From: Butyrivibrio sp. AC2005
GTDB lineage: Bacteria > Bacillota > Clostridia > Lachnospirales > Lachnospiraceae
NCBI RefSeq assembly: GCF_000424145.1
Contig: NZ_AUJI01000010.1
Location: 62,001-126,000 of the forward strand
Direction of reading: 5' to 3'
DNA length: 64,000 bases
The notes beneath the pieces were generated by a model. The model had not been told where the DNA came from and did no database searches. It worked only from the letters and a program-made list of their open reading frames with translations. Below are positions 1 to 64,000 of the stretch, one piece after another (the first letter of the stretch is position 1; the number at the start of each line of letters is the position of its first letter). Both the position numbers and the translations under genes were made by a program.

Positions 1-1547
1 ATTCTGCTGACAGCTTCGTCGGTATACGCTGTCTGTGAAAAGGTATCCACATCCATCTGCTCAACCTTCCTGACATTTGTAAGCTGGTCGAATTCCACGA
101 GCATAGGTGCGAGCTTCTTTCCATGATGTCCGCTAAAGGTCTCATCTATCCATTTAGCAAGAAACTCGACTTCGTCTGCACAAATAGTCTCTGTTTTTCC
201 AATATCCCAGGCAAGCTGAGCGTAGTATGTCATCTGCTGTTCCAGCGGTTTTATCGCACCAAAATTAGTCACCCACAGTTTGCGGATACCCTCTTCGTAT
301 GCTTTCTTAAGCTCGTTTCTGGTCTGGGAGAGCGGAATTGAACACAGGAAAAGATACGAAGCTCCCGGAGGTGCCCAGTATGAATTGTGGTAGTAAAGAC
401 CATTCCCACCCTTACGTCTCTTCTCATTTTCATTAGGATAACGTCTTACATGTCCGTAATTATCATTCACCCAAATCAGAGTAAAATCATCCGGAATATT
501 CAATCCGTTGTCATATAACTCGAGCACTTCCTTATAAGGTACAAAAATCTTCATCGGTACGTTCTCGAGTGTATTTTCAAGTATCTGCTCCTGAGCCTGT
601 ATTACATCCTCCAAAAGCTCTATCTTTGCATTTCTAAGTTCATCACCGCGTAGTCCCGCAAGGCCAACCGGCTCAAGTTCAGTATCATTAATTCCGCGCA
701 TGCCAAGGGTATAGGTAACCTCATAATCCTTGTTCTGCTCAACAGCTTCCTGCCAATATTCAATAATCGCATCACGACTCTTCTCAGAAGCAGTAAAGTC
801 ATAAGGAACCCCGCCATATCCCTTTTTCTCAAGCCAGGGTCTCCATTCCTTATTATTACTTCGCATAAGCATATCGCAGTGAGAGGTTCCTATTACGATC
901 CCCATCCTGTCTGCAAGCCTTGCATTTTCGGGGTTGGAATTAAAAGCATTAACATGCATTGCGGGCCAAATATAATTCATCTTAAGCCTTAGCATGAGCT
1001 CAAAAATCTTCTCATAGGTCTTGATACCTATTGTCGTCTCGCCAAGATAACGCTGAGCCCAATGATCAAGCTCTTCCTCATCATTTATAAAAATTCCTCT
1101 GTATTCTATACTAGGGTGATCCGAAACATGATAATCGTCCGGCAAAGAAATTTCTGTTTTAGGATGAATAGGTACGTCCGCCATAAAATACCATGGCGAA
1201 ACCCCTAAAACCGTTCTGCAAAACTCATAAATTCCAAAAACGGTTCCTCTCCTGTCAGATCCGGCTATAACAAGCCTGCCTCTTCTGTCTCTTATAACGT
1301 AGGCTTCCTTTCGCCTTCTGCCATGAGAACTGAAAAGACCGACAAGATCCTCTTCCTCGAAGTCTTCACACACACCAACTGTACCCACCAGTATCTGCTG
1401 GGAATCGGGATCATAAACTTCTGTATTTATTTGAAGCACTCTTTTGAAATCGCGGATAAGATTCGATACCGCAAGTTTGACCGCTTCGGATTCTCGCTCA
1501 CTGATCGTCACTACGACCGACGTGTACTGCCTGATAGTTATACCCAT
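1..1547 (-). CDS. GH115 xylan alpha-glucuronidase, N-terminal part (gene runs off left edge)
   Basis: An open frame of 515 residues starts at the ATG on 1545-1547, behind a GGGGGGAG ribosome site, and is still open at position 1. Family-typical segments of glycoside hydrolase 115 are readable: RGIFINDEE (150-158), WPAMH (194-198), SHCDMLM (222-228), TLGMRGINDTE (280-290) and WVNDNYGHVRRY (359-370). GH115 enzymes remove (4-O-methyl)glucuronic acid from xylan or xylo-oligosaccharides. There is no signal peptide (protein begins MGITIRQYTS), so it probably acts in the cytoplasm on imported oligosaccharides. Roughly the C-terminal third or more is missing because of the window edge, not because of a visible break. 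It is divergent from the EAL gene at 1796. Confidence 0.9.
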   Translation of the reverse strand, partial: MGITIRQYTSVVVTISERESEAVKLAVSNLIRDFKRVLQINTEVYDPDSQQILVGTVGVCEDFEEEDLVGLFSSHGRRRKEAYVIRDRRGRLVIAGSDRRGTVFGIYEFCRTVLGVSPWYFMADVPIHPKTEISLPDDYHVSDHPSIEYRGIFINDEEELDHWAQRYLGETTIGIKTYEKIFELMLRLKMNYIWPAMHVNAFNSNPENARLADRMGIVIGTSHCDMLMRSNNKEWRPWLEKKGYGGVPYDFTASEKSRDAIIEYWQEAVEQNKDYEVTYTLGMRGINDTELEPVGLAGLRGDELRNAKIELLEDVIQAQEQILENTLENVPMKIFVPYKEVLELYDNGLNIPDDFTLIWVNDNYGHVRRYPNENEKRRKGGNGLYYHNSYWAPPGASYLFLCSIPLSQTRNELKKAYEEGIRKLWVTNFGAIKPLEQQMTYYAQLAWDIGKTETICADEVEFLAKWIDETFSGHHGKKLAPMLVEFDQLTNVRKVEQMDVDTFSQTAYTDEAVSR

Positions 1548-1795
1548 AACTCTCCCCCCATGAGATTTTGGTTACTACCAATGTTAAATTTTCATAAACT
1601 GTGATTATTAATAGTTTATCAATTTTTTATAATTTTGTATAATAGCACCTTTTGCTGAATTGTTTTTCGCTAAATTGTATAAAATGACGGATAATTAAAG
1701 CTTACTTAAAACATCAAAATAATTGCTTGTTTTAATTTTAGTTTTGTAGGACAATAGAAATGGTCGCACTTAACCCTGCAAAAAAGTGAGCATAC
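1548..1795. promoter_or_regulatory. Divergent promoter region between GH115 and EAL genes
   Basis: AT-rich 248-bp spacer with no ORF. A perfect 7-bp inverted repeat, ATAAACT (1594-1600) and AGTTTAT (1613-1619) separated by 12 bp, lies about 47 bp upstream of the GH115 start and could be an operator. A TATAAT hexamer on the plus strand at 1638-1643 is a possible -10 for the EAL gene, but no good -35 is visible. The promoter assignments are inference. Confidence 0.35.
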
Positions 1796-3466
1796 ATGAG
1801 TAAATCTAAACTTTTAGACAAATTCATTCAGATTATTTCAGAGTCAGAAAACACCCTTGAAGCTGCAGGGCAAGCCTTTTCTATTATTGGGCCATCTCTA
1901 AACATTTCTCAGGTTGTATTTGATATGAATATTCCCGAAACCAAGCAGATGCCCACCGGCGAAGCCAGGCATATGACTGTTTATTCAGGCGAGATGGATT
2001 CCGATTCAGCCACAGAGATAGTATGGCTTGAAGAATCGCAGCGCACCTTTGAAAACGGCACAATTTCCGCTCATGTTTACGCTCCTATCGAAACGAACTG
2101 GAGCGAAGAAGAAAGACAACTCCTTCAGTCTGCTGTCAGAGTTTTTCTGATTCACATGGGCCGCTACAGACTCGTAGAGCTTGTTCAGAAAAGTTCACTT
2201 ACCCAATATCTTACAGGTCTTCCCAATTCCGGTGGTTTTATAGCATTTGCCACAAGAAAAATGGTTGCCGGCGAGATAAAAAACTATAATTCCTATTATT
2301 TTAACCTTAAAGGATTCGGTCTGATAAACAGGCGCTTTGGCAGTGAAGAAACCGATAATATTATCCGAAGATATGCCCGAGTCCTGCTTGAATTCTGCAG
2401 GAAAGACGAGCTTATAGGCCACCTTGGAGGCGATAATTTCGTTGCTCTCATTCGCAAGGAACGCACAGGAGACTTCCTTAAGCTCCTTGAAAAAACAGAG
2501 GTTTACGGTATTCGTGACGGAGAACAGCTTCCTGTTTTCATAAGTGCCATAGCTGGTGTATATGACATTGATGATTCCTTAAAGGCTCCTGGACAGATAA
2601 TAGGTCGAAGTTCCATAGCCTGCAGCGTTGCCAGATCTTTATCAGGCGAGCCCTTCCTGTTCGTCACAAAGGAAATGAGCACCAAGGTCTATCGTGAAAA
2701 GCAAATTGAAGACCGTTTTGAAGACGGCCTTTTAAATAATGAATTTAAAGTTTATTATCAGCCCAAAGTTGATACCAAAACCCACACTCTTGTAGGGGCA
2801 GAAGCACTCTCCCGCTGGCTGTGTAAGGGAGAATATGTCTATCCTGCTGAGTTTGTTCCCGTTTTGGAAAAAAACAGCTATTCCATCGGTCTTGATATTT
2901 ATGTTATGGAGGAAGTATGTCGTACTATCCGCCATTGGATTGATAAAGGCATCGAGCCCGTACCGGTTTCCGTGAACTTCTCAAGGAGCGATCTTGCTGA
3001 AGAACAGCTTGCTGATCAAATCCTGGAAATTACAAAGAAGTATGACATTGATCTTAAATATATTCAGATAGAGGTTACGGAAACAGCCACCCAGAAAGAA
3101 AAAGGACTTATCTCCGACTTTCTTAATAAGTTGAACGGAATGAATATTGCAAGTTCAATAGATGATTTTGGTACAGGATATTCATCACTTGGAATATTAA
3201 GAGATTTACCTGTCTCCACTATCAAAATTGACAAGTCATTTATAGACAATGACACACTTACCAAGCGTGATGAAATAGTTCTGAAAAATATAATCCATAT
3301 GGCGAAGGAACTCGACATTGAGGTAATTACGGAAGGTGTCGAAAGAGAGGATCAGATTGAATTTCTGCAAAAAGTCGGTTGTGACATCGTTCAGGGATTC
3401 TATTATGACAAGCCTCTTACGCTTGATGAGTTTGAAGAGCGCCTGAAAAATAAAGTATATCAATAA
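1796..3466 (+). CDS. Soluble c-di-GMP phosphodiesterase: sensor-like N-terminus, degenerate GGDEF, intact EAL
   Basis: 556 residues without membrane segments. Residues 1-125 look like a GAF-type sensory region (low certainty). Residues ~135-295 are a GGDEF domain whose active-site motif is GGDNF (211-215), so cyclase activity is doubtful. Residues ~305-553 form an EAL domain with the catalytic set readable: EALSRW (336-341), VSVNFSRSDL, IEVTET, DDFGTGYSS (456-464), IKIDKSF, EGVE (513-516) and QGF (533-535). It is therefore predicted to hydrolyse c-di-GMP to pGpG in the cytoplasm, possibly with the GGDEF domain as a nucleotide sensor. The ribosome site is weak (AAGTGAG, 5 nt before ATG 1796). 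It converges on the MraY-like gene across a long inverted repeat. Confidence 0.92.
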   Translation: MSKSKLLDKFIQIISESENTLEAAGQAFSIIGPSLNISQVVFDMNIPETKQMPTGEARHMTVYSGEMDSDSATEIVWLEESQRTFENGTISAHVYAPIETNWSEEERQLLQSAVRVFLIHMGRYRLVELVQKSSLTQYLTGLPNSGGFIAFATRKMVAGEIKNYNSYYFNLKGFGLINRRFGSEETDNIIRRYARVLLEFCRKDELIGHLGGDNFVALIRKERTGDFLKLLEKTEVYGIRDGEQLPVFISAIAGVYDIDDSLKAPGQIIGRSSIACSVARSLSGEPFLFVTKEMSTKVYREKQIEDRFEDGLLNNEFKVYYQPKVDTKTHTLVGAEALSRWLCKGEYVYPAEFVPVLEKNSYSIGLDIYVMEEVCRTIRHWIDKGIEPVPVSVNFSRSDLAEEQLADQILEITKKYDIDLKYIQIEVTETATQKEKGLISDFLNKLNGMNIASSIDDFGTGYSSLGILRDLPVSTIKIDKSFIDNDTLTKRDEIVLKNIIHMAKELDIEVITEGVEREDQIEFLQKVGCDIVQGFYYDKPLTLDEFEERLKNKVYQ

Positions 3467-3477
3467 ACTTATAATCC

Positions 3478-3563
3478 AAAGCCCCATACACTATATGCCC
3501 GATTTCAATCTCGTTGCTAAAAGCATAATCGATTTAAATCGGGCATATAGTGTATGGGGCTTT
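3478..3563. terminator. Perfect 28-bp inverted repeat with 30-nt loop (bidirectional terminator or mobile hairpin)
   Basis: Arms 3478-3505 and 3536-3563 are exact reverse complements over 28 bp, beginning AAAGCCCC and ending GGGGCTTT. The loop, 3506-3535, is 30 nt, and a 12-bp palindrome CGATTTAAATCG sits at its right edge (3530-3541). The position between two converging genes and the A/T runs at the outer ends fit a bidirectional terminator. The stem is much longer than needed for that, so a small hairpin-type mobile element or a stable RNA are alternatives. Confidence 0.8.
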
Positions 3564-3616
3564 TCATTCAAGTTATTTTTTTAGTTGCAACAGGTAAATA
3601 TTGTTCAGCAATACAA

Positions 3617-4564
3617 TTATAGCGCCGCAAACAATACCGATATCACGACCTGAATTATTATAAATCTTATAACCACCTGAGTATCTGACCATTCCAGGTT
3701 TTTCCTCATATGATCATGAATAGGCGTCCTTAAATTGGACATAACATGAAGCTTTAAAAATCTTATAAGCGATATCTTAAGAAGTCCCAGACCTCCGTCA
3801 ATTATCAGAACCAATGAGAGCATCAGATATGCGAACGGATGTGATGATTTCATTGCAAGAAGAGCTATAAAAAATCCCAAAGCTCTTGATCCCGCATCCC
3901 CCATAAGCATGGAGCTGGGCGAGCAGTTAAAGTACAGATATGCCAAAAGCACTGCACACAAAATCTGTGCTGCTGTCCCCATGCTTCCAAGATTCTCGGA
4001 AAACATTATCTTAAAGGACATAACCGTAACTATCACCAGTGAGGCACAAAGGCCATCCACTCCGTCCGAGCAGTTTGTAACATTGATAGCAATCCATATA
4101 AGAATTACTCCCAGCACAAAATATACCGGGTATGGGATAGAAAACTCAAAGGCCAGAAAATTAACTTTAGTATCATTTTGAGATAAAAACGTGACCATTG
4201 TAGCCACAGATATCACAAAATCTATCAGACCTTTTTTATACTCATTCCATGGCTTTTCCGAAGCATCATCCATGTATCCGCTGAGCATTATAAGGAAGGT
4301 CAGACCCAAATATATAAGAAATTCCACAGATAAAGGCAGAAAGAGTACTGAAAGTAGTATAAAGTCTATCACAAATACCAGCCCTACTCCTCTGAGCTTA
4401 CCCTTGGACAGTGCTCCATTAATCGCAAATGCCCTGCCCTGATCCTGAGGAAGAAATGAAAACCTCATATTCAGAGTTAAAAACGTGATTATAAAAGCTG
4501 CTATCATACTGATAGCCGATAATTGAAACTGTGTAAATCTTCCAATCAATAATTCATAAAGCAT
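3617..4564 (-). CDS. mraY: MraY-type phospho-N-acetylmuramoyl-pentapeptide transferase (stand-alone copy)
   Basis: 315 residues with about nine to ten membrane segments. MraY/GT4 polyprenyl-phosphate transferase hallmarks: LSKGKLRGVG (52-61) after the first helix, the MDD aspartates (98-100), NVTNCSDGVDG (161-171), MGDAGS (221-226) and the C-terminal loop RTPIHDHMRKN (279-289) followed by WSDTQVV. MraY moves phospho-MurNAc-pentapeptide onto undecaprenyl phosphate to make lipid I. The usual HHH triplet reads HDH here. No murein or division genes adjoin it, unlike the normal dcw setting, so it may be the sole mraY relocated or a paralogue. A WecA-like role is less likely given the MraY-style loops. 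It is transcribed away from the gene at 4679. Confidence 0.85.
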   Translation of the reverse strand: MLYELLIGRFTQFQLSAISMIAAFIITFLTLNMRFSFLPQDQGRAFAINGALSKGKLRGVGLVFVIDFILLSVLFLPLSVEFLIYLGLTFLIMLSGYMDDASEKPWNEYKKGLIDFVISVATMVTFLSQNDTKVNFLAFEFSIPYPVYFVLGVILIWIAINVTNCSDGVDGLCASLVIVTVMSFKIMFSENLGSMGTAAQILCAVLLAYLYFNCSPSSMLMGDAGSRALGFFIALLAMKSSHPFAYLMLSLVLIIDGGLGLLKISLIRFLKLHVMSNLRTPIHDHMRKNLEWSDTQVVIRFIIIQVVISVLFAAL

Positions 4565-4615
4565 TACAAAATCTCCCGTCTCATGTTTATTTTTATACAG
4601 TAGACTGCATATTCA

Positions 4616-4624
4616 TGGTATAAT
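4616..4624 (+). promoter_or_regulatory. Extended -10 promoter for the GGDEF-like membrane protein
   Basis: TG at 4616-4617, one base, then TATAAT at 4619-4624: an exact TGnTATAAT extended -10. It is 54 nt before the ATG at 4679. The -35 region is poor, as is usual for this promoter class. Confidence 0.55.
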
Positions 4625-4678
4625 TTTCTTTGGCTTAAAAATATGCCCGCATCATTATATTAGCGAAGGTAAGGACGA

Positions 4679-5758
4679 ATGGCAACTTTTTCTGAGAATT
4701 GGACAAGATTCAAAAATTATATGAATCCATATATACATCCTTCTATTAAAGAGGGCTTATATCGCAAGAATCTCAAATCTACTCACGATATAGCGCTGGC
4801 TTTTACAACCGTTGAATTTCTGGTTCTTGTATACTATTTCCTTTTTAACAAGGCAATGCTTTATGAACCCTTTATAGTTCCCAGTGCTATCTATTCAATA
4901 GTTGTCAGTGCTTTGGCACTATTAACAAGCCATTACGCGCTTAAGGATTTAAAGCATCCCTTTAGTACTTATAAAAATATCTATGTTGCCTACTTTTTGA
5001 TGTTCATGGTTTTTGGAATGGTTTCTTCATTCTATGAATATTCACATGGTCAACAGATGTTTATTTTCTTTGCTATTATTTTCTGTCTTGTTAATTTTAT
5101 TCTGTTGCCACCTGTAACCGGTTTAATCCTGATTTGGGGTTCTTATTTAATATTTTATTTGGTTTTGCATTCCTATGATGGTGCACAGAAGATAAGCCTG
5201 TTAAATTATTTTATTTTTGCGCTTCTCACTCTGGTAGGTTCTTTTAACAAATATAAGATGCAGGCCACTGAGCTTGAACGTATCCACCGTATAGAAACCA
5301 TGAACGATATGCTGCAGAATGTGCCTGTACATGACAATATAACCGACATGAAAAACCGATATGCGCTGAGAGATGATTTCACCTCCTATCAGAATCATCA
5401 CATCATCGTAGTTATGCTTGATCTGGACGAATTCAAGAAGATAAATGAAGAATACGGCCAAAGTACCGGCGATGCCATTCTCGGACAGGTTGGAAGCTGC
5501 ATAAAAACGCATCTCACAGAGAGCCATTCCTACCGATATGGTTCGGATTCCTTCCTTATCATTCTTCAGGATATTGAATTAAGTGATGCCCTTCAGCGCC
5601 TTTCCATTTGGGAAAGAAATATGGCAACCCTTAGTGTCCCTGAACTAAATAAACCTATTCATTATACCAGCGGCTATTCTCACGGCACTCCGAGAGACGA
5701 GGATGAACTGCGAATGTTAATAGAGGCCGCAGACCGTAAGCGAAGAGATTTTTCATAA
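4679..5758 (+). CDS. Six-helix membrane protein with degenerate GGDEF domain
   Basis: 359 residues. Six hydrophobic segments (about 39-57, 66-85, 102-120, 126-143, 145-163 and 173-190) form an MHYT/7TM-like sensor module of unknown ligand. Residues ~215-355 are a GGDEF fold, with VVMLDLDEFKKINEEYG typical of the metal-binding half. The signature loop reads YGSDSF (GSDSF, 288-292) instead of GGDEF, so diguanylate cyclase activity is probably lost. The domain may bind nucleotide or dimerise with another GGDEF protein. It is an orphan gene with its own extended -10 promoter and its own terminator just downstream. Confidence 0.85.
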   Translation: MATFSENWTRFKNYMNPYIHPSIKEGLYRKNLKSTHDIALAFTTVEFLVLVYYFLFNKAMLYEPFIVPSAIYSIVVSALALLTSHYALKDLKHPFSTYKNIYVAYFLMFMVFGMVSSFYEYSHGQQMFIFFAIIFCLVNFILLPPVTGLILIWGSYLIFYLVLHSYDGAQKISLLNYFIFALLTLVGSFNKYKMQATELERIHRIETMNDMLQNVPVHDNITDMKNRYALRDDFTSYQNHHIIVVMLDLDEFKKINEEYGQSTGDAILGQVGSCIKTHLTESHSYRYGSDSFLIILQDIELSDALQRLSIWERNMATLSVPELNKPIHYTSGYSHGTPRDEDELRMLIEAADRKRRDFS

Positions 5759-5773
5759 TTATTAAATGTTATT

Positions 5774-5809
5774 AAGCCTGTTTTTATAAATTTTAAAAAC
5801 AGGCTTTTT
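5774..5809 (+). terminator. Rho-independent terminator
   Basis: 13-bp perfect stem (5774-5786 with 5794-5806), 7-nt loop, followed by T residues to 5809. It lies 16 bp after the stop codon of the membrane GGDEF-like gene. Confidence 0.9.
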
Positions 5810-5824
5810 CCTTTATGTCTTTTC

Positions 5825-5833
5825 TGTTAAAAT
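5825..5833 (+). promoter_or_regulatory. Possible extended -10 for the DUF3048 lipoprotein gene
   Basis: TGT followed by TAAAAT (5828-5833), with a weak TTTTTC -35-like hexamer 17 bp upstream (5805-5810). It lies between the preceding terminator and the AAGGAGGA ribosome site. Confidence 0.4.
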
Positions 5834-5878
5834 AAGAAAGATGTGTCACCCAAACACATTTTAAGGAGGAATTATATT

Positions 5879-7051
5879 ATGAAATTTAATAAACGTATTG
5901 TAAGCATTGCGCTTGTAACAATGATGCTTACTACTGCTGTTGGCTGTGGCAAGGAGAAGCCTGCAGAGGATTCTTCTGAGGGTCTTTCCTGGGAGTCAAT
6001 CGAAGGAGATACTGCTGAGGAAGAACCTGTAGCAGAGGAGACAACAGAAGAGCCCGCTGAAGCTGAGCCCGAAATTGTATCAGCAGAGATTCCTGAAGGT
6101 ATGTACAGAAGTGAGCTCACCGGTGAGCCCATCAGTGAGTCAATCAAGGATCAGCGTCCTATCGCCGCAATGGTAGATAATGAATCTATCGCTCTTCCTC
6201 ACTTCGGTATTTCAGAATGTGATGTTGTATATGAGATGATGAACAGTACTCAGAACGGAAGAATTACCCGTCTTATGTGTCTTATGAAGGATTGGGGTTC
6301 TTTAAAACAGCTTGGTTCCATCCGTAGTACACGTCCTACAAACATTATTCTTGCAGCTGAGTGGAACGCAGTACTTTGTCACGATGGTGGCCCTAAGGTT
6401 CACATCGACCCCTACCTTGCTAAGGAATGGGGAACAAACCACTTCTCAGGAACCTTCTCCCGTGTAGACAACGGTAAGAAGAGAGAGTACACAGAGTACA
6501 TCCTTGCAGGCGACCTTGAGAACAACTTCTCCGGAAGCAGCTTCTCAACAACTTATAACGAATTTGCACCTGACGGTATTCAGGAGTCACACTTTAACTT
6601 CACACCCTGGGGCAACGAGATCAATCTTGAGGACAAGGGCTACGCTAAGTGCTTAGACGCTAATACAATCGATATCATTCCTTTCGAGCACAACAGCTCA
6701 AAGCTTGTATATAATGAATCCACAAAAGAATACGAGTATTATGATTATGGTAATCCTCACAAGGATGGAGAAGACGGTGCTGTTCTTTCCTTTAAGAACG
6801 TAATTCTTCAGAAATGTACCTTCACTCAGCTTGATGATCACGGTTACCTCATCTACAACTGTATTGATATCAACCAGCCCGGTTACTACTGCACAAACGG
6901 TAAGGCAACAGATATCGTATGGACAAAGACAGGTGAACTTGTAAAGACTCAGTTCTTTGATTCACAGGCAAATGAGCTCGAGATAAACAACGGTAAGACA
7001 TATATCGCTCTTGTTCCCGCAGATACATGGGATCAGCTCGTTATTCAGTAA
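5879..7051 (+). CDS. yerB: DUF3048 (YerB-like) lipoprotein
   Basis: 390 residues. The start chosen is ATG 5879, 8 nt after AAGGAGGA (5863-5870); a longer in-frame start at 5843 lacks a ribosome site and would bury the signal peptide. Residues 1-22 are a lipoprotein signal with lipobox TAVGC (Cys23). An acidic Glu/Ala/Pro/Thr linker follows to about residue 75. The DUF3048 domain then starts with DQRPIAAMVDN and includes ITRLMCLM, GSIRSTRP and the downstream HDGGP. In Bacillus the family member YerB is a surface lipoprotein linked to PcrA helicase; its biochemical role is not settled. It is monocistronic, with its own promoter and terminator. The gene symbol is by family resemblance only. Confidence 0.88.
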   Translation: MKFNKRIVSIALVTMMLTTAVGCGKEKPAEDSSEGLSWESIEGDTAEEEPVAEETTEEPAEAEPEIVSAEIPEGMYRSELTGEPISESIKDQRPIAAMVDNESIALPHFGISECDVVYEMMNSTQNGRITRLMCLMKDWGSLKQLGSIRSTRPTNIILAAEWNAVLCHDGGPKVHIDPYLAKEWGTNHFSGTFSRVDNGKKREYTEYILAGDLENNFSGSSFSTTYNEFAPDGIQESHFNFTPWGNEINLEDKGYAKCLDANTIDIIPFEHNSSKLVYNESTKEYEYYDYGNPHKDGEDGAVLSFKNVILQKCTFTQLDDHGYLIYNCIDINQPGYYCTNGKATDIVWTKTGELVKTQFFDSQANELEINNGKTYIALVPADTWDQLVIQ

Positions 7052-7061
7052 TATAATCAGT

Positions 7062-7090
7062 AAAGCCTTCCTCATTATGGGGAAGGCTTT
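7062..7090. terminator. Bidirectional terminator between convergent genes
   Basis: 10-bp perfect stem, AAAGCCTTCC (7062-7071) and GGAAGGCTTT (7081-7090), with a 9-nt loop. T-rich flanks lie on both strands between the DUF3048 gene and the converging EAL gene. Confidence 0.85.
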
Positions 7091-7093
7091 TTA

Positions 7094-8980
7094 TTATAGA
7101 ATAAGTTCCTTAAATTTTTCAGCAGGTACAGGTTTTGAGAAATAATATCCCTGTATCATCTCGCATCCTATAGACCGCAGGTATTCATACTGTTCTTCAG
7201 TTTCAACGCCTTCAACAACTATAGGCATATCAAGTTTTTTTGTCATTTCAACGATGGTATTGATTACTATCTTTCCTTTTTCAGAAGAAACTATACCATC
7301 CATAAACTTCATATCCGCCTTCAGTATATCTACATGCGCATTTTTAAAGGTATTAAAGCTTGAATAGCCGCTTCCAAAATCATCCATCAGGATTCTGAAT
7401 CCAACCTCTTTAAGAAGATCCACTGTATTAAAGAATCGCTGGTTTTCCGCTACGAAAGCGCTCTCTGTAATCTCCAGCTTAATGTCATTCGGCGAAAGAT
7501 GGTACTTCTTTATCATATCCAAAATCACTTCATAAAGATTTTCTATCTGAAGATCTCTCCTGGATATATTTACGGATATGGGCGGCACCAATATGCCCTC
7601 TTTTCTCCATTCAGAAATCTGTTTGCATACTTCTTCCCACATATATGTATCAAGCTTGTTAATGAAGCCGTTACGCTCAAATAAAGGTATAAAATCGCCC
7701 GGACTTATAAGGCCGTATTGTTTATCCTTCCATCTGACAAGAGCTTCTGCGCTACATACTTTTTTAGTCTCAGCATCATAAATAGGCTGGAAATATGGTA
7801 CAAAATCATGCTCATGTATTGCTCTCTCACAGTTATGCTGCATGTATGCCTGCATCTCAAAGTCACGATTCTGTTTTTCATCAAATACATGCTCATGCTT
7901 ATTATATTCATAGCGGATTTTATCCATTGCAAATCTCGCCCTGTCTATCATAAGCTGTGGATTCATAGTTCTATCCGTTATGGGGTATACACCGGAATAC
8001 AGTGAGAGATTATAATCCATATCCTCACCAGGATACATCTCATCCAGAGAAAGAATGCCCTGAAGCATCCAATATGAGCCTTGTGGAAATAGTCCCACAA
8101 AGTTATCCTCTCCAAGGTAGGCAAGCTCAACCTCCCATGAAAACTGCTTTCTCATAGCTGCCGCTATACGCCTCAGGATATCATCTCCCCGCTCAAATCC
8201 AAATCTCTCATTTACATCCTGGAAGTCTCTTATATCCAAAAGGCATAGTTGATATTCCATTTTCGGATTCAAAATAAGGTCCTCTTCCACTGCTCTGAAA
8301 AATGCCTTTTGATTATAAATTCCTGTCTTGGGATCTGTCGGATTATCGACAAGATACAGCATTACCAGGTTAAAGGTAACACACGCTGCAAATGCTGCTC
8401 CCATATACATAAAGTCAGTTATACTGTTGTTCATTATCAGCATCGCATACACAAGGATAACCATACCTGTAATAACAGAAGCCGCAACCTTGCCAAGACG
8501 TCTTATATGTCTCCATGCCAGATAAATAGATACTATAACATATATACCACTAAGGAATGTGCATATAATGATAAATACTATTCTCTCAATAGTAATTATT
8601 CCTCTGACATCTTCAAAATATGCAATATGATTTATGGGGTTTAATACCAGCAGATATATCAGCTCTAAGCCATATGGTAATAGTGATAACAGTGGCCTTT
8701 TTTCTCTGTACCTTACCAGTCCTACAGTTATTTTCAGCGCACACAAAAGATAAGTATTAAGAGTAATGACAAACATAGTTTCACTTGCGACATATTTAAT
8801 ATCGCTGGTAAACCCGATATATTTGCCATATAAATCCAGCACCCAGATAAGAAGAATGTATGCAATTGTCACATCAACCTGAAGATCAATCCAAATCGTT
8901 CCTACAGTACGGCTTATACTTCTTGCTCTTATAGCCAGAATACCGACTGAGATGATTCCGAGACTCAATAAAGTGATCAT
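7094..8980 (-). CDS. Membrane c-di-GMP phosphodiesterase (7TM-like sensor, degenerate GGDEF, intact EAL)
   Basis: 628 residues from ATG 8978-8980, which has TTAGGAG 7 nt upstream. An in-frame ATG at 9022 abuts the upstream terminator and has no ribosome site, so I rejected it. The N-terminal ~215 residues hold about seven hydrophobic helices. The GGDEF domain has motif GEDNF (290-294), so is probably non-catalytic. The EAL domain keeps EALVRW (412-417), SVNISRRDL, LEITES, DDFGSGYSS (533-541), EGVETEEQ and QGYYFSKP. It is predicted to degrade c-di-GMP in response to a membrane or extracellular cue. It is similar in design to the soluble EAL protein at 1796, suggesting this locus mainly lowers c-di-GMP. 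Confidence 0.92.
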   Translation of the reverse strand: MITLLSLGIISVGILAIRARSISRTVGTIWIDLQVDVTIAYILLIWVLDLYGKYIGFTSDIKYVASETMFVITLNTYLLCALKITVGLVRYREKRPLLSLLPYGLELIYLLVLNPINHIAYFEDVRGIITIERIVFIIICTFLSGIYVIVSIYLAWRHIRRLGKVAASVITGMVILVYAMLIMNNSITDFMYMGAAFAACVTFNLVMLYLVDNPTDPKTGIYNQKAFFRAVEEDLILNPKMEYQLCLLDIRDFQDVNERFGFERGDDILRRIAAAMRKQFSWEVELAYLGEDNFVGLFPQGSYWMLQGILSLDEMYPGEDMDYNLSLYSGVYPITDRTMNPQLMIDRARFAMDKIRYEYNKHEHVFDEKQNRDFEMQAYMQHNCERAIHEHDFVPYFQPIYDAETKKVCSAEALVRWKDKQYGLISPGDFIPLFERNGFINKLDTYMWEEVCKQISEWRKEGILVPPISVNISRRDLQIENLYEVILDMIKKYHLSPNDIKLEITESAFVAENQRFFNTVDLLKEVGFRILMDDFGSGYSSFNTFKNAHVDILKADMKFMDGIVSSEKGKIVINTIVEMTKKLDMPIVVEGVETEEQYEYLRSIGCEMIQGYYFSKPVPAEKFKELIL

Positions 8981-9024
8981 ATACTGACTCCTAACGCATA
9001 CTCTTACATTACAATTATACATAA

Positions 9025-9058
9025 AAAAATCAGAGAGAATTGCTTCTCCCTGATTTTT
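9025..9058 (-). terminator. Terminator of the opp operon
   Basis: 15-bp stem with one mismatch (9025-9039 with 9044-9058) and a 4-nt TTGC loop. On the minus strand it is followed by a run of T (complement of A at 9023-9029). It lies 50 bp after the oppF stop. Confidence 0.85.
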
Positions 9059-9108
9059 CAGAATTTCTTTATATCTATTTTACATTCTCATCTATAAATG
9101 CATGTTTT

Positions 9109-10083
9109 TTACTTATCATTGTAGAGATGGCACCTTACTACATGGCCATTTCCCATATCCTTAGGCTGAGGATCCTGCTCCTTACAGATTCCCATGCAAT
9201 GAGGGCATCTTGTGTGGAACTTACATCCCTTAGGCGGATTAGCAGGTGAAGGAATATCACCCTCAAGAAGAACTCTCTCCTTCTTGATATCCGGATCAGG
9301 CATAGGAATAGCACTAAAGAGTGCCTTTGTGTAAGGATGAAGAGGCTCAGCAAAAATGTCCTCTGTCTTACCTGTCTCAACAAGATTTCCAAGGTACATA
9401 ACACCTACAGCATCGGATATATGCTCAACAACTGAAAGGTCGTGAGAGATAAACAGATATGTAAGGTTATTCTTCTCCTGGAGGTCCTTAAGCAGGTTGA
9501 TGATCTGTGCCTGAATTGAAACGTCAAGTGCTGATACAGGCTCATCACATACTACGAATTCAGGCTTAACAGCAAGTGCTCTTGCAATACAGATACGCTG
9601 TCTCTGTCCACCTGAGAACTCATGAGGATAACGATCCTTATGATAAGGCTGAAGTCCGCATTCCTTCATTACTTCTGTAACATAGTCGTCAAACTCCTCC
9701 TTGGGAACAAGGCCGTGTTCACGAACAGCCTCTCCGATAATTTCTCCGATAGGAAGACGAGGAGAAAGTGAAGAGTACGGATCCTGGAAAATGATCTGCA
9801 TCTTCGTACGAAGCTCACGAAGCTTCTTCTTATCATATTTACTGATATCTTCACCATTGAAAAGGATATCACCCTCTGTCTTTTCAAGAAGTCTTAAGAT
9901 TGTTCTTCCTGTTGTGGACTTACCACAACCTGACTCACCAACAAGACCCATTGTTGTTCCACGAGGGATAGAAAATGATACATCATCAACGGCCTTTACA
10001 TTTCCTGTAACACCACCGAAGAAACCACCCTTAATAGGGAAATATTTCTTGAGGTGCTTTACTTCAAGTATATTATCGCTCAT
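9109..10083 (-). CDS. oppF: Oligopeptide ABC transporter ATP-binding protein OppF
   Basis: 324 residues. The single ABC domain has Walker [10 protein letters not shown] (49-57), signature FSGGQRQR (156-163), Walker B ending VVCDEP, and a switch histidine in LFISHD. The C-terminal oligopeptide/dipeptide extension carries four conserved cysteines (in CKFHTRCPHC, GICKEQ and VVRCHL), typical of Opp/Dpp ATPases. It powers peptide uptake together with OppD. Its ATG overlaps the last base of oppD, indicating translational coupling. It is the last gene of the operon. Confidence 0.93.
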   Translation of the reverse strand: MSDNILEVKHLKKYFPIKGGFFGGVTGNVKAVDDVSFSIPRGTTMGLVGESGCGKSTTGRTILRLLEKTEGDILFNGEDISKYDKKKLRELRTKMQIIFQDPYSSLSPRLPIGEIIGEAVREHGLVPKEEFDDYVTEVMKECGLQPYHKDRYPHEFSGGQRQRICIARALAVKPEFVVCDEPVSALDVSIQAQIINLLKDLQEKNNLTYLFISHDLSVVEHISDAVGVMYLGNLVETGKTEDIFAEPLHPYTKALFSAIPMPDPDIKKERVLLEGDIPSPANPPKGCKFHTRCPHCMGICKEQDPQPKDMGNGHVVRCHLYNDK

Positions 10084-11246
10084 TACTTTGCACCTCCTTC
10101 TTCAGTCTTTGCATTGTTTGCGAAATCCTCGCATCTGTAACAGCTTACTTCATGAGTAGGAGAAATCCTGTAAACTCCGGGATACTTTCCGGAACATTTC
10201 TCTACGCACATCTCACAACGATCCTTAAAGTAGCAGTAATCAGGCATATCAATCGGATTAGGTACGTTTCCGGGAATATTGTAAAGCTTATCCACATGCT
10301 TACCAACAACGGGCTTAGACTTCATAAGACCGATTGTGTAAGGATGTCTGGGATCTTTAAATATCTCTCTTGCTGTACCCTTTTCAATAACACGGCCTGC
10401 GTACATAACTACAACATAATCTGCCATCTCTGCTACAACACCAAGGTCGTGAGTGATAAGCATGATTGATGAATTTATCTTGTCCTTAAGATTTCTGAGA
10501 AGATCAAGAATCTGCGCCTGGATTGTAACATCAAGTGCTGTTGTAGGCTCATCCGCAATAATAAGCTTAGGATCGCAGGCAAGCGCCATAGCGATCATGA
10601 TACGCTGACGCATACCACCTGAGAGCTCATGAGGATACATCTGGTAAACACCCTCTTTATTAGCAATACCAACCATCTGGAGCATCTCTATTGTTCTTGC
10701 CTTAACCTGCTCAGGTGTCATATCAGGGTTGTGAAGTGCAATTACCTCATCAACCTGCGCACCGATTCTGAATACCGGGTTAAGGGATGTCATGGGCTCC
10801 TGGAAGATCATTGACATCTTGTTACCACGAAGCTTCTGCATAGCAGATGCAGGTGCATTTACTACATTAATTGTTCTCTCGCCATCATTGAAACGAATCT
10901 CGCCTTCAACAGTCTGTCCTGAAGGTCTCTGAACCAGCTGCATAAGTGAAAGACTTGTAACTGACTTACCACAGCCTGACTCACCGACTATACCTACTGT
11001 CTTACCCTGAGGTACCTCAAAGGAAACACCGTCAACAGCCTTAACAGTTCCGATATCAGTGAAGAAATATGTGTGAACATTGTCAAACTCAACACAGTTA
11101 TCAGGATTTTTCATCTGTGTAACATATTCGCTCTCGGGAATATGCTTTCTATTTCTCTTTTTCTCAATCTCGGATGTAATCTTACGGTTCTCGCGTGAAA
11201 TCCTTCTAGACTCTTTAGCCGAGATGTAATTTGAATTCTTTGCCAT
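10083..11246 (-). CDS. oppD: Oligopeptide ABC transporter ATP-binding protein OppD
   Basis: 387 residues from ATG 11244-11246, six bases after an AGGTG-type ribosome site; a GTG at 11255 is an alternative start four codons longer. The first ~50 residues are a basic, Lys/Arg-rich extension ([12 protein letters not shown]) not usual in OppD. Then comes an ABC domain with GESGCGKS Walker A, LSGGMRQR signature, [12 protein letters not shown] and the LITHD switch. The C-terminal OppD extension has the four-cysteine pattern ([21 protein letters not shown]). It pairs with OppF to drive the OppBC channel. Confidence 0.92.
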
Positions 11247-11251
11247 TATAA

Positions 11252-12931
11252 TCACCTCTTCATCTTTGGATCGAACGCATCACGAAGACCGTCACCAATA
11301 AAGTTAAATGCAAGAACTGTAAGAAGGATAAATGTTCCTGCAGGAAGCCATACAAAGAGGTAATTTGTCATTACATATGAGTCATTAACCGCATTGATGA
11401 TACTTCCCCATGAAGCAGCAGGGTACTTGATACCAAGACCAAGGAATGAAAGTGAAGCCTCTGAAAGGATAACCTCACCAAGACCCATACTTGCAAATAC
11501 GATAAGCTGAGGAATTACATTAGGTATAAGGTGCTTAAAGATTCTACGGTATGTACTGATACCAAGAGCCTCAGCAGCTACCATGAACTCCTGCTCACGA
11601 AGTGAGAGTATCTGTCCTCTTACGATACGTGCAATTCCTACCCATCCGATAACAGCCATTACTACACAGAGCAGGTAGATACGTGCTCTGGGGCTTGCCT
11701 GATAGTAGTCCATGATAGAACCAAGGATAAGGTAAAGAGGCATGGCAGGTATACAGTAAACTACATCAACAAGTCTCATGAGAAGGTTATCTACCCATCC
11801 GCCAAAGAATCCGGCAACACCACCGATTACCATACCAATAAATACTTCGATAAATACAACTACAAATCCGATAAGAAGTGAAATTCTACCACCGTACATA
11901 AGACGTGCAAGAAGGTCCATTCCGTTTGCATCAGTTCCTACAGGATGAGCCTTTGAAGGAGCTGCATAAATATCAATAAGTCTTGTTTCCTGGAACTTCT
12001 TTATAGTGTACTGTCCGGTCTTCTTCTCAAATCTGTACTCAACACTATTACCTTCTGCATCTGCATATTCAAAGGAGCCTGAATTGCCCTGTGCCTCGAA
12101 GGCTTCAAGGGCAGCAGCCTTATATGCGGGATCAAGGAAGGTTCCGGGATCAATCGCATTGAAGTTCATATTGGAAACAACAGCATAGCCCTCTCCATTT
12201 GCTTCAACAAGGCCTTCTTCATTTACAGTGTAGTTTGTGCCATCAGCATCAAAGGATGTTACACCTGTAGCAACTGCTATAAGTGCATTTTTGTAAAACT
12301 CATATGAGAATTTTGTATCCTTGCTATATCCTGTAAAGGATCTCTTACTTGCAACTGCGAGTTCTGTAGCTTCATATACATCAGCCTTGAAATCCTCGCC
12401 GTCAAACATATAAACCTTTCCGTCCTGCTCAAAATCAGCTCTGCCTGCCTCTACAGCAGCATCGAACTCCTTATTACCCTTAAGGAAAACCTGTGCAGGT
12501 TCAAGAGAGTAAATAAGAAATATATCTGAATCCTCAGCTGCAGGTGACATACCGATCATCTGACCATCACGAGTCTGGAAAACATATTTCTTTTTTGAAA
12601 CTGCTATAAGTGCTTTTGAATTGATATCTGAAGGAAGAGTTACTCCGTCAGCTGTCTGGAACTGGAACTGGTCGATTACAGTAGCTCCCGCAAAATCCTT
12701 CAGCGCCTGCTCAGTCTTATAGAACACCTTACTCTCTGAATAGGGATAAAGTGCACCGCCTACAAAAGCGAACAGGAACATAGCGATAATAATTACCATA
12801 CCAACAATAGCAAGTCTGTTTCTAAGGAATCTCTTAAGGACCATCATTCCCGGAGAGAGGACACGGACTCTGTTGGCATCATCAAGATGCATTTCTTCTT
12901 TTTTTACTTCGTTTTTCTTTTCTTCTGACAT
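11252..12931 (-). CDS. oppC: Oligopeptide ABC transporter permease OppC with large extracytoplasmic insertion
   Basis: 559 residues, against about 300 for ordinary OppC. One helix (about 38-60) is followed by roughly 265 residues of hydrophilic, acidic, Ala/Asp-rich sequence before the standard permease entry HPVGTDANGMD (329-339). Five helices follow, with the EAA loop around EALGISTYRRIFKHLIPN. An ordinary OppC has only about 40-60 residues in the same loop, so the net insert is about 230. Topology puts it outside the cell, facing OppA. Two stretches inside the insert share the pattern ALIAV followed by an aromatic/Asp-Gly turn (107-123 and 216-231), hinting at an internal duplication. The reading frame is clean and the SD is good, so this is not an assembly artefact that I can see. 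Confidence 0.9.
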   Translation of the reverse strand: MSEEKKNEVKKEEMHLDDANRVRVLSPGMMVLKRFLRNRLAIVGMVIIIAMFLFAFVGGALYPYSESKVFYKTEQALKDFAGATVIDQFQFQTADGVTLPSDINSKALIAVSKKKYVFQTRDGQMIGMSPAAEDSDIFLIYSLEPAQVFLKGNKEFDAAVEAGRADFEQDGKVYMFDGEDFKADVYEATELAVASKRSFTGYSKDTKFSYEFYKNALIAVATGVTSFDADGTNYTVNEEGLVEANGEGYAVVSNMNFNAIDPGTFLDPAYKAAALEAFEAQGNSGSFEYADAEGNSVEYRFEKKTGQYTIKKFQETRLIDIYAAPSKAHPVGTDANGMDLLARLMYGGRISLLIGFVVVFIEVFIGMVIGGVAGFFGGWVDNLLMRLVDVVYCIPAMPLYLILGSIMDYYQASPRARIYLLCVVMAVIGWVGIARIVRGQILSLREQEFMVAAEALGISTYRRIFKHLIPNVIPQLIVFASMGLGEVILSEASLSFLGLGIKYPAASWGSIINAVNDSYVMTNYLFVWLPAGTFILLTVLAFNFIGDGLRDAFDPKMKR

Positions 12932-12949
12932 TACATCCGCCTCCTTTCC

Positions 12950-13936
12950 TTAGTTTACTCTGACTCTGGGGTCTACTACTGCATAAAGAATATCAGCAAT
13001 AAGGTTACCCAAAAGAATCAGGACTGCCATAAATACCATATAGAACATTACAAAAGGAATGTCTCCCTGTACTACACACTGATATGATGTATATCCGATA
13101 CCGGGAATCTGGAACAAAGTCTCCGTAATCATAGCACCGGAGAAAAGTCCCGGAAGGGATCCGCCAAGAAGTGTAACAATCGGAATAAGTGTATTTCTAA
13201 ATGCATGGTAGTTTACTACTCTGTCCTCAGAAAGACCCTTAGCTCTTGCTGTTCTGATATAATCTGCATTTAAAACCTCAAGCATGTTGGTTCTTGTATA
13301 ACGCATAAGTGAACCTACACTTACAACAGTAAGTGTGATAACAGGCATGATCATGTGACGAGCCATATCAAGGATTTTTCCTGTTGATGAATAACTCTCA
13401 TGGAATCTTCCTACAATACCATAAAGATCAAGCCAACCCAGTTTTACCGAAAGAACATACTTCAAAATTGTCGCAAAGAAGAAGCTCGGAAGTGAAATAC
13501 CGATAAGCGCGATTACCGTTACAGTATAATCTGTTGCGGAATACTGTCTTCTTGCTGCAGATACACCTGCAGGTATAGCGATTATTATTTCCAAAATAAA
13601 TGTAACAAGGCCAAGTGCAAATGAATACCATATTACACTGCCAAACTTCTGTAAAACAGGCTGATTCCAATACCATGAATCGCCAAAATCAAGTCTTATT
13701 GCCTTTGATGCCCATTTAAAGTAGCCCTGGATTACCCCCGTGTCCAGACCGTACTGAGCATTTAACTGTTCAACCCACTCAGAGTAGCTCTTTGCACCCG
13801 GCTTTGTTGATAAAGCCATAGCCTGTTGTTCAACGTATGATGTAGGCATACATCTCATGATCGTATAAATGATCATAGATACGAAAAACAATAATACTAC
13901 TGATATGAGCAGACGCTTAAGTATGAATTTCTTCAT
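12950..13936 (-). CDS. oppB: Oligopeptide ABC transporter permease OppB
   Basis: 328 residues with six membrane helices. The N-terminus is MKKFILKRLLISVVLLFFVS, typical of the OppB/DppB class. There is a long first periplasmic-side loop, then the permease core with LEVLNADYIRTARAKGLSE (the EAA-type loop contacting the ATPases) and LFSGAMITETLFQIPGIG. It forms the peptide channel with OppC. It follows oppA after a 264-bp spacer with hairpins and precedes oppC by 18 bp. Confidence 0.93.
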   Translation of the reverse strand: MKKFILKRLLISVVLLFFVSMIIYTIMRCMPTSYVEQQAMALSTKPGAKSYSEWVEQLNAQYGLDTGVIQGYFKWASKAIRLDFGDSWYWNQPVLQKFGSVIWYSFALGLVTFILEIIIAIPAGVSAARRQYSATDYTVTVIALIGISLPSFFFATILKYVLSVKLGWLDLYGIVGRFHESYSSTGKILDMARHMIMPVITLTVVSVGSLMRYTRTNMLEVLNADYIRTARAKGLSEDRVVNYHAFRNTLIPIVTLLGGSLPGLFSGAMITETLFQIPGIGYTSYQCVVQGDIPFVMFYMVFMAVLILLGNLIADILYAVVDPRVRVN

Positions 13937-14200
13937 TGTTGTCTATACTCCTTCTAAATAAAAATATCTTCTACCTGAATAATTCTATATATTACTCGGG
14001 GAACAATGTAATCTATATAAAATTTCGCTTTGCGAAATATTTTTTTCGAACCCTATTATTTTATAGCATTTTGCTCAAAATGCAACCTTATATCAATTTA
14101 AAGCTGTAAAGTAAAAAAGTATAAAAGTACATAACATGTCCGTGGAAGCTAAAAAGCCCCCACGGACAAAGCCATACGTACTTATATTGTTAAATACGAA
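13937..14200 (-). promoter_or_regulatory. oppA-oppB intergenic region with two or three hairpins (likely partial terminator/processing site)
   Basis: 264 bp with no ORF. On the minus strand, just after the oppA stop, an 8-bp perfect stem (GTCCGTGG/CCACGGAC, within 14137-14168) extends inward by further G-C/G-U pairs but lacks a U-run. A second palindrome, ATTTCGC-TTT-GCGAAAT (14022-14038), is followed by TTTTATATA on the minus strand. A small GCATTTT/AAAATGC hairpin sits near 14066-14083. Together these could let oppA be expressed more strongly than oppBCDF. A separate oppB promoter (TATAAA near 14060) is possible but weak. Confidence 0.5.
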
Positions 14201-16642
14201 TTACTTAGTCATAAGTCTCTCAATTCCGTTATGAGCACTTGTTGTTGCAAAGAAGTTGTAGTATGTTGTCTCGTCATGAAGCATATCTGAATTCTCAACA
14301 TCAACACGCTCTGATGAGTAAATTGAGCAGTTCTGTCTCTGATAAATCGGGATTTCTACTGCATAATCTACTACATAATCAAGAGCTTCCTTGTAAATAG
14401 CCTTACGAACTGTCTGATCTGTTGTTGAACGACCCTCAACTACAAGTTCGTCAAGTTCAGGCTGGTTAATCTTGTACATGTATGCAGAACCACCTTCTGA
14501 GTGATAGATCTGATACATATCAGGATCCATTGATCCGCCCCAAGCTGCGCACCAGATCTCAGCTGTGCCGCCTTCTGTTGCAGACCAAAGAACTGAAGAA
14601 TCTGAAAGGTCATTGATGATAAGATCAAAGCCAATCTTTGCAAGGTCTTCCTTAGCTGCTGTAAGGATACCGAATGAAGGGTGATCACCCTTACCATCAG
14701 CAGGAATCATAGCCTCATATGAAAGCTTAGCACCCTCGGGAGCTGCTGTAAGCTTGCCATCAGCTACTGTGTATCCAGCCTTCTCGAAGAAGCCGAGAGA
14801 AGCCTGAAGAGCTGCCTCATACTTCTCATCCTCGCTCATACCATCTGTATAAATAGGATTTCCATCAACATCTGTTGAGAAAGCTACCTTATAATCAGGA
14901 TCTGAAGCCTGAGGAGCTGCCCAAGATGTGTTAGAAATAGGATAGTTGATAACATTAGCAGCATCGCCATAGTAAGAATCAACCACAACATCACGATGAA
15001 CAGCAAGAACAGTTGCAATAGCCTTACGAAGTGCCTTAGACTCTTCGCTTCCGGCATCTGAACCAACCTTAACATTCTGAGAGTTCATTCCGATGTATCC
15101 ATAACCATTATTATCTACAAGTGAAGTAGAAATCTTGTCACCTGTAAGCTCGCCGTTTGAGTTGTCACCAGCGATCTGCTCAAGTGTTGACTTATTTGCT
15201 GAGGGCTCTGCTACATCAAGTGTACCCTGAACAATAGCAGGCTCAGCATCAGACTGCTGAGTAACCTTCATCTGAACTTCCTTAATCTTGGGAGCGCCAA
15301 GATAGTAGTTCTCGTTAGCTGTGAAGTAAACAATCTTATTCTCGTATTTGTTAAATACATAAGGGCCTGCACCAAGAGGCTGAGTTGTCTTTGAACGTAC
15401 AGCTGAAAGATCACCCTTTGTGAATCCGAAGCTATTGTTGTCATAATCATAAAGAGCCTTGTCACCATAGTAGTGAAGAGGACAGATTTCTACAGGAAGG
15501 CTATAGATAGCTGTTGCGTCAAGCTTATCCATATGTACAACCATTGAATAGTCGCCTGTCTTCTCGATACCTGTGATAGAAGGAGCAGAATCACCTGTCT
15601 CAATTGCATTCTTGTACTCATCTGAAAGCATATCAAGGATTCCGTCGCCAGCCTTCTCCTTGTCAGTAGCTGTCATAACATCGTTATCGTAAGCAGCCAT
15701 GATCTCATTCCAGAAATCATCAACTGTAGGAGCTGTGCCACCCTTAACATCGAATGTAGCACCTGAAGGAGCTGTAAGAACGCCGCCTTCTACTGTACCA
15801 TAGCCCCAGTTTGCCATTGCATTGGCAATAGGATCCTTGGCAATATCTTCATCATCAGATACAGCACCGTTTGCTGTGCAGTAATCTGCGATATCATTGA
15901 TGAACTGTTCCTTAGCTGCAGGGAAATCTGTTTCCCAGAACTTCTTCTGCTGATCTTCTGTGAAGTATGTGAAGTCTGTGTTGTCCTCACCAGCCTTAAC
16001 AAGAAGGTTGAAGAGTGTATCAGAACCTTTTCTGTAGTCTTCCATACCTGTAATAGGAAGTGCACTGAATGTAGCAGCTCCATCATAAGAAGGATCAGCA
16101 ACAACATACATAGAGAAAATTACATCATCAATAGTAAGAGGCTCACCATCTGAGAAGGTGATATCATCACGAAGTTCAAATGCATAATCTACTGTTCCAT
16201 CTTCATTTTCAGTAATTACGCAATTTGCAGGTCCCTTGTACTCATAGCTGTTACCATTATATTCCTTTGTTTCTCCGTCGATACCATTCAGAATCATCTC
16301 TCCTAAACGATCAACAGTAAGAAGAGGAAGTGATGTCATCTGAGATACGTTATTGTCATATACTGAATTTGCAAAGAAAGGACTGAACTTCTCAGAGAAT
16401 TCAGACTCTCCAATTACGAGCGGTGCTCCGCTTCCTATGCTCTCTGTAGCTGTCTCGCCCTCTTCAGTAGATTCAGCAGCTGTAGCATCGCTATCACTGC
16501 TCTCCTCAGTAGAAGCATCTGCAGTAGACTCAGCTGTATCTGCAGATTCGGTTGTTGTGCTTGCTTCGCCGCCGCAGCCAACTGCACTGACAACCATTGT
16601 TCCGGCAAGTCCTAATGCCAGAAATTTGCCTAACTTTTTCAT
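14201..16642 (-). CDS. oppA: Oligopeptide-binding lipoprotein OppA (SBP family 5), enlarged
   Basis: 813 residues from ATG 16640-16642, with GGAGGG 4-5 nt upstream; an upstream in-frame ATG at 16687 is rejected because it would bury the signal. The lipoprotein signal ends in VSAVGC (Cys23), followed by a Ser/Thr/Glu/Asp-rich linker to about residue 75. The SBP_bac_5 fold is evident from VIGESEFSEKFSPF, DGEPLTIDDVIFS, QPLGAGPYVF, and YKEALDYVVDYAVEIPIYQ near the end. Family members are usually 500-600 residues. The extra length lies mainly in an acidic helical segment around residues 190-320. It delivers peptides to OppBC and may be matched to the enlarged OppC loop. It is the first gene of the operon. 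Confidence 0.92.
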   Translation of the reverse strand: MKKLGKFLALGLAGTMVVSAVGCGGEASTTTESADTAESTADASTEESSDSDATAAESTEEGETATESIGSGAPLVIGESEFSEKFSPFFANSVYDNNVSQMTSLPLLTVDRLGEMILNGIDGETKEYNGNSYEYKGPANCVITENEDGTVDYAFELRDDITFSDGEPLTIDDVIFSMYVVADPSYDGAATFSALPITGMEDYRKGSDTLFNLLVKAGEDNTDFTYFTEDQQKKFWETDFPAAKEQFINDIADYCTANGAVSDDEDIAKDPIANAMANWGYGTVEGGVLTAPSGATFDVKGGTAPTVDDFWNEIMAAYDNDVMTATDKEKAGDGILDMLSDEYKNAIETGDSAPSITGIEKTGDYSMVVHMDKLDATAIYSLPVEICPLHYYGDKALYDYDNNSFGFTKGDLSAVRSKTTQPLGAGPYVFNKYENKIVYFTANENYYLGAPKIKEVQMKVTQQSDAEPAIVQGTLDVAEPSANKSTLEQIAGDNSNGELTGDKISTSLVDNNGYGYIGMNSQNVKVGSDAGSEESKALRKAIATVLAVHRDVVVDSYYGDAANVINYPISNTSWAAPQASDPDYKVAFSTDVDGNPIYTDGMSEDEKYEAALQASLGFFEKAGYTVADGKLTAAPEGAKLSYEAMIPADGKGDHPSFGILTAAKEDLAKIGFDLIINDLSDSSVLWSATEGGTAEIWCAAWGGSMDPDMYQIYHSEGGSAYMYKINQPELDELVVEGRSTTDQTVRKAIYKEALDYVVDYAVEIPIYQRQNCSIYSSERVDVENSDMLHDETTYYNFFATTSAHNGIERLMTK

Positions 16643-16737
16643 ATTGCCCTCCATTCTGGGTTTTTCCCCCAATTTATATATGTGCATCCACCTTGGTGGT
16701 TGTCACCCTCGTAATATTATATATAGTAGTTATAAAC
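16643..16737 (-). promoter_or_regulatory. oppA upstream region
   Basis: 95-bp spacer. It contains a minus-strand TATAAT (complement of 16716-16721) without a clear -35, and an imperfect palindrome CCACC-TT-GGTGG at 16688-16699 between that box and the ribosome site. It is a possible promoter with operator; the evidence is thin. Confidence 0.35.
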
Positions 16738-17298
16738 CTACTTACCTGATTCAACAGATATACCGGAAAAGTTCTTATTGTAATATTTTGCAAATAATAA
16801 CGCTACAATCACTACCGGTAAATGCAACAGCAGATAAAACAGCTCGAGCTTAATATCGTACTGCCCACGCCTTATAATAAGATAAACCACCTCGCTGATC
16901 ATACTTATTATCGCAAGAACAATAACTGCAATTCCGCAAAAATGCATGCGCCCGATACCCTTATCATACTGCTGCCTTGTCATTCGCGGAGTTGATAAAG
17001 CGTACTCAAGCACTCCTAAAAGGAAGAATATCACCGGAAGAAATTCTATTATATATGGTAATACAACCCACAAGGTTCTTGACGATGTCTGATTAACCAT
17101 GCCCTGAACTACGAGAGCAGCAAACATCCCTATACCATATAACACACATGGCAGATATGTCTTCTTTTTTTCATTTTCATCATAAGGAAGCACATAGATA
17201 TCCCCTTTATAGAAGAATCTATCCCGAAACCTCCCTTTTTTATCCATCTCAGGAGCGTGATCATAATCTCCTTTGTATGGATTATGTAAAATACTCAT
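16738..17298 (-). CDS. Small four-helix membrane protein, unknown function
   Basis: 186 residues. A hydrophilic N-terminal region rich in Asp/Lys/Tyr (MSILHNPYKGDYDHAPEMDK) of about 45 residues precedes four hydrophobic segments (about 47-65, 76-100, 120-142 and 152-170). There is no signal peptide and no motif I recognise. It lies directly upstream of oppA in the same orientation but has its own consensus promoter and a 200-nt structured leader, so it may be regulated separately and read through into oppA. I could not place it in a family. Confidence 0.75.
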   Translation of the reverse strand: MSILHNPYKGDYDHAPEMDKKGRFRDRFFYKGDIYVLPYDENEKKKTYLPCVLYGIGMFAALVVQGMVNQTSSRTLWVVLPYIIEFLPVIFFLLGVLEYALSTPRMTRQQYDKGIGRMHFCGIAVIVLAIISMISEVVYLIIRRGQYDIKLELFYLLLHLPVVIVALLFAKYYNKNFSGISVESGK

Positions 17299-17354
17299 TA
17301 CCCCAAAATCCTATTTCTAAGCCAAACAGGCAAAATGTCTGTCCGGCAGGCAAA

Positions 17355-17418
17355 ACATTTAGAAAAAAAGCGTTCCAACCTTACACTCTGCAAGTCGGAA
17401 CGCCGTTGTTCTAAATGT
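17355..17418 (-). promoter_or_regulatory. Structured leader with nested hairpin and U-run upstream of the membrane gene
   Basis: Outer arms 17355-17364 and 17409-17418 are a perfect 10-bp inverted repeat. The inner arms GCGTTCC (17370-17376) and GGAACGC (17397-17403) are also perfect and on the minus strand are followed by seven T (complement of 17363-17369), giving an intrinsic-terminator shape. A further stem, 17451-17457 with 17492-17498, lies at the 5' end of the predicted transcript. It could be the terminator of the glycan operon, an attenuator of the downstream gene, or both. Confidence 0.65.
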
Positions 17419-17507
17419 AAGTATACATTATTGATATTCTTATTTCTATACTGATATTTCATTCGCAAGTCGGGTCTATTGACTAATAAACATATCAGCA
17501 AGATTAA

Positions 17508-17535
17508 ATTATATCAAAATGTTAAAATAAGTCAA
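17508..17535 (-). promoter_or_regulatory. Consensus sigma-A-type promoter (TTGACT-16-TATAAT) for the membrane gene
   Basis: On the minus strand, -35 TTGACT (17535-17530) and -10 TATAAT (17513-17508) are 16 bp apart. The predicted start near 17501 gives a leader of about 200 nt to the ATG at 17298. It is the best promoter match in the window. Confidence 0.8.
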
Positions 17536-17620
17536 GCACAGACGCACTTTTGTCTTTCACACGCGGACACTTTGTTGATTTAAAGCATGTGAGCGGAAAC
17601 GCTAAAACACTTCACTTTAA
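17536..17620. other. Spacer between glycan operon end and promoter; nothing further seen
   Basis: The 322-bp gap 17299-17620 holds the leader and promoter listed separately. In its remaining 85 bp I see no ORF, no strong hairpin and no second promoter. Confidence 0.5.
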
Positions 17621-19183
17621 TCATTTTCTTAGTACGAAAGTTCTCCAAAGAAACTTCGCATTTGACACTAAGTATCTCTTGAGAAGACGCTTGGGATCCT
17701 GAAAAAGTCTGTACAGCCATTCCATACCGATTTTTCTTACCCACATCGGTGCCCTTTTTATATTCCCTGCATAAAAATTAAATCCTGCACCAACTCCAAG
17801 CATAAGTCCATGAACCTGGCCCTCATGAGCTGCCATCCATTTTTCCTGCTTCGGAGCTCCAAGTCCTATCCAGATAAGATCCGCACCTGAGCCGTTAAGC
17901 ATCTCAACAACCTCTTCATCCTCTTCGGGTGTGAGTTCTCTATATGGTGGTGAATAGAAACCTCTTATATCCATTCCCGGAAATCTCTTAGGCAGTTTTT
18001 CCTTTAGAAGTGCTATCGTCTCCTCAGATGATCCGTAGAAAAAGTGTGACAGCTTGGAATCCATAGTTGAAGAAAACATAGCCTCCATAAAATCGGGACC
18101 GGCAATTCTCTCTGCCTTAACAAAACCTGCCTTCTGAATTCTATTGACTATAGGCTGACCATCAGGGAATGTAAGCGCCGAGCCGTTCTGTATTTTCATG
18201 TAATCGGGATGATCACTGGCTTCAACTGTCGTATGCACATTACAAAAGCATATATATTTCCCAAAGAGTTCCTTAATATGACTTCTGACATATAAAACCG
18301 CATTATCAACATTGGATACAGCAAAGTTAACTCCCAGAACATTGCACCTCTTTGACATAGCCGAAAAGTATGAGGTCTGGAAATACCCCATATCCCTGAT
18401 AAGGTGATTTGTCACCCACAGCCCGTCAAGAGATAATCCGTAATAGGTATTAATACCCTCATTTGCCAGTCTTCTTACTATATCTGTTCTTACGTAGTTT
18501 GTTATATCCAGCTTGTCGGAAATACATACAAAGGCATCACTGCACCCTGCATCCTTAACTTTTTCAACCAGCTGTTCTCTATTAATAACAGCCTCATAGT
18601 CATCAGCATTTCTCGTATCTTCTATAGAATATGCATCATCAAGTGTAAAAACATCTTCAAGTTCAAATTCTATGCCAAGACCTTTTTCCAGATTTGCCCT
18701 TACATGATCCACATCCTTGGAATATACCAGCGCTGCAAGCTTTCTTCTGTGAATATCAGGGTTCCCGTTTTTTTTAAGAATGCCTCTGTATATCAGCCTG
18801 AATGAGAATACGAAAACAAAATTAAATATGACCAGATATGCCATGGCCAGTCTGGAAACAAAGTAGGTGTCCTTCGAGATCATAAGAACAATCAGAAGGA
18901 AAACAAAAAGCATAACCTGATTCTTGAAAACCTCCGTGAAGGTCTCAATCGGATCCATATCCTCTATCGGCTTATAATCAAGTCTTCTTCCTCTGTAGAC
19001 ATTTACAAGTGTAGCAAAAAGAATTTCCATAACAAAAATCATGGAATAGAGAGGAACCATCCACTCTTTCTTAAAATGCCAGTTAAAACGGAGAGTGATC
19101 ATAAGAATATACGCAAGCGACAGAGAAACTGCATCAACTATCAATAATATTCTTTTTCTCTTGTGTGAGCGTGACAGGCTCAT
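17621..19183 (-). CDS. Fusion: membrane/CoA-binding-like module of polyprenyl glycosylphosphotransferases + WecG/TagA/CpsF (GT26) glycosyltransferase
   Basis: 520 residues. Residues 1-135 contain four membrane helices, and 145-270 a Rossmann-like segment (RRKLAALVYSKDVDHV) of the type that precedes the catalytic domain in WbaP/EpsL-family enzymes. The phosphotransferase catalytic domain itself is absent. From about 281 a GT26 domain begins (NVLGVNFAVSNVDNAV), with FPDGQPIV (338-345), FYGSSEETIALLKEKL, GLGAPKQEKWM (440-450) and a basic C-terminal tail (FQDPKRLLKRYLVSNAKFLW) for membrane docking. GT26 enzymes add the second sugar (ManNAc(A) or Glc type) to an undecaprenyl-PP-linked primer. The helices may fix the enzyme at the membrane. 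It is last in the long minus-strand glycan run. Confidence 0.87.
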   Translation of the reverse strand: MSLSRSHKRKRILLIVDAVSLSLAYILMITLRFNWHFKKEWMVPLYSMIFVMEILFATLVNVYRGRRLDYKPIEDMDPIETFTEVFKNQVMLFVFLLIVLMISKDTYFVSRLAMAYLVIFNFVFVFSFRLIYRGILKKNGNPDIHRRKLAALVYSKDVDHVRANLEKGLGIEFELEDVFTLDDAYSIEDTRNADDYEAVINREQLVEKVKDAGCSDAFVCISDKLDITNYVRTDIVRRLANEGINTYYGLSLDGLWVTNHLIRDMGYFQTSYFSAMSKRCNVLGVNFAVSNVDNAVLYVRSHIKELFGKYICFCNVHTTVEASDHPDYMKIQNGSALTFPDGQPIVNRIQKAGFVKAERIAGPDFMEAMFSSTMDSKLSHFFYGSSEETIALLKEKLPKRFPGMDIRGFYSPPYRELTPEEDEEVVEMLNGSGADLIWIGLGAPKQEKWMAAHEGQVHGLMLGVGAGFNFYAGNIKRAPMWVRKIGMEWLYRLFQDPKRLLKRYLVSNAKFLWRTFVLRK

Positions 19184-19203
19184 ATCAAAATTCCCCTCAC
19201 TTC

Positions 19204-20487
19204 TTACTTAAAGCATCTGTGGATTATATCAATTATTACATCCTGCTCTTCTTCAGTCATCTTGTTGTCAGAGGGAAGACACAGTCCCCTCTCAAAAATA
19301 TCCGAACCTATATCTAAAGCAACTCCTTCATCTATATAGGCATTACTTCTTCCGCGAAGAATTCCTTCAGTGGTAACAAAAATATTGTTCCTGTACATGG
19401 GCTGCATATGCATCGGTTTCCATATTGGTCTTCCCTCCGCATTAAAACTTGCAATAGCTTCAAGAATCTCTGTAGGACAGCTCTTTCCTGGCTCTGACTT
19501 ATACAAAACCTCTTTTTCAGATCTGACCTGAGGACACATAGCATCCTTATCTATAATCATACAGCTGAGCCAGTAATTAGGCTCGGTATCATCCGGAATC
19601 GGATTCATGGAAACAGGAAGATCCTTTAAGCCATCCTTATACCTTTGATAAATCCTCTTCTTGCTTGCAATATGTTCCTCAAGGTAAGGGAGCTGACCTC
19701 GTACAACACCGGCAACTATATTTGACATGCGGTAGTTATAGCCGAGTTCCTCGTGCTGATACCAGGCTGCATTCTCTCTTGCCTGTGTACTCAGCTTTCT
19801 AACCTTGTGGCAGTCCTCCTCGGAATCTGTAAGGAACATTCCGCCTGAACTTCCTGTTACTATCTTATTTCCATTAAAAGAAATTACACTGTAATCGCCA
19901 AATTTTCCTGTCTGTATTCCTTTATACGATGCTCCAAAGGATTCCGCAGCATCTTCAACTATAAGTGCACCGTGCTTATCAGCTATCTTTCTGATTTCAT
20001 CAATCTTTCCGGGTGTACCGTAAAGATAAGCCACAACTATAAGTCTTACTTCAGGATATAATTCAAAGGCCTTCTCCAAAGCCTCCGGGCTCATGTTCCA
20101 GCTGTCAGTCTCCGTATCGATAAATACAGCTTCACCGCCCTCGTATGCAACAGGATTCACCGTGGCATCGAAAGTCATGTCTGAACAGAATACTTTTTTC
20201 CCTGTAAGTGTTCCGACATTTACATCCTGCGGACCATAAAGCTTTTCACCTGCAAGTCGTATAGCAAGATGGAGAGCTGCTGTTCCTGAGCTAAGCCCCA
20301 CCGCATACTTTCTTCCGATTTTTTCCTGAACAAGCTTTTCAGATTCATTTATATTTTCGCCAACAGTAGAAACCCAGTTGGTTTCAATGGCATCTGTGAC
20401 CCATTTGAGTTCGTCTCCGTGCATTGTGGGAGATGAAAGCCATACTCTTTTGTCGAATTTTTTTATACCGTTAAATCTTTCGTCCAT
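19204..20487 (-). CDS. epsN: DegT/DnrJ PLP aminotransferase, EpsN/PglE-like
   Basis: 427 residues. The start chosen is ATG 20485-20487, with GAGG supplied by the end of a hairpin repeat. An in-frame start at 20568 would translate the repeat itself into the N-terminus and is rejected. Family marks: WLSSPTMHGDE, ETNWVSTVG, ALSSGT-like GLSSGTAALH, VEDAAES (Asp stacking on PLP, ~180) and SFNGNK with the Schiff-base lysine near residue 208. The N-terminus closely follows EpsN/PglE enzymes, which aminate UDP-4-keto-6-deoxy-GlcNAc to the 4-amino sugar of the bacillosamine route. The neighbouring EpsC-type dehydratase makes that substrate. No PglD/EpsM acetyltransferase is seen in the window. Confidence 0.87.
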   Translation of the reverse strand: MDERFNGIKKFDKRVWLSSPTMHGDELKWVTDAIETNWVSTVGENINESEKLVQEKIGRKYAVGLSSGTAALHLAIRLAGEKLYGPQDVNVGTLTGKKVFCSDMTFDATVNPVAYEGGEAVFIDTETDSWNMSPEALEKAFELYPEVRLIVVAYLYGTPGKIDEIRKIADKHGALIVEDAAESFGASYKGIQTGKFGDYSVISFNGNKIVTGSSGGMFLTDSEEDCHKVRKLSTQARENAAWYQHEELGYNYRMSNIVAGVVRGQLPYLEEHIASKKRIYQRYKDGLKDLPVSMNPIPDDTEPNYWLSCMIIDKDAMCPQVRSEKEVLYKSEPGKSCPTEILEAIASFNAEGRPIWKPMHMQPMYRNNIFVTTEGILRGRSNAYIDEGVALDIGSDIFERGLCLPSDNKMTEEEQDVIIDIIHRCFK

Positions 20488-20491
20488 AGAA

Positions 20492-20540
20492 CCCTCATCC
20501 GGCGCTTCGCGCCACCTTCTCCCAAAGGGAGAAGGCTTTA
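20492..20540 (-). repeat. Hairpin repeat, copy A (short form)
   Basis: 49 bp. Read on the plus strand it begins CCCTCATCCG, followed by hairpin GGCGC-TTC-GCGCC, then CCTTCTCCC-AAA-GGGAGAAGG and CTTTA. Read on the minus strand the end ...GGATGAGGG puts GAGG exactly 5 nt before the ATG of the aminotransferase gene. It is related to the copies at 33823, 50059 and 58121. Confidence 0.9.
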
Positions 20541-20550
20541 ATATAGTTTT

Positions 20551-20635
20551 CTTTCGCCTTACAAACAATAAAAACTTTATCTATTCTTTCGCTTTACAAA
20601 CAATAAAAACTTTATCTATTCTTTCGCTTTACAAA
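20551..20635. repeat. 35-bp tandem repeat, 2.4 copies
   Basis: Units 20551-20585 and 20586-20620 differ at one base (CGCC versus CGCT); a partial third unit covers 20621-20635. Each contains CTTTCGC and an AT-rich stretch. It fills most of the spacer between the EpsC-like gene and hairpin repeat copy A. Confidence 0.93.
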
Positions 20636-20643
20636 TAAATACC

Positions 20644-22587
20644 TTACTCCGTCTCATTTATGAGTTCTGCCGCACGCTCAAGAGCTTTCTGATGCTCAAG
20701 TGAATGCGAATCCGCATTATCCTCAGGGTGATAGGTTGTAACTATCTTCTGAACTATCTCTCTGATCTCATCAGCATGCTCAGCCTTGGAAGCACCATTG
20801 AGCTCCTCCAGCTGTGAGAAAAACTTCATATCATCCATATCAATAGGCTTACCGATATGAATCATTCTGTTAGCTGTATCCTGCAGACCTTCCTCATCCA
20901 TGAGCATCTCTTCATAGAGCTTCTCACCGGGACGAAGACCTGTAAATTCAATCTTGATATCCTCTCCAACCTTATAACCTGAAAGCTTAATCAGGTTCTC
21001 GGCAAGATCAAGGATTCTCACAGGCTCACCCATATCAAGAACAAAAATCTCTCCGCCCTTCGCATATGCGCCTGCCTGCATGACAAGGCTGACCGCCTCG
21101 GGTATTGTCATGAAGTATCTGATAATATTAGGGTCTGTAACTGTTACAGGTCCACCGGCTGCAATCTGCTTTTTAAAAAGCGGAATAACCGATCCGTTTG
21201 AACCAAGTACATTACCGAATCTGACAGCAACAAACTCTGTATCGTAATGCTTATTAAAGGTCTGGACGATCATCTCACAGATACGCTTACTTGCTCCCAT
21301 AATATTTGTGGGATTAACTGCCTTATCCGTAGAAATCATAACAAACTTCTGGCAACCATTCATAGCTGCTGCCATTGCTGTCTTAAAGGTTCCGAATACA
21401 TTGTTTTTAATAGCTTCATTCGGACTATCCTCCATAAGCGGTACGTGCTTATGTGCAGCTGCATGATAAACAATCTCCGGTCTGTATGTCTCAAAGATTC
21501 TGTTTATTCTGTTAGTATTTCTTACTGATGCTATAAGTACCTCTAAATCCAGTTCAGGATGATTTCTCTTAAGCTCCTGCTGGATGTCATATGCATTATT
21601 CTCATAAATGTCCACTATTATGAGCTTCTTTGGCTTGTGATTTGCAATCTGTCTTGAAAGCTCGGAACCAATGGATCCGCCACCGCCTGTTACAAGAACA
21701 GTTTTCCCGCTCACATAATCTGCAATCTGATTGAGATCTACTGCAATAGGGTCTCTTCCAAGAAGGTCTTCAACCTCAACCTCACGTAGCTTACTGACAT
21801 TAACTTCGCCATTAACAAGCTGATAAACTCCGGGTAGTGAACGGAGCTTACAGTTAGTCTCCTTACAAAGATCAAGGAGTTTTTTCATCTCTCTTCTGGA
21901 AAGAGATGGAATTGCTACGATAATCTCATCGATATCATAAAGATCAGCGCACTCTAAGATCTTATCGCGTCCGCCTACTACTCTGATTCCCTGAATGTAA
22001 TGTCCCCACTTGCTTCTGTCATCATCAATGATACATCTGATAACCATAGTGGAAAAATTACTGTTAACAATTTCCTTAATAATAATGTTACCGGATTCTC
22101 CTGCACCGATCACCATTACGGAAGTAGTATTCTTACGGTTCTCAGTCTTATGCTTAACGCTCCTTATAAATCTGTAGCTGAATCTGCTTACAAAAATCAG
22201 AGTGATAAGTATAAAGGTATATAAAAAGTAATAACTCTGCGGAACAGGCTGCCTGCCAACCTTAAAAAACTGAAGGCCAAATGCATTGGTGACACCTGAT
22301 GCAACACAGGCAATAACAAGATTCTGAAGCTCCGTCTCACCTGCATATGCCCACAAACTGTTATAGAGCCTGAAAAGATAAAAATATGCCAGTGAGATAA
22401 TTACATTGAATACCAAAAAATCCGTTACCGGATCCATAAATTCATACGGTACAAGATCAATGTTGAACTCATATCTCATTAAAAGTGCCAAATAACTGGC
22501 AATTATGATACTTAGCACATCATAGACGATAAGTCCGGCTCTTCTATAAAATTTTGCAAAATTAAAAGGTTTCTTCTCTGATTTCAT
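20644..22587 (-). CDS. epsC: Membrane UDP-GlcNAc 4,6-dehydratase (EpsC/PglF/CapD type)
   Basis: 647 residues. Four to five N-terminal helices (to about 145), a first Rossmann domain (VMVIGAGESGN, ~158-168) and a second, catalytic SDR domain starting TGGGGSIG (300-307). The active site STDKAVNPTNIMGASKR (419-435) has Met in place of the usual catalytic Tyr, as is normal for the long-form PglF/FlmA/WbpM dehydratases, with the Asp-Lys pair (421-422) and Lys434 kept. It converts UDP-GlcNAc to UDP-2-acetamido-2,6-dideoxy-4-keto-hexose. It lies directly upstream of the EpsN-like aminotransferase, the expected next enzyme. Confidence 0.9.
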   Translation of the reverse strand: MKSEKKPFNFAKFYRRAGLIVYDVLSIIIASYLALLMRYEFNIDLVPYEFMDPVTDFLVFNVIISLAYFYLFRLYNSLWAYAGETELQNLVIACVASGVTNAFGLQFFKVGRQPVPQSYYFLYTFILITLIFVSRFSYRFIRSVKHKTENRKNTTSVMVIGAGESGNIIIKEIVNSNFSTMVIRCIIDDDRSKWGHYIQGIRVVGGRDKILECADLYDIDEIIVAIPSLSRREMKKLLDLCKETNCKLRSLPGVYQLVNGEVNVSKLREVEVEDLLGRDPIAVDLNQIADYVSGKTVLVTGGGGSIGSELSRQIANHKPKKLIIVDIYENNAYDIQQELKRNHPELDLEVLIASVRNTNRINRIFETYRPEIVYHAAAHKHVPLMEDSPNEAIKNNVFGTFKTAMAAAMNGCQKFVMISTDKAVNPTNIMGASKRICEMIVQTFNKHYDTEFVAVRFGNVLGSNGSVIPLFKKQIAAGGPVTVTDPNIIRYFMTIPEAVSLVMQAGAYAKGGEIFVLDMGEPVRILDLAENLIKLSGYKVGEDIKIEFTGLRPGEKLYEEMLMDEEGLQDTANRMIHIGKPIDMDDMKFFSQLEELNGASKAEHADEIREIVQKIVTTYHPEDNADSHSLEHQKALERAAELINETE

Positions 22588-22601
22588 ATCTTCTTATTTT
22601 A

Positions 22602-25358
22602 TCATAAATTAGCTTTTTCTTTAAATGTTATGGGTATAAGAGAAAACATAAGTGCAATGGCCATAGGATTGCTAAACTGGAATACCCACTCAGACAGCGC
22701 AGCCACGCCAAATCCTACCGTCATGGCAAAGGGCAATATTGCTCCGGGGACGTCATTTCTGTGTCTGATATAATATACTGCCCCTGCAAAAAACGCGCAT
22801 GCCATAACAAGCAGAAATACTATTCCGCTTAGAATTCCATTGTCGTACATAACCTGCAGATATGTATTGTGCGCATGTACCGCAATCTCTCCGGAAGGAA
22901 GAACCGCACCCATCTCATCATGTCCAAACAGATTCATCTGCTGAAGATATGATTTAAATATGGTTATTCTTCCATTGGAAAATTCCTCTATTCCATCCTC
23001 AGAAGCCTGATTATTCTGATCTTCGGCTGTTTCATCCTGCTCACCGGCAGTCTCATCCTGCTCACCGGCAGCTTCTTCATCCTGGCTGTCCGCATTTTCC
23101 TCTGTGCCTTCGTTAGCAGCTTCCTCAGCCTGTATAGCTGCTGCAGCCTCCTCCTCAGCTCTCATTCTGGCAAACAGTTCTTCTCCCCCTGTCTCCATCA
23201 GATATTCCCTGGTTTCAGGAGATGTCTGCTTTGAAGCCACAATTTCAGGAAGTGAGTAAACCATCCATCTGGACTGATCCTCAGTAAGGGCAACACCGTT
23301 TTCTCCGACCATGGAATAGCCTTCACTGTTGAAGTTCTTATCATCCTCGGGATAATTATAATCCATGATGTCGATATTCAGGATTTTCTCAGCAAAAAGA
23401 TCTACAAATCTCTCTATATTCATATACAGATGATTGTCCGGCTGACCACCACCGTAAAGTCCGAAATTCCCGGTCTCTACCAAAAACTTCTTAGGATGTG
23501 CCACTATAGCAGGGAACATTCTCTGAAGTGCAAAGGCTGAAGGGAAGCACAGCAATACGGAAAGAACCATCGTTCCAATCTGTATCCCCAGATATCTGAG
23601 CTTACCTTTTTCACAATCCGTAGACATAAGCGCAAGCATACAAACGATCATAACAACACACGCAAAGTATGACGTTCTTGATATGGTGAATATCATATAT
23701 GCTGACACAAAACCAAACAGAATAAACTCTTTCCAGAGATATTTAAAACGCGCCTTAAAGGATGTAAGCTCTCTTGTAGTATATATCTTATACAATAGAA
23801 GCACCGCAGCTGCGCACTCCATCACCGTCATATATTCAGCCGTTATGGTTACTGTATGAAATACAAAAGCGTATCTTCCGGTATTAAATGCCGCAAAGCT
23901 TCTGTACATCCAGCAGTAGACCATTGACACAACAAAGTTCAGGAGAAGTCCACCTATTATAAGCTCCGGATACGCCTTAAAACCATAAAGCCTGTAGCAA
24001 AGCATAAGTCCCAATACAAAAGCTGCTATGGCAACTCCCCACCACCTGGTATTTCTGAAAACAACAAGTACTACAAAAAATACCATGAAAAGAATACCAA
24101 AGAAGCTGATTTTCAGTTCTGCCTTTTCAGAAAGCTTTCGAAGTCCCTCTTCTTTTATTCTTCCATATATTTCAGCACTAAGGTTCAAAATTAAAAAGCC
24201 CGCAAGAACAACTATTATAACACCATACGTCATAGCGGCATTATGCAGATCGTATTCCTTCTCAGTATCAGGCATAAGGTGAGCATTTCTGTACCATAAT
24301 CCTGCGACTATAGAAATTACTGCATAAATTGCATTCCAAAGTTTTCTTACTCTTTCAAACGGAAGTGCCAGGCATAAAAAGAGCAGAAGACATATCATTT
24401 CCTTTCGCTCTGCAAGAGTCTGATATATTGTAAAAAGCGCATTCATATATTCACAGCAAAACCAGATGGCAGCCGCAATAACTCCCATCTGAGCAAAGCT
24501 TTTCACATTATGCCAGAGCTTCTCATCCAGGGTGGCGTCATTCTCATGATTGATAGCATAGAAAACAAGAATGTATGTTATAAGAACGCCAAGCTCAAGA
24601 AAAGCATTTTCTATCGGTCTGCTGTCAAAATATTTTATCGGATAGATCAGTACCATAAGCACAACCATGGAAACCGCTGCTATCGGATTGCACACAACTC
24701 TGACAACACGATGAACCGTAACAAGCTCATCCTTCTTATTTCTGAATAAAAATTTCTCAAGAACAATAAGAATTGCCGCTATTGCAATGATCCCCGCAAT
24801 AATAAGAAGAGACACCGACTTTGTCAGCGGCTGTCTGTAATTATAGTTTGCAGCAAGCTGAACTCCCTCAATTGTTGTATCGTGATAAGCAAATGATACA
24901 AAGTAGGGGGATGTGTCCTCTCCCGCATGCTCATATGCCATATAAAAAGTAGAAAAAGCACCGTTTAAGATCATTGTGTAGGTCTCACCAACATTAAGGT
25001 TAAGACCTACTCTTACATGAACATAGCCAGGGAGCTTGGAATCTCTCAGGTAAACAACTCTCTGATAGACTTCTTCCATATTTTCATTATAAAAAACCAT
25101 GCTCATATAATTGCCGAGTTCTATCTCCTCGACATATATATCCACAGATTCAAGTCTGTCATACTGGGCGATGAATTTCTGAACCACATCATGATAGTCA
25201 TTCACCCTCTCAGAGGTCTGGACAATTTCTCCGCCTCCCTTTTCAGTAATTGTTCTCTGCCAGATTCTAAAGGGAAAAACAGAGAGTATAAAAAGAGCTG
25301 CAAAAATAAGAATCACTGCTCTTATGGCCACACTTCTGTAAACAACTTTTCTTCTCAT
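22602..25358 (-). CDS. O-antigen ligase/Wzy-like polymerase with long acidic loop
   Basis: 918 residues from ATG 25356-25358 (GGAGG 5 nt upstream), which overlaps the preceding stop as ATGA. It has twelve or more membrane segments. The Wzy/WaaL signature AHNTYLQVMYDNGILSG lies near the C-terminus, inside the large outer loop and before the last helices. That loop also contains a low-complexity acidic insert (repeats of DETAGEQ and related Glu/Ala/Asp-rich text, about 50 residues) encoded by short DNA repeats near 23030-23090. Such proteins polymerise or ligate undecaprenyl-PP-linked glycan on the outer face of the membrane. The N-terminal ~200 residues form a single helix plus an extracytoplasmic domain, an addition to the usual fold. 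Confidence 0.82.
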   Translation of the reverse strand: MRRKVVYRSVAIRAVILIFAALFILSVFPFRIWQRTITEKGGGEIVQTSERVNDYHDVVQKFIAQYDRLESVDIYVEEIELGNYMSMVFYNENMEEVYQRVVYLRDSKLPGYVHVRVGLNLNVGETYTMILNGAFSTFYMAYEHAGEDTSPYFVSFAYHDTTIEGVQLAANYNYRQPLTKSVSLLIIAGIIAIAAILIVLEKFLFRNKKDELVTVHRVVRVVCNPIAAVSMVVLMVLIYPIKYFDSRPIENAFLELGVLITYILVFYAINHENDATLDEKLWHNVKSFAQMGVIAAAIWFCCEYMNALFTIYQTLAERKEMICLLLFLCLALPFERVRKLWNAIYAVISIVAGLWYRNAHLMPDTEKEYDLHNAAMTYGVIIVVLAGFLILNLSAEIYGRIKEEGLRKLSEKAELKISFFGILFMVFFVVLVVFRNTRWWGVAIAAFVLGLMLCYRLYGFKAYPELIIGGLLLNFVVSMVYCWMYRSFAAFNTGRYAFVFHTVTITAEYMTVMECAAAVLLLYKIYTTRELTSFKARFKYLWKEFILFGFVSAYMIFTISRTSYFACVVMIVCMLALMSTDCEKGKLRYLGIQIGTMVLSVLLCFPSAFALQRMFPAIVAHPKKFLVETGNFGLYGGGQPDNHLYMNIERFVDLFAEKILNIDIMDYNYPEDDKNFNSEGYSMVGENGVALTEDQSRWMVYSLPEIVASKQTSPETREYLMETGGEELFARMRAEEEAAAAIQAEEAANEGTEENADSQDEEAAGEQDETAGEQDETAEDQNNQASEDGIEEFSNGRITIFKSYLQQMNLFGHDEMGAVLPSGEIAVHAHNTYLQVMYDNGILSGIVFLLVMACAFFAGAVYYIRHRNDVPGAILPFAMTVGFGVAALSEWVFQFSNPMAIALMFSLIPITFKEKANL

Positions 25359-27022
25359 AAATCCTCCACTGCACAAGAGTTATGCAGTAAAACAGTATAC
25401 ACCAAAACCGGAATACTATACCACAAATATATCGTATATCTGACAAGGTATGTCGGTCCAAGTAAAACCGTAAGCCACACCAACATCAGTAATAACCAGG
25501 GATACATCCCACGTTCTCTTCTAATAACACCTGCTGTAATTATCAGATAAATAAACATCCAGAAATATGCCGCCGGTGAAAACAATAGTGATAGCACCGG
25601 TATATTCTGCTGAAACTTCTCTATAGACAGCTTTCTGTAAAAAGCATCTATAAAAGGAATAAGGCTTTTTCTCTCTCCCGGAAGCTCCACCTCATAACCA
25701 AAATATGAGCTGTCAGTATACGTAAAGGTAAATACCGTATTACCCTGATAAACATTAATAACCGCACCGGGATACCAGTATCCGTAGGAAGTCAAAAACC
25801 ATCCATTGAGATAGCTCATGGGATTTTGTACTCCCTTATGAAGCCAAAGTGTCCAAAACGATTTTTTATCCTTTTCATAAGCCGCATTGTCGAAATACAT
25901 CTTAAGTATATCCGATATTCTCGGAGTGTAATGCGACAGCGCCTCTTCACTTAAGTAGCTGTGCAGTACTTCCTTTTCTTCTTCCGTAAAACTGTCCTTA
26001 TCATAGTAATACACTCTTGCAAGCTGCTGGATAGGCACCGTGAGCATTTCCTGATGTTCACCGGTCTCGGCAGAAAGTACATGTCCTATTACAAGATTAA
26101 TACAAAAATAAATAACAATCGGCGCAACAAGAAAAGTGGCTCTGTGATACTTATCCTTATCCTTAAGTGCCCTCTCAGCAATAAGGACTATTACTGCAAA
26201 AACGATGTATGCATAAAACCCGTTATGCCTAAAAAGCATCATGAGAACTGCGCTTATTATTATCTGACATGCTTTTCTTCTTTTTTGACCTCTGCCTTCG
26301 CTTTCCTCCCACTCCATCATGAGAATAACCGACAGAACAAGAAAGGCCGAGAAAAATCCGTCCTTGCAGGAACATAACGTATACATAACAATAGTAGGGA
26401 ATATTCCGAAAAATAATGCTGAAAAACCCCTAAACTTTTTTCCTGCCCCATGTTTTTTCAGGAAGCTTATAAGATATGTAAATATCCAGGTCATCACCAG
26501 CATCTGCATGAATATATAAAAAAATATTCCTGCATTATAGCTTCCCGTAAACTTATGAAAGAATGCAACGCTTCCTCCGAGCAAAAGTACATGCAGCAGC
26601 GGATGATGAGTGTTAAAGCTCCTCGTCAGAACCTCAATAACCTCCGTCTGCGCATCATATACAAAGAACCCCGGATACACTCCCAGTAAAACCACAAAAT
26701 TAAGAGCAGCTATAAGCATCCATACTTTAAAAAACTCATTTCCGGTGTAACCCTTTTTAAGAGTCTTTTCTCTATTTACAGAGATTGCCGTTATCCTCCG
26801 GCTTTCTTTTTTGCTCCCCCTTAAGAGCTTCACCCAGCTGTATCGAACCAATGCGGCAATCAAAGCAGAAAGAGCAATAAATACTACCAGCATCTTCATA
26901 TCTCCTATATCGATATGATCCGAGCTTTCCAGCTGATAGCCCCATACAAGGGAGAGGGACATGCATACACCAAATAAGACCGGCATCAGCCAGGTCTTAT
27001 CCTTACTCTTCTGATTCCTCAT
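25355..27022 (-). CDS. Polytopic membrane protein, DUF6020-like, GT-C style
   Basis: 555 residues from ATG 27020-27022, with GATGAGG 6 nt upstream; the start lies inside the end of the preceding GT2 gene. About twelve helices. The stretch GVYPGFFVYDAQTE followed by THHPLLHVLL resembles lipid-linked-sugar GT-C transferases and the DUF6020 family of Lachnospiraceae glycan loci. An extracytoplasmic loop of about 120 residues sits between helices around residue 330-450. It probably decorates the glycan with a residue from a polyprenyl-phosphate sugar outside the cell. No reaction can be assigned. Confidence 0.72.
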   Translation of the reverse strand: MRNQKSKDKTWLMPVLFGVCMSLSLVWGYQLESSDHIDIGDMKMLVVFIALSALIAALVRYSWVKLLRGSKKESRRITAISVNREKTLKKGYTGNEFFKVWMLIAALNFVVLLGVYPGFFVYDAQTEVIEVLTRSFNTHHPLLHVLLLGGSVAFFHKFTGSYNAGIFFYIFMQMLVMTWIFTYLISFLKKHGAGKKFRGFSALFFGIFPTIVMYTLCSCKDGFFSAFLVLSVILMMEWEESEGRGQKRRKACQIIISAVLMMLFRHNGFYAYIVFAVIVLIAERALKDKDKYHRATFLVAPIVIYFCINLVIGHVLSAETGEHQEMLTVPIQQLARVYYYDKDSFTEEEKEVLHSYLSEEALSHYTPRISDILKMYFDNAAYEKDKKSFWTLWLHKGVQNPMSYLNGWFLTSYGYWYPGAVINVYQGNTVFTFTYTDSSYFGYEVELPGERKSLIPFIDAFYRKLSIEKFQQNIPVLSLLFSPAAYFWMFIYLIITAGVIRRERGMYPWLLLMLVWLTVLLGPTYLVRYTIYLWYSIPVLVYTVLLHNSCAVEDL

Positions 27023-27953
27023 GTTTAACCTCATCACGGATAACATACTGCGGATTATTATTCTGTGAAATATAGATTCTTCCGATGTACTCTCCCGCCA
27101 TGCCTACCATAAGCATAAGCATTCCGTCCATAAAGGTTATGGCCGACATAAGCGCAGAAAAACCAACTGTCGGAAGATCGGGATACATCATCTTTTTTAT
27201 CACAGTATAAATCCCGTATAAAAATCCGATACAAGCAAAAATACCGCCTGCCAGAGTTCCGATACGAAGCGGCTTAATGCTGAAGGCAGTAAATCCGTTT
27301 ATCCAAAGCGCCATAAGCTTTGAGAAGGTATAACCGCTTGTACCGATTTCCCTTGCTCTGTGTGTAACATCAACATTGACTATATTTTTAGTAGTCCTGA
27401 GAACAAGCCCTATAACATAAGGATATGAGCTCTTGTACTTTATCATCTCATCCACTACAAATCTTCTCACAGCAAAATAACTGGACACGTGTAGCTCCTT
27501 TGGCTTACCAAGCATCACATGTGCCATCCATTCATTCATGGCTGTTCCGAAATTCCTGAAAAGGTTGTGCTTTTTCTGAGCATATCTTGCATAGACAACA
27601 TCTGCTCCCTTCTCTATCTGATAGAGAAGTTTACCAACTTCATCTGCGGGAGTCTGTCCATCATCGTCAAGACATACCACTATATCTCCCTTTGACGCAT
27701 TAAGCCCCGCCATTATTGCTGCGTGCTGCCCAAAATTCTTAGCAAGATTGTACCCTCGTATCTCGTCATGCTCCTTTACAAGCTGACAGATCTTGTCCCA
27801 GGTATTGTCCGGTGATGAATCATTGACAAGGATAATCTCATAGCTATAAAGGACAAGCATGTCCATAGCGCCTTCAATCTCGTTTATTACATTTTCAATT
27901 GTCTTTTCCGAGCGATAGCACGGAATCACAAAACTAACTAATTTATTTCGCAT
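27003..27953 (-). CDS. GT2 glycosyltransferase, DPM1/GtrB type with two C-terminal helices
   Basis: 316 residues. The GT-A domain begins LVSFVIPCYRSEKTIENV, with VNDSSPDNTW, the metal-binding VVCLDDDGQTP (Asp triplet 96-98) and the downstream ISGTSGYTFSKL-type loop (REIGTSGYTFSKL). Two hydrophobic helices (about 235-257 and 270-295) and a charged tail follow, the layout of polyprenyl-phosphate glycosyltransferases such as GtrB/ArnC. It probably makes undecaprenyl-phosphate-sugar for the GT-C enzymes nearby. A GtrA-family candidate flippase is four genes upstream at 31572. Confidence 0.88.
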   Translation of the reverse strand: MRNKLVSFVIPCYRSEKTIENVINEIEGAMDMLVLYSYEIILVNDSSPDNTWDKICQLVKEHDEIRGYNLAKNFGQHAAIMAGLNASKGDIVVCLDDDGQTPADEVGKLLYQIEKGADVVYARYAQKKHNLFRNFGTAMNEWMAHVMLGKPKELHVSSYFAVRRFVVDEMIKYKSSYPYVIGLVLRTTKNIVNVDVTHRAREIGTSGYTFSKLMALWINGFTAFSIKPLRIGTLAGGIFACIGFLYGIYTVIKKMMYPDLPTVGFSALMSAITFMDGMLMLMVGMAGEYIGRIYISQNNNPQYVIRDEVKHEESEE

Positions 27954-27981
27954 AGGGTTATAATAACATAAATCTCCACAT

Positions 27982-28533
27982 TTATTGTAGTATCTTCTCC
28001 ATAAGGATCATGTCGCCCTTATTCCCGTCTGAGCATTCAACTTCCGGCAGCTCCTCTGTTTTTACAAATCCGGCATGCTCATAGCTTTTTCTTGCCGCTT
28101 CATTCGCAGTAAATACGCGAAGAATAAGCTTTTTAAGTCCCAGCTCTTTTTTTGCAAAGTCACACATGAGCTCGGCAGCTTCATTTCCGTAGCCGTGTCC
28201 TATGGCATCATCTTCACCTATAAAAATACCATACTCGGCTGTTTTTTTCTGCATATCTATATCACGAAGATATACGCTGCCAACCGGCCTTCCGTAATTA
28301 TCCCTTTTGCCGGGAGCTTCATCGGATGATATTTTTTCCATAATGATCAGCTGACAGACTTCCCCGGTCTCAACCTTATTCTTCATCCAGCCGTTATGAA
28401 TTTCCTCTGTGAAAATCTCACGATATATAAAATTATTCCTTACTCTTGGGTTGTTCCGCCACTTAACCACAAGCGGTGTGTCGTCATAAGTGATATCCCT
28501 TAGAATCACCTTTTTCCCTGTTATTTCTTTCAT
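27982..28533 (-). CDS. GNAT N-acetyltransferase (RimL/WecD/PseH-like)
   Basis: 183 residues, a single Acetyltransf_3-type domain: VILRDITYDDTPLVVKWRNN at the N-terminus, the acetyl-CoA loop GHGYGNEAAELM (about 113-124) and ANEAARKSYEHAGF near the C-terminus. In sugar loci this class acetylates 4-amino-sugar nucleotides: WecD/FdtC act on dTDP-Fuc4N, PseH on the pseudaminic intermediate. The closeness to the wecE-like gene favours dTDP-Fuc4N. Because the pse block lacks its own PseH, this gene is also the best PseH candidate in the window. The sequence alone does not decide. Confidence 0.8.
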   Translation of the reverse strand: MKEITGKKVILRDITYDDTPLVVKWRNNPRVRNNFIYREIFTEEIHNGWMKNKVETGEVCQLIIMEKISSDEAPGKRDNYGRPVGSVYLRDIDMQKKTAEYGIFIGEDDAIGHGYGNEAAELMCDFAKKELGLKKLILRVFTANEAARKSYEHAGFVKTEELPEVECSDGNKGDMILMEKILQ

Positions 28534-28548
28534 GTATGCCTCTTCCGG

Positions 28549-30393
28549 TTATGATGCAGATTCTGTAACCTTCCAGATAATAAACTCTCCTGCCACATCA
28601 TCTGCATGCCTTATCTCAACATCCATATCTTTTTCTTTATAGTAATTTTTCAGCCACTCCATATCGGTGTCCTTGTCGGCCACAATATAAGCCGTATCAG
28701 AAAGTACTGTCTCTTCCATTCCTTCCGGATAGCCGAGATTGTTAAGCTTATCCCTTTCAGCAGGACTCTTGGAAGCCCATCCCCCCATCATGACGAGGTT
28801 TGACAGACTGTTATCCACTCCTGTCAGCATTTTCTGTGAATATGTATAGCCATTGTCTTCATATGAAACCGAAGTATATACATCGATCAAAAACAGCTTA
28901 TCACTATTTTCCTTTAAATATTTATCCAGTTCTTCGTATGCCTTATTGTACTGCGCTCTTCCATCACATTCAGTCCTTAGAAGCTTAAGCTGAGCCGGAA
29001 CATAGATCGCACATATGGTAAAAACCAATATCAGGCAAAATCCTGCAAACATATGGACCGGCATCTGGATGTAATCGTCTTCTTGCTCACTCTTTGCCTC
29101 CTTAATAAGAAAAAGCAGTCTCTCTCCTGCCAAAAGCACCAGAACCGTTATTTCTATAAAGTAAAGAGAATGCGTAATTCTTATCGGGTCTCGTCCACGC
29201 ACCATTATATACATCCACAAAAGTGTTCTTCCGGCAAAAAGAATAAGAAGCTTCCATACTGAAAGCCATATGCGTCGTCCGATATTTTCCTCACTACGAT
29301 AGCTTAAAAGCATGATGACCAGAGTTATCAAATACATCAGCATCACAAAAAAATTCCAGGGTGCATCTGTCATAGGATATTCAAAGCTTTGAGGTGATCC
29401 TGCCTGCCTCAGCCTGTATAAATACAGCGGAAAAGTCTTTGTTATACCCTTTATCAGACCTTCCCCTTCCCATATACTTTTTGAATACGCTGCGATTTTT
29501 GCCATTTTTTCTGCATCTATCGCCTCATCTATACCAAAATTATAATTTACAAGAAGCTCATATTCACTTCTTTTAAGATCTATACTATCGTAAAAATCCT
29601 TATTATCCTCATAATCCGGAATCTGATAAAAATCATAAATATCTGTTCTGCTGTCAAAAAAAGATGTGAATTCTTTCCACTCAGGAGATGAATACCCTGC
29701 AGAATTAATCCCCTCTGAGATAAGAAGTCCTGCAAGAATAACCACGGCTATCGATAAATCCTTCTTTATGTTCCTCTCATCCATTAGTCTGTAGAAAAGC
29801 ACCAAAAATATAAACGGCAGCATCAAAAGTGTCATCTCTGATCGGGTAAGAAATGCAACAATAATCAATAACGCTGCAGCCATATCTTTCTTTTCAAAGA
29901 GAAGTACTGCTGCCGCAGAGCACATCATACCTACCGCAAAGGTGTACTGTACTATCAGAAGATGTCCCGGCAAAAAAGCAGTAAATACTACAAAAACAAA
30001 TAGCGCTGCAACAACACTTACAAGAACTTCCTTTCCCACAAAGGGCTTATCCTTAAGCCTTGCCAAAACTGTATCCGCAATAGTTCCGGCTGTAAATCTC
30101 ACTATGACAAAAAGACTGATATACTGACAAAGGAGTAAATAAACTCCGTAGCAATCCACATTTCTAAATATGCTGTATACCCGGCTTATCAGGAAGCTTA
30201 TAGGATAAAGCATCTGAATGTTATGTGCCTCAGGACTTCCCGTAAACACCCCTGCCAGAATATCCTTCATAAGCACATCATCATTAAGATCATAGTAATA
30301 AGTGTATAAAAGTCCCATGATTGCCGCATATGCAGCAGTCATGAGACCTGTAATTATAGAATTGTATGATAGGGATTTTCTTTTATTTTCCAT
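28549..30393 (-). CDS. Polytopic membrane protein, probable GT-C glycosyltransferase
   Basis: 614 residues from ATG 30391-30393; an in-frame TTG at 30423 is an alternative start, and neither has a clear ribosome site. About eleven to twelve helices. An acidic motif YYYDLNDDV follows the first helix on the outer side, where GT-C enzymes keep their catalytic aspartates. The C-terminal ~150 residues form an extracytoplasmic domain (beginning around FTICAIYVPAQLK). Similar architectures occur at 32055 and 54050. It probably transfers a lipid-linked sugar to the exported glycan. The donor and acceptor are unknown. Confidence 0.72.
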   Translation of the reverse strand: MENKRKSLSYNSIITGLMTAAYAAIMGLLYTYYYDLNDDVLMKDILAGVFTGSPEAHNIQMLYPISFLISRVYSIFRNVDCYGVYLLLCQYISLFVIVRFTAGTIADTVLARLKDKPFVGKEVLVSVVAALFVFVVFTAFLPGHLLIVQYTFAVGMMCSAAAVLLFEKKDMAAALLIIVAFLTRSEMTLLMLPFIFLVLFYRLMDERNIKKDLSIAVVILAGLLISEGINSAGYSSPEWKEFTSFFDSRTDIYDFYQIPDYEDNKDFYDSIDLKRSEYELLVNYNFGIDEAIDAEKMAKIAAYSKSIWEGEGLIKGITKTFPLYLYRLRQAGSPQSFEYPMTDAPWNFFVMLMYLITLVIMLLSYRSEENIGRRIWLSVWKLLILFAGRTLLWMYIMVRGRDPIRITHSLYFIEITVLVLLAGERLLFLIKEAKSEQEDDYIQMPVHMFAGFCLILVFTICAIYVPAQLKLLRTECDGRAQYNKAYEELDKYLKENSDKLFLIDVYTSVSYEDNGYTYSQKMLTGVDNSLSNLVMMGGWASKSPAERDKLNNLGYPEGMEETVLSDTAYIVADKDTDMEWLKNYYKEKDMDVEIRHADDVAGEFIIWKVTESAS

Positions 30394-30429
30394 GTCAGAC
30401 AACTTTTCTATTCTATGTTTCAAATACTT

Positions 30430-31566
30430 TTATACCGCTTTATAGTACTCCTTAACCCGCATAACAACTTCATCAAGATCCTCATCCGTAAGGCTATAGT
30501 ACATAGGAAGTCTTAAGAGTCTTAGGCTTTCCTTTGTCGTATATTTATCCTCACCATGGAATCTGCTGTACTTAAGTCCTGCTGTTGAAGTGTGAAGCGG
30601 TACATAGTGAGAAGCAGGAAGAATATCATTAGCCTTAAGATGCCTGATAAGTCCCTCTCTCTCCTCAAAGTCCTTACACTTAATATAAAACATATGAGCA
30701 TTATGCACGCATTCCTCCGGAACATAGGGAAGTTCTATTATTCCTGCTTCCTCCATGTCCTTAAATGCATCCATATACCTGTTATAATGATTCATCCTTG
30801 CATCATTAATCTCATCAGCCATCTGAAGCTGCGCATAAAGATAAGCAGCATTCATATCACTGGGAAGATAGGAAGAACCGGGCTGAAGCCAGGTATACTT
30901 ATCAACCTTTCCAAGCTGATACAGGGTTCTGTTTGTTCCCTTCTCACGAATAATTATTGCATCGTTTACGAAGGTCTCATCCCTTAAAAGAAGAGCTCCG
31001 CCCTCTCCCATGCTGTAGTTCTTGGTCTCATGGAAGCTGTAATTACCAAAATCTCCGATCGCTCCTAGAGCCTTTCCCTTGTAGGTACTCATCACACCCT
31101 GTGCAGCATCCTCTATTACAAAAAGATTATGACGCCTGGCAATATCCATAATTGTGTCCATCTCACAGCCAACTCCGGCGTAATGAACAGGAACAATGGC
31201 TCTTGTCTTTGATGTTATAGCATCCTCTATAAGCTTTTCATCAATATTCATGGTATCCGGACGGATGTCTACAAACACCACCTTAGCACCACGAAGCACG
31301 AAGGCGTTGGCAGTGGACACGAAGGTATAAGAAGGCATTATAACCTCATCGCCTTCCTTAATCCCGGCAAGTATTGCAGACATCTCTGTGGCGTGTGTAC
31401 AGGATGTTGTAAGAAGGCACTTACTTACCCCTGTCTTTTCCTCGAACCATTCGTTATCCTTCTTGGTATACTCACCGTCACCACAGATCTTCTGGTTTTC
31501 CACACATTCCCTGATGTATTCCATTTCCTTTCCCGTATAGGGAGGCACATTAAAATTTATTCTCAT
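30430..31566 (-). CDS. wecE: dTDP-4-amino-4,6-dideoxygalactose transaminase (WecE/RffA-like)
   Basis: 378 residues, a full DegT/DnrJ fold: INFNVPPYTGKEMEYI at the N-terminus, TTSCTHATEM, VIEDAAQGV (Asp153), and NYSFHETKNYSMGEGG with the PLP lysine at 182. The HETKN variant and the opening segment are characteristic of WecE, which aminates dTDP-4-keto-6-deoxyglucose to dTDP-Fuc4N using glutamate. The substrate-producing RmlA/RmlB are not in the window. It lies in a tight cluster with GtrA, a GT-C protein and a GNAT. Confidence 0.87.
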   Translation of the reverse strand: MRINFNVPPYTGKEMEYIRECVENQKICGDGEYTKKDNEWFEEKTGVSKCLLTTSCTHATEMSAILAGIKEGDEVIMPSYTFVSTANAFVLRGAKVVFVDIRPDTMNIDEKLIEDAITSKTRAIVPVHYAGVGCEMDTIMDIARRHNLFVIEDAAQGVMSTYKGKALGAIGDFGNYSFHETKNYSMGEGGALLLRDETFVNDAIIIREKGTNRTLYQLGKVDKYTWLQPGSSYLPSDMNAAYLYAQLQMADEINDARMNHYNRYMDAFKDMEEAGIIELPYVPEECVHNAHMFYIKCKDFEEREGLIRHLKANDILPASHYVPLHTSTAGLKYSRFHGEDKYTTKESLRLLRLPMYYSLTDEDLDEVVMRVKEYYKAV

Positions 31567-31571
31567 ATGAT

Positions 31572-32030
31572 TTAGTCCTTCTGCTCCAAGAAAATTTTAC
31601 GAGTAATAAAATTGTATACCATAACTACACCGGTAGCACCGAATTTAAAGAATATATTCTTAGCAAAGCCTTCGCTCATAATGCCCTTAAGCCATGCCCA
31701 ATGCATGTAGATAAGATCGATTCCTACAAAGAGGCAAAGCTCGTTAACTCCCATTCCTATGATACTGAGAATAAGGAAGATAACAAATTCCTTTTTTCTG
31801 CTCATATCGTCACGACGGACAAATACAAACTTAAAGCTCAAAATATAGTTAACTACTACCGAAACCGTGAAACCTATCAGCGCAGATATGAGATAGTACT
31901 TGGGAAAAGCGGCTGCGATGCCGACATTTTCAAAAAGAACATTCGCTCCAAGGTAGATAAAGTAATCTACAAAAAAGCAGAATACTCCTACAAGTCCAAA
32001 CTTCATTATCTGTTGCATTAAATTATTCAT
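31572..32030 (-). CDS. GtrA-family membrane protein (polyprenyl-phosphate-sugar flippase)
   Basis: 152 residues with four helices. The GtrA pattern is visible: KFGLVGVFCFFVDYFIYL at the N-terminus, VVNYILSFKFVFV in the middle, KFGATGVVMVYNFITRKI at the end. GtrA proteins are thought to flip undecaprenyl-phosphate-sugars made by GtrB-type GT2 enzymes such as the one at 27003. It lies 5 bp before the wecE-like gene. Confidence 0.88.
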   Translation of the reverse strand: MNNLMQQIMKFGLVGVFCFFVDYFIYLGANVLFENVGIAAAFPKYYLISALIGFTVSVVVNYILSFKFVFVRRDDMSRKKEFVIFLILSIIGMGVNELCLFVGIDLIYMHWAWLKGIMSEGFAKNIFFKFGATGVVMVYNFITRKIFLEQKD

Positions 32031-32054
32031 AACTTCCTCTTCCTATAAAAACTG

Positions 32055-33815
32055 TCATTCGGCCATATACACTTCAAAGCGACCGTTATCAAAGACATTA
32101 TTATACTTCCAAGTCTCGAGGAAGTCCAATAAAAGGTCATATTTATCCTCTGCAAGCACCTCTCCCTCAAAATCGGGGTTGATGATTACAACCGGTAAAT
32201 CCTCTGTTTTACCATCTTTAAATGCCGCAAGGGCACCTGTAAATTTCTCTGTTGTATTAGAATCAAGGTCAGGCCAGGTTGTAAAAATAGCAGGTTCCAT
32301 ATCGAGTAAATATGAAAGCCCGGGAGCTTTCCCAAACTGGAGAAGCTTTTTATCAGAAAGGTCATTTTCCACAATAGCTTCATGCAGTTCAGAAAGACTC
32401 TCAGCATTGTATTCAGTGGTATGCATACCGGCAGCCTTCGGAAGATCCTTGGTTCCCACCAGAGAAGATCTCTTCGTTCCATCTGTTCCATCAACAAAGC
32501 TGTACTTCAAATGGAAAAGTGATCCCTGAATAAGAACAAGCAACAAAATTGCCATATAAGCAGCCTTCCAGCCAAAATTAAGCTCACTTGGTCCTGCTGC
32601 CTGCCTCATCCTTCTGAACATCCACATAATAAACGGTGCCACAATAAACAGATTGTTTATAAGCGGATAGGTATAATTATTACTTCCAAGTGGCGTAATA
32701 ATTATGATAATAAACGATGCCAGACACAGGCTCCTCTCAGATGCCTGGCCGTGTATTTTCCTGGTAATTCCAAAGGCAAAAAAGCACACGCCCCATATAA
32801 GGAACATCATTGCCGGTTCAAACACCGAATCATAATAGTGATAGCTTCTTGTGAACACTTCATCAGTATAATAGTAATATAAAAGTACTAAAATTCCGGC
32901 TATATACAAAATTCTCTTAGCCCAGTAGAATTTTCCGGGCTTTAGGAGCATCATGATAACACCAACTATCATGCAGGGCACCATGATTACCATGTGTGCA
33001 AAGCTTGTATACCATGCCCGTAATATCGCTCCCACCATACCAAAGGCGGAATAGTCCGATGCCCCCTTGGACATCTCAGACAAGGATGTAATCATATCGT
33101 GATACGCTGTTATCCCGTACTTTACACATATTGCAATAAACGGAATACTGAAACCTATTGCATATCCAAGCACACACAGTCCTGTTTTTCTGAGGATTTC
33201 TTTCATTTCACGCTTATGGATCATTTCGTAATACCACAATATCAGTATCATCGAAGCTTCCATAATATTGGGAAATCTTACCATCACTGACAAACCAAGG
33301 CAGACACCGGCCAGAATAAACTTCCACCTGGTGATCACATAGTCTGTCATAGCATGCATCAAAAGAAGGGTTCCTGTAGTGAAACAGAAATATGTAAGAT
33401 AGTTATAAAGAATTACTCTGGGACACCAGCACAGATTTATGGCTATAAGCTCGCCAATGAAGGTCATCCATCCGGGCATCCATCTCTGAAGAAGATAATA
33501 TGCAACAAGTGCTGTCGCACTTATTACAAAGGAACAATAAATATTCATTCCCAGCATGGTATTTCCACCGGGAAGAGCCATAAAGAGCCTTCCAAGAATG
33601 TTGGGAATGTACGTTGCTATCATCCACATTGGATCAAGGACATCACCGTACTGGTAATTCCCAAGACTATAGGTGGTATCTGTTATGTCTACTCCCTGTG
33701 TTACTCCTATAAGAGGATAAAAAAGCAAAATTATCGGAAAGAGCCATTTTTCCATTGGCTCCTGATATTTTTTCAGTCTGAAAACTTTATCCCTGATGGT
33801 CCAAAGTGTTATCAT
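32055..33815 (-). CDS. Polytopic membrane protein, probable GT-C glycosyltransferase
   Basis: 586 residues from ATG 33813-33815, 5 nt after GGGGAG, which is the edge of hairpin repeat copy B. About twelve helices to residue ~440, then an extracytoplasmic domain of about 140 residues. The outer loop after the first helix carries GVDITDTTYSLGNYQY, an acidic motif compatible with GT-C chemistry. No close family name is recognised. The context (ABC flippase upstream, GtrA/WecE downstream) supports glycan modification. Confidence 0.72.
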   Translation of the reverse strand: MITLWTIRDKVFRLKKYQEPMEKWLFPIILLFYPLIGVTQGVDITDTTYSLGNYQYGDVLDPMWMIATYIPNILGRLFMALPGGNTMLGMNIYCSFVISATALVAYYLLQRWMPGWMTFIGELIAINLCWCPRVILYNYLTYFCFTTGTLLLMHAMTDYVITRWKFILAGVCLGLSVMVRFPNIMEASMILILWYYEMIHKREMKEILRKTGLCVLGYAIGFSIPFIAICVKYGITAYHDMITSLSEMSKGASDYSAFGMVGAILRAWYTSFAHMVIMVPCMIVGVIMMLLKPGKFYWAKRILYIAGILVLLYYYYTDEVFTRSYHYYDSVFEPAMMFLIWGVCFFAFGITRKIHGQASERSLCLASFIIIIITPLGSNNYTYPLINNLFIVAPFIMWMFRRMRQAAGPSELNFGWKAAYMAILLLVLIQGSLFHLKYSFVDGTDGTKRSSLVGTKDLPKAAGMHTTEYNAESLSELHEAIVENDLSDKKLLQFGKAPGLSYLLDMEPAIFTTWPDLDSNTTEKFTGALAAFKDGKTEDLPVVIINPDFEGEVLAEDKYDLLLDFLETWKYNNVFDNGRFEVYMAE

Positions 33816-33822
33816 GCCTACT

Positions 33823-33917
33823 CCCCTCATCCGTCAGCTTCGCTGACACCTGTCTCCGCTCCGGTCCGCGCAAAGCCATCGTCCACTGGACGATGTGCGC
33901 CACCAAAGGGAAGGCGG
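33823..33917 (-). repeat. Hairpin repeat, copy B (long form)
   Basis: About 95 bp. The first hairpin is GTCAGC-TTC-GCTGAC, differing from copies A, C and D (GGCGC/GCGCC) on both arms so that pairing is kept. It shares with copy C an internal stretch including the palindrome CATCGTCC-ACT-GGACGATG. The conserved CCTCAT end faces the downstream gene and supplies the GAGGGGAG ribosome site. Confidence 0.88.
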
Positions 33918-33940
33918 TTTTATTGTATTCTCTCACTCTG

Positions 33941-33985
33941 CTTATCAACATTGTAATTTCTTATTCTACTTATTGACATTGTAAT
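33941..33985. repeat. 17-bp direct repeat, 28-bp period
   Basis: 33941-33957 and 33969-33985 match at 15 of 17 positions (core ACATTGTAAT). They lie between the ABC transporter gene and hairpin repeat copy B, on the same side of the hairpin repeat as the 35-bp tandem repeat next to copy A. Confidence 0.7.
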
Positions 33986-34011
33986 GCTTTTGGGTAATAT
34001 CTTCTCTGGAA

Positions 34012-35763
34012 TCACCTCTGCAGAGTTACCTTCTGTCCATTAACTCTGTATACCATGTCGCATTTCTCTATAGTCTGAAGTCTATGTGCAATTATTATAA
34101 GTGTTTTCTTTCCATGAAGTCTGTTAATAGAATCCATGATTGCTGCTTCTGTATCATTATCAAGAGCACTTGTAGCTTCGTCCAGTACAAGTACTTCAGG
34201 ATCCTCAAAAAGAGCTCTCGCTATGCCGATACGCTGTCTCTGACCACCTGATAATCTGATACCTCTTTCTCCTATTGTGGTATCAAGCCCGTCAGGAAGA
34301 GATTTTACGTATTCATCAAGTTGGGCTTCCTTAAGAGCTGCCCATACCTTTTTGTCATCAATATTTTCATCCGGAACACCGAATGCGACATTCTTTCTGA
34401 TAGTAGAGTCAAGCATGAAAATTGTCTGCGGAATGTATCCTATATTCTTAAGCCATTCCGGATAGTGCTCTCTTATTTCCACACCATCTGCCAGAATGCT
34501 TCCGGTCTCAATTTTCAGAAGTCCCAGCATGATATCTACTATTGTTGTTTTTCCTGCCCCTGAAGTTCCAACAATACCTATGGATTTTCCAACAGGAATT
34601 GTCATGTCTGCATTTTTTAATACATATGCTTCAGAATTGGGATAGCGATATGTTATATCCTTTAATTCTATTGTTTTGTGAACAGGAAGCTTTTCCACTT
34701 CCTTCACATACCTGTAATCCTCTGCCTTGTAGGAAACCGAACCATCGTTAATCTCCTGCTGAAGATTATCGCTTACATTCATGAAAAACGGCTCAAAATA
34801 TGCTATTGAAGTAAGGTAGTTATTTATTCTGTTTGCGCTTGGAATAAGTCTTGTAGCCGCTGCTCCCATGACTCCGACCAAAGCCACCATATCCTTTACT
34901 GCCTGTCCCTGCATAAGTACAACCAGCATATAACCAACCATTCCTGCTACACTTATAGTCTCAATAAGGAGCCTTGGTGTTGAGTTATATAAATTATATT
35001 TTTGCACTGCGTGAACATAACCTGCGCCGCAATCGGCATAGCCGTTAATAAAATAGTTTTCCTTATTAGCTATCTTGATCTCTTTTATACCCATAACCGA
35101 CTCTTCAATCCATTTGAAAAGTCCGCTGTAGTAATCCTGATTATCCTGTCCTGCTTTAACCATTATAGGCTTGATAATAAACTTTATTATAAGAAGTACT
35201 GAACCGAGCAGAACCGCTATAGAGATAGTCATCTTAGCATCTATAAACAAAAGCATCACAACAAGACATGCAAAAACTATCATCTCTGAAATCAGCTGCA
35301 GGCAGCTTAAAATAAGTCCGTACATATTGTTTACATCAGAAGTGATATTTCTCTGAATAACTGAGGTGTCCGCATTGAGATAATACTCATAGGGTCTTTG
35401 CATGAAATTGATCATCATACGTCTGGAAGTAGCGAACTGATTGGTATAAACAAATCTTAGCTGCACTACATTTATAAAAAACAGAACGATATTCTTAATT
35501 ATAAAAACCGCTATAAGAGCCACGAAAATTATTATCGCGAACTGCGTATTGGTATTACAACCTAATAAATTATATACTGCAGAAAGTTTTTCGCTTTTCG
35601 ATACTGCATCCGGATCGATGACTGTTGTCATCGCGGGTAAAAGCATAGCTATTCCGAGAGTTTCAAGCATACCTCCCAGCAGCATCATAAAAACAATAAG
35701 CACCATCTGCTTCTTTTGGCGCCCATCCAGCAGCACCATCATTTTCTGATAAATCTTTTTCAT
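34012..35763 (-). CDS. ABC half-transporter, MsbA/PglK-like glycolipid flippase
   Basis: 583 residues. Six membrane helices in residues 20-320, then an ATPase domain with Walker A GTSGAGKTT (399-407), signature RLSGGQRQR, LVLDEATSALD and the switch IIAHR. The fused membrane-ATPase homodimer layout and the context of amino-sugar and lipid-linked glycan genes point to a PglK-type flippase for undecaprenyl-PP-oligosaccharide, though an MsbA-like exporter of other lipids fits the sequence equally. It is 12 bp downstream of the sialyltransferase-like gene. Confidence 0.85.
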   Translation of the reverse strand: MKKIYQKMMVLLDGRQKKQMVLIVFMMLLGGMLETLGIAMLLPAMTTVIDPDAVSKSEKLSAVYNLLGCNTNTQFAIIIFVALIAVFIIKNIVLFFINVVQLRFVYTNQFATSRRMMINFMQRPYEYYLNADTSVIQRNITSDVNNMYGLILSCLQLISEMIVFACLVVMLLFIDAKMTISIAVLLGSVLLIIKFIIKPIMVKAGQDNQDYYSGLFKWIEESVMGIKEIKIANKENYFINGYADCGAGYVHAVQKYNLYNSTPRLLIETISVAGMVGYMLVVLMQGQAVKDMVALVGVMGAAATRLIPSANRINNYLTSIAYFEPFFMNVSDNLQQEINDGSVSYKAEDYRYVKEVEKLPVHKTIELKDITYRYPNSEAYVLKNADMTIPVGKSIGIVGTSGAGKTTIVDIMLGLLKIETGSILADGVEIREHYPEWLKNIGYIPQTIFMLDSTIRKNVAFGVPDENIDDKKVWAALKEAQLDEYVKSLPDGLDTTIGERGIRLSGGQRQRIGIARALFEDPEVLVLDEATSALDNDTEAAIMDSINRLHGKKTLIIIAHRLQTIEKCDMVYRVNGQKVTLQR

Positions 35764-35775
35764 GTTTCTCCCAAT

Positions 35776-36900
35776 TTAGTCATCAATGATTTGTTCGTTT
35801 AATCTATGGATTTCGGGGGCTTCGTATTTGTCCATGAAGTCATCGCCGAGGAAGATTTTTTCGTCGACGAATTTTATTGAATCCACTACTGTATAAACAG
35901 ATACAAGTTTATCAAATTTCAGTCCATCAATAAAGTTTAGCATTTCCATCGGGAAAGTGCCTGCTAATAAAATAACATCCGGAAACAGCGTATTATAGTC
36001 AAGATAGTCGCGTGGATGCTGTTTTATCATGACAATAGCATCCTTGCCATCCACTTTTCCATATTCCGTAACCAGATCTCTGAAGAGACGTTCTCTGGTC
36101 TCAAGATCGCAGAGGGGCTCTGACAAAATAAGGACTCTTGGTTTATCCTTCCCCTCTTCAAGCTGCTGCTTTAATTCGTCCATGTTCTCGACAAAAAGCT
36201 TAAGCATAAGATCTTTATCTGACTGGGTAAGCTCCTCCACGAGAGGTGCACGGGGAACCTCTATATATTTAGGGCATGGATAGTCCAAAATAGAGATATC
36301 ATTAACCTCCATATCTATGCAATATCTGCCCCAGCCGTTCTGAATAAAAATAAGGCTTGTTGACGCAAGCCACGCTTTGAATCTGAAATGGCCATTATTA
36401 TCATAGCGCGCCTGATCACCGTATTTTATACAGTTAAGGCCATCCTCAAGGGCATGGTATCTTATCTTTTTATAATTCAGGTAATAACCAATCGGGTCGG
36501 AATCACAGAAAACATATATGTCCTTATATTTTGTAAAATCAACCGGAACATACTGCTCCTGAAGCTGTGCAAACCTTTTGCAGAACTTTATCCTGTTCAG
36601 CATGTTCTTAGGAAGGCTTCCGGTGTTTGTTCTTAATGGCTTAAGCTCAGGGAAGAAAGTATCAACCTTTTCATCATATTCGATAACCTCTTCAAACAAT
36701 CCACATTCCCTGGCTCTGTCCACCATGGTCCCAAACTTATTACTCATTTTGGACAACACCAGTGTGGCTCTTCCGGCTTTGTCACTTCCTTTACCTGCCG
36801 ACTGTGCTCCCACATTCGTCTGATGCAATATATGAAATTCCTTAAGGCATGCCACATAAACATGGTAAAAAGTGTGGCATACATATATTCTTTCGTGCAA
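35776..36900 (-). CDS. GT52/sialyltransferase-like enzyme, candidate pseudaminyl transferase
   Basis: 374 residues. TTG start at 36898-36900 with AAGGAG 5 nt upstream; the first residues (HERIYVCHTFYHV) align with the usual N-terminus of this class. Two bacterial sialyltransferase motifs are readable: the acidic D/E-D/E-G motif as LEDGL (151-155) and the HP motif as KQHP (293-296), with an Ser/Thr-type motif region near AGTFPMEML. Enzymes of the GT52/GT38/GT80 superfamily transfer nonulosonic acids from CMP donors. The pse block about 10 kb upstream makes CMP-pseudaminic acid, so this is the best transferase candidate. The family call is from motifs only. Confidence 0.7.
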   Translation of the reverse strand: MHERIYVCHTFYHVYVACLKEFHILHQTNVGAQSAGKGSDKAGRATLVLSKMSNKFGTMVDRARECGLFEEVIEYDEKVDTFFPELKPLRTNTGSLPKNMLNRIKFCKRFAQLQEQYVPVDFTKYKDIYVFCDSDPIGYYLNYKKIRYHALEDGLNCIKYGDQARYDNNGHFRFKAWLASTSLIFIQNGWGRYCIDMEVNDISILDYPCPKYIEVPRAPLVEELTQSDKDLMLKLFVENMDELKQQLEEGKDKPRVLILSEPLCDLETRERLFRDLVTEYGKVDGKDAIVMIKQHPRDYLDYNTLFPDVILLAGTFPMEMLNFIDGLKFDKLVSVYTVVDSIKFVDEKIFLGDDFMDKYEAPEIHRLNEQIIDD

Positions 36901-36901
36901 A

Positions 36902-37942
36902 TTATCTCCTTAATCCTCTGTAAAACCAAAGCAATCTGTAGTAAATATAAAACAGCAGATGAGATTTCATCTGCATTCCTATCAGCTTCTTTTCTTCAGG
37001 ATGAATTCTGTCTATATAATAGGGATTACTCTGAAAATCAGGAAATGCTTTCTTCATCTCCTGTCCCATTTTTCTTGTAAAGCTATAGCAATCCTCGATG
37101 TGCTGTTCCTTAGGCATAGCTGAAAACAGCGTATTTACGTAAAACAGAACCGTATACATAAACTCTATTTCAGGTTTATATGTGTCAAGATAGCCGTTTT
37201 CCAAAGCTTCTGCAAGGATCTGCCTTCCTGCTACCATTCTGTCCTCAAGATTCTTTTTTGACACTGTATGAACAGTGGAAGCATCATGCTGGTAATAGAA
37301 ATACAGCGGTTCTTCAATATATTCAAAATGCTTTACCCGAAGCATCCAGGTATTGCTTACCGCATTATCCTCGTAAAAAATATCTTCAGGAAAAATATCA
37401 AAGCTCTGTTCCTTTTCACCAAGCACAATATATCTTTTATAAATCTTAACAACAAGGCTCCCGGTATCCAAAAGCAACTTTCTGTATTTTTCCTCGTTCA
37501 TAACTCCTGTCTGCTCCGGAGTATTATTGTGTACTACCTGACCGGGTTCAAAGGTATAATGATCAACCAGGCTATAGTCACAGCCAACCATATCTGCTCC
37601 GGTTTCATCTGCCTTTTTAAGCAGCCTCTCATAATAGTCCGGGACAATCCAGTCATCTGCATCAATAAACCCAAGCCATTCACCCTTCGCTCTTCCAAGG
37701 CCAAGGTTCTTTGCTCCGCCCTGATGATGATTAACCGGACTATGAACCGCAACAAATCTTCCGGGATAGTTCTTCTCATAGTTCTGCATTATCTCAAATG
37801 AGTTATCCGTTGAGCAATCGTCAACAGCAATAATCTCAATCTCCCCATCGGGAAGAGTCTGGCTTACCAGTGAGTCCAGACAATGCTTCAATTTATCGTC
37901 TGCTGCCATATTGTAGACAGGCACAATTACACTAAGTCGCAT
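36902..37942 (-). CDS. GT2 glycosyltransferase
   Basis: 346 residues. The GT-A fold is clear: LSVIVPVYNMAADDKLKHCL, IIAVDDCSTDNS, GGAKNLGL and the metal site GFIDADDWI. A C-terminal region of about 130 residues without membrane helices ends in a basic, aromatic stretch (YYRLLWFYRGLRR) that may dock to the membrane. It acts in the cytoplasm on lipid-linked intermediates. The sugar specificity cannot be read. It lies one base before the sialyltransferase-like gene. Confidence 0.88.
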   Translation of the reverse strand: MRLSVIVPVYNMAADDKLKHCLDSLVSQTLPDGEIEIIAVDDCSTDNSFEIMQNYEKNYPGRFVAVHSPVNHHQGGAKNLGLGRAKGEWLGFIDADDWIVPDYYERLLKKADETGADMVGCDYSLVDHYTFEPGQVVHNNTPEQTGVMNEEKYRKLLLDTGSLVVKIYKRYIVLGEKEQSFDIFPEDIFYEDNAVSNTWMLRVKHFEYIEEPLYFYYQHDASTVHTVSKKNLEDRMVAGRQILAEALENGYLDTYKPEIEFMYTVLFYVNTLFSAMPKEQHIEDCYSFTRKMGQEMKKAFPDFQSNPYYIDRIHPEEKKLIGMQMKSHLLFYIYYRLLWFYRGLRR

Positions 37943-37973
37943 TTACCTAACTTTCTTGTTTATATAAAAATCT

Positions 37974-39170
37974 TTATAATCTGCTGAGCTCATCATTTAA
38001 AATTTCAGCAACCTGCTCCATATCAAAACGGTTATATCTCTGGTCTATCCAGAAAGCCAGCATATTTTCCGAAAAATGTCTGGCGTTTTCACTGACTTTT
38101 CCCGCTTCATCAGATATAGGCCATAAAACAGGGGCATAAACGCCCCTCTGTGCAAGGCGTTTTTCAAAATCATCACGGGTGATGGCCTTTCCATCATCAG
38201 TAATTGCACTTCTTCGCAAGAAATCAACATCAAGCACTATCGGGAGCATAAAAGGTGTACTTTCATATCCGTTATCGCTTTCAGGAATCTCCGGAAGAAG
38301 CCTGTATGCCTTATCGCAAAGAGGAGCTTCCTTAAGCATTTTATACAGATTCCTGTAATTAGCACTTCTTCTTGTCCTGATATAACCTGTATCCAGATCA
38401 CTTAAGTACTCCGCGCTTACATCTGACATATGATAAGGATCAAGACCGTCGCTAAGGGAATCCTCCGCATCAGACAACAGTTTTCTGAAATGAGCCTTAA
38501 GTTCCTGATCGCCATTATCGAGGTATTCCGTCTTTTCAATAAGTGCCTCTGTTCTAAGCGCTGTGAAGTCTGTCTCTCCAGTGAGCGCTCCCATCACAAA
38601 TTCCGTGCTGCTTATAGCAACAGCTCCATCCGGCACTCCAAGCCATTTGCGAATACTTCCGACATGATAATCAGCAAGTATATCCTGAACAAGGTATTTA
38701 TCGGGATCCATCAGAATATGTGTGACATCTTCGATAATAATCGCCTTTCTGCAAGTATCCTTTATTTTTTTAGTTACCTCTGATATCCTTGTACAACCAA
38801 AAAAGTTCATAAGCAGTATTATGGGAGTTACTTTTTCTTCATTATCATCCCCTGTAATTTCACTTATTTTTCCTATAAGGTCGTTTTCATCTACAGATAG
38901 ATTTTCCCCAAGGGCATAATAGCTAATACCAAGCCCTCTTACTTCAAAAGGTCTCACCATGGAATCACAGGCAAGAGCCGGCATCAGAACACGAATCTCA
39001 TCATCGTTTTTCGCTATAATATCATCTGCTATAAATCCTATGGCATCTCTGCCGCATCTTAAAAACTCCGCATATCTGTCATTATTCTGGGCTATTTCTG
39101 ATAACGAAGCTACCAGATTCTGCCTTTTAGATGTTTTTAGAAAATTAAATTCGCTTCCGATTTCGTACAT
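37974..39170 (-). CDS. Divergent fold-type I PLP enzyme (DegT-like), function unknown
   Basis: 398 residues. Overall DegT/DnrJ-like organisation, but strongly diverged: the PLP-stacking segment reads IIEDVTHILMD (Asp148) where the family has EDAA, and the lysine segment reads GSIRKWLGVPDG (Lys175). Both key residues are present, so catalysis is possible. The usual substrate-loop motifs and the glycine-rich AALxG entry are missing. RKW-x3-PDG is a distinctive marker. It could modify a sugar, an amino acid or a surface-protein substituent. It lies between the Fn3-like protein and the GT2 gene. Confidence 0.68.
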   Translation of the reverse strand: MYEIGSEFNFLKTSKRQNLVASLSEIAQNNDRYAEFLRCGRDAIGFIADDIIAKNDDEIRVLMPALACDSMVRPFEVRGLGISYYALGENLSVDENDLIGKISEITGDDNEEKVTPIILLMNFFGCTRISEVTKKIKDTCRKAIIIEDVTHILMDPDKYLVQDILADYHVGSIRKWLGVPDGAVAISSTEFVMGALTGETDFTALRTEALIEKTEYLDNGDQELKAHFRKLLSDAEDSLSDGLDPYHMSDVSAEYLSDLDTGYIRTRRSANYRNLYKMLKEAPLCDKAYRLLPEIPESDNGYESTPFMLPIVLDVDFLRRSAITDDGKAITRDDFEKRLAQRGVYAPVLWPISDEAGKVSENARHFSENMLAFWIDQRYNRFDMEQVAEILNDELSRL

Positions 39171-39273
39171 AATCCTGCCAACCTCTTTATAAAAAAACTT
39201 TTGCCTTTATCATACCGAAACATGATTTTATAACTTTTTATGGGCATATGCAATGTGTGCCAATCAGAGCCCA

Positions 39274-40272
39274 TTATGAATACTGCCCGTGATAATAGGT
39301 CTGTCTCACATTTCCTTTTTTATATTGCCACACATAACCTATACCTGTGCCCCCTCTTCTGCCGCCGGATTTCCTTACACCTTCTACATATACATAGTAG
39401 GTTCCGTTCTTTTTATATGAACTTCCCTTAAATTTACTTACAGTTGCGGTATCTTTGTTTTTTCCAGCTCTGGCAACCTTAACATAACCCTTATCACGAC
39501 TCTTGGACACGTAAATATTATATCCGCCGTTTGCATATTTTGTTTTGTCCCAGCTAAGCTTCAGCTTTCCTCCCTCAATATGTAAGTCGAAATCATTCCC
39601 ATAATTATATGACCTTATCATGGGCTGGGCAAAAAGATAAATACGGTCTGACCAGGCACTTTCATAGGTTTTTCCATTAATAACTGCAACAGATTTTACC
39701 TTGAAGGAATAGCATTTCTCATTATCCACATTTTTCTTTAAGGAATTTGTGAATGCATCACCGGCTCTAATCCTTTTACCGGACTTATTCATGAAAACAT
39801 ATCTGTAAAAGCCCGCTGTCTGGGCTTCCCAGGTTATATAAACCTTTTTGGTATGAATATACCATCTTGCCTGAGTGACCCCTTTTACTTTATCCGGTAT
39901 GGTTTTAACAATGGAAGTATTTGCTTTTGCTTCCTTTACACCATCAGTTTCCACATATCTGTACCTCAGGGTAACATAATAATTCATTCCGGCCTTAAGT
40001 CCTGTATAGGTGTAATGGATTGTATCAGAATCAAATGTCAGTGTATGTGCCTCTGCATCCTTTTCCGAAGCTTCCTTACTCTCTCCTATTCCAAGATAAT
40101 ACTCTGTGGCTCCCCTGACCTTGGTCCAGTTAACCGTGACACTGTCAGTTGCATACTTTGTCTGAGTAATTACAGACGCAGCTGCAGACACTTCACCTGA
40201 AGGAATAAGTATTATCACAAAAAAGATGGCTGCCAAAGCGCATATTATTCTTACTATTCTATTCTTTCTCAT
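39274..40272 (-). CDS. Secreted protein with fibronectin-III-like domains
   Basis: 332 residues. Signal peptide 1-31 (basic start, long hydrophobic core, cleavage near VSA-AAS). Three Fn3-like modules of about 90 residues follow: one with VTVNWTKVRGATEYYLGI and YTGLKAGMNYYVTLRY, one with KKVYITWEAQTAGFYRYVF, one with KLKLSWDKTKYANGGYNIYV. It ends in a Lys/Gly/Tyr/Arg-rich tail (GGRRGGTGIGYVWQYKKG). There is no anchor, so it is probably secreted or glycan-bound. It follows the GLUG-repeat gene by 24 bp and is probably co-expressed with it. Confidence 0.8.
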   Translation of the reverse strand: MRKNRIVRIICALAAIFFVIILIPSGEVSAAASVITQTKYATDSVTVNWTKVRGATEYYLGIGESKEASEKDAEAHTLTFDSDTIHYTYTGLKAGMNYYVTLRYRYVETDGVKEAKANTSIVKTIPDKVKGVTQARWYIHTKKVYITWEAQTAGFYRYVFMNKSGKRIRAGDAFTNSLKKNVDNEKCYSFKVKSVAVINGKTYESAWSDRIYLFAQPMIRSYNYGNDFDLHIEGGKLKLSWDKTKYANGGYNIYVSKSRDKGYVKVARAGKNKDTATVSKFKGSSYKKNGTYYVYVEGVRKSGGRRGGTGIGYVWQYKKGNVRQTYYHGQYS

Positions 40273-40296
40273 CTTTTCTCCCTATAATCTGTCGTC

Positions 40297-43200
40297 TTAA
40301 TGCCTTCTGTGGCGTTTCTTTTTGCCCCTTCCGGAACTCTTTGTTGGCTTCTCATCAGCCTTTGGAGCTTCCTCAGAACTATCTTTTTCCGGAGCTTTTT
40401 CTTCGTCTGGTTCCTGCTCCTCTTTTTCCGGTTCCTCTTTTTCCGGTTCCTCTTTTACGGATTCCTCTTTTGCAGATTCCTCTTTTACGGATTCCTCTTT
40501 TGCAGATTCCTCTTTTACAGGTTCCCCGTTGCCGCCTTTCCTCTGGGCATGCTTCTTTATTGCTGCATTTATGATCAGTATCAGCACACCTATAAGCAAT
40601 ATAACGCCAACAAGATAGAGAATTCTTCTTACAAGCGGTCTTGTTTCTACAATTGCAAATATCGCTTCCTCACCCTCAAGCTCAATTTCCATGTAACTGC
40701 CTACAGTCTTAAACGGAATATCTTCCCATTTTTCATCCCTGTAGATTTTTACAGTGGCTTCCTCATAGGGACAATAAAGTCTTATCTTTCGGTCTGCATT
40801 CTGGGAATAGGATCCTTCGTCCACTTTAATCTTATAAACCACTGATCCCTTTTCGACTGTCGGGCTCTGAATCACATAGGAAGGCTCATCCACAATCTCT
40901 GCCTCTATATATGCATCACCACCGTAGCTTCCTCCGAGAATGGCAATATGTTTTCCTGTGTCCCCATACACCGCCTCGCTCTCAATCGCCTTATTGGTGG
41001 CTACATATTCACCTATGAGAATATAGCTTCCTTCCATTACCATATCCTTAACATCAGGCCACTTAATGTAATATCCTTCCCTTTCTTCTCCCTCAGGGAA
41101 GTTCAGCTTCTGAAGGCTTTCACCATATGCAAGCTCCTGCTCTCCAAGCTTTTCATCCTCTACCTCAAACACAACCTTGAGGTGCCTGAAATCGTTCGGA
41201 ACATCCCCATGAGAGAGTAACAGCTGATAGGTTATGGGTTCTGCTCTTTCTGAAAAACTTATATCGTCGATTCCACCGATTTTACTCTCGACGAAATAAT
41301 TATTTTTTATATTATCTATCTTTGCCCTTTTAGTCTCAGCATCGGTATTGACTATTCCCGCAATTGAGCCAAATCTCTCTTTAGGATCGTTATCCCAGGT
41401 AACCATCGCATTACAGCCGGTTATCGTCGTTCCGTAACCTGCTATTCCTCCGACATATTTGTTACCGTTAAGAAGGCAAAGCGTATCACAATCTCTGATA
41501 ATTGAAAGGGACTGTCCGGCTATTCCTCCTGTATAATTTCCTTCCGTACTCTTTGCAAGACCATAGCCTTCACTTGACGTTACTATTCCCTGAGCCATAT
41601 ATCCGACAATCAATCCTGCTCCGTCTTTCTTTGACTCGACGGTCGACTCATTTCTGCATTCGCATACTATGTTCTTAAGAGTATATTTACTGCCTCTTCC
41701 TATGTTCAGATTACCTGCAGCATTCTCTTCAGGGTCTTCCTCGTCTATAGCCATTGAACCAGCTATTCCGCCAATATTAATATCACCCTTTACTGTTCCG
41801 ACATTTTTGGAACTGTCTACTCTTCCCGTTCTTGCATTCTCTATATCTTCATCCGAAACATCTGTAAAAACAGCTGAATCATCGTTATATATAATGTCAA
41901 GTCTGTCGGAAATAATATGATATATTTCGTTTACCTGATCATTCACAGCAGCAAGGTTGGAATTCAATGTATGCGAACTGCTCTTTCCATCCTGATTAAT
42001 GCTTTCAATTGAGCCTGATATTCCCTTCAGATTTGCATGCAGCGAATCAAGACTTGCATCCCAATCACTTCCAAGACCTGTAAGTCTTAATTTTTCCTGT
42101 GAGTTCAGATAATCAAGAATACTTCTGGTCCCCTGTGCAGCTTCCTTAAGTTCCCCTTCGGCACCCTGAAGTGCTGCAATGGCATTCTCTGTCTCACCTA
42201 TAGTTTCATCTGCCCCGGATTCCGCATATGGTTTGTATGTCTCAAGGATTGTTGACGCATCACCGAACATGGTATATACATTGCCACCGGACTCAGCAGC
42301 CATCTGCTGGAGTTCTGCAAGATATGAATTGAGCAGCGCCTGTTCATCATCAGTCAGAACTCTGAGAATTCTGTTTCCGTTCTCATCGAATTTGTAGTCA
42401 CCGTTCTCATCCTTTTCATACATGAGATCGTTTATGGCAGCTGTAATATTTTGTATTCTCTGAGTCTTTTCATTCGCGTCAGCAAGCTTATCATAGATCT
42501 GACTCTCACTGCTCTCTATCTTGTCCCTGTCTTCTATGGACAGATCATCATCAACATTTATGGCTTCTATTGCTCTTGCCAGTGAATTGTTGAAATAGTA
42601 CATCTTATCTGATGCGCCTTCAAGGTGATCTATGACGCCCGGAATATTTTGCATAACATATTCAAAACGTTCCAGCGCAGCATTTGCCACTCTGATATTT
42701 TCATTTATGGATGTGGTCAGCTCTCCTGTCAGTGCCCTTCCATCATCCACTACCCCATTGGCATATCCGGTAAGACTCGTCACATCCGATGAAATCGTAT
42801 CAACACTTCCATCCATATCCGTAAGAGTCTTTTCAACCAGATCATGAAGCTTATCTGCTGCTTCAGGCAGTGTCTGCAAATCTTCAGGTTCAAGATAGGG
42901 TTCCATCTGTCCAACGATTCCGCCTATATCCTTACGACCATTGATCATACCGGAATTCGTGCTGTAAGATATTATTCCCATCTGTCTTCCGGCAATGCCT
43001 CCGACATTATATCCAACGTGCTCGTAACCGATGTTACCCTTATTTGTGCAGCGGACAATACTTCCCTTGGAATATCCCGCTATTCCACCGGTATCAGTAC
43101 CTGAACGGATTGTCTGGTCATCACCTTCTACAGTTGATGCTATTGTCTGAATAATGCTTTCACCTTTTTCATCTTCCTTGACAACCCATTCCGCATTATC

Positions 43201-44031
43201 GTTTATACTGCCATTATTTGTGGCTCCGGATACTACGCCATAGTTTTTTCCGACTATGCCTCCGGTGAAGAAATATCCGGAAACGTGCGCATTATTAATA
43301 CAACCATTTATGAGGCCTGTATTCTCATTTATGGCTGCTATTGCACCAACAGTATTATTACCTTCGATAACTCCTGAGTAGGTACAGTTCTTGATGATTC
43401 CAAGGTTCATTCCGCAAAGTCCGCCGGTATACTTCAGTTCATCCGTCATACGAATCTCACCGGTTACCCTGAGGTCCTGAACTATTCCATTTGTACCTAT
43501 ATAGCGGAACAATCCTGTAATATAACTGTCTTCCGAATTTCCGTATCCCTTTATCTCATGGTTCTCTCCCTTGAAAATACCATCAAAATAGGGGATCATA
43601 TCAAAACCTGTATTAGAGAGATCCAGATCTGTTTTAAGCGTTACTATCTTATTTGTAGACCAGGCATCTTTCTTGCATTCTTTTGAGAACTCGATAAAAT
43701 CCTCAACGGAATTAATATCCAGATTTTCATATACTATCTCAACTACTTCTTCAACTTCCGCTTCCCCGGCATCACCCGAGGTGACTTCTTTATTTTCTTC
43801 ATTCTCGCCATCGCTGGCTTCCGCGAGCCTTTCACTGCTCTCCCGCTCGCTCTTTTCTGTCATTTCCGTAATGGTGTCTGTCTTTATCTTATTTTCTACG
43901 TTTTCTATAAGTTCATTCTCAAGTTCATTAACAGCAAGGGCATTTAAACTAAAGCTGCCGGCCATAAGTGAAGCTGCCATTAAAGATACTGTCACTTTTT
44001 TCAGAATGATATTAAGTGTCTTCATTTTCAT
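40297..44031 (-). CDS. Large surface protein: GLUG-type repeats split by a helical coiled-coil insert, C-terminal membrane anchor
   Basis: 1244 residues. Signal peptide to about residue 33 (SLNALA-V). An acidic stretch, then repeats of the GGIAG/GGIVG type (about 165-375), the pattern of GLUG/M26-type beta-solenoids. From about 380 to 735 the sequence is helical and heptad-rich (NENIRVANAALERFEYV and similar), after which GGIAG repeats resume (745-895). A beta-rich segment, one membrane helix (1136-1158) and a cytoplasmic tail of seven (E/K)EE-S/P units ending KKKRHRRH complete it. The start overlaps the MMPL stop (ATGA), with GGAGGTGG upstream. The pairing suggests an outer partner of that transporter. 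No enzymatic motif is seen. Confidence 0.85.
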   Translation of the reverse strand: MKMKTLNIILKKVTVSLMAASLMAGSFSLNALAVNELENELIENVENKIKTDTITEMTEKSERESSERLAEASDGENEENKEVTSGDAGEAEVEEVVEIVYENLDINSVEDFIEFSKECKKDAWSTNKIVTLKTDLDLSNTGFDMIPYFDGIFKGENHEIKGYGNSEDSYITGLFRYIGTNGIVQDLRVTGEIRMTDELKYTGGLCGMNLGIIKNCTYSGVIEGNNTVGAIAAINENTGLINGCINNAHVSGYFFTGGIVGKNYGVVSGATNNGSINDNAEWVVKEDEKGESIIQTIASTVEGDDQTIRSGTDTGGIAGYSKGSIVRCTNKGNIGYEHVGYNVGGIAGRQMGIISYSTNSGMINGRKDIGGIVGQMEPYLEPEDLQTLPEAADKLHDLVEKTLTDMDGSVDTISSDVTSLTGYANGVVDDGRALTGELTTSINENIRVANAALERFEYVMQNIPGVIDHLEGASDKMYYFNNSLARAIEAINVDDDLSIEDRDKIESSESQIYDKLADANEKTQRIQNITAAINDLMYEKDENGDYKFDENGNRILRVLTDDEQALLNSYLAELQQMAAESGGNVYTMFGDASTILETYKPYAESGADETIGETENAIAALQGAEGELKEAAQGTRSILDYLNSQEKLRLTGLGSDWDASLDSLHANLKGISGSIESINQDGKSSSHTLNSNLAAVNDQVNEIYHIISDRLDIIYNDDSAVFTDVSDEDIENARTGRVDSSKNVGTVKGDINIGGIAGSMAIDEEDPEENAAGNLNIGRGSKYTLKNIVCECRNESTVESKKDGAGLIVGYMAQGIVTSSEGYGLAKSTEGNYTGGIAGQSLSIIRDCDTLCLLNGNKYVGGIAGYGTTITGCNAMVTWDNDPKERFGSIAGIVNTDAETKRAKIDNIKNNYFVESKIGGIDDISFSERAEPITYQLLLSHGDVPNDFRHLKVVFEVEDEKLGEQELAYGESLQKLNFPEGEEREGYYIKWPDVKDMVMEGSYILIGEYVATNKAIESEAVYGDTGKHIAILGGSYGGDAYIEAEIVDEPSYVIQSPTVEKGSVVYKIKVDEGSYSQNADRKIRLYCPYEEATVKIYRDEKWEDIPFKTVGSYMEIELEGEEAIFAIVETRPLVRRILYLVGVILLIGVLILIINAAIKKHAQRKGGNGEPVKEESAKEESVKEESAKEESVKEEPEKEEPEKEEQEPDEEKAPEKDSSEEAPKADEKPTKSSGRGKKKRHRRH
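40418..40522 (-). repeat. 15-bp tandem repeat, seven units, inside the surface-protein gene
   Basis: Seven in-phase 15-bp units starting TCCTCTTTT on the plus strand encode the KEES/KEEP cytoplasmic tail. Units 3-4 and 5-6 are identical 30-bp pairs. Copy number could vary without shifting the frame. Confidence 0.93.
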
Positions 44032-46544
44032 GACTCCACCTCCTCATTCTTTTTTAAACCTAAAAGCTTATCCAAATCATCTCCCGATATTCGTGTCGCA
44101 TCAAGTCTTTCGATATTTCCGCTCTGGATAAAGGCTCTTACGTCACCTCTTACAACAGCATGTACTTCACCGATAATTGTTCCGTTAATCTGTCCCTGAA
44201 TAGTTCCGTCTATTCTCATAAGTCCCATATCACGCTCTATGACAAGCGGAACCGAAACCTCAAATGAAGTCTTATCTATTATCTTAGCTCCGATCAGAAG
44301 AATCTGAGGAAGAACAAACATAACAAGGAAAATGGAAATTATTGTTCCTCGTCCCAGGCACTGTCCGATACCGCAAATCGCTCCGTCAGAAGTCAGCATA
44401 CCGATGGATATACCTGCCATCGCAAGCATTGATCCGGAAGTGATAATTGTAGGAAACGCAAAGTTCATAGTCTCTATAATAGCGTCCTTATGAGACATCT
44501 TATCCTTAAGCTCCATGAATCTTCCGGATATAACTATGGCATAGTCGATATTTGCACCCATCTGAATAGAACTTACTATCAGATATGTCATGAAAAAGAT
44601 ATTGTCATTCTGTATGGTCGGAAATGCAAAGTTAATCCAGATAGCACCCTCAATTACCAGGATAAGGAGCACCGGCATACCTGCTGATTTAAAGGTAAAC
44701 AGCAGAACTACCAATACCGCCAGAATCGAAATTATGGTAACAACTGTATTATCTCTTGAGAAGGTCTTCTGAAGGTCATACTGGGATGTAGCTTCACCAA
44801 TAACAAAAATCTGTCCCTCATAGTACTTATTTGCCATGGTGTGCATCTGATCCAGGAAATTAAAGGTTTCTTCACCCTCCTCAGGGAGATTTAAATAAAC
44901 AAGGATTCTGCTGTAATTTTCTCCCTGCAGCTGTTTTTTTGCTATGTTCATCTGCTCATAGGCATCGTCGAGTTTTTCCTTCATGCTATCCTCAAGAGTC
45001 ACATAACCTTCCTCAACTTCATCATGAGCAAACATGATCATATCTATAAGAGGTACTCTGTAGGTTGAAATACCATTTACAAGCTTCGCATAGTTCTTGT
45101 CATTAACCGCATAGGCCATGTACAGAAGCTCTGCCTTCTCGTAGTCCAGTTCTAACAGCTCTGAAATCTCTCTCGCTGTCAGCTTATCAGCAAGGCAGTA
45201 ATCATCCATCGCCTCAATGTTCGCAAGTCCCTGTGCTGATTTAACTTCCGGGCATGCAAGGTAATCCTGTATCAGTTTCTTTTCCTTCTCGTAATTCCCT
45301 GCAGGAATATTTACTGCAACAAAATTGGAATCTCCGAAGGTTTCGCTTATCATTTCATTTGCTATCTGAGTATCATTTTTTATGGGAGTTTCTATTTCAC
45401 TATATCCATATACGAAGGGGCATTTATTCTGTATAAGGAATGCTATGATAATTACCACAATAAAGATGGGCGGAACCAGGAATCGTGTATGATAATCCAG
45501 CTTTCCGACAAATGGTATCTTCGGAACAAAGCTCTTATGCTTTGTTTTATCCATCCAGGGACCAAATATCATAAGAAGCCCCGGCATTAAGAAGAATACG
45601 GCAACCAGGCTGAGTAAAATAGCCTTAATCAGACATATAGCCATGTCTACACCTATTCCAAACTGCATGAACATCATGGCAACCAGGCCACCTATTGTAG
45701 TAAGGGAGCTTGAAGAAATTTCAGGAATTGCTTTACTAAGAGAAATAATGTCAGCTTCTCTGATAGGAAGCTTTTCATGCTCTTCCTTATAACGGTTACA
45801 GAAAATAACAGCATAGTCTATTGAAAGAGCCAGCTGCAAAACTATTGTAACCGAATCAGATACGAAGGATATTGTTCCAAGAATGAAATTGGTACCGCCG
45901 GACATCAATGCTGCTGCACCAAATGTAAGCAGCAATACAGGTATCTCCGCATAGGTTTGGGATGTAAAAAACAGTACTGCAAGAACTATGACAACAACCA
46001 GTGCACTTACTACCTGCATCTCCTTTTCAATAGTATCTGCTGCTGCATTACCCATGGAAGTACTTACAAATATGTCATAATCAGAAAGTGACTCCTCAAT
46101 ATCAGCAAGACCGTCCAGTGATCTCTGGTCAGTATCTTCATACTTGAAGGTGACATCATAGAGAGCTGAAAAATTATTGTAATGATCTGGTGTCTCATCA
46201 AAAGTAACCATTGAGACATCATCGCGCTCTGCGATTTTGTCTGAAAGATCTTTCGCATCCTCATATACGATATTTGAGACCATGATTTTGGCAGATCCAT
46301 ATGTCGTATATTCTTTTTTCATGAGATCAAGACCGAGACTGGTCTCAAAAGAATCAGGCAAATAGGCAGGCAGCGAGTTCTCAACATTTACCATCCCCAT
46401 TGCTATCACACAGAAAATCATTGCAATGCCAAACAACAGGAAAAAGAGGTTTCTTCTGTCAACAATAAAGGTAGCAACCTTTATCATTGCATTTCCTTCT
46501 TCTTCCTGAACAGGACCGTTAGTAACTTTACCTTGTTCAGCCAT
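44028..46544 (-). CDS. MMPL/RND-superfamily transporter with bactofilin-like C-terminal tail
   Basis: 838 residues and twelve membrane helices in two halves of 1+5, each half with a large extracytoplasmic loop. The proton-relay type motifs appear twice, SIDYAVIFCNR (241-251) and NIDYAVIISGR (second half). MMPL proteins use the proton gradient to move lipids, glycolipids or peptides out of the membrane. After the last helix a short cytoplasmic region (776-817) reads as tandem GxIxG/GxVxA turns (RIDGTIQGQINGTIIGEV), which resembles a bactofilin-type beta-solenoid and is unusual for MMPL. It is coupled (ATGA) to the GLUG-repeat protein. The cargo is unknown. Confidence 0.88.
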   Translation of the reverse strand: MAEQGKVTNGPVQEEEGNAMIKVATFIVDRRNLFFLLFGIAMIFCVIAMGMVNVENSLPAYLPDSFETSLGLDLMKKEYTTYGSAKIMVSNIVYEDAKDLSDKIAERDDVSMVTFDETPDHYNNFSALYDVTFKYEDTDQRSLDGLADIEESLSDYDIFVSTSMGNAAADTIEKEMQVVSALVVVIVLAVLFFTSQTYAEIPVLLLTFGAAALMSGGTNFILGTISFVSDSVTIVLQLALSIDYAVIFCNRYKEEHEKLPIREADIISLSKAIPEISSSSLTTIGGLVAMMFMQFGIGVDMAICLIKAILLSLVAVFFLMPGLLMIFGPWMDKTKHKSFVPKIPFVGKLDYHTRFLVPPIFIVVIIIAFLIQNKCPFVYGYSEIETPIKNDTQIANEMISETFGDSNFVAVNIPAGNYEKEKKLIQDYLACPEVKSAQGLANIEAMDDYCLADKLTAREISELLELDYEKAELLYMAYAVNDKNYAKLVNGISTYRVPLIDMIMFAHDEVEEGYVTLEDSMKEKLDDAYEQMNIAKKQLQGENYSRILVYLNLPEEGEETFNFLDQMHTMANKYYEGQIFVIGEATSQYDLQKTFSRDNTVVTIISILAVLVVLLFTFKSAGMPVLLILVIEGAIWINFAFPTIQNDNIFFMTYLIVSSIQMGANIDYAIVISGRFMELKDKMSHKDAIIETMNFAFPTIITSGSMLAMAGISIGMLTSDGAICGIGQCLGRGTIISIFLVMFVLPQILLIGAKIIDKTSFEVSVPLVIERDMGLMRIDGTIQGQINGTIIGEVHAVVRGDVRAFIQSGNIERLDATRISGDDLDKLLGLKKNEEVES

Positions 46545-46590
46545 ATTTAGTTACCCCCATCGAAACTTTTTTCATACTACTTTAATTATA

Positions 46591-47841
46591 TTATTTTATC
46601 ATAAATCTGATATTAACTGCGGCATTTTCGGCATTTTTTGCCGCTTCTTCCGCATTTTCACCCGTTGCAATGACATGTCCCCACCTGTCACCACTGTTTT
46701 TAAGGCTTCCTACTTCATCTCCGGCAGCCTTATACAGGCATACTTCAGTAACTCCGGGCATTTTCAGAGCATCTTCCACTCCTGCAACCGCTTCTATTAT
46801 CCCCTTCGACTTAAACTCTCCATCTGCCTCAGCGGAATATAAAAATCTTATTGCCGAGCCTTCATTTTTGGTACTTTGCCACCTTACTTTCTCTCCAAGG
46901 GTGGAAGAAATGCAGCAGTCAATCATATCAACTCCTGTCGAAAGAGGAACAAGCTTTGAAGTTATGAAATCCCCTCCAAGACGTGCAGCTATCTCAACCA
47001 GTTTAGCCCCATCCCCGGTAACCTTAATCTCAGTATGCGAAGGCCCGTTTTCTATTCCTACCGCTTTAATGGCAGCCTCAGCAACTCTTCTTATATCCTC
47101 CTGTACCTCCGCAGAGAGCCTTGAAGGTTCTGTATGCCCTGTCTCAACAAAAAACGGAATCTCAGTAACCATCTTATCGGTTATGGTAATAATGTGAGTT
47201 TCCCCCTGAGTCGTAAATGACTCAACACTGACTTCCGGCCCTTCCATAAACTCTTCCAGAAGAACCTCTCCGCTTCTTGAATAGCCCTTTGTGTATGAAT
47301 AGATGCCCAACAGCTCCTTGGTTATCTCTTTTTCGCTACTGTCATGACCTTTTTCAAGCTCATCAGTATCCACAAGAACAACACCTCTGCTGGCTGCATT
47401 ATCCGCAGGCTTGCACACAAATCTTCTTCCAAGGGCTTTCATGGCACTAAGAAACTCATCTTCACTTGATACCACATGGAATTCAGGAATAGGTACCCCG
47501 CATACCTTCATTCTTCTTCGCATGGCTGCCTTGTCCGTAGCGCATATGGCATTTTCATATGATATATCATTTCTTCTTCCAAGCTGCTCATTAACCCATG
47601 CCACGCATCTTACAGGCATATCACTTGTTGAAGTAATGATATAGTCAGGCTGATATTTTTTTGCAGCCTCAAGTACTGCCTCTTTATCAATGGTACTTAT
47701 GCACAAAAACTCATCAGCATCCTTTATTCCGACTGCTTCCGGATCATAATCAAGAGCATACACATAGAGCCCTTTTTCTTTTGCTTTTTTTATTGCAGGC
47801 ACCTGAAGTGCACTGGCACCAAGTATGAAAATCTTTTTCAT
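46591..47841 (-). CDS. ATP-grasp ligase, next to pseudaminic acid genes
   Basis: 416 residues. The N-terminal pre-ATP-grasp fold begins KKIFILGASALQVPAIKKA; the ATP-grasp core includes FVCKPADNAASRGV (nucleotide-binding lysine and loop), LLEEFMEGPEVSVE and the metal-binding HTEIKVTGDGAKLVEIAARLGG. The family joins a carboxylate, activated as acyl-phosphate, to an amine or thiol. It follows pseG by 6 bp, in the slot where an acyltransferase would be expected, so it may add an amino acid or other carboxylate to an amino-sugar (inference). Carbamoyl-phosphate-type or peptide-ligase roles cannot be excluded. Confidence 0.82.
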   Translation of the reverse strand: MKKIFILGASALQVPAIKKAKEKGLYVYALDYDPEAVGIKDADEFLCISTIDKEAVLEAAKKYQPDYIITSTSDMPVRCVAWVNEQLGRRNDISYENAICATDKAAMRRRMKVCGVPIPEFHVVSSEDEFLSAMKALGRRFVCKPADNAASRGVVLVDTDELEKGHDSSEKEITKELLGIYSYTKGYSRSGEVLLEEFMEGPEVSVESFTTQGETHIITITDKMVTEIPFFVETGHTEPSRLSAEVQEDIRRVAEAAIKAVGIENGPSHTEIKVTGDGAKLVEIAARLGGDFITSKLVPLSTGVDMIDCCISSTLGEKVRWQSTKNEGSAIRFLYSAEADGEFKSKGIIEAVAGVEDALKMPGVTEVCLYKAAGDEVGSLKNSGDRWGHVIATGENAEEAAKNAENAAVNIRFMIK

Positions 47842-47847
47842 CAGTCT

Positions 47848-49023
47848 TTACATCTCCGTTAAAGCTTCCGCTATTCTGTCAGCTCCCTGACCGTCAATCA
47901 GCTTTTTTAATTTACCGGATATTTCCAGTCTCTCGGTCGTATCCATTGTCATAACTTCTTCCACATATGCGAGTATTGCTGTCATGGCTTCATTTACATC
48001 ATCCCTGAAATCTCCTGCATAGGGGACATATCCTTCCCTGGCAAAGTATAATGCATCAGGTTCCTGGTTTTCCGCAAACACAAAGCTTATAGACAGCACA
48101 CCTACGGAACATAATTCGTAAAGTGTAGTCCCCGCAGGTGTAATCGCTACGTCGCAGCTACTCATAATATCTGCTACATTAGATACATTCTGATGAAGAA
48201 TAACATATCCATCCTCAATGAATTGCTGCATTTTTTCTGTAACTCTGTAAAATCTGCCTGCAAGCAAATGAATCTTTTTATTCTTATCCTCTTTAAAATG
48301 CAGTTCCGGATCTCTTATTATGGCAGCTGAAATAATTTCGGAAAGTCCCATGCTATCCGCGCCACCTGTGGTAAGGAAAATATTATTAAGCTCATTTGTT
48401 TTGTATCCAAAGGTCCTGTGCACACCTTCAAACGCTTCAGCATTTTCATTAGCCACTATATCTATATTTTTTATAAGCTCTCCATCCGTGCCAAATCTCT
48501 CCGCAGAAATGATAAAGCCCGTGCCCTCTGTCTGTCTGCTCTTTTGAACAAACTGTTCCCTTATGGGTATATATTTAGTACCAAGCAGAAACATAGGAGA
48601 CAGCTCGCCGTAAAAGTCCTCATAATCAAGTCCCGGAGCCCCCGGACTGTAATTAAGTATTGCACTTGCAGGAAACACTTCCTTTTGCATATCATCCACA
48701 TACATAGTCCGTATTCCGTTGGTTTCAAGCATTCGTATATACTCTGGCGTAGCGTAATAGCTGTCCACAAGGATTCTTGTTATCCCTTCTTCATGTAAAA
48801 AATCCAGAAGAGCAATTATTTCCTCATCCATTTTCCGCCAGTTTGTTTCAAGTACATAGTTCTCAAACTCATCCTGAATATATGGCTCTATATTATTGTC
48901 TGCAGACACAAAAACGACAGAACATCCCATTTGCTGCAGGCTACCTGCTATGGTCCTGCAGCGCATAATATGTCCCGTCGCCACTATTTCATTTGCATCC
49001 ACACGAATTGCAATTTTATTCAA
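47848..49023 (-). CDS. pseG: PseG-like UDP-sugar hydrolase (pseudaminic acid pathway)
   Basis: 391 residues from TTG 49021-49023, 5 nt after GGAG and overlapping the pseI end by 8 bp; an upstream ATG at 49050 would extend into pseI without homology. The N-terminal IAIRVDAN and GHIMRCRT carry the PseG catalytic histidine (His18). The C-terminal GT-B half has TTGGAD, ITPAGTTLYELCSVG and a UDP-binding glutamate region. PseG removes UDP from UDP-2,4-diacetamido-2,4,6-trideoxy-altrose to give the substrate of PseI. A longer middle section than in classical PseG (~280 residues) may reflect a different substituent on the sugar. Confidence 0.82.
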   Translation of the reverse strand: MNKIAIRVDANEIVATGHIMRCRTIAGSLQQMGCSVVFVSADNNIEPYIQDEFENYVLETNWRKMDEEIIALLDFLHEEGITRILVDSYYATPEYIRMLETNGIRTMYVDDMQKEVFPASAILNYSPGAPGLDYEDFYGELSPMFLLGTKYIPIREQFVQKSRQTEGTGFIISAERFGTDGELIKNIDIVANENAEAFEGVHRTFGYKTNELNNIFLTTGGADSMGLSEIISAAIIRDPELHFKEDKNKKIHLLAGRFYRVTEKMQQFIEDGYVILHQNVSNVADIMSSCDVAITPAGTTLYELCSVGVLSISFVFAENQEPDALYFAREGYVPYAGDFRDDVNEAMTAILAYVEEVMTMDTTERLEISGKLKKLIDGQGADRIAEALTEM

Positions 49024-50053
49024 TATTACTCCAATCCAGCGGTGTTCCACGTGTCAGCTTCTGTTTTGCTTTTCTTCCAAGCACCTCTTCATAATGCTTG
49101 GGCTTCATTCCCTGAATGTTGTATGAACGGATGCTTCGAACATTTTTCTCAGTAAAAGCTTCACCCTCTGCCATGTCCTCGACTACAAAAAGGGATCTGC
49201 GATTGGTATATTCTCCTGCCTCCGCCTCTGTAGGTCCATAAAACACCTTTCCAAGAGCAAGCTCAGCATCATGAACTCCCTTAACCATGTCCGCAAATTC
49301 TCCTGGTTCCATAGAAAAGGCAGAATCAGCAGAAGGAATATCCCTGCTAAGGCAAAAATGCTTTTCAATAACAACAGCACCAAGTGTAGCTGCTGCAATA
49401 GCTGCCGTACCTCCCATTGAATGATCAGAAAGCCCTACGGGAACTCCGAACTTTTTCTGCATGTCAGGGATTGTCCTCAGATTGAGATCGGAAGAAACTG
49501 TAGGATATACGCTACAGCACTTCAGAATTATAATATCGTTATTTCCTTCGGACCTTATGGCTTCTATAGCCTCCCGGATTTCCTCCTCAGAGCCCATTCC
49601 GGTAGACATAATAATCGGCTTTCCCGTCTTTGCAATATATTTTATAAGGGGAATGTCCACAAGTTCAAAGGATGCGATCTTATAGAATTCCTCACCTATG
49701 TTCTCAAGGTAATCAACAGAAGTAGTATCAAAAGGAGTAGACAGAAAGTCTATTCCGCACTCCTCACACTTTTCCTTAATCGGTGCCATCCACTCCCAGG
49801 GAGTATATGCCTCCTTATAAAGATCATGAAGATTATAGCCATCCCAAAGGCCTCCATGAATCTTAAAGGCCTCGGCATCGCAATCGATGGTAATGGTATC
49901 AGCTGTATAGGTCTGGGTCTTTAGACAGTCTGCGCCTGCCTTTGCAGCTGCTTCAACTATTTTTAGAGCATTCTCAAGAGAGCCGCCATGGTTTGCACTC
50001 ATCTCGGCGATCATGTATGCTCTGTTGTTTTGTAGACATTCTTTTAATTTCAT
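49016..50053 (-). CDS. pseI: Pseudaminic acid synthase
   Basis: 345 residues from ATG 50051-50053; GAGG from hairpin repeat copy C lies 5 nt upstream. The NeuB-type TIM barrel has IAEMSANHGG, LKTQTYTADT, WDGYNLHDLYKEAYTPWEW, STPFD, YKIASFELVDIPLI, STGMG, GLSDHSMGG and VIEKHF. The C-terminal SAF/antifreeze-like domain contains RRSLFVVEDM and ENVRSIRS-type text (KNVRSIRS). The QTYTADT and AYTPWEW segments are characteristic of PseI rather than NeuB or LegI. It condenses phosphoenolpyruvate with the deoxy-altrose product of PseG. Confidence 0.9.
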   Translation of the reverse strand: MKLKECLQNNRAYMIAEMSANHGGSLENALKIVEAAAKAGADCLKTQTYTADTITIDCDAEAFKIHGGLWDGYNLHDLYKEAYTPWEWMAPIKEKCEECGIDFLSTPFDTTSVDYLENIGEEFYKIASFELVDIPLIKYIAKTGKPIIMSTGMGSEEEIREAIEAIRSEGNNDIIILKCCSVYPTVSSDLNLRTIPDMQKKFGVPVGLSDHSMGGTAAIAAATLGAVVIEKHFCLSRDIPSADSAFSMEPGEFADMVKGVHDAELALGKVFYGPTEAEAGEYTNRRSLFVVEDMAEGEAFTEKNVRSIRSYNIQGMKPKHYEEVLGRKAKQKLTRGTPLDWSNIE

Positions 50054-50058
50054 TAAGA

Positions 50059-50158
50059 CCTCATCCGGCGCTACGCGCCACCTGTCTTCGCTCCGCTTCG
50101 GTCCGCGCAAAACCATCGTCCACTGGACGATGTGCGCCCCCAAAGGGGGAAGGCTTTA
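50059..50158 (-). repeat. Hairpin repeat, copy C (long form)
   Basis: About 100 bp: first hairpin GGCGC-TAC-GCGCC, then the same internal block as copy B with palindrome CATCGTCC-ACT-GGACGATG, then CCCCC-AAA-GGGGG and AAGGCTTTA. Its CCTCAT end places GAGG 5 nt before the pseI ATG, the same spacing as copy A. Confidence 0.9.
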
Positions 50159-50193
50159 GTATTTCTGCCTCTACTTAAAGAAGCTTTGTTTAT

Positions 50194-50898
50194 CTATCTC
50201 AGAATTCCCTGCTCTGTAAGGAATTTGTACTTCAGTTCCGCAAGAAGCCAGTCACTCTCATTATCTATATCCTGAGATTCAACAGGATCGATTATATAGG
50301 GGATAGACTTCTCCATCGTGGTATCCTTTTGTATTCTGAATGCATCATTTCTGAAAATATAAAACTGACCGCACTCATGGTACTGTTTCTGGAGATCCTG
50401 GCTACGAGTTGTTGCATATTCAGGATGGAGCATCTTAACAAGCCCCTTATCGTCTATAAAAAGGCCTCTCTGAGGAGGATACGAAAACTCCTGCATGGGA
50501 ACTATGGACTCTGCACCGGACTTCACCAGTTCATCCATTGCTTCCTGCAGTTTTCTTGCAGTAACAAAAGGAGCCGTTGGATAGATACAGCATCCGTATT
50601 CAAATGACCTGCCCATCTCCGCATACCTGTCCAGAACCTCCAAAAGGACATCCGCTGTAGTGGCTGTATCTGTAGAGGTCTCAGCAGATCTGAAAAAAGG
50701 TACACAGGCTCCTGCTGCCCTGGAAATCTCTGCAATCTCCTCATCATCAGTTGAAACCATAACTTCTTCAAAGATTCCTGATTTCAGAGCCGCTTCGATC
50801 GAATAATTTATAATCGGTTTTCCGTTAAATATTTTTATATTTTTGCGCGGTATCCTTTTACTTCCACCGCGTGCAGTTATTATTGCAATTGCGCTCAT
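50194..50898 (-). CDS. pseF: Pseudaminic acid cytidylyltransferase
   Basis: 234 residues. CMP-sugar synthetase signature IITARGGSKRIPRKNIK at residues 5-21, KPIINYSIEAAL, VMVSTDDEEIA and YPTAPFV. PseF activates pseudaminic acid with CTP. NeuA and LegF are close relatives; the company of PseB, PseC, PseG and PseI decides the assignment. The ATG overlaps the pseC stop by four bases (ATGA). Confidence 0.88.
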   Translation of the reverse strand: MSAIAIITARGGSKRIPRKNIKIFNGKPIINYSIEAALKSGIFEEVMVSTDDEEIAEISRAAGACVPFFRSAETSTDTATTADVLLEVLDRYAEMGRSFEYGCCIYPTAPFVTARKLQEAMDELVKSGAESIVPMQEFSYPPQRGLFIDDKGLVKMLHPEYATTRSQDLQKQYHECGQFYIFRNDAFRIQKDTTMEKSIPYIIDPVESQDIDNESDWLLAELKYKFLTEQGILR

Positions 50899-52103
50899 TT
50901 TTTATAGTACTCCACAATCTTTCTTACTGCGCATATCACATCCGCGGCATCTTCATCCGTCATGCCTGAATAAAGCGGAATTGTGATCATCTCATCATAA
51001 AGCTTCTCTGCATTTGGACAAATCCCCTTCTTATAGCCCTGCTTTTCATAATAAGGGAAATAATATGTAGGAATATAATGTACATTGCAGATGATGTTCT
51101 CAGCGCCAAGTGCATCAAAGAATTCCCTACGTCCGATCTTAAGCTTCTCAGGAACGATTCTCAATATATACAGATGCCTGCAGGAGTCGGAATTCTTGTC
51201 CTCTTTCTGAACAAAAATCTCGGGCATCTGTGAAAATGCCTCATCATACTTAGCTCTTATAGCTTTTCTTCTGGCTATAAAATCAGGCAGTCTGTCAAGC
51301 TGACTGCAAATAAGCGCTGCCTGCATGTCTGTAAGTCTGTAGTTTGGTGCAAGGCAAAGCTGTTCATAATACCAGGGGCCTTCACTCTCATGCTCCATAA
51401 GAGATGTCTCTCTTGTAATTCCATGAGTGCGGAGAAGAACAAGCTTTTTGTAAAACTCCTCATCATTGGTAACGATAGCTCCGCCTTCACCGCCTGTAAT
51501 CGTCTTAACGGCATGAAAACTGAAGGTTGTCATGTCTGCAATTGTTCCAACATGCTCACCTTTATACTTTGTTCCGATAGAATGAGCTGCATCCTCTATC
51601 ATTGTGAGACCGTGCTTATCACAGATAGCTCTTATCTCATCAAGAGCGCCTGTCTGTCCTGTGTAATCAACAGGAATAACCACCTTGGTCTTGTCTGTTA
51701 TCTTCTTTTCAATATCCGCAGGATCTATCTGATAGGTTTCCGGATCAATGTCTGCAAAGACCGGTCTTCCGCCACAGTAAAAGGCGCAATTTGCACTTGC
51801 TGCAAAAGTTATCGGTGTGGTTATTACTTCATCGCCCTCACCAACACCTGCTGCCATGCATGCAATATGAAGCGCTGCGGTATCGTTGCTTATCGCAACA
51901 GCATACTTAGCTCCGGTTATCTCGCAGAGTCTTCTCTCCATCTCGGTTATTGCGGGTCCTGTTGTAAGATAGTCACTTTTTAAAACATCTACAACCGCTG
52001 CAATGTCCTTCTCATTTATATCCTGGTGTGAATAGTATAATTTTTTGTCCCTAACGGGCGAACCCCCGCAAATTGCAGGGATTCCGTTTTTATCATTATT
52101 CAT
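50895..52103 (-). CDS. pseC: UDP-4-amino-4,6-dideoxy-N-acetyl-beta-L-altrosamine transaminase
   Basis: 402 residues, DegT/DnrJ fold: YYSHQDINEKDIAAVVDVL and KSDYLTTGP at the N-terminus as in PseC, AISNDTAALH, MIEDAAHSIG, FSFHAVKTITGGEGG with the PLP lysine at 200, and a C-terminal NVHYIPTYYFPYY. It aminates the 4-keto sugar produced by PseB. The ribosome site GAGGG is 6-7 nt before the ATG. It sits 16 bp after pseB. Confidence 0.9.
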   Translation of the reverse strand: MNNDKNGIPAICGGSPVRDKKLYYSHQDINEKDIAAVVDVLKSDYLTTGPAITEMERRLCEITGAKYAVAISNDTAALHIACMAAGVGEGDEVITTPITFAASANCAFYCGGRPVFADIDPETYQIDPADIEKKITDKTKVVIPVDYTGQTGALDEIRAICDKHGLTMIEDAAHSIGTKYKGEHVGTIADMTTFSFHAVKTITGGEGGAIVTNDEEFYKKLVLLRTHGITRETSLMEHESEGPWYYEQLCLAPNYRLTDMQAALICSQLDRLPDFIARRKAIRAKYDEAFSQMPEIFVQKEDKNSDSCRHLYILRIVPEKLKIGRREFFDALGAENIICNVHYIPTYYFPYYEKQGYKKGICPNAEKLYDEMITIPLYSGMTDEDAADVICAVRKIVEYYKK

Positions 52104-52119
52104 TTATAGCCCTCTAATA

Positions 52120-53121
52120 TCAATGATCTACAGCTTCGTGAAGTCTTGCTCTGATATCCTCTACGCTCATCCACTCTGTATTGTTGCCTGAGCTGTATGA
52201 GAAGCCATCCGGAACCTTCTTACCTGTAGGATCCGGTGTCTGTCTGTCATTAAACGTAACCTGAGGATATACAATAAAGTGCTTGTCAAATTCATAGGTA
52301 AATGGTGCATCCTCAACTGTTACCATAATTTCATCAAGCTTTTCACCGGGACGAATTCCGATTTCGCTTGTTGAAATACCGGGACACATAGCCTCTGCAA
52401 GATCTGTAACCTTGAAGGAAGGGATTTTGCTAATGAAAGTCTCACCGCCCTTTGCCTCATTAAGAGCCTTGAGAACAAGCTCAACTCCTTCGGGAAGACT
52501 AATCCAGAAACGTGTCATTCTGTAATCTGTGATTGGAAGCTCCTTCTCACCCTTCTCAATCAGATGCTTAAACAGCGGAATGATTGATCCGCGGCTTCCG
52601 GCAACATTACCATATCTGACAATTGAGAAATTGATGTCCTTGTTACCTGCATATGCATTAGCTGCTATGAAAAGTTTATCTGAAACCATCTTAGTAGCAC
52701 CGTAAAGGTTAACGGGGTTAACAGCCTTATCGGTACTAAGTGCAACCACGCGCTTTACCCCGGTGTTAAGTGCAGCATTGATAACATTCTGCGCACCATT
52801 AACATTGGTCTTTATCGCTTCATCCGGGTTGTACTCACATGCAGGGACCTGCTTAAGCGCTGCAGCATGAATAACGTAATCAACGCCCTCCATTGCTCGC
52901 TCCATACGGGCACCATCTCTGACATCGCCGATGAAAAATCTCATCTGATCAGCATGCTCTCTGTACACCTTCTCATTAGCCATAGTGTACTGCTTATACT
53001 CATCACGAGAATACACGATAATCTTCTTGGGATTGTAATTCTCAAGAAGATACTCTGTGAAGCAATGTCCGAATGAACCAGTTCCTCCTGTTACAAGTAT
53101 GGTTTTATCATCTAATTTCAT
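52120..53121 (-). CDS. pseB: UDP-GlcNAc 4,6-dehydratase (5-inverting)
   Basis: 333 residues. Short-form SDR dehydratase: TGGTGSFG (11-18), HAAALKQVPACEYNP, catalytic STDKAVNPVNLYGATK with Asp131-Lys132 and Tyr140/Lys144, and RPGEKLDEIM. The sequence matches the FlaA1/PseB group, which makes UDP-2-acetamido-2,6-dideoxy-beta-L-arabino-4-hexulose, the first step to pseudaminic acid. It is the first gene of the second large minus-strand run, with a TATAAT box about 35 bp upstream. Confidence 0.92.
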   Translation of the reverse strand: MKLDDKTILVTGGTGSFGHCFTEYLLENYNPKKIIVYSRDEYKQYTMANEKVYREHADQMRFFIGDVRDGARMERAMEGVDYVIHAAALKQVPACEYNPDEAIKTNVNGAQNVINAALNTGVKRVVALSTDKAVNPVNLYGATKMVSDKLFIAANAYAGNKDINFSIVRYGNVAGSRGSIIPLFKHLIEKGEKELPITDYRMTRFWISLPEGVELVLKALNEAKGGETFISKIPSFKVTDLAEAMCPGISTSEIGIRPGEKLDEIMVTVEDAPFTYEFDKHFIVYPQVTFNDRQTPDPTGKKVPDGFSYSSGNNTEWMSVEDIRARLHEAVDH

Positions 53122-53154
53122 TTCTTACCTCTTTTCAATGAATAATTCTAATAG

Positions 53155-53160
53155 ATTATA
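53155..53160 (-). promoter_or_regulatory. -10 box of the pseB operon promoter
   Basis: TATAAT on the minus strand (complement of 53155-53160), 34 bp before the pseB start, in a very AT-rich divergent spacer (53122-53327). The -35 region is poor. No convincing promoter for the plus-strand gene at 53328 could be picked from the same spacer. Confidence 0.5.
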
Positions 53161-53327
53161 CTATAAATTAAAAAATAATTGGATATCTTTGTAAAAGATT
53201 GCATGATTTCTTTAGTAAAATGGTATTACAAAATTGGTTATTAATTCCTATTGAAACACAAACATCTATGTTGTAAGATAGCCTCTGCACAATTTTTTAG
53301 TTTTAGAAAAAAAGGAAGTATTTTTAC

Positions 53328-54005
53328 ATGGATAATCAATTGTACTCTTACGAAGAAGTGTGTGAACTTATTGAGCATAAGGATCTCAAAATCCTTAAGA
53401 AGCGTGATGAAGACCTCAATAAAATCTGCCAGTTTGGTGAACGCGGATCAATCCTTAATGTAAACACACTTTTATATAACCGTTATCAGTTTCATGCTAC
53501 CGAAAAAGACTTTAATGCAATCAAGAGAATGGCTGAATCGGAGAATCTTGCCATTGTTTTAAGGGAGACTGATAAAGACGAGATAGAAGACCTCGTCTCC
53601 GGCTATGAGGAAGTTGGAAGTAAGGCCATCCTTTTCATAAAAAACGGCAACCGTCTTATTCAGTTAAACGAGACTGAAAAGAACCTTCCTCACGAGATCA
53701 TATTCTTTACCAATGAAAATCTGAATCTCATTCTGGACTGCCTCTGCGAAATTGATAAGTCCAAGACAAAGCAGAAGGTCGCAGCTCCTGTTGTCAAGGT
53801 AACAAAAGTAGCAGAGCCCGAACTCACTGATGAAGAGATACGCGAAATCTACCCTGAGGGCTGTGCTGTTACACATACAAAATACGGTCACGGAATCGTT
53901 AAGTCAGTTTCTACCGGAAGAATAACAGTTGAATTTGATAATTCAGTTGAAAAAATCCTCGGAGCTAAGATTTGCATAAAAAATAAGCTCCTTACTGTAG
54001 CATAA
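53328..54005 (+). CDS. Unknown protein with C-terminal PcrA/UvrD-type Tudor-like domain
   Basis: 225 residues, soluble, ATG 9 nt after AAGGAAG. Residues 1-140 are an alpha/beta region I do not recognise. A Lys/Val/Pro linker (~145-165) leads to residues 176-224, whose pattern YPEGCAVTHTKYGHGIVKSV...VEFDN matches the small beta-barrel at the C-terminus of PcrA/UvrD helicases (GxxVxHxxFGxGxV), which binds RNA polymerase. It is the only plus-strand gene in 46 kb of glycan locus, with its own terminator, so probably an independent housekeeping or regulatory gene. Domain call by pattern only. Confidence 0.75.
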   Translation: MDNQLYSYEEVCELIEHKDLKILKKRDEDLNKICQFGERGSILNVNTLLYNRYQFHATEKDFNAIKRMAESENLAIVLRETDKDEIEDLVSGYEEVGSKAILFIKNGNRLIQLNETEKNLPHEIIFFTNENLNLILDCLCEIDKSKTKQKVAAPVVKVTKVAEPELTDEEIREIYPEGCAVTHTKYGHGIVKSVSTGRITVEFDNSVEKILGAKICIKNKLLTVA

Positions 54006-54012
54006 ATATATT

Positions 54013-54038
54013 AAGGCGCAGGCAAATGCCTGCGCCTT
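54013..54038. terminator. Strong bidirectional terminator
   Basis: 12-bp perfect GC-rich arms (54013-54024 and 54027-54038), followed by TATTCGTTTGTTTT on the plus strand. It separates the Tudor-like gene from the converging GT-C gene and ends the first glycan run (64-54 kb). Confidence 0.92.
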
Positions 54039-54049
54039 ATTCGTTTGTT

Positions 54050-55822
54050 TTATTGCATTTCATATACCGTCCACATATCCTTCTGTGATATCTTTCCGGT
54101 CCATGAAGCATTTGAATTTGCTTTCATAAGTACGTTCAGTATATTATCCCTGTTATCATTATCTGCAACATAAATTGCAAGGATGTCTGCATTCGCTATC
54201 TCGCTGTCGTCTATTGCCTCAAGATTATCCGAATTAACATAGTATAGCTTATCGTATACCAGAAGTTCATCAGTAAGACGCCATATATTATCAGGCGTGG
54301 CACTGTTATATATAACGACAGCCCTGGCATCCTCTGCCTTCATCTCCTCTGAAAATTCTACCCTTTCCTTATCCTCAGGGTATAGGAAGAGAACATTCTG
54401 ATCAATTGCGAGACCTTTAACAGTTATAATTGCAAAAATCAGCAGTGCTCCGAGTACCGGTATTTGTACCTTGGCAAAGCTTCTGTTTCCTACTATTGCT
54501 CTTATTCCTATTCTTGTAAAATAGGCAGACACAAGCAATACAATAGGATATATCGGCATCTCATATCGGTTTGAGGTATCGCCAAGCAAAAGTGCTGTTT
54601 TAGCCACGATAAAGAAATAACCTAATGCGGAAACAAACAGTATTCTGATATGCGCAATATGCAGCTTATCCTTTTCTCCTTTAACCCTGAGCATAAAGAA
54701 AAGCGCAATCAGAGCAATTACCGCCAGCACTATTATCAGCCACAGCATTCCCGAAAACAGATAATCATTTACAAGTCCCAGGAAAAAAACAAATCTTTCC
54801 CAGATATTTGACATGTTGGAAAATGCTTCTGCAGCCTCCTGACCTCTGTATCCTCTGAAAATATGTGAGAGTGCCGATGGATAAATTGCAAGAGATATGC
54901 CCAGCGCTACAATACCGCCAAGCACATAAACAAGGATATATTTGGATCTTTCCGCCATTGAAGCTGCCTGCTGAACAAATTCCTCGTCTCCTAAAATATT
55001 CTCGATGTTCAGAACTCCGGTATTGTCCTTATCCGTTTCATCATTCTTTTTCTTCCTGTTTTTTGGCATAAGGAACAAAAACCAAATTGCAAAGGAAAGC
55101 CCCATAACACACATATAAACAAGATAATAATACTGCGTAAGGAACCCAAGGATACTTACAATCGCGATTGCAACAACATAAGACACAAAGCCCTTTTTAA
55201 AAGCTGCATCAAAAGGCTTGTCAAGAACAAAGCCTTTAAGTTCATTCCCTGCATAATATTTTTTTATGAGGCTTATAAGCTTCATGTGCAAATACGCAGA
55301 AGCCAAAACAAAAACCGTAAGCCACATATACATACGAATGAACAAAACACAGGATATGGTCATAGGATTAAACCCATAGGCCAGCATCAGAATAATTCTC
55401 AATTCTTTACTCATTCCTATGGATTTTGCCAGCTTATTAAGAATAACAAAGCTGATTACAAAGGCAATCAGATTTACTACAATACCCTGCCATTTACTGA
55501 AGACCTCCGGTGTCAGAGAACATGCGGTATGCAAAAGATCATAAAAAAGCGGCGGATGTACATCCCAGGACTGCACCAGATGGACAAGTCCATAGTTAAA
55601 GCCCTCTCCGTTTTTTACCACAAATTCATCTCTTATAGTGTCTGTATCTACCCATTCCCTGTCAGGATAATAGAAGCCAAGGCTCCTGTTTGAAGAAAAA
55701 TATGAGTAATACTCATCCTGATGAAAGCCCGCCTTCTGTACTCCGAAAAAGCAGATAAAGGCCACCTGAATGATTAATATAAGAAGTAATATTAAGCTGT
55801 ATTTTTTTGACTTAATCTTCAT
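54050..55822 (-). CDS. GT-C membrane glycosyltransferase (GT39/PMT-like)
   Basis: 590 residues from ATG 55820-55822; an upstream in-frame ATG at 55876 would overlap the previous gene by 32 bp. The ribosome site GGGAG is distant from the chosen start, so the start is uncertain. The first helix is followed by GFHQDEYYSYFSSN, with an acidic pair in the catalytic position of GT39/GT83-type enzymes, then WDVHPPLFY. About eleven helices and an extracytoplasmic C-terminal domain of about 110 residues. A cytoplasmic acidic loop (KNRKKKNDETDKD) lies in the middle. It transfers a sugar from a polyprenyl-phosphate donor outside the membrane. It is last in its operon. Confidence 0.8.
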   Translation of the reverse strand: MKIKSKKYSLILLLILIIQVAFICFFGVQKAGFHQDEYYSYFSSNRSLGFYYPDREWVDTDTIRDEFVVKNGEGFNYGLVHLVQSWDVHPPLFYDLLHTACSLTPEVFSKWQGIVVNLIAFVISFVILNKLAKSIGMSKELRIILMLAYGFNPMTISCVLFIRMYMWLTVFVLASAYLHMKLISLIKKYYAGNELKGFVLDKPFDAAFKKGFVSYVVAIAIVSILGFLTQYYYLVYMCVMGLSFAIWFLFLMPKNRKKKNDETDKDNTGVLNIENILGDEEFVQQAASMAERSKYILVYVLGGIVALGISLAIYPSALSHIFRGYRGQEAAEAFSNMSNIWERFVFFLGLVNDYLFSGMLWLIIVLAVIALIALFFMLRVKGEKDKLHIAHIRILFVSALGYFFIVAKTALLLGDTSNRYEMPIYPIVLLVSAYFTRIGIRAIVGNRSFAKVQIPVLGALLIFAIITVKGLAIDQNVLFLYPEDKERVEFSEEMKAEDARAVVIYNSATPDNIWRLTDELLVYDKLYYVNSDNLEAIDDSEIANADILAIYVADNDNRDNILNVLMKANSNASWTGKISQKDMWTVYEMQ

Positions 55823-55844
55823 TAGAAGCTTTCTATCTCCCTGG

Positions 55845-56900
55845 TTATTTGATACCTCTGATTTTGGCATGCGCACTTCTTACTGCTTTGGGCGCAATAC
55901 CAAGGGCAAGCAGATATACCCTGTTCTTTGATGTGAGATATTTATTCTGAAAAATATCCTTCATATGTTTTTTCAAAAAGCCCACAACTTCTTTTCTGTA
56001 GAATTTATTTGACCGATTCATTTTGCTGATCGGAATATGCAGCAGATAATCCAGCCTCTGAATGAGGCAGAATCTCATTGCTATATCCCTTAGTCCCGGG
56101 AAATTTTTCTTAACAAGCCTGTATGCCACATCTGAATTTCTCACGATATCTGTGAAAACAGGCGGGAAATAATCCTTCTGGTCAGCCTTTTTCCTGGAAT
56201 TGCTTCCGCTTCTGTAAAAAACATGATAGTACTGCTGCGGCAGAATTACCAGTTTAGAAATCCTCTTAAGCATATGTATCATGAGATAAAAATCTTCGTT
56301 TAACTCGTTTTCAGGAAATCCCTTACACTCACCCCTGAACAATTCCCTGCTGGTAAGCTTGGTACAAAAGGATGCATCGCCGGTATGCATCAGAAGAGTT
56401 CTAAGGTGCTCTTCTCCGTTAATTGTCTTCACAGCCTTCGGCGGAATACAGACATCGGGAAGCTTCGTTCCGTCCTCTGCTATTTCATCTCTGGATACCT
56501 GTGCCATCAAAACAGGCGACTCTTCCGAACTATTTTCCTCTATCGCCTTCATCAGGCTCTCATACATGTGGGAATCTATATAATCATCCGAATCAACAAA
56601 ACCTATATAATCACCTGTAGCTGCGGAGAGTGCAAAATTCCTTGCTTTACTGCTCCCGCCGTTTTCCTGATGCAAAAGCAGGAGCTTTGGATACTGCCTG
56701 TTTTCGCTATCCTGATTTGCTTTATCGATAAAATCTTCTATCTTTTTATACGTATCATCCGTTGAGCCGTCATCAACGATAATGACCTCCATCAGCTCAT
56801 GGGGATAGGTCTGCTCGCAAACAGACTTAACGCAGCGGATTATAAGGTCCTCAATATTATAAGCAGGTATTATTACACTTATTCTTTTTCTGAAAGTCAT
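55845..56900 (-). CDS. GT2 glycosyltransferase
   Basis: 351 residues from ATG 56898-56900, coupled to the preceding stop (TGATG); a GTG one codon earlier is equally possible. GT-A domain: ISVIIPAYNIEDLIIRCV, VIIVDDGSTDDTY, GGSSKARNFAL and the metal site GFVDSDDYID. The C-terminal ~120 residues are basic and lack helices (FYRKEVVGFLKKHMKDIF). Sugar specificity is not readable. Confidence 0.88.
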   Translation of the reverse strand: MTFRKRISVIIPAYNIEDLIIRCVKSVCEQTYPHELMEVIIVDDGSTDDTYKKIEDFIDKANQDSENRQYPKLLLLHQENGGSSKARNFALSAATGDYIGFVDSDDYIDSHMYESLMKAIEENSSEESPVLMAQVSRDEIAEDGTKLPDVCIPPKAVKTINGEEHLRTLLMHTGDASFCTKLTSRELFRGECKGFPENELNEDFYLMIHMLKRISKLVILPQQYYHVFYRSGSNSRKKADQKDYFPPVFTDIVRNSDVAYRLVKKNFPGLRDIAMRFCLIQRLDYLLHIPISKMNRSNKFYRKEVVGFLKKHMKDIFQNKYLTSKNRVYLLALGIAPKAVRSAHAKIRGIK

Positions 56901-58117
56901 CACTCTAAATGATTATCCTCCTGAAGTATTCTGATAAGACCTGGCGCCTTTATGATTTCCGCTTCGCTCATCGGACCGCTTGAAGGAACATCAATCCTTT
57001 CCGCATTTACCAGCTTCCCGCAAAAATCCAATAATCTCTTCGCAGCAATATGGCTGTTCCATTCATTAGCTATTGTTTCATATGCAGCTTTCTGCATACG
57101 ATTTATAATATCACTTTTGGATATTATTATATCCAGTTTTCTCTGCAATTCTTTTTCACTGCATCCGTTAAAAATGAGGCCATTTTCACCATCCCTTATA
57201 AGATATGGCACAGCTCCGGCTTCAGAAGAAGCTATAACCACGCAGGCACTGTTCATCGCTTCATTTACTACTGCTCCCCATCCCTCAAGGTAATTGCTTG
57301 AAAAAAGAAATACATGACTCTTCTCCATTATATCCCTGACTTCATCAGGCTTCATGAACCCTCGGAGATTTACTTTATCTTCAAGTCCCTTCTCCTTTAT
57401 CATCCTTGATATATCTGCCCAAAGCGGTCCGTCTCCTACTATATCAAGATGATAATCAACTTTTTTTTCGCTCAGATATTCAGCCATCTTAATTGCAAGC
57501 TCAGGGTGCTTTAGTTTTATCAGGCGGGCCGCAAAACAAAGCCTTATCTGCTCCCCTTCTCTGTAAAGCATATCTGACAACTTTGCATCATCATATTTTC
57601 TAAAAGGAGGAAAATATCCCCACTTGAACATTTTTCCAGGATATGCGCCTATAAGCTTATAATCGCCTGACACATATGCACCTGCACAGAGCATATACAC
57701 CGGAGAATTCCTGTACTTTGTATGCTCCTCATATTTCGCCTTCAAGCCTCTGGGAGAAATCATTTTCCATCTGCCCTCACGGTAAATTCTCTCACTTACC
57801 CTGATGACAGGTTTTCCAGAATCCATTCGGGCTGCTATTTTCCTCATAGCTGCGCTGTCATTACCAAGGCCCGTCCAGCCTGCAATCAGCACATCTGCGC
57901 TATCTATAAGCTCAAGGCAATTATTCTCATCCTCGTAGAGCCTGTGTACATAGGAGAGACTTTTTGTATCAGCATCCCATCCCATGTTCTTTCTGTTTGC
58001 TTCCATGGGCTGAGCCTCTATAAATGAAAAGGCTTCGCCTATCTGTGCGTATAATTCATCACAGAAGGGAATCTGGTGGTGGTTTATGTAGTTGGATATG
58101 AAAGTAATCCTGATAAT
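56900..58117 (-). CDS. GT4 glycosyltransferase with probable ATT start codon
   Basis: 405 residues if started at ATT 58115-58117. GT-B fold: ITFISNYINHHQIPF at the N-terminus, DIVGDGPLWADI and NLRGFMKPDEV in the C-terminal half, and the EX7E motif ending EGWGAVVNEAMNSACV. No ATG, GTG or TTG lies in frame near the conserved start. The only alternative is a GTG at 58151-58153 inside hairpin repeat copy D, which lacks a ribosome site and would add residues translated from the repeat. GAGG lies exactly 5 nt before the ATT, as in copies A and C before their ATGs. Confidence 0.82.
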   Translation of the reverse strand: MIRITFISNYINHHQIPFCDELYAQIGEAFSFIEAQPMEANRKNMGWDADTKSLSYVHRLYEDENNCLELIDSADVLIAGWTGLGNDSAAMRKIAARMDSGKPVIRVSERIYREGRWKMISPRGLKAKYEEHTKYRNSPVYMLCAGAYVSGDYKLIGAYPGKMFKWGYFPPFRKYDDAKLSDMLYREGEQIRLCFAARLIKLKHPELAIKMAEYLSEKKVDYHLDIVGDGPLWADISRMIKEKGLEDKVNLRGFMKPDEVRDIMEKSHVFLFSSNYLEGWGAVVNEAMNSACVVIASSEAGAVPYLIRDGENGLIFNGCSEKELQRKLDIIISKSDIINRMQKAAYETIANEWNSHIAAKRLLDFCGKLVNAERIDVPSSGPMSEAEIIKAPGLIRILQEDNHLE

Positions 58118-58120
58118 TGC

Positions 58121-58170
58121 CCCCTCATCCGGCGCTTCGCGCCACCTTCCCACATTGGGGGAAGGCTCTA
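58121..58170 (-). repeat. Hairpin repeat, copy D (short form), fills an intergenic gap
   Basis: 50 bp: CCCCTCATCCG, hairpin GGCGC-TTC-GCGCC, then CCTTCCC-ACATT-GGGGGAAGG, CTCTA. The last three bases are the stop codon of the upstream GT4 gene, and the other end supplies GAGG for the downstream gene, so the repeat accounts for essentially the whole spacer. Confidence 0.9.
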
Positions 58171-59496
58171 TTTATTTCTGACTATATCTCTATATATTTC
58201 AATAAGTCTTTTGTAGTTCTCGTTCGCATCATGTGTTATCATGGCGTGCTTTCTTGCATTATCACCATAAACCGCTGCTATTACAGGCTCCCTGAACATC
58301 TGCTTTACACACTTTGTAAGCTCTTCAACATTTCCTGCTTCAAAAAGCAATCCGTCAACGTTCTTTTCAAGCATGCTGGGTATTCCGCCCGTATCGGCTG
58401 CGATAGTAGGAACTCCCAGGAGCATTGCCTCTGCCATAGTATTTGGTGAATTTTCCAGAATGGAGGGGCATATAAAAATATTGCATTTAAGAAGCTGTTC
58501 CTTCATCTGCTCTGCAGAAAGCTTTCCCAGCATAATCACTTTTCCGCCGAGACGCCCCCGTCTTATCAGCCTCTTTAAATACTTACCATAGGCTGATATC
58601 CTTACAGCAAGAGGATATTTGCTCTTTCCCGATGCATTTTTCTGCTCATCAGGTATGGTTACGGTTTTCCTCCTTATTTTCCCAATAACACTATTTCCGG
58701 CTACATATACCTTTGTATCCGGAAATTCCTTTAGTATTTCGGGCATGGCTTCAAGCATGAAATGAAATCCCTTCAAGGGATAATCCCCCTGTGAGAGGAA
58801 AATACTATGCGGAACCGTATTCACCGATCGCCATGCACCCTTATAAAAAGTCGGTCGCATGGTTTCATTCATTTTATAATATTTTGCTTCAGGATTTATG
58901 GCAGCTGTTGTTTCTCTGTCAAAATTCGTTCTTCCTGTTATATTTCCGGTAAGCCTGATCGCTTCCTTCTCATTTTCACCGCGCTTTTTGAATTTCTCCT
59001 GCTGCTGAATAAGGGAATCATTTTTATATCTGTCACGGAAAGTAGTATCTGTATATACATTTTCAGGAAGCTCAGCCATATATACCTTACTTATTTCGCT
59101 GCATATACCCTGTATTCCAAGCAGTGTCCTCTCCGGATTATTAAAAGCCTTTATGGCCGCAAGGCAATGCGGAAATTCCGTACCGAAGACATGAATAATA
59201 TCAGGCTTAAAATCCTCGAATATTTCAGAAAATCTGCCCTCAAGGCTCTCATCATATATCTCCGGCGTATTCAGATTTTCCGAAAAGCCATAGAATTTTA
59301 CACCGTCAATCTCTCTGGCTTCCTTTCCCATATCACTAGCAGGAAAAGCAACACCAAGGGTTATATTTCCTGACTTTTTCCCGGAAGAAATCCGGTCATA
59401 GGCACCGGAAAGCCATCCCTCGCGATCTGACCAGGGAAGATTACCAGCTCTTGCAAACGCAGGAAGCATTATATTACACACCCACAAAACTCTCAT
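58168..59496 (-). CDS. GT4 glycosyltransferase
   Basis: 442 residues. The N-terminal GT-B half begins MRVLWVCNIMLPAFA and contains DIIHVFGTEFPH; the C-terminal half has VYVAGNSV, VIMLGKLSAEQMKEQL and the EX7E motif in ENSPNTMAEAMLLGVP. It probably uses a nucleotide sugar to extend the lipid-linked repeat unit in the cytoplasm. Its stop codon is the outer end of hairpin repeat copy D. Confidence 0.88.
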   Translation of the reverse strand: MRVLWVCNIMLPAFARAGNLPWSDREGWLSGAYDRISSGKKSGNITLGVAFPASDMGKEAREIDGVKFYGFSENLNTPEIYDESLEGRFSEIFEDFKPDIIHVFGTEFPHCLAAIKAFNNPERTLLGIQGICSEISKVYMAELPENVYTDTTFRDRYKNDSLIQQQEKFKKRGENEKEAIRLTGNITGRTNFDRETTAAINPEAKYYKMNETMRPTFYKGAWRSVNTVPHSIFLSQGDYPLKGFHFMLEAMPEILKEFPDTKVYVAGNSVIGKIRRKTVTIPDEQKNASGKSKYPLAVRISAYGKYLKRLIRRGRLGGKVIMLGKLSAEQMKEQLLKCNIFICPSILENSPNTMAEAMLLGVPTIAADTGGIPSMLEKNVDGLLFEAGNVEELTKCVKQMFREPVIAAVYGDNARKHAMITHDANENYKRLIEIYRDIVRNK

Positions 59497-59506
59497 ACAA
59501 AACCTC

Positions 59507-60460
59507 TCAGCGATGCCTGTAAATCAGACTCTTGATTTTATTATAAACACCTGCAGTCTTTGGATTTTCAGCTATCTTAGTTCTAAGCGGTGCAAGCGTA
59601 AGCATTCGGATCATATCAAATCTCTTGATCTGCTGCCTTGTAAGATACAAATGAATTATCTGCTGTCTTTCTGTCTCAGATATCTTGCGGTTTTCCCTTG
59701 TTTCTGAGAACCCGCCTCCCTCATAATCGGCTATAAGCAGATTCATATATTTTGTCTCTGCTTTTTCCACATAAAAACAGCGAAGGAAGTGCTCATAGTC
59801 TGCTCTGACCTTCCATACTGTATCAAAGGCATATCTTAAAACCAGTCTCTCATCATAAAAACATGCCTGATGTGAAGGTACATTCCTGTAGCAGGCAAAA
59901 TCATCAATCTTTGGATTGGATGAGACTCTTTGGCCTGTTTTCATCTCAAAAATATCACCGTAATAAACAGTAGGAACTATTGTGCCTGAATCCTTCGAAT
60001 CCCGCTGAATCTTTTCATAAACTCTCTGCAGAACCTTGTTATTGGAAAAGACGTCACCACAGTTAAGGAAATAAACATACCCCGGAGCAGTTTCCGAAAT
60101 CCTTCTCTGTTCGTCATTCTTGATTGCATCCACCGCCATATTCATAGCATCATAAATGCCATGATCCTTGCTTCGGATAATTCTGACCCTTCCGTCCTTA
60201 TACCTGATGTCAAAGGATCCCCCTGAGGATATTTTACCGGCACTCAGACGTTTTCTTTTCTCAGTTGTTCCTTCCCCGGAACCATCTTCCAGGCCGAAAC
60301 AATCCACCGCCCTCTCAAGAGATCCGTCAGTCGAGCCCCCGTCCTTTATGACAACAGCAAAGTCCTTAAAGGTCTGATTTTTTATGCTCTCCAGCGTCTT
60401 GATAAGATCCTCACCGGCATTATATGTAACTACAATGATTGTAAAAAATGGTCTCTTCAT
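59507..60460 (-). CDS. GT2 glycosyltransferase (WcaA/AmsE-like)
   Basis: 317 residues. FFTIIVVTYNAGEDLIKTL, VIKDGGSTDGS and a metal site around YVYFLNCGDVF (NCGD in place of the usual DAD, a common variant in this subfamily). A central insertion of about 35 residues after the DGGSTDGS strand (Gly/Ser/Arg/Lys-rich) is unusual. There are no membrane helices. It is tightly spaced with neighbours. Confidence 0.85.
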   Translation of the reverse strand: MKRPFFTIIVVTYNAGEDLIKTLESIKNQTFKDFAVVIKDGGSTDGSLERAVDCFGLEDGSGEGTTEKRKRLSAGKISSGGSFDIRYKDGRVRIIRSKDHGIYDAMNMAVDAIKNDEQRRISETAPGYVYFLNCGDVFSNNKVLQRVYEKIQRDSKDSGTIVPTVYYGDIFEMKTGQRVSSNPKIDDFACYRNVPSHQACFYDERLVLRYAFDTVWKVRADYEHFLRCFYVEKAETKYMNLLIADYEGGGFSETRENRKISETERQQIIHLYLTRQQIKRFDMIRMLTLAPLRTKIAENPKTAGVYNKIKSLIYRHR

Positions 60461-60468
60461 ATCGAACC

Positions 60469-61629
60469 TTAGCCAAAGCCTCTCTCTGATAATGTCGCCG
60501 GAAGTTCATGAAACAGGAAGGTCTCATACGGTAAAATCCTCATTCCGTCGTCACCCGCTTTCATCATAAATACCGCAAAATACAATATACATCCGACTAT
60601 AGTAAGTGCTCTAAAAACTTTTCCTGCCCTGTATCTCGTATTCTCCCGATCATTAAGAAGTCTCGCCAAAAGAGCAGGCACATACAAAATCTGTGTAATT
60701 GTGAAATAATATGCAATTCTTGAAATCGTAGGCAGAAATGAGCAGAATACATACAGCATCAGTGCTCCGTAATTTGCATAGAAATAAAATCTCATTCTGC
60801 GTTCCGATACAACATCTTTTGCGAGGACATAAAATGCAAGAATAAGGACTGCCGCACATCTTGCTATCCCCATTTTACTTGTTCCACCGGACAGAAATTC
60901 TGTTCCCTCGTATGACGGATAGAGTTTAACTGCCAGCTCCAGATATGTGTCCTTTAAAAACAGACATGAGATGCATAACAAAATCAGCACTCCATGCATC
61001 CACCTCTTCCATTTCATCTGTGCAAGCGGATACAATACCAATACAAGCAAAAGTGATTTATGAAAAAGTGCTCCAAACAGTATCAATAATACAAACCTTG
61101 GCCAGTCTCTTTTTATGCAGTATTTAATCGAATAAAATGCTATTCCGAGAGCAAGATAATTCCTTACTGTGTTTAGCGATTGAAAGTAATATCCCAGCAG
61201 CATAAACATGGCAAAGGATAAAAAGAAATTTTCTGACTGGTCATATATTCCCTTCAAAAAGAAAAAAACAGTTGCTGCGGCAAATATTGCAAAGACCGCT
61301 ACGTAGTTCTCAAATCCCGAAAGGAAATAAATAATCTTAGTAAGGTAATTAAACCCAATCTCTGTGGGAACTATCGCATTACTGTAGGTCCTGTGCATAA
61401 ATTCCACATACTTGCTGTAATCATTACCCACATTAAGTCTAAGCGCGGATACCCCTGTAAGAATAAAAAAAAGGAAGATAAGTCCTGCAATATTTCTTAC
61501 CTGTATTCTGCTTATACCGCGGTGAATAATGCGATATTCTCCTGCCCTTATCTTAGGGCTCGTATTTGTACTGCTTATTTGATATGCAATTATAAGGCTT
61601 ACCGCTGTAAGCACCAAATAAACAAGCAT
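60469..61629 (-). CDS. EpsG-family membrane protein (glycan polymerase)
   Basis: 386 residues with about eleven helices. It fits the EpsG family: an N-terminal helix, LRLNVGNDYSKYVEFM on the outer loop, GFNYLTKIIYFLSG, the Arg-containing loop LNTVRNYLALGIAFYSI and GALFHKSLLL. EpsG proteins act as Wzy-type polymerases of lipid-linked repeat units. GAGG lies 8 nt before the ATG. A second polymerase/ligase candidate is at 22602, so the two may handle different glycans or steps. Confidence 0.85.
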   Translation of the reverse strand: MLVYLVLTAVSLIIAYQISSTNTSPKIRAGEYRIIHRGISRIQVRNIAGLIFLFFILTGVSALRLNVGNDYSKYVEFMHRTYSNAIVPTEIGFNYLTKIIYFLSGFENYVAVFAIFAAATVFFFLKGIYDQSENFFLSFAMFMLLGYYFQSLNTVRNYLALGIAFYSIKYCIKRDWPRFVLLILFGALFHKSLLLVLVLYPLAQMKWKRWMHGVLILLCISCLFLKDTYLELAVKLYPSYEGTEFLSGGTSKMGIARCAAVLILAFYVLAKDVVSERRMRFYFYANYGALMLYVFCSFLPTISRIAYYFTITQILYVPALLARLLNDRENTRYRAGKVFRALTIVGCILYFAVFMMKAGDDGMRILPYETFLFHELPATLSERGFG

Positions 61630-61638
61630 ATGTTATCC

Positions 61639-62463
61639 TCATTGGGAAACGGTATGTTTTTCTTCAGCTTTCCCTTGTCTTATGCCTTTTTTCATGAGTC
61701 TGTAACATTCCCATACCGACTTATCACGACACATAACATCTTTTTTTATCAGCAGGAATCTCAGGCTCATGGGGACGGCAAGACAGCCGTACAAAAAATG
61801 ATACAATACTCCTCTGTCAAAAAAGAATTTGTCATTAAAGCCTTTAAACCAGGTAGAAGGTCTATCTGCCACTTCATGACCTAAATGGATATCAGTACGA
61901 TATATCCTGACTCCTTTTTTTAAACAATCATGTAAAAAAAGTGAATCTTCGCCGTTACTGTATTTAGCACCTCCGCCAAACAGTGTGGAAAATCTTACCC
62001 CTGCCCTTTTCAGGGATTCTGTTCTTGCAACTATGGCATATGCCGGATATCTCCCATAGTTTTTCCAGGTAACCTTCGCAAAATCCGTATTGTGATAGGT
62101 TTCCCTGCCTTCAGCGGCCTTGACATTAAACAGGAGCATATCTGCTTCAGGATGCTTATCAAACTCATTCTCCACAAGAGTTGTATAACCATCGTCATAC
62201 ACAATGTCCTCGTCGGCAAACTGAAGGAATTCATGGTCTGCATTATCCAGAGCCAGATTTCTTGATAATCCTACTCCCCGTTCATTCCTGTGAATACATT
62301 TTATACTGCAGATACGTCCAAAAATGTCCGTGTATTCATTTTCAAAAGTCTGATTTTCCTTGCACTGATTCACAATTACAGCATCAGACTGAATATTCAT
62401 TTTTCGTGGTAGCGCCACTGTATCCTGATTAACGCCGGATACCAAAAGTTGTATTCTTGACAT
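61639..62463 (-). CDS. GT2-like glycosyltransferase, divergent
   Basis: 274 residues. The fold is GT-A-like but the opening strand is degenerate (IQLLVSGVNQDTVALPRKM). RGVGLSRNLAL, FADEDIVYDDGY (the probable metal site) and GEDSLFLHDCLKKG support a GT2 relationship. The C-terminal 70 residues include one amphipathic or membrane-associated segment (GVLYHFLYGCLAVPMSLRFL). It resembles small capsular transferases. Specificity unknown. Confidence 0.75.
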   Translation of the reverse strand: MSRIQLLVSGVNQDTVALPRKMNIQSDAVIVNQCKENQTFENEYTDIFGRICSIKCIHRNERGVGLSRNLALDNADHEFLQFADEDIVYDDGYTTLVENEFDKHPEADMLLFNVKAAEGRETYHNTDFAKVTWKNYGRYPAYAIVARTESLKRAGVRFSTLFGGGAKYSNGEDSLFLHDCLKKGVRIYRTDIHLGHEVADRPSTWFKGFNDKFFFDRGVLYHFLYGCLAVPMSLRFLLIKKDVMCRDKSVWECYRLMKKGIRQGKAEEKHTVSQ

Positions 62464-62464
62464 A

Positions 62465-63598
62465 TTAAAGTCCCAGATATCTGTTCAATAACTTCATATC
62501 AGCATCCGTAACCACCATTCCGCATACTTTACAGCCAAGCTTTTTCAGTAAAGAAATCAGATGCTCTGTCATGGCTCCGTTGTGTTTTCCCATTTGAACA
62601 GCAATAATCGCTCCATCCATACTTGAAAGCTGAGATGCGGAATCATTGTCATTTCCGGGAAGTGACATAGGCTTAAATACAGGGCAGCCCTCCGGCAATC
62701 CGTTTCCTATGACATTTTTCAGTCTTTTAACAACAGCCTCAGCCGTTTCGGCCCCGTTTTTATCATCAGCACTTATGATTACGATATTTTTCTCTGTCTT
62801 TAGCTTTTCCTTAAATGTAAGAAGAAGTTCATTTCTAAAAAACGAAGGCTCCTCCTCCCCCTCTTTACTAAGTACTCCGAGCACAGGCAGATTATATCTT
62901 CTCTCCAAATCCTCAGGAACATATGCCGCATCGTCCATGGCCTTGGAAAAGAGTAATGATAAACACGCCAAAACCGCTCCCAAAACTGCTCCGAATGTTA
63001 CTGCCACTCCCATTCTGTCAGGAATCAGTTCCAATTTGGTATCAGATCTTCCAAGGAGTTCTATGTGCGTAAAGGCATAATTTGCTTTTCCGTATTCAAC
63101 AAGTGCATCGTTTGCTGCATCGGCAATTGCACCTGACAGCTCCCTGTCGGGATTGGAAACAGTGAAAATCATAACCCTGATATCAGAAGGAATATCCGCA
63201 TTAACTGATGCCTTCACCTCTTCCCTGGTGATATCGACGCCTTCCTTATACCCTGCAGCTTCAAGATTCTCCATTATCCTGTCAAGAATGTTATACTCTG
63301 TCCTGACCTCCAGGTTACTGTCCTCTGCTTTTACCAGAATATTCCAAGTATAAGCATTGTAGAAGTCCACCTCTGATCTTTTATTCTCATCATATGCAAA
63401 GTAAATATATAATGTTGACTCCGTCACGTAATTTCTTGCAGGCGCATATACCACATTTGCAAGAAAATATATTATTCCTGCTACAATAGCCCCTAAAACC
63501 GCCACTACCGGAACTAACCATATCTTTTTTAGCAGTACCAGATAAAAAGCCCTGAGGTTCAATATTTCGTTATCATAGCTCTCACGTTTTGTTGTCAT
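62465..63598 (-). CDS. Wzz/CpsC chain-length regulator fused to a Walker-A-less BY-kinase-like domain
   Basis: 377 residues. N-terminal cytoplasmic start, helix 1 (about 25-48), an extracytoplasmic domain, helix 2 (about 198-220), then a cytoplasmic domain of about 155 residues. The last part follows the tyrosine-kinase fold (NIVIISADDKNGAETAEAV and SMDGAIIAVQMGKHNGAMTE, then KVCGMVVTD). The position of the Walker A loop reads SADDKNGAET without GKS/T, so ATP-driven autophosphorylation is unlikely, and there is no tyrosine-rich tail. It probably sets glycan length or anchors the export complex. It is immediately after the phosphotransferase stop. Confidence 0.82.
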   Translation of the reverse strand: MTTKRESYDNEILNLRAFYLVLLKKIWLVPVVAVLGAIVAGIIYFLANVVYAPARNYVTESTLYIYFAYDENKRSEVDFYNAYTWNILVKAEDSNLEVRTEYNILDRIMENLEAAGYKEGVDITREEVKASVNADIPSDIRVMIFTVSNPDRELSGAIADAANDALVEYGKANYAFTHIELLGRSDTKLELIPDRMGVAVTFGAVLGAVLACLSLLFSKAMDDAAYVPEDLERRYNLPVLGVLSKEGEEEPSFFRNELLLTFKEKLKTEKNIVIISADDKNGAETAEAVVKRLKNVIGNGLPEGCPVFKPMSLPGNDNDSASQLSSMDGAIIAVQMGKHNGAMTEHLISLLKKLGCKVCGMVVTDADMKLLNRYLGL

Positions 63599-64000
63599 TT
63601 AGTTTTCACCGGAATTTTTAAGTGCTGTAGTCTGAGATTCCTCTACCCCCTCCGTTGCATCGGGAGTAAACAAAATCTTAAGTGTCAGTAGCATAAGCTT
63701 AAAATCGAGCCAAACCGAATAATTCTCAATGTAAGCCAGATCAAGTTTTAATTTATCGTAGGGAGTTGTGTTATATTTTCCATATACCTGCGCATATCCT
63801 GCAAGTCCGGCCTTCACCTTCATTCTGAAGGCAAATTCAGGCATTGTTTCCATATACTGCGCAATTATTTCAGGCCTCTCGGGTCTTGGTCCGATAAATG
63901 ACATTTCTCCCTTTAATATATTGAAAAGCTGTGGAAGTTCATCAATTCTGCATGCTCTGATAAACTTTCCGATAGGAGTAATTCTTGAATCATTTTTAGT
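63599..64000 (-). CDS. Polyprenyl glycosylphosphotransferase (WbaP/EpsL-type), C-terminal end only
   Basis: The frame is open to the right edge: 133 residues of the bacterial sugar transferase domain. RITPIGKFIRACRIDELPQL, then NILKGEMSFIGPRPE, GLAGYAQVYGKYN, YDKLKLDLAYIENYS and KILFTP are the canonical blocks. The family moves a sugar-1-phosphate onto undecaprenyl phosphate to start a repeat unit. The N-terminus, and whether it carries the membrane domain of WbaP, lies outside the window. The internal ATG at 63904 is not the start. Confidence 0.93.
   Translation of the reverse strand, partial: TKNDSRITPIGKFIRACRIDELPQLFNILKGEMSFIGPRPERPEIIAQYMETMPEFAFRMKVKAGLAGYAQVYGKYNTTPYDKLKLDLAYIENYSVWLDFKLMLLTLKILFTPDATEGVEESQTTALKNSGEN

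Follow-up and report, generated by a model that had tools for sequence, protein, structure and literature searches.

Background

FarE of Staphylococcus aureus is an RND/MMPL protein, and to our knowledge it is little understood how RND pumps of single-membrane bacteria pass their substrate through the wall and whether they need partners for it. For mycobacterial MmpL3, excerpted accounts give two Asp-Tyr pairs, Asp256/Tyr257 and Asp645/Tyr646. In the part of the source available for FarE/FarR (PMC8844917), this system is described as a Gram-positive exporter of fatty acids and phosphatidylglycerol with a divergent TetR-family regulator. In MmpL5, according to the accessible portion of PMC12501195, a coil of 196 residues is inserted into the pump's own PD2.

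In this work, an MMPL gene and the overlapping gene of a predicted beta-helix protein interrupted by a helical insert (GLUG-coil protein, hereafter the partner) were analyzed in one genome and across homologous loci. Searching one open-access library, we found no paper on GLUG with MMPL, on MMPL family transporter with Lachnospiraceae, or on IgA1 protease with beta-helix and GLUG.

Results

Organization of the locus

The window, i.e. the whole stretch of 64,000 nt, was checked for open reading frames, and all four genes lie on the minus strand, where the first-pass annotation had placed them (Table 1). Its reading of the MMPL and partner genes as consecutive is right, their overlap being 4 nt, as is its placing of the Fn3 start 24 nt past the partner gene; the MMPL and partner genes are presumably co-transcribed. 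The glycan-locus setting that it described was borne out as well, with PseB, PseC, PseF, PseI and a WecE-type transaminase scoring over the NCBIfam cut-offs, PseG slightly under and a PglK-like flippase well under. One ATP-grasp gene (Pfam) separates PseG from the MMPL gene in the window. Scans within the operon gave numbers near the shuffle level both for promoters (38 vs 30.8, sd 5.5) and for terminators (8 vs 7.2, sd 2.8).

Table 1. Genes of the locus and predicted parts of their products
Feature	Position in window	Strand	Basis
MMPL-family RND transporter, 838 aa	44028..46544	-	ORF, Pfam, NCBIfam, hydropathy
GLUG-coil partner protein, 1244 aa	40297..44031	-	ORF, AF2 model
Secreted Fn3-like protein, 332 aa, local accessory	39274..40272	-	ORF, Pfam, homologue loci
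Divergent PLP-dependent sugar-aminotransferase-like protein, 398 aa	37974..39170	-	ORF, profile match, homologue loci
MMPL D243-Y244 codons, likely proton-relay pair	45813..45818	-	invariance, 4th hydrophobic segment (231-249)
MMPL D667-Y668 codons, likely proton-relay pair	44541..44546	-	invariance, 10th hydrophobic segment (655-673)
MMPL C-terminal tail, residues 765-815, Gly about every 4 residues	44100..44252	-	homologue matches
Partner N-terminal signal-like hydrophobic segment	43930..44031	-	sequence; homologue hydropathy
Partner beta-helix part 1, residues 100-379	42895..43734	-	AF2 model, structure alignment
Partner helical insert, residues 380-748, length-variable across homologues	41788..42894	-	AF2 model, HMM alignment, periodicity
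Partner beta-helix part 2, residues 749-930	41242..41787	-	AF2 model, homologue sequences
Partner C-terminal beta-strand region, residues 931-1130	40642..41241	-	AF2 model
Partner single C-terminal membrane helix, residues 1133-1166	40534..40635	-	AF2 model; sequence
Partner charged repetitive tail, presumably cytoplasmic	40300..40533	-	sequence

The MMPL pump

The Pfam match of the first gene product to MMPL (PF03176) is clear, with E 5.5e-33 and 114.7 bits vs the cut-off of 20.5. HAE3-family and MmpL3-type transporters are among its best NCBIfam matches, yet far under the family cut-offs (TIGR00921, 103 bits vs 351.9; NF052608, 30.9 bits vs 1400), and the same holds for five related proteins that were scanned. 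When the MMPL profile was compared with PDB sequences, MmpL3 was the sole match (E 8e-7); in its own genome the next-best MMPL match reached just 2.4e-33. Hydropathy gave 12 hydrophobic segments at a threshold of 1.2, 13 at 1.0 and 11 at 1.4, and the AF2 model was poor (pLDDT 47.9).

In the alignment D243, Y244, D667 and Y668 are invariant in 83/83 MMPL homologues, and by hydropathy both D-Y pairs of the window protein fall inside hydrophobic segments 4 and 10. The former pair is probably equivalent to Asp256/Tyr257 of MmpL3 and the latter to Asp645/Tyr646. The loops are of near-constant length among homologues, loop 2 having 222-229 aa in all 83 of them. The Gly-rich C-terminal tail lies outside the matches to more distant homologues and is absent from the fused protein described below.

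The partner protein

The GLUG (PF07581) score of the partner is under the cut-off (17.6 vs 20.5 bits), and it is called a solenoid on the basis of its fold match. Its AF2 model (mean pLDDT 72.4, pTM 0.54) was aligned by the second aligner with beta-helices of IgA1 proteases, the best five rows having Z 22.8-24.8 and aligned lengths of 241-258 residues and the top one being 7uvk (Z 24.8, 3.1 A over 258 residues); Foldseek returned no match at E<=0.001. The model thereby suggests a beta-helix of the type found in IgA1 proteases, broken up by an insert. The structure alignment also matched TTYH and de novo helical bundles, which were regarded as generic helices, and the 60 PDB chains found by profile (E<=1, best 5.9e-4), which bear helical or coiled-coil titles, were regarded as generic coils.

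A heptad-rich helix splitting the solenoid, noticed already in the first-pass annotation, was confirmed as an insert of 369 aa, whose AF2 model is mostly helix at modest confidence (blocks of about 42-80) and whose residues 386-715 show a hydrophobic periodicity of 3.4-3.67 residues, above 1000/1000 shuffles. Its length was followed by HMM alignment in 90 of 96 partner proteins, six partial or off-type ones being omitted, and ranges from 187 to 861 aa (CV 0.28), with the CV of partner length being 0.11 ahead of the insert and 0.05 beyond it. The insert sequence is barely conserved (2/345 columns at 80%), which is unfavourable to a tube with a specific inner surface. Among the four longest inserts, three (L087, L089, L094) have, as judged by eye, beta-repeat-like or low-complexity stretches between their helical ends, and a display stalk accounts for these as well as a conduit does. 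The acidic motif D-x-EDPEENAAG in beta-helix part 2 is identical across the 12 closest sequences.

The window protein does have the C-terminal membrane helix and the charged repetitive tail ascribed to it earlier, but the long tail is only a local feature: at most 90 residues follow the last membrane helix in 83/90 homologues, and more were found only in L171 and L088. Anchoring of the solenoid by this helix likewise stands for most homologues and fails for five of the 90 (L091, L112, L122, L124, L154), which are devoid of it by hydropathy. No LPxTG-type motif occurs within the last 150 residues of the 96 partner proteins.

Pairing of the two genes across genomes

The pairing of MMPL and GLUG-coil genes is well supported. 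Partner homologues were found in 89 sampled genomes, with a same-strand MMPL gene directly upstream in 86 of them (84 loci, one fusion and the own genome); two others are cut by contig ends and one, G457, is a true exception, in which the partner (L154) lies behind rpsR- and ssb-like genes and the MMPL gene is on a separate contig, cut on the downstream side of that gene. The first-pass annotation had proposed GLUG orthologues lacking an MMPL neighbour as the test of its idea, and G457 is the one real case in 87 genomes with a visible upstream side. Two loci ending at contig ends with MMPL only (L133, L134) were excluded from the 89.

In a family sample of 397 genomes, in which the named relatives are Lachnospiraceae, MMPL (E<=1e-100) was present in 62 and the partner (E<=1e-20) in 59, all within the 62 (Fisher p 2e-67, relatedness uncorrected). 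All three MMPL-only genomes end at a contig break and one shows the start of a partner; that of L134 has 138 aa. The large-sample searches scored, in most cases, two candidates for each genome and may therefore have overlooked second copies. Broken copies were noticed in G205 and G016. The paired genomes span several families with differing neighbourhoods, and many Clostridia of the gut and rumen have the pair.

Fusion was seen in one genome of 89 (G543), where a single frame of 2021 aa comprises pump, solenoid, coil and solenoid with no stop between; beyond its last membrane helix the fused protein matches HATPase_c_2 (PF13581; E 2.9e-7, 31 bits vs 27.4). MMPL and partner distances over 83 loci, namely those having a single complete copy of either gene, plus the fusion and the window, correlate with r 0.784 (best of 2000 permutations 0.160), as expected by common ancestry alone.

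Neighbouring genes

The Fn3 and PLP-like genes trail the pair in just five loci, the window and L003-L006, and the four-gene system put forward earlier was therefore rejected, the conserved unit being MMPL plus GLUG-coil. The PLP-like protein, which has no Pfam match at E<=1 and was recognized because a profile search linked it weakly (E 5.5e-4) to dTDP-sugar transaminases, adjoins the pair only in these five Butyrivibrio glycan loci; an Fn3-like gene, a longer relative, occurs without PLP in L012. The Fn3 Pfam score itself is under the cut-off (21.4 vs 25).

Clustering of 567 neighbour proteins from 63 loci, with order- and phylum-level loci not included, gave 20 clusters with at least three loci, the largest being TetR, seven belonging to the Butyrivibrio glycan set and the others resembling common families by eye. 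Outside this set no glycan gene family was found in at least three of the 63 loci, and the data did not support a link with glycan export in general.

Among 98 loci surveyed for upstream neighbours, thirteen had no usable one. In 17 of the other 85 (about a fifth) a TetR_C_8 regulator is directly upstream of the pair, and a divergent TetR is present in 16/85. Of these 85 upstream proteins, 38 were scanned for domains (17 TetR-like by eye and 21 other divergent), and TetR_C_8 matched 17 and TetR_N 16; the TetR_C_8 matches are presumably the 17 picked by eye. On the annotated Monoglobus record TetR is divergent from MMPL, and the partner, next after MMPL, is labelled a hypothetical protein; this layout resembles that of farR-farE. 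No TetR gene lies upstream of the window MMPL, the same-strand ATP-grasp gene being there instead. At L090 a glycosyltransferase-like gene was seen upstream by eye.

Discussion

The earlier proposal of an MMPL exporter and an accompanying solenoid protein is supported by adjacency in 86/89 genomes, co-distribution in 59/62 and a single fusion. Genes that are nearly always together and once fused point to an undescribed two-part export machine, and we lean towards an exporter that is driven by the PMF, moves a hydrophobic compound and has its extracytoplasmic stalk supplied in trans by the GLUG-coil partner. The MMPL protein would be a 12-helix RND pump, using the proton gradient via its two D-Y pairs and lifting a hydrophobic or lipid-like substrate from the membrane, and its two extracytoplasmic loops would be compact and free of coil. 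The partner, encoded by the overlapping next gene, would be exported and usually anchored by its C-terminal helix. Its beta-helix may be a platform carrying a protruding helical stalk, whose length differs with the species and which would stand in for the extended extracytoplasmic part located, in pumps of the MmpL5 type, within their own second loop. Probably the two proteins form a physical complex and the pump works in the export direction, its substrate perhaps being a lipid; the stalk may reach through the wall, which it could span or shape. Where it lies in a Butyrivibrio glycan locus, the pair may act on a compound linked to glycan, Fn3 and PLP being local additions.

It is possible, if doubtful, that Clostridia use a split MmpL5 design, i.e. 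a compact pump with a coiled-coil conduit in trans on a separate beta-helix protein, its length tuned in each species to the envelope. If true, bacteria with a single membrane would possess an RND export machine that spans the wall.

Unlikely, in our opinion, is a partner acting as a trans-envelope sensor or gate, which would probe the wall or a ligand with its stalk and solenoid and signal the result through its C-terminal helix, either to the pump or to the cytoplasm. The HATPase_c_2 domain of the G543 fusion fits such a role, and so do the helical sensor domains of TorS, PilJ and McpS in the fold lists, at levels usual for helical bundles; the short C-terminal extensions of 83/90 homologues and the five proteins without the helix do not, and inspection of 63 loci by eye revealed no recurring kinase or sigma-factor family beside the pair.

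Still less probable is a role of the partner as surface adhesin or display stalk, with MMPL exporting or installing a lipid that its assembly requires. One-to-one co-distribution with a single MMPL subfamily and the fusion suggest instead that the partner works at the pump, and the absence of LPxTG-type motifs is also unfavourable, despite the resemblance of solenoid and stalk, with the beta-repeat-like or low-complexity insert stretches of L087, L089 and L094, to a display device, the poor conservation of the insert and the loss of the membrane helix in 5/90.

Mere operon convenience, two envelope genes co-transcribed with no joint function, is a very improbable account: joint function is indeed a prediction from the genes, but adjacency in 86/89 genomes over several families and differing neighbourhoods, the gene overlap and the fusion oppose it. 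An exporter specific to pseudaminic-acid-type glycan loci, Fn3 and PLP included, is just as improbable. The window and L003-L006 do have their genes in identical order between PseG and the PglK-like flippase, but outside these five loci no glycan family recurs in at least three of the 63 loci clustered, and the immediate neighbours of the pair vary.

The partner, occurring in 59/397 genomes of one family and beside one MMPL subfamily in 86/89, is a testable candidate for the missing RND part. The pair may also have to do with how rumen and gut bacteria tolerate lipids or fatty acids.

With IgA1 proteases the partner shares, in its model, the GLUG-type beta-helix (Z 22.8-24.8), but it has no peptidase family among its Pfam matches at E<=1, and its predicted beta-helix is broken by a large coil and followed by a membrane helix at the end. 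The divergent TetR gene of 16 loci makes them similar to FarE/FarR as described. They differ in that the available part of PMC8844917 mentions no solenoid or coil partner for FarE, and the window pump has no upstream TetR. No MmpS (PF05423) match was found in the own genome at E<=1, and the control genomes likewise gave none over the cut-off, which leaves the sensitivity of this search unproven. A close parallel in architecture, as far as the accessible portion of PMC12501195 describes it, is mycobacterial MmpL5/MmpS5, with an MMPL/RND core, a long extracytoplasmic helical coil and a dedicated co-encoded partner. Unlike in MmpL5, loop 2 is short here throughout and the coil resides in a separate beta-helix protein.

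Conservation of the MMPL/partner pair

The ORF coordinates bear out the first-pass annotation in that four minus-strand genes of the window, encoding an MMPL transporter (the pump), a 1244-aa GLUG-coil protein (its partner), an Fn3-like and a divergent PLP-like protein, overlap or nearly abut. The glycan-locus setting is likewise upheld, with PseB, PseC, PseF, PseI and a WecE-type transaminase exceeding NCBIfam cut-offs; PseG falls slightly and a PglK-like flippase far below theirs. The source genome comprises 5.1 Mb in 74 contigs, and the gene order of the window recurs in relatives named Butyrivibrio. Of the conserved unit that had been proposed, the MMPL/partner pair stands and the four-gene set does not; the wider neighbourhoods vary between loci.

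Coordinates of the features
Feature	Location	Strand	Remarks
MMPL	window 44028-46544	-	838 aa
MMPL C-terminal tail	window 44100-44252	-	glycine every ~4 residues, perhaps small beta structure; outside matches to distant homologues, missing from the G543 fusion
Partner	window 40297-44031	-	1244 aa
Fn3-like	window 39274-40272	-	
PLP-like	window 37974-39170	-	
Large glycan-locus proteins	window 54050-55876 and 32055-33830		zero NCBIfam matches at 1e-10
Fused gene of G543	L171:4830-10895		2021 aa
Partner with extended C-terminus	L088:12602-14152		
Partner of G457	L154:2534-6001	-	preceded by rpsR- and ssb-like genes, no adjacent MMPL
GLUG-coil, MMPL, GLUG-coil	L129:6492-15456	-	one pump between two partners
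TetR-MMPL-partner	L197 (NZ_OY725729.1, 1-13103)		37.7-kb Monoglobus record labelled plasmid

Genome contigs yielded 11 relatives of the 1244-aa protein, each directly preceded by an MMPL homologue (11/11), with identities to the window of 64-88% for MMPL and 34-77% for the partner. In the family sample of 397 genomes the partner was detected in 59 (E<=1e-20) and MMPL in 62 (E<=1e-100), and all 59 fell within the 62; in the remaining ones (G016, G348, G358) the contig ends 3' of MMPL, G358 retaining the partner start. Profile searches found 32 positive genomes among 295 of the order (7 already known, 25 new) and 7 among 398 of the phylum (2 already known, 5 new); the pair grows rarer with distance from the family.

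A same-strand MMPL lies immediately upstream of the partner in 86 of 89 genomes (84 loci, plus the window itself and the G543 fusion), and the pair is a conserved unit. The one true case of a partner without adjoining MMPL is G457, where such an MMPL is on another contig; in G331 and G572 the locus is truncated by contig ends. The two frames overlap in 82 of the 84 loci, taking the longest partner frame, with start codons not settled. Both genes are broken in G205, and in G380 the pump is flanked by a partner on each side.

Five more genomes of the window's genus (L106, L179-L182) carry pairs of 57-60% (MMPL) and 28-30% (partner) identity to the window, and in some other genera MMPL identity reaches 70%. 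Judged from these sequences, the genus holds two lineages of the pair, perhaps by transfer.

Of the 85 loci whose upstream neighbour could be used, 17 have a TetR_C_8 gene directly before the pair, in 16 of them divergent and in 1 on the same strand; such a gene is not present upstream of the window pair. The Monoglobus record has a divergent TetR, the annotations reading TetR/AcrR, MMPL family transporter and hypothetical protein. The 37.7-kb record also bears phospho-sugar mutase and rubredoxin genes, and its plasmid label may be doubtful.

Architecture of the pump and the partner

D243-Y244 and D667-Y668 of MMPL, located in the fourth and tenth of the 12 hydrophobic segments of the window protein, are invariant (83/83). 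Loop lengths are nearly constant (116-137 and 222-229), and therefore pumps of this MMPL subfamily carry no coil themselves.

The AF2 model of the partner (12 sequences, mean pLDDT 72.4, pTM 0.54) consists of a beta-solenoid, long helices of modest confidence and a second beta-solenoid, followed by a beta-rich region and then a membrane helix. In structure comparison the modelled solenoid matched the IgA1-protease beta-helix 7uvk (Z 24.8, 3.1 A, 258 residues) and 3n6z (Z 22.8, 2.5 A, 241 residues), the alignment straddling the helical insert, with its first and last residues on opposite sides. Among 90 homologues the insert varies from 187 to 861 residues (median 370.5, CV 0.28), the part before it from 246 to 387 (CV 0.11) and the part after it from 294 to 459 (CV 0.05). 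Columns conserved at 80% number 82/280 and 41/196 in the solenoid parts and 2/345 in the insert. Among the four longest inserts, inspected by eye, that of L156 (647 residues) is helix-like along its full length; those of L087, L089 and L094 have helical ends with beta-repeat-like or low-complexity stretches between, as though carried on a stalk tip.

At most 90 residues follow the last membrane helix in 83 of the 90 homologues, and more in L171 and L088, the latter with about 420 extra residues whose Pfam matches are all under cut-off, giving no clear family. The C-terminal helix was not found in L091, L112, L122, L124 and L154, and a scan of the 150 C-terminal residues in 96 partner proteins gave no LPxTG-type motif.

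In G543, MMPL (residues 8-759 by profile match), a hydrophobic segment, solenoid, coil, solenoid, last membrane helix and a HATPase_c_2 domain follow one another in a single open frame, internal to a 174-kb contig. Internal ATG re-initiation may occur within it. MMPL is present in 4 of the 29 genomes of the genus of G543, in the other 3 in frames of 846-869 aa. This natural fusion, a single case, suggests joint function of pump and partner.

Proposed function and known systems

We infer a complex of pump and partner, with its substrate and route: in the most likely mechanism the pump uses protons to export a compound of hydrophobic or lipid-like nature, working with a stalked beta-helix protein. 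The proton gradient would drive export by MMPL, and the partner would act with the pump, its stalk reaching into or across the wall. In the MmpL3 account of PMC13134001, the pairs Asp256-Tyr646 and Asp645-Tyr257 are regarded as important in proton passage. The main rival, that the partner is a sensor or gate, draws on the fusion, whose tail is an HATPase_c_2 domain; a display stalk comes next. No published description of the pair was found in the literature searched.

By Pfam the window pump belongs to MMPL; it was not placed in HAE3 or MmpL3 because its scores are under cut-off. The partner shares the beta-helix of IgA1 protease but is not classed as one, because it has no peptidase match. 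In S. aureus, PMC8844917 describes a divergent farR-farE arrangement, similar to TetR/MMPL here, FarE exporting mainly phosphatidylglycerol and some fatty acids. According to PMC12501195, MmpL5 bears a 196-residue coil in its own PD2 and extends about 18 nm from TM domain to tip, whereas the pump described here, with a second loop of 222-229 residues, is not placed in the MmpL5 type because its PD2 is without a coil.
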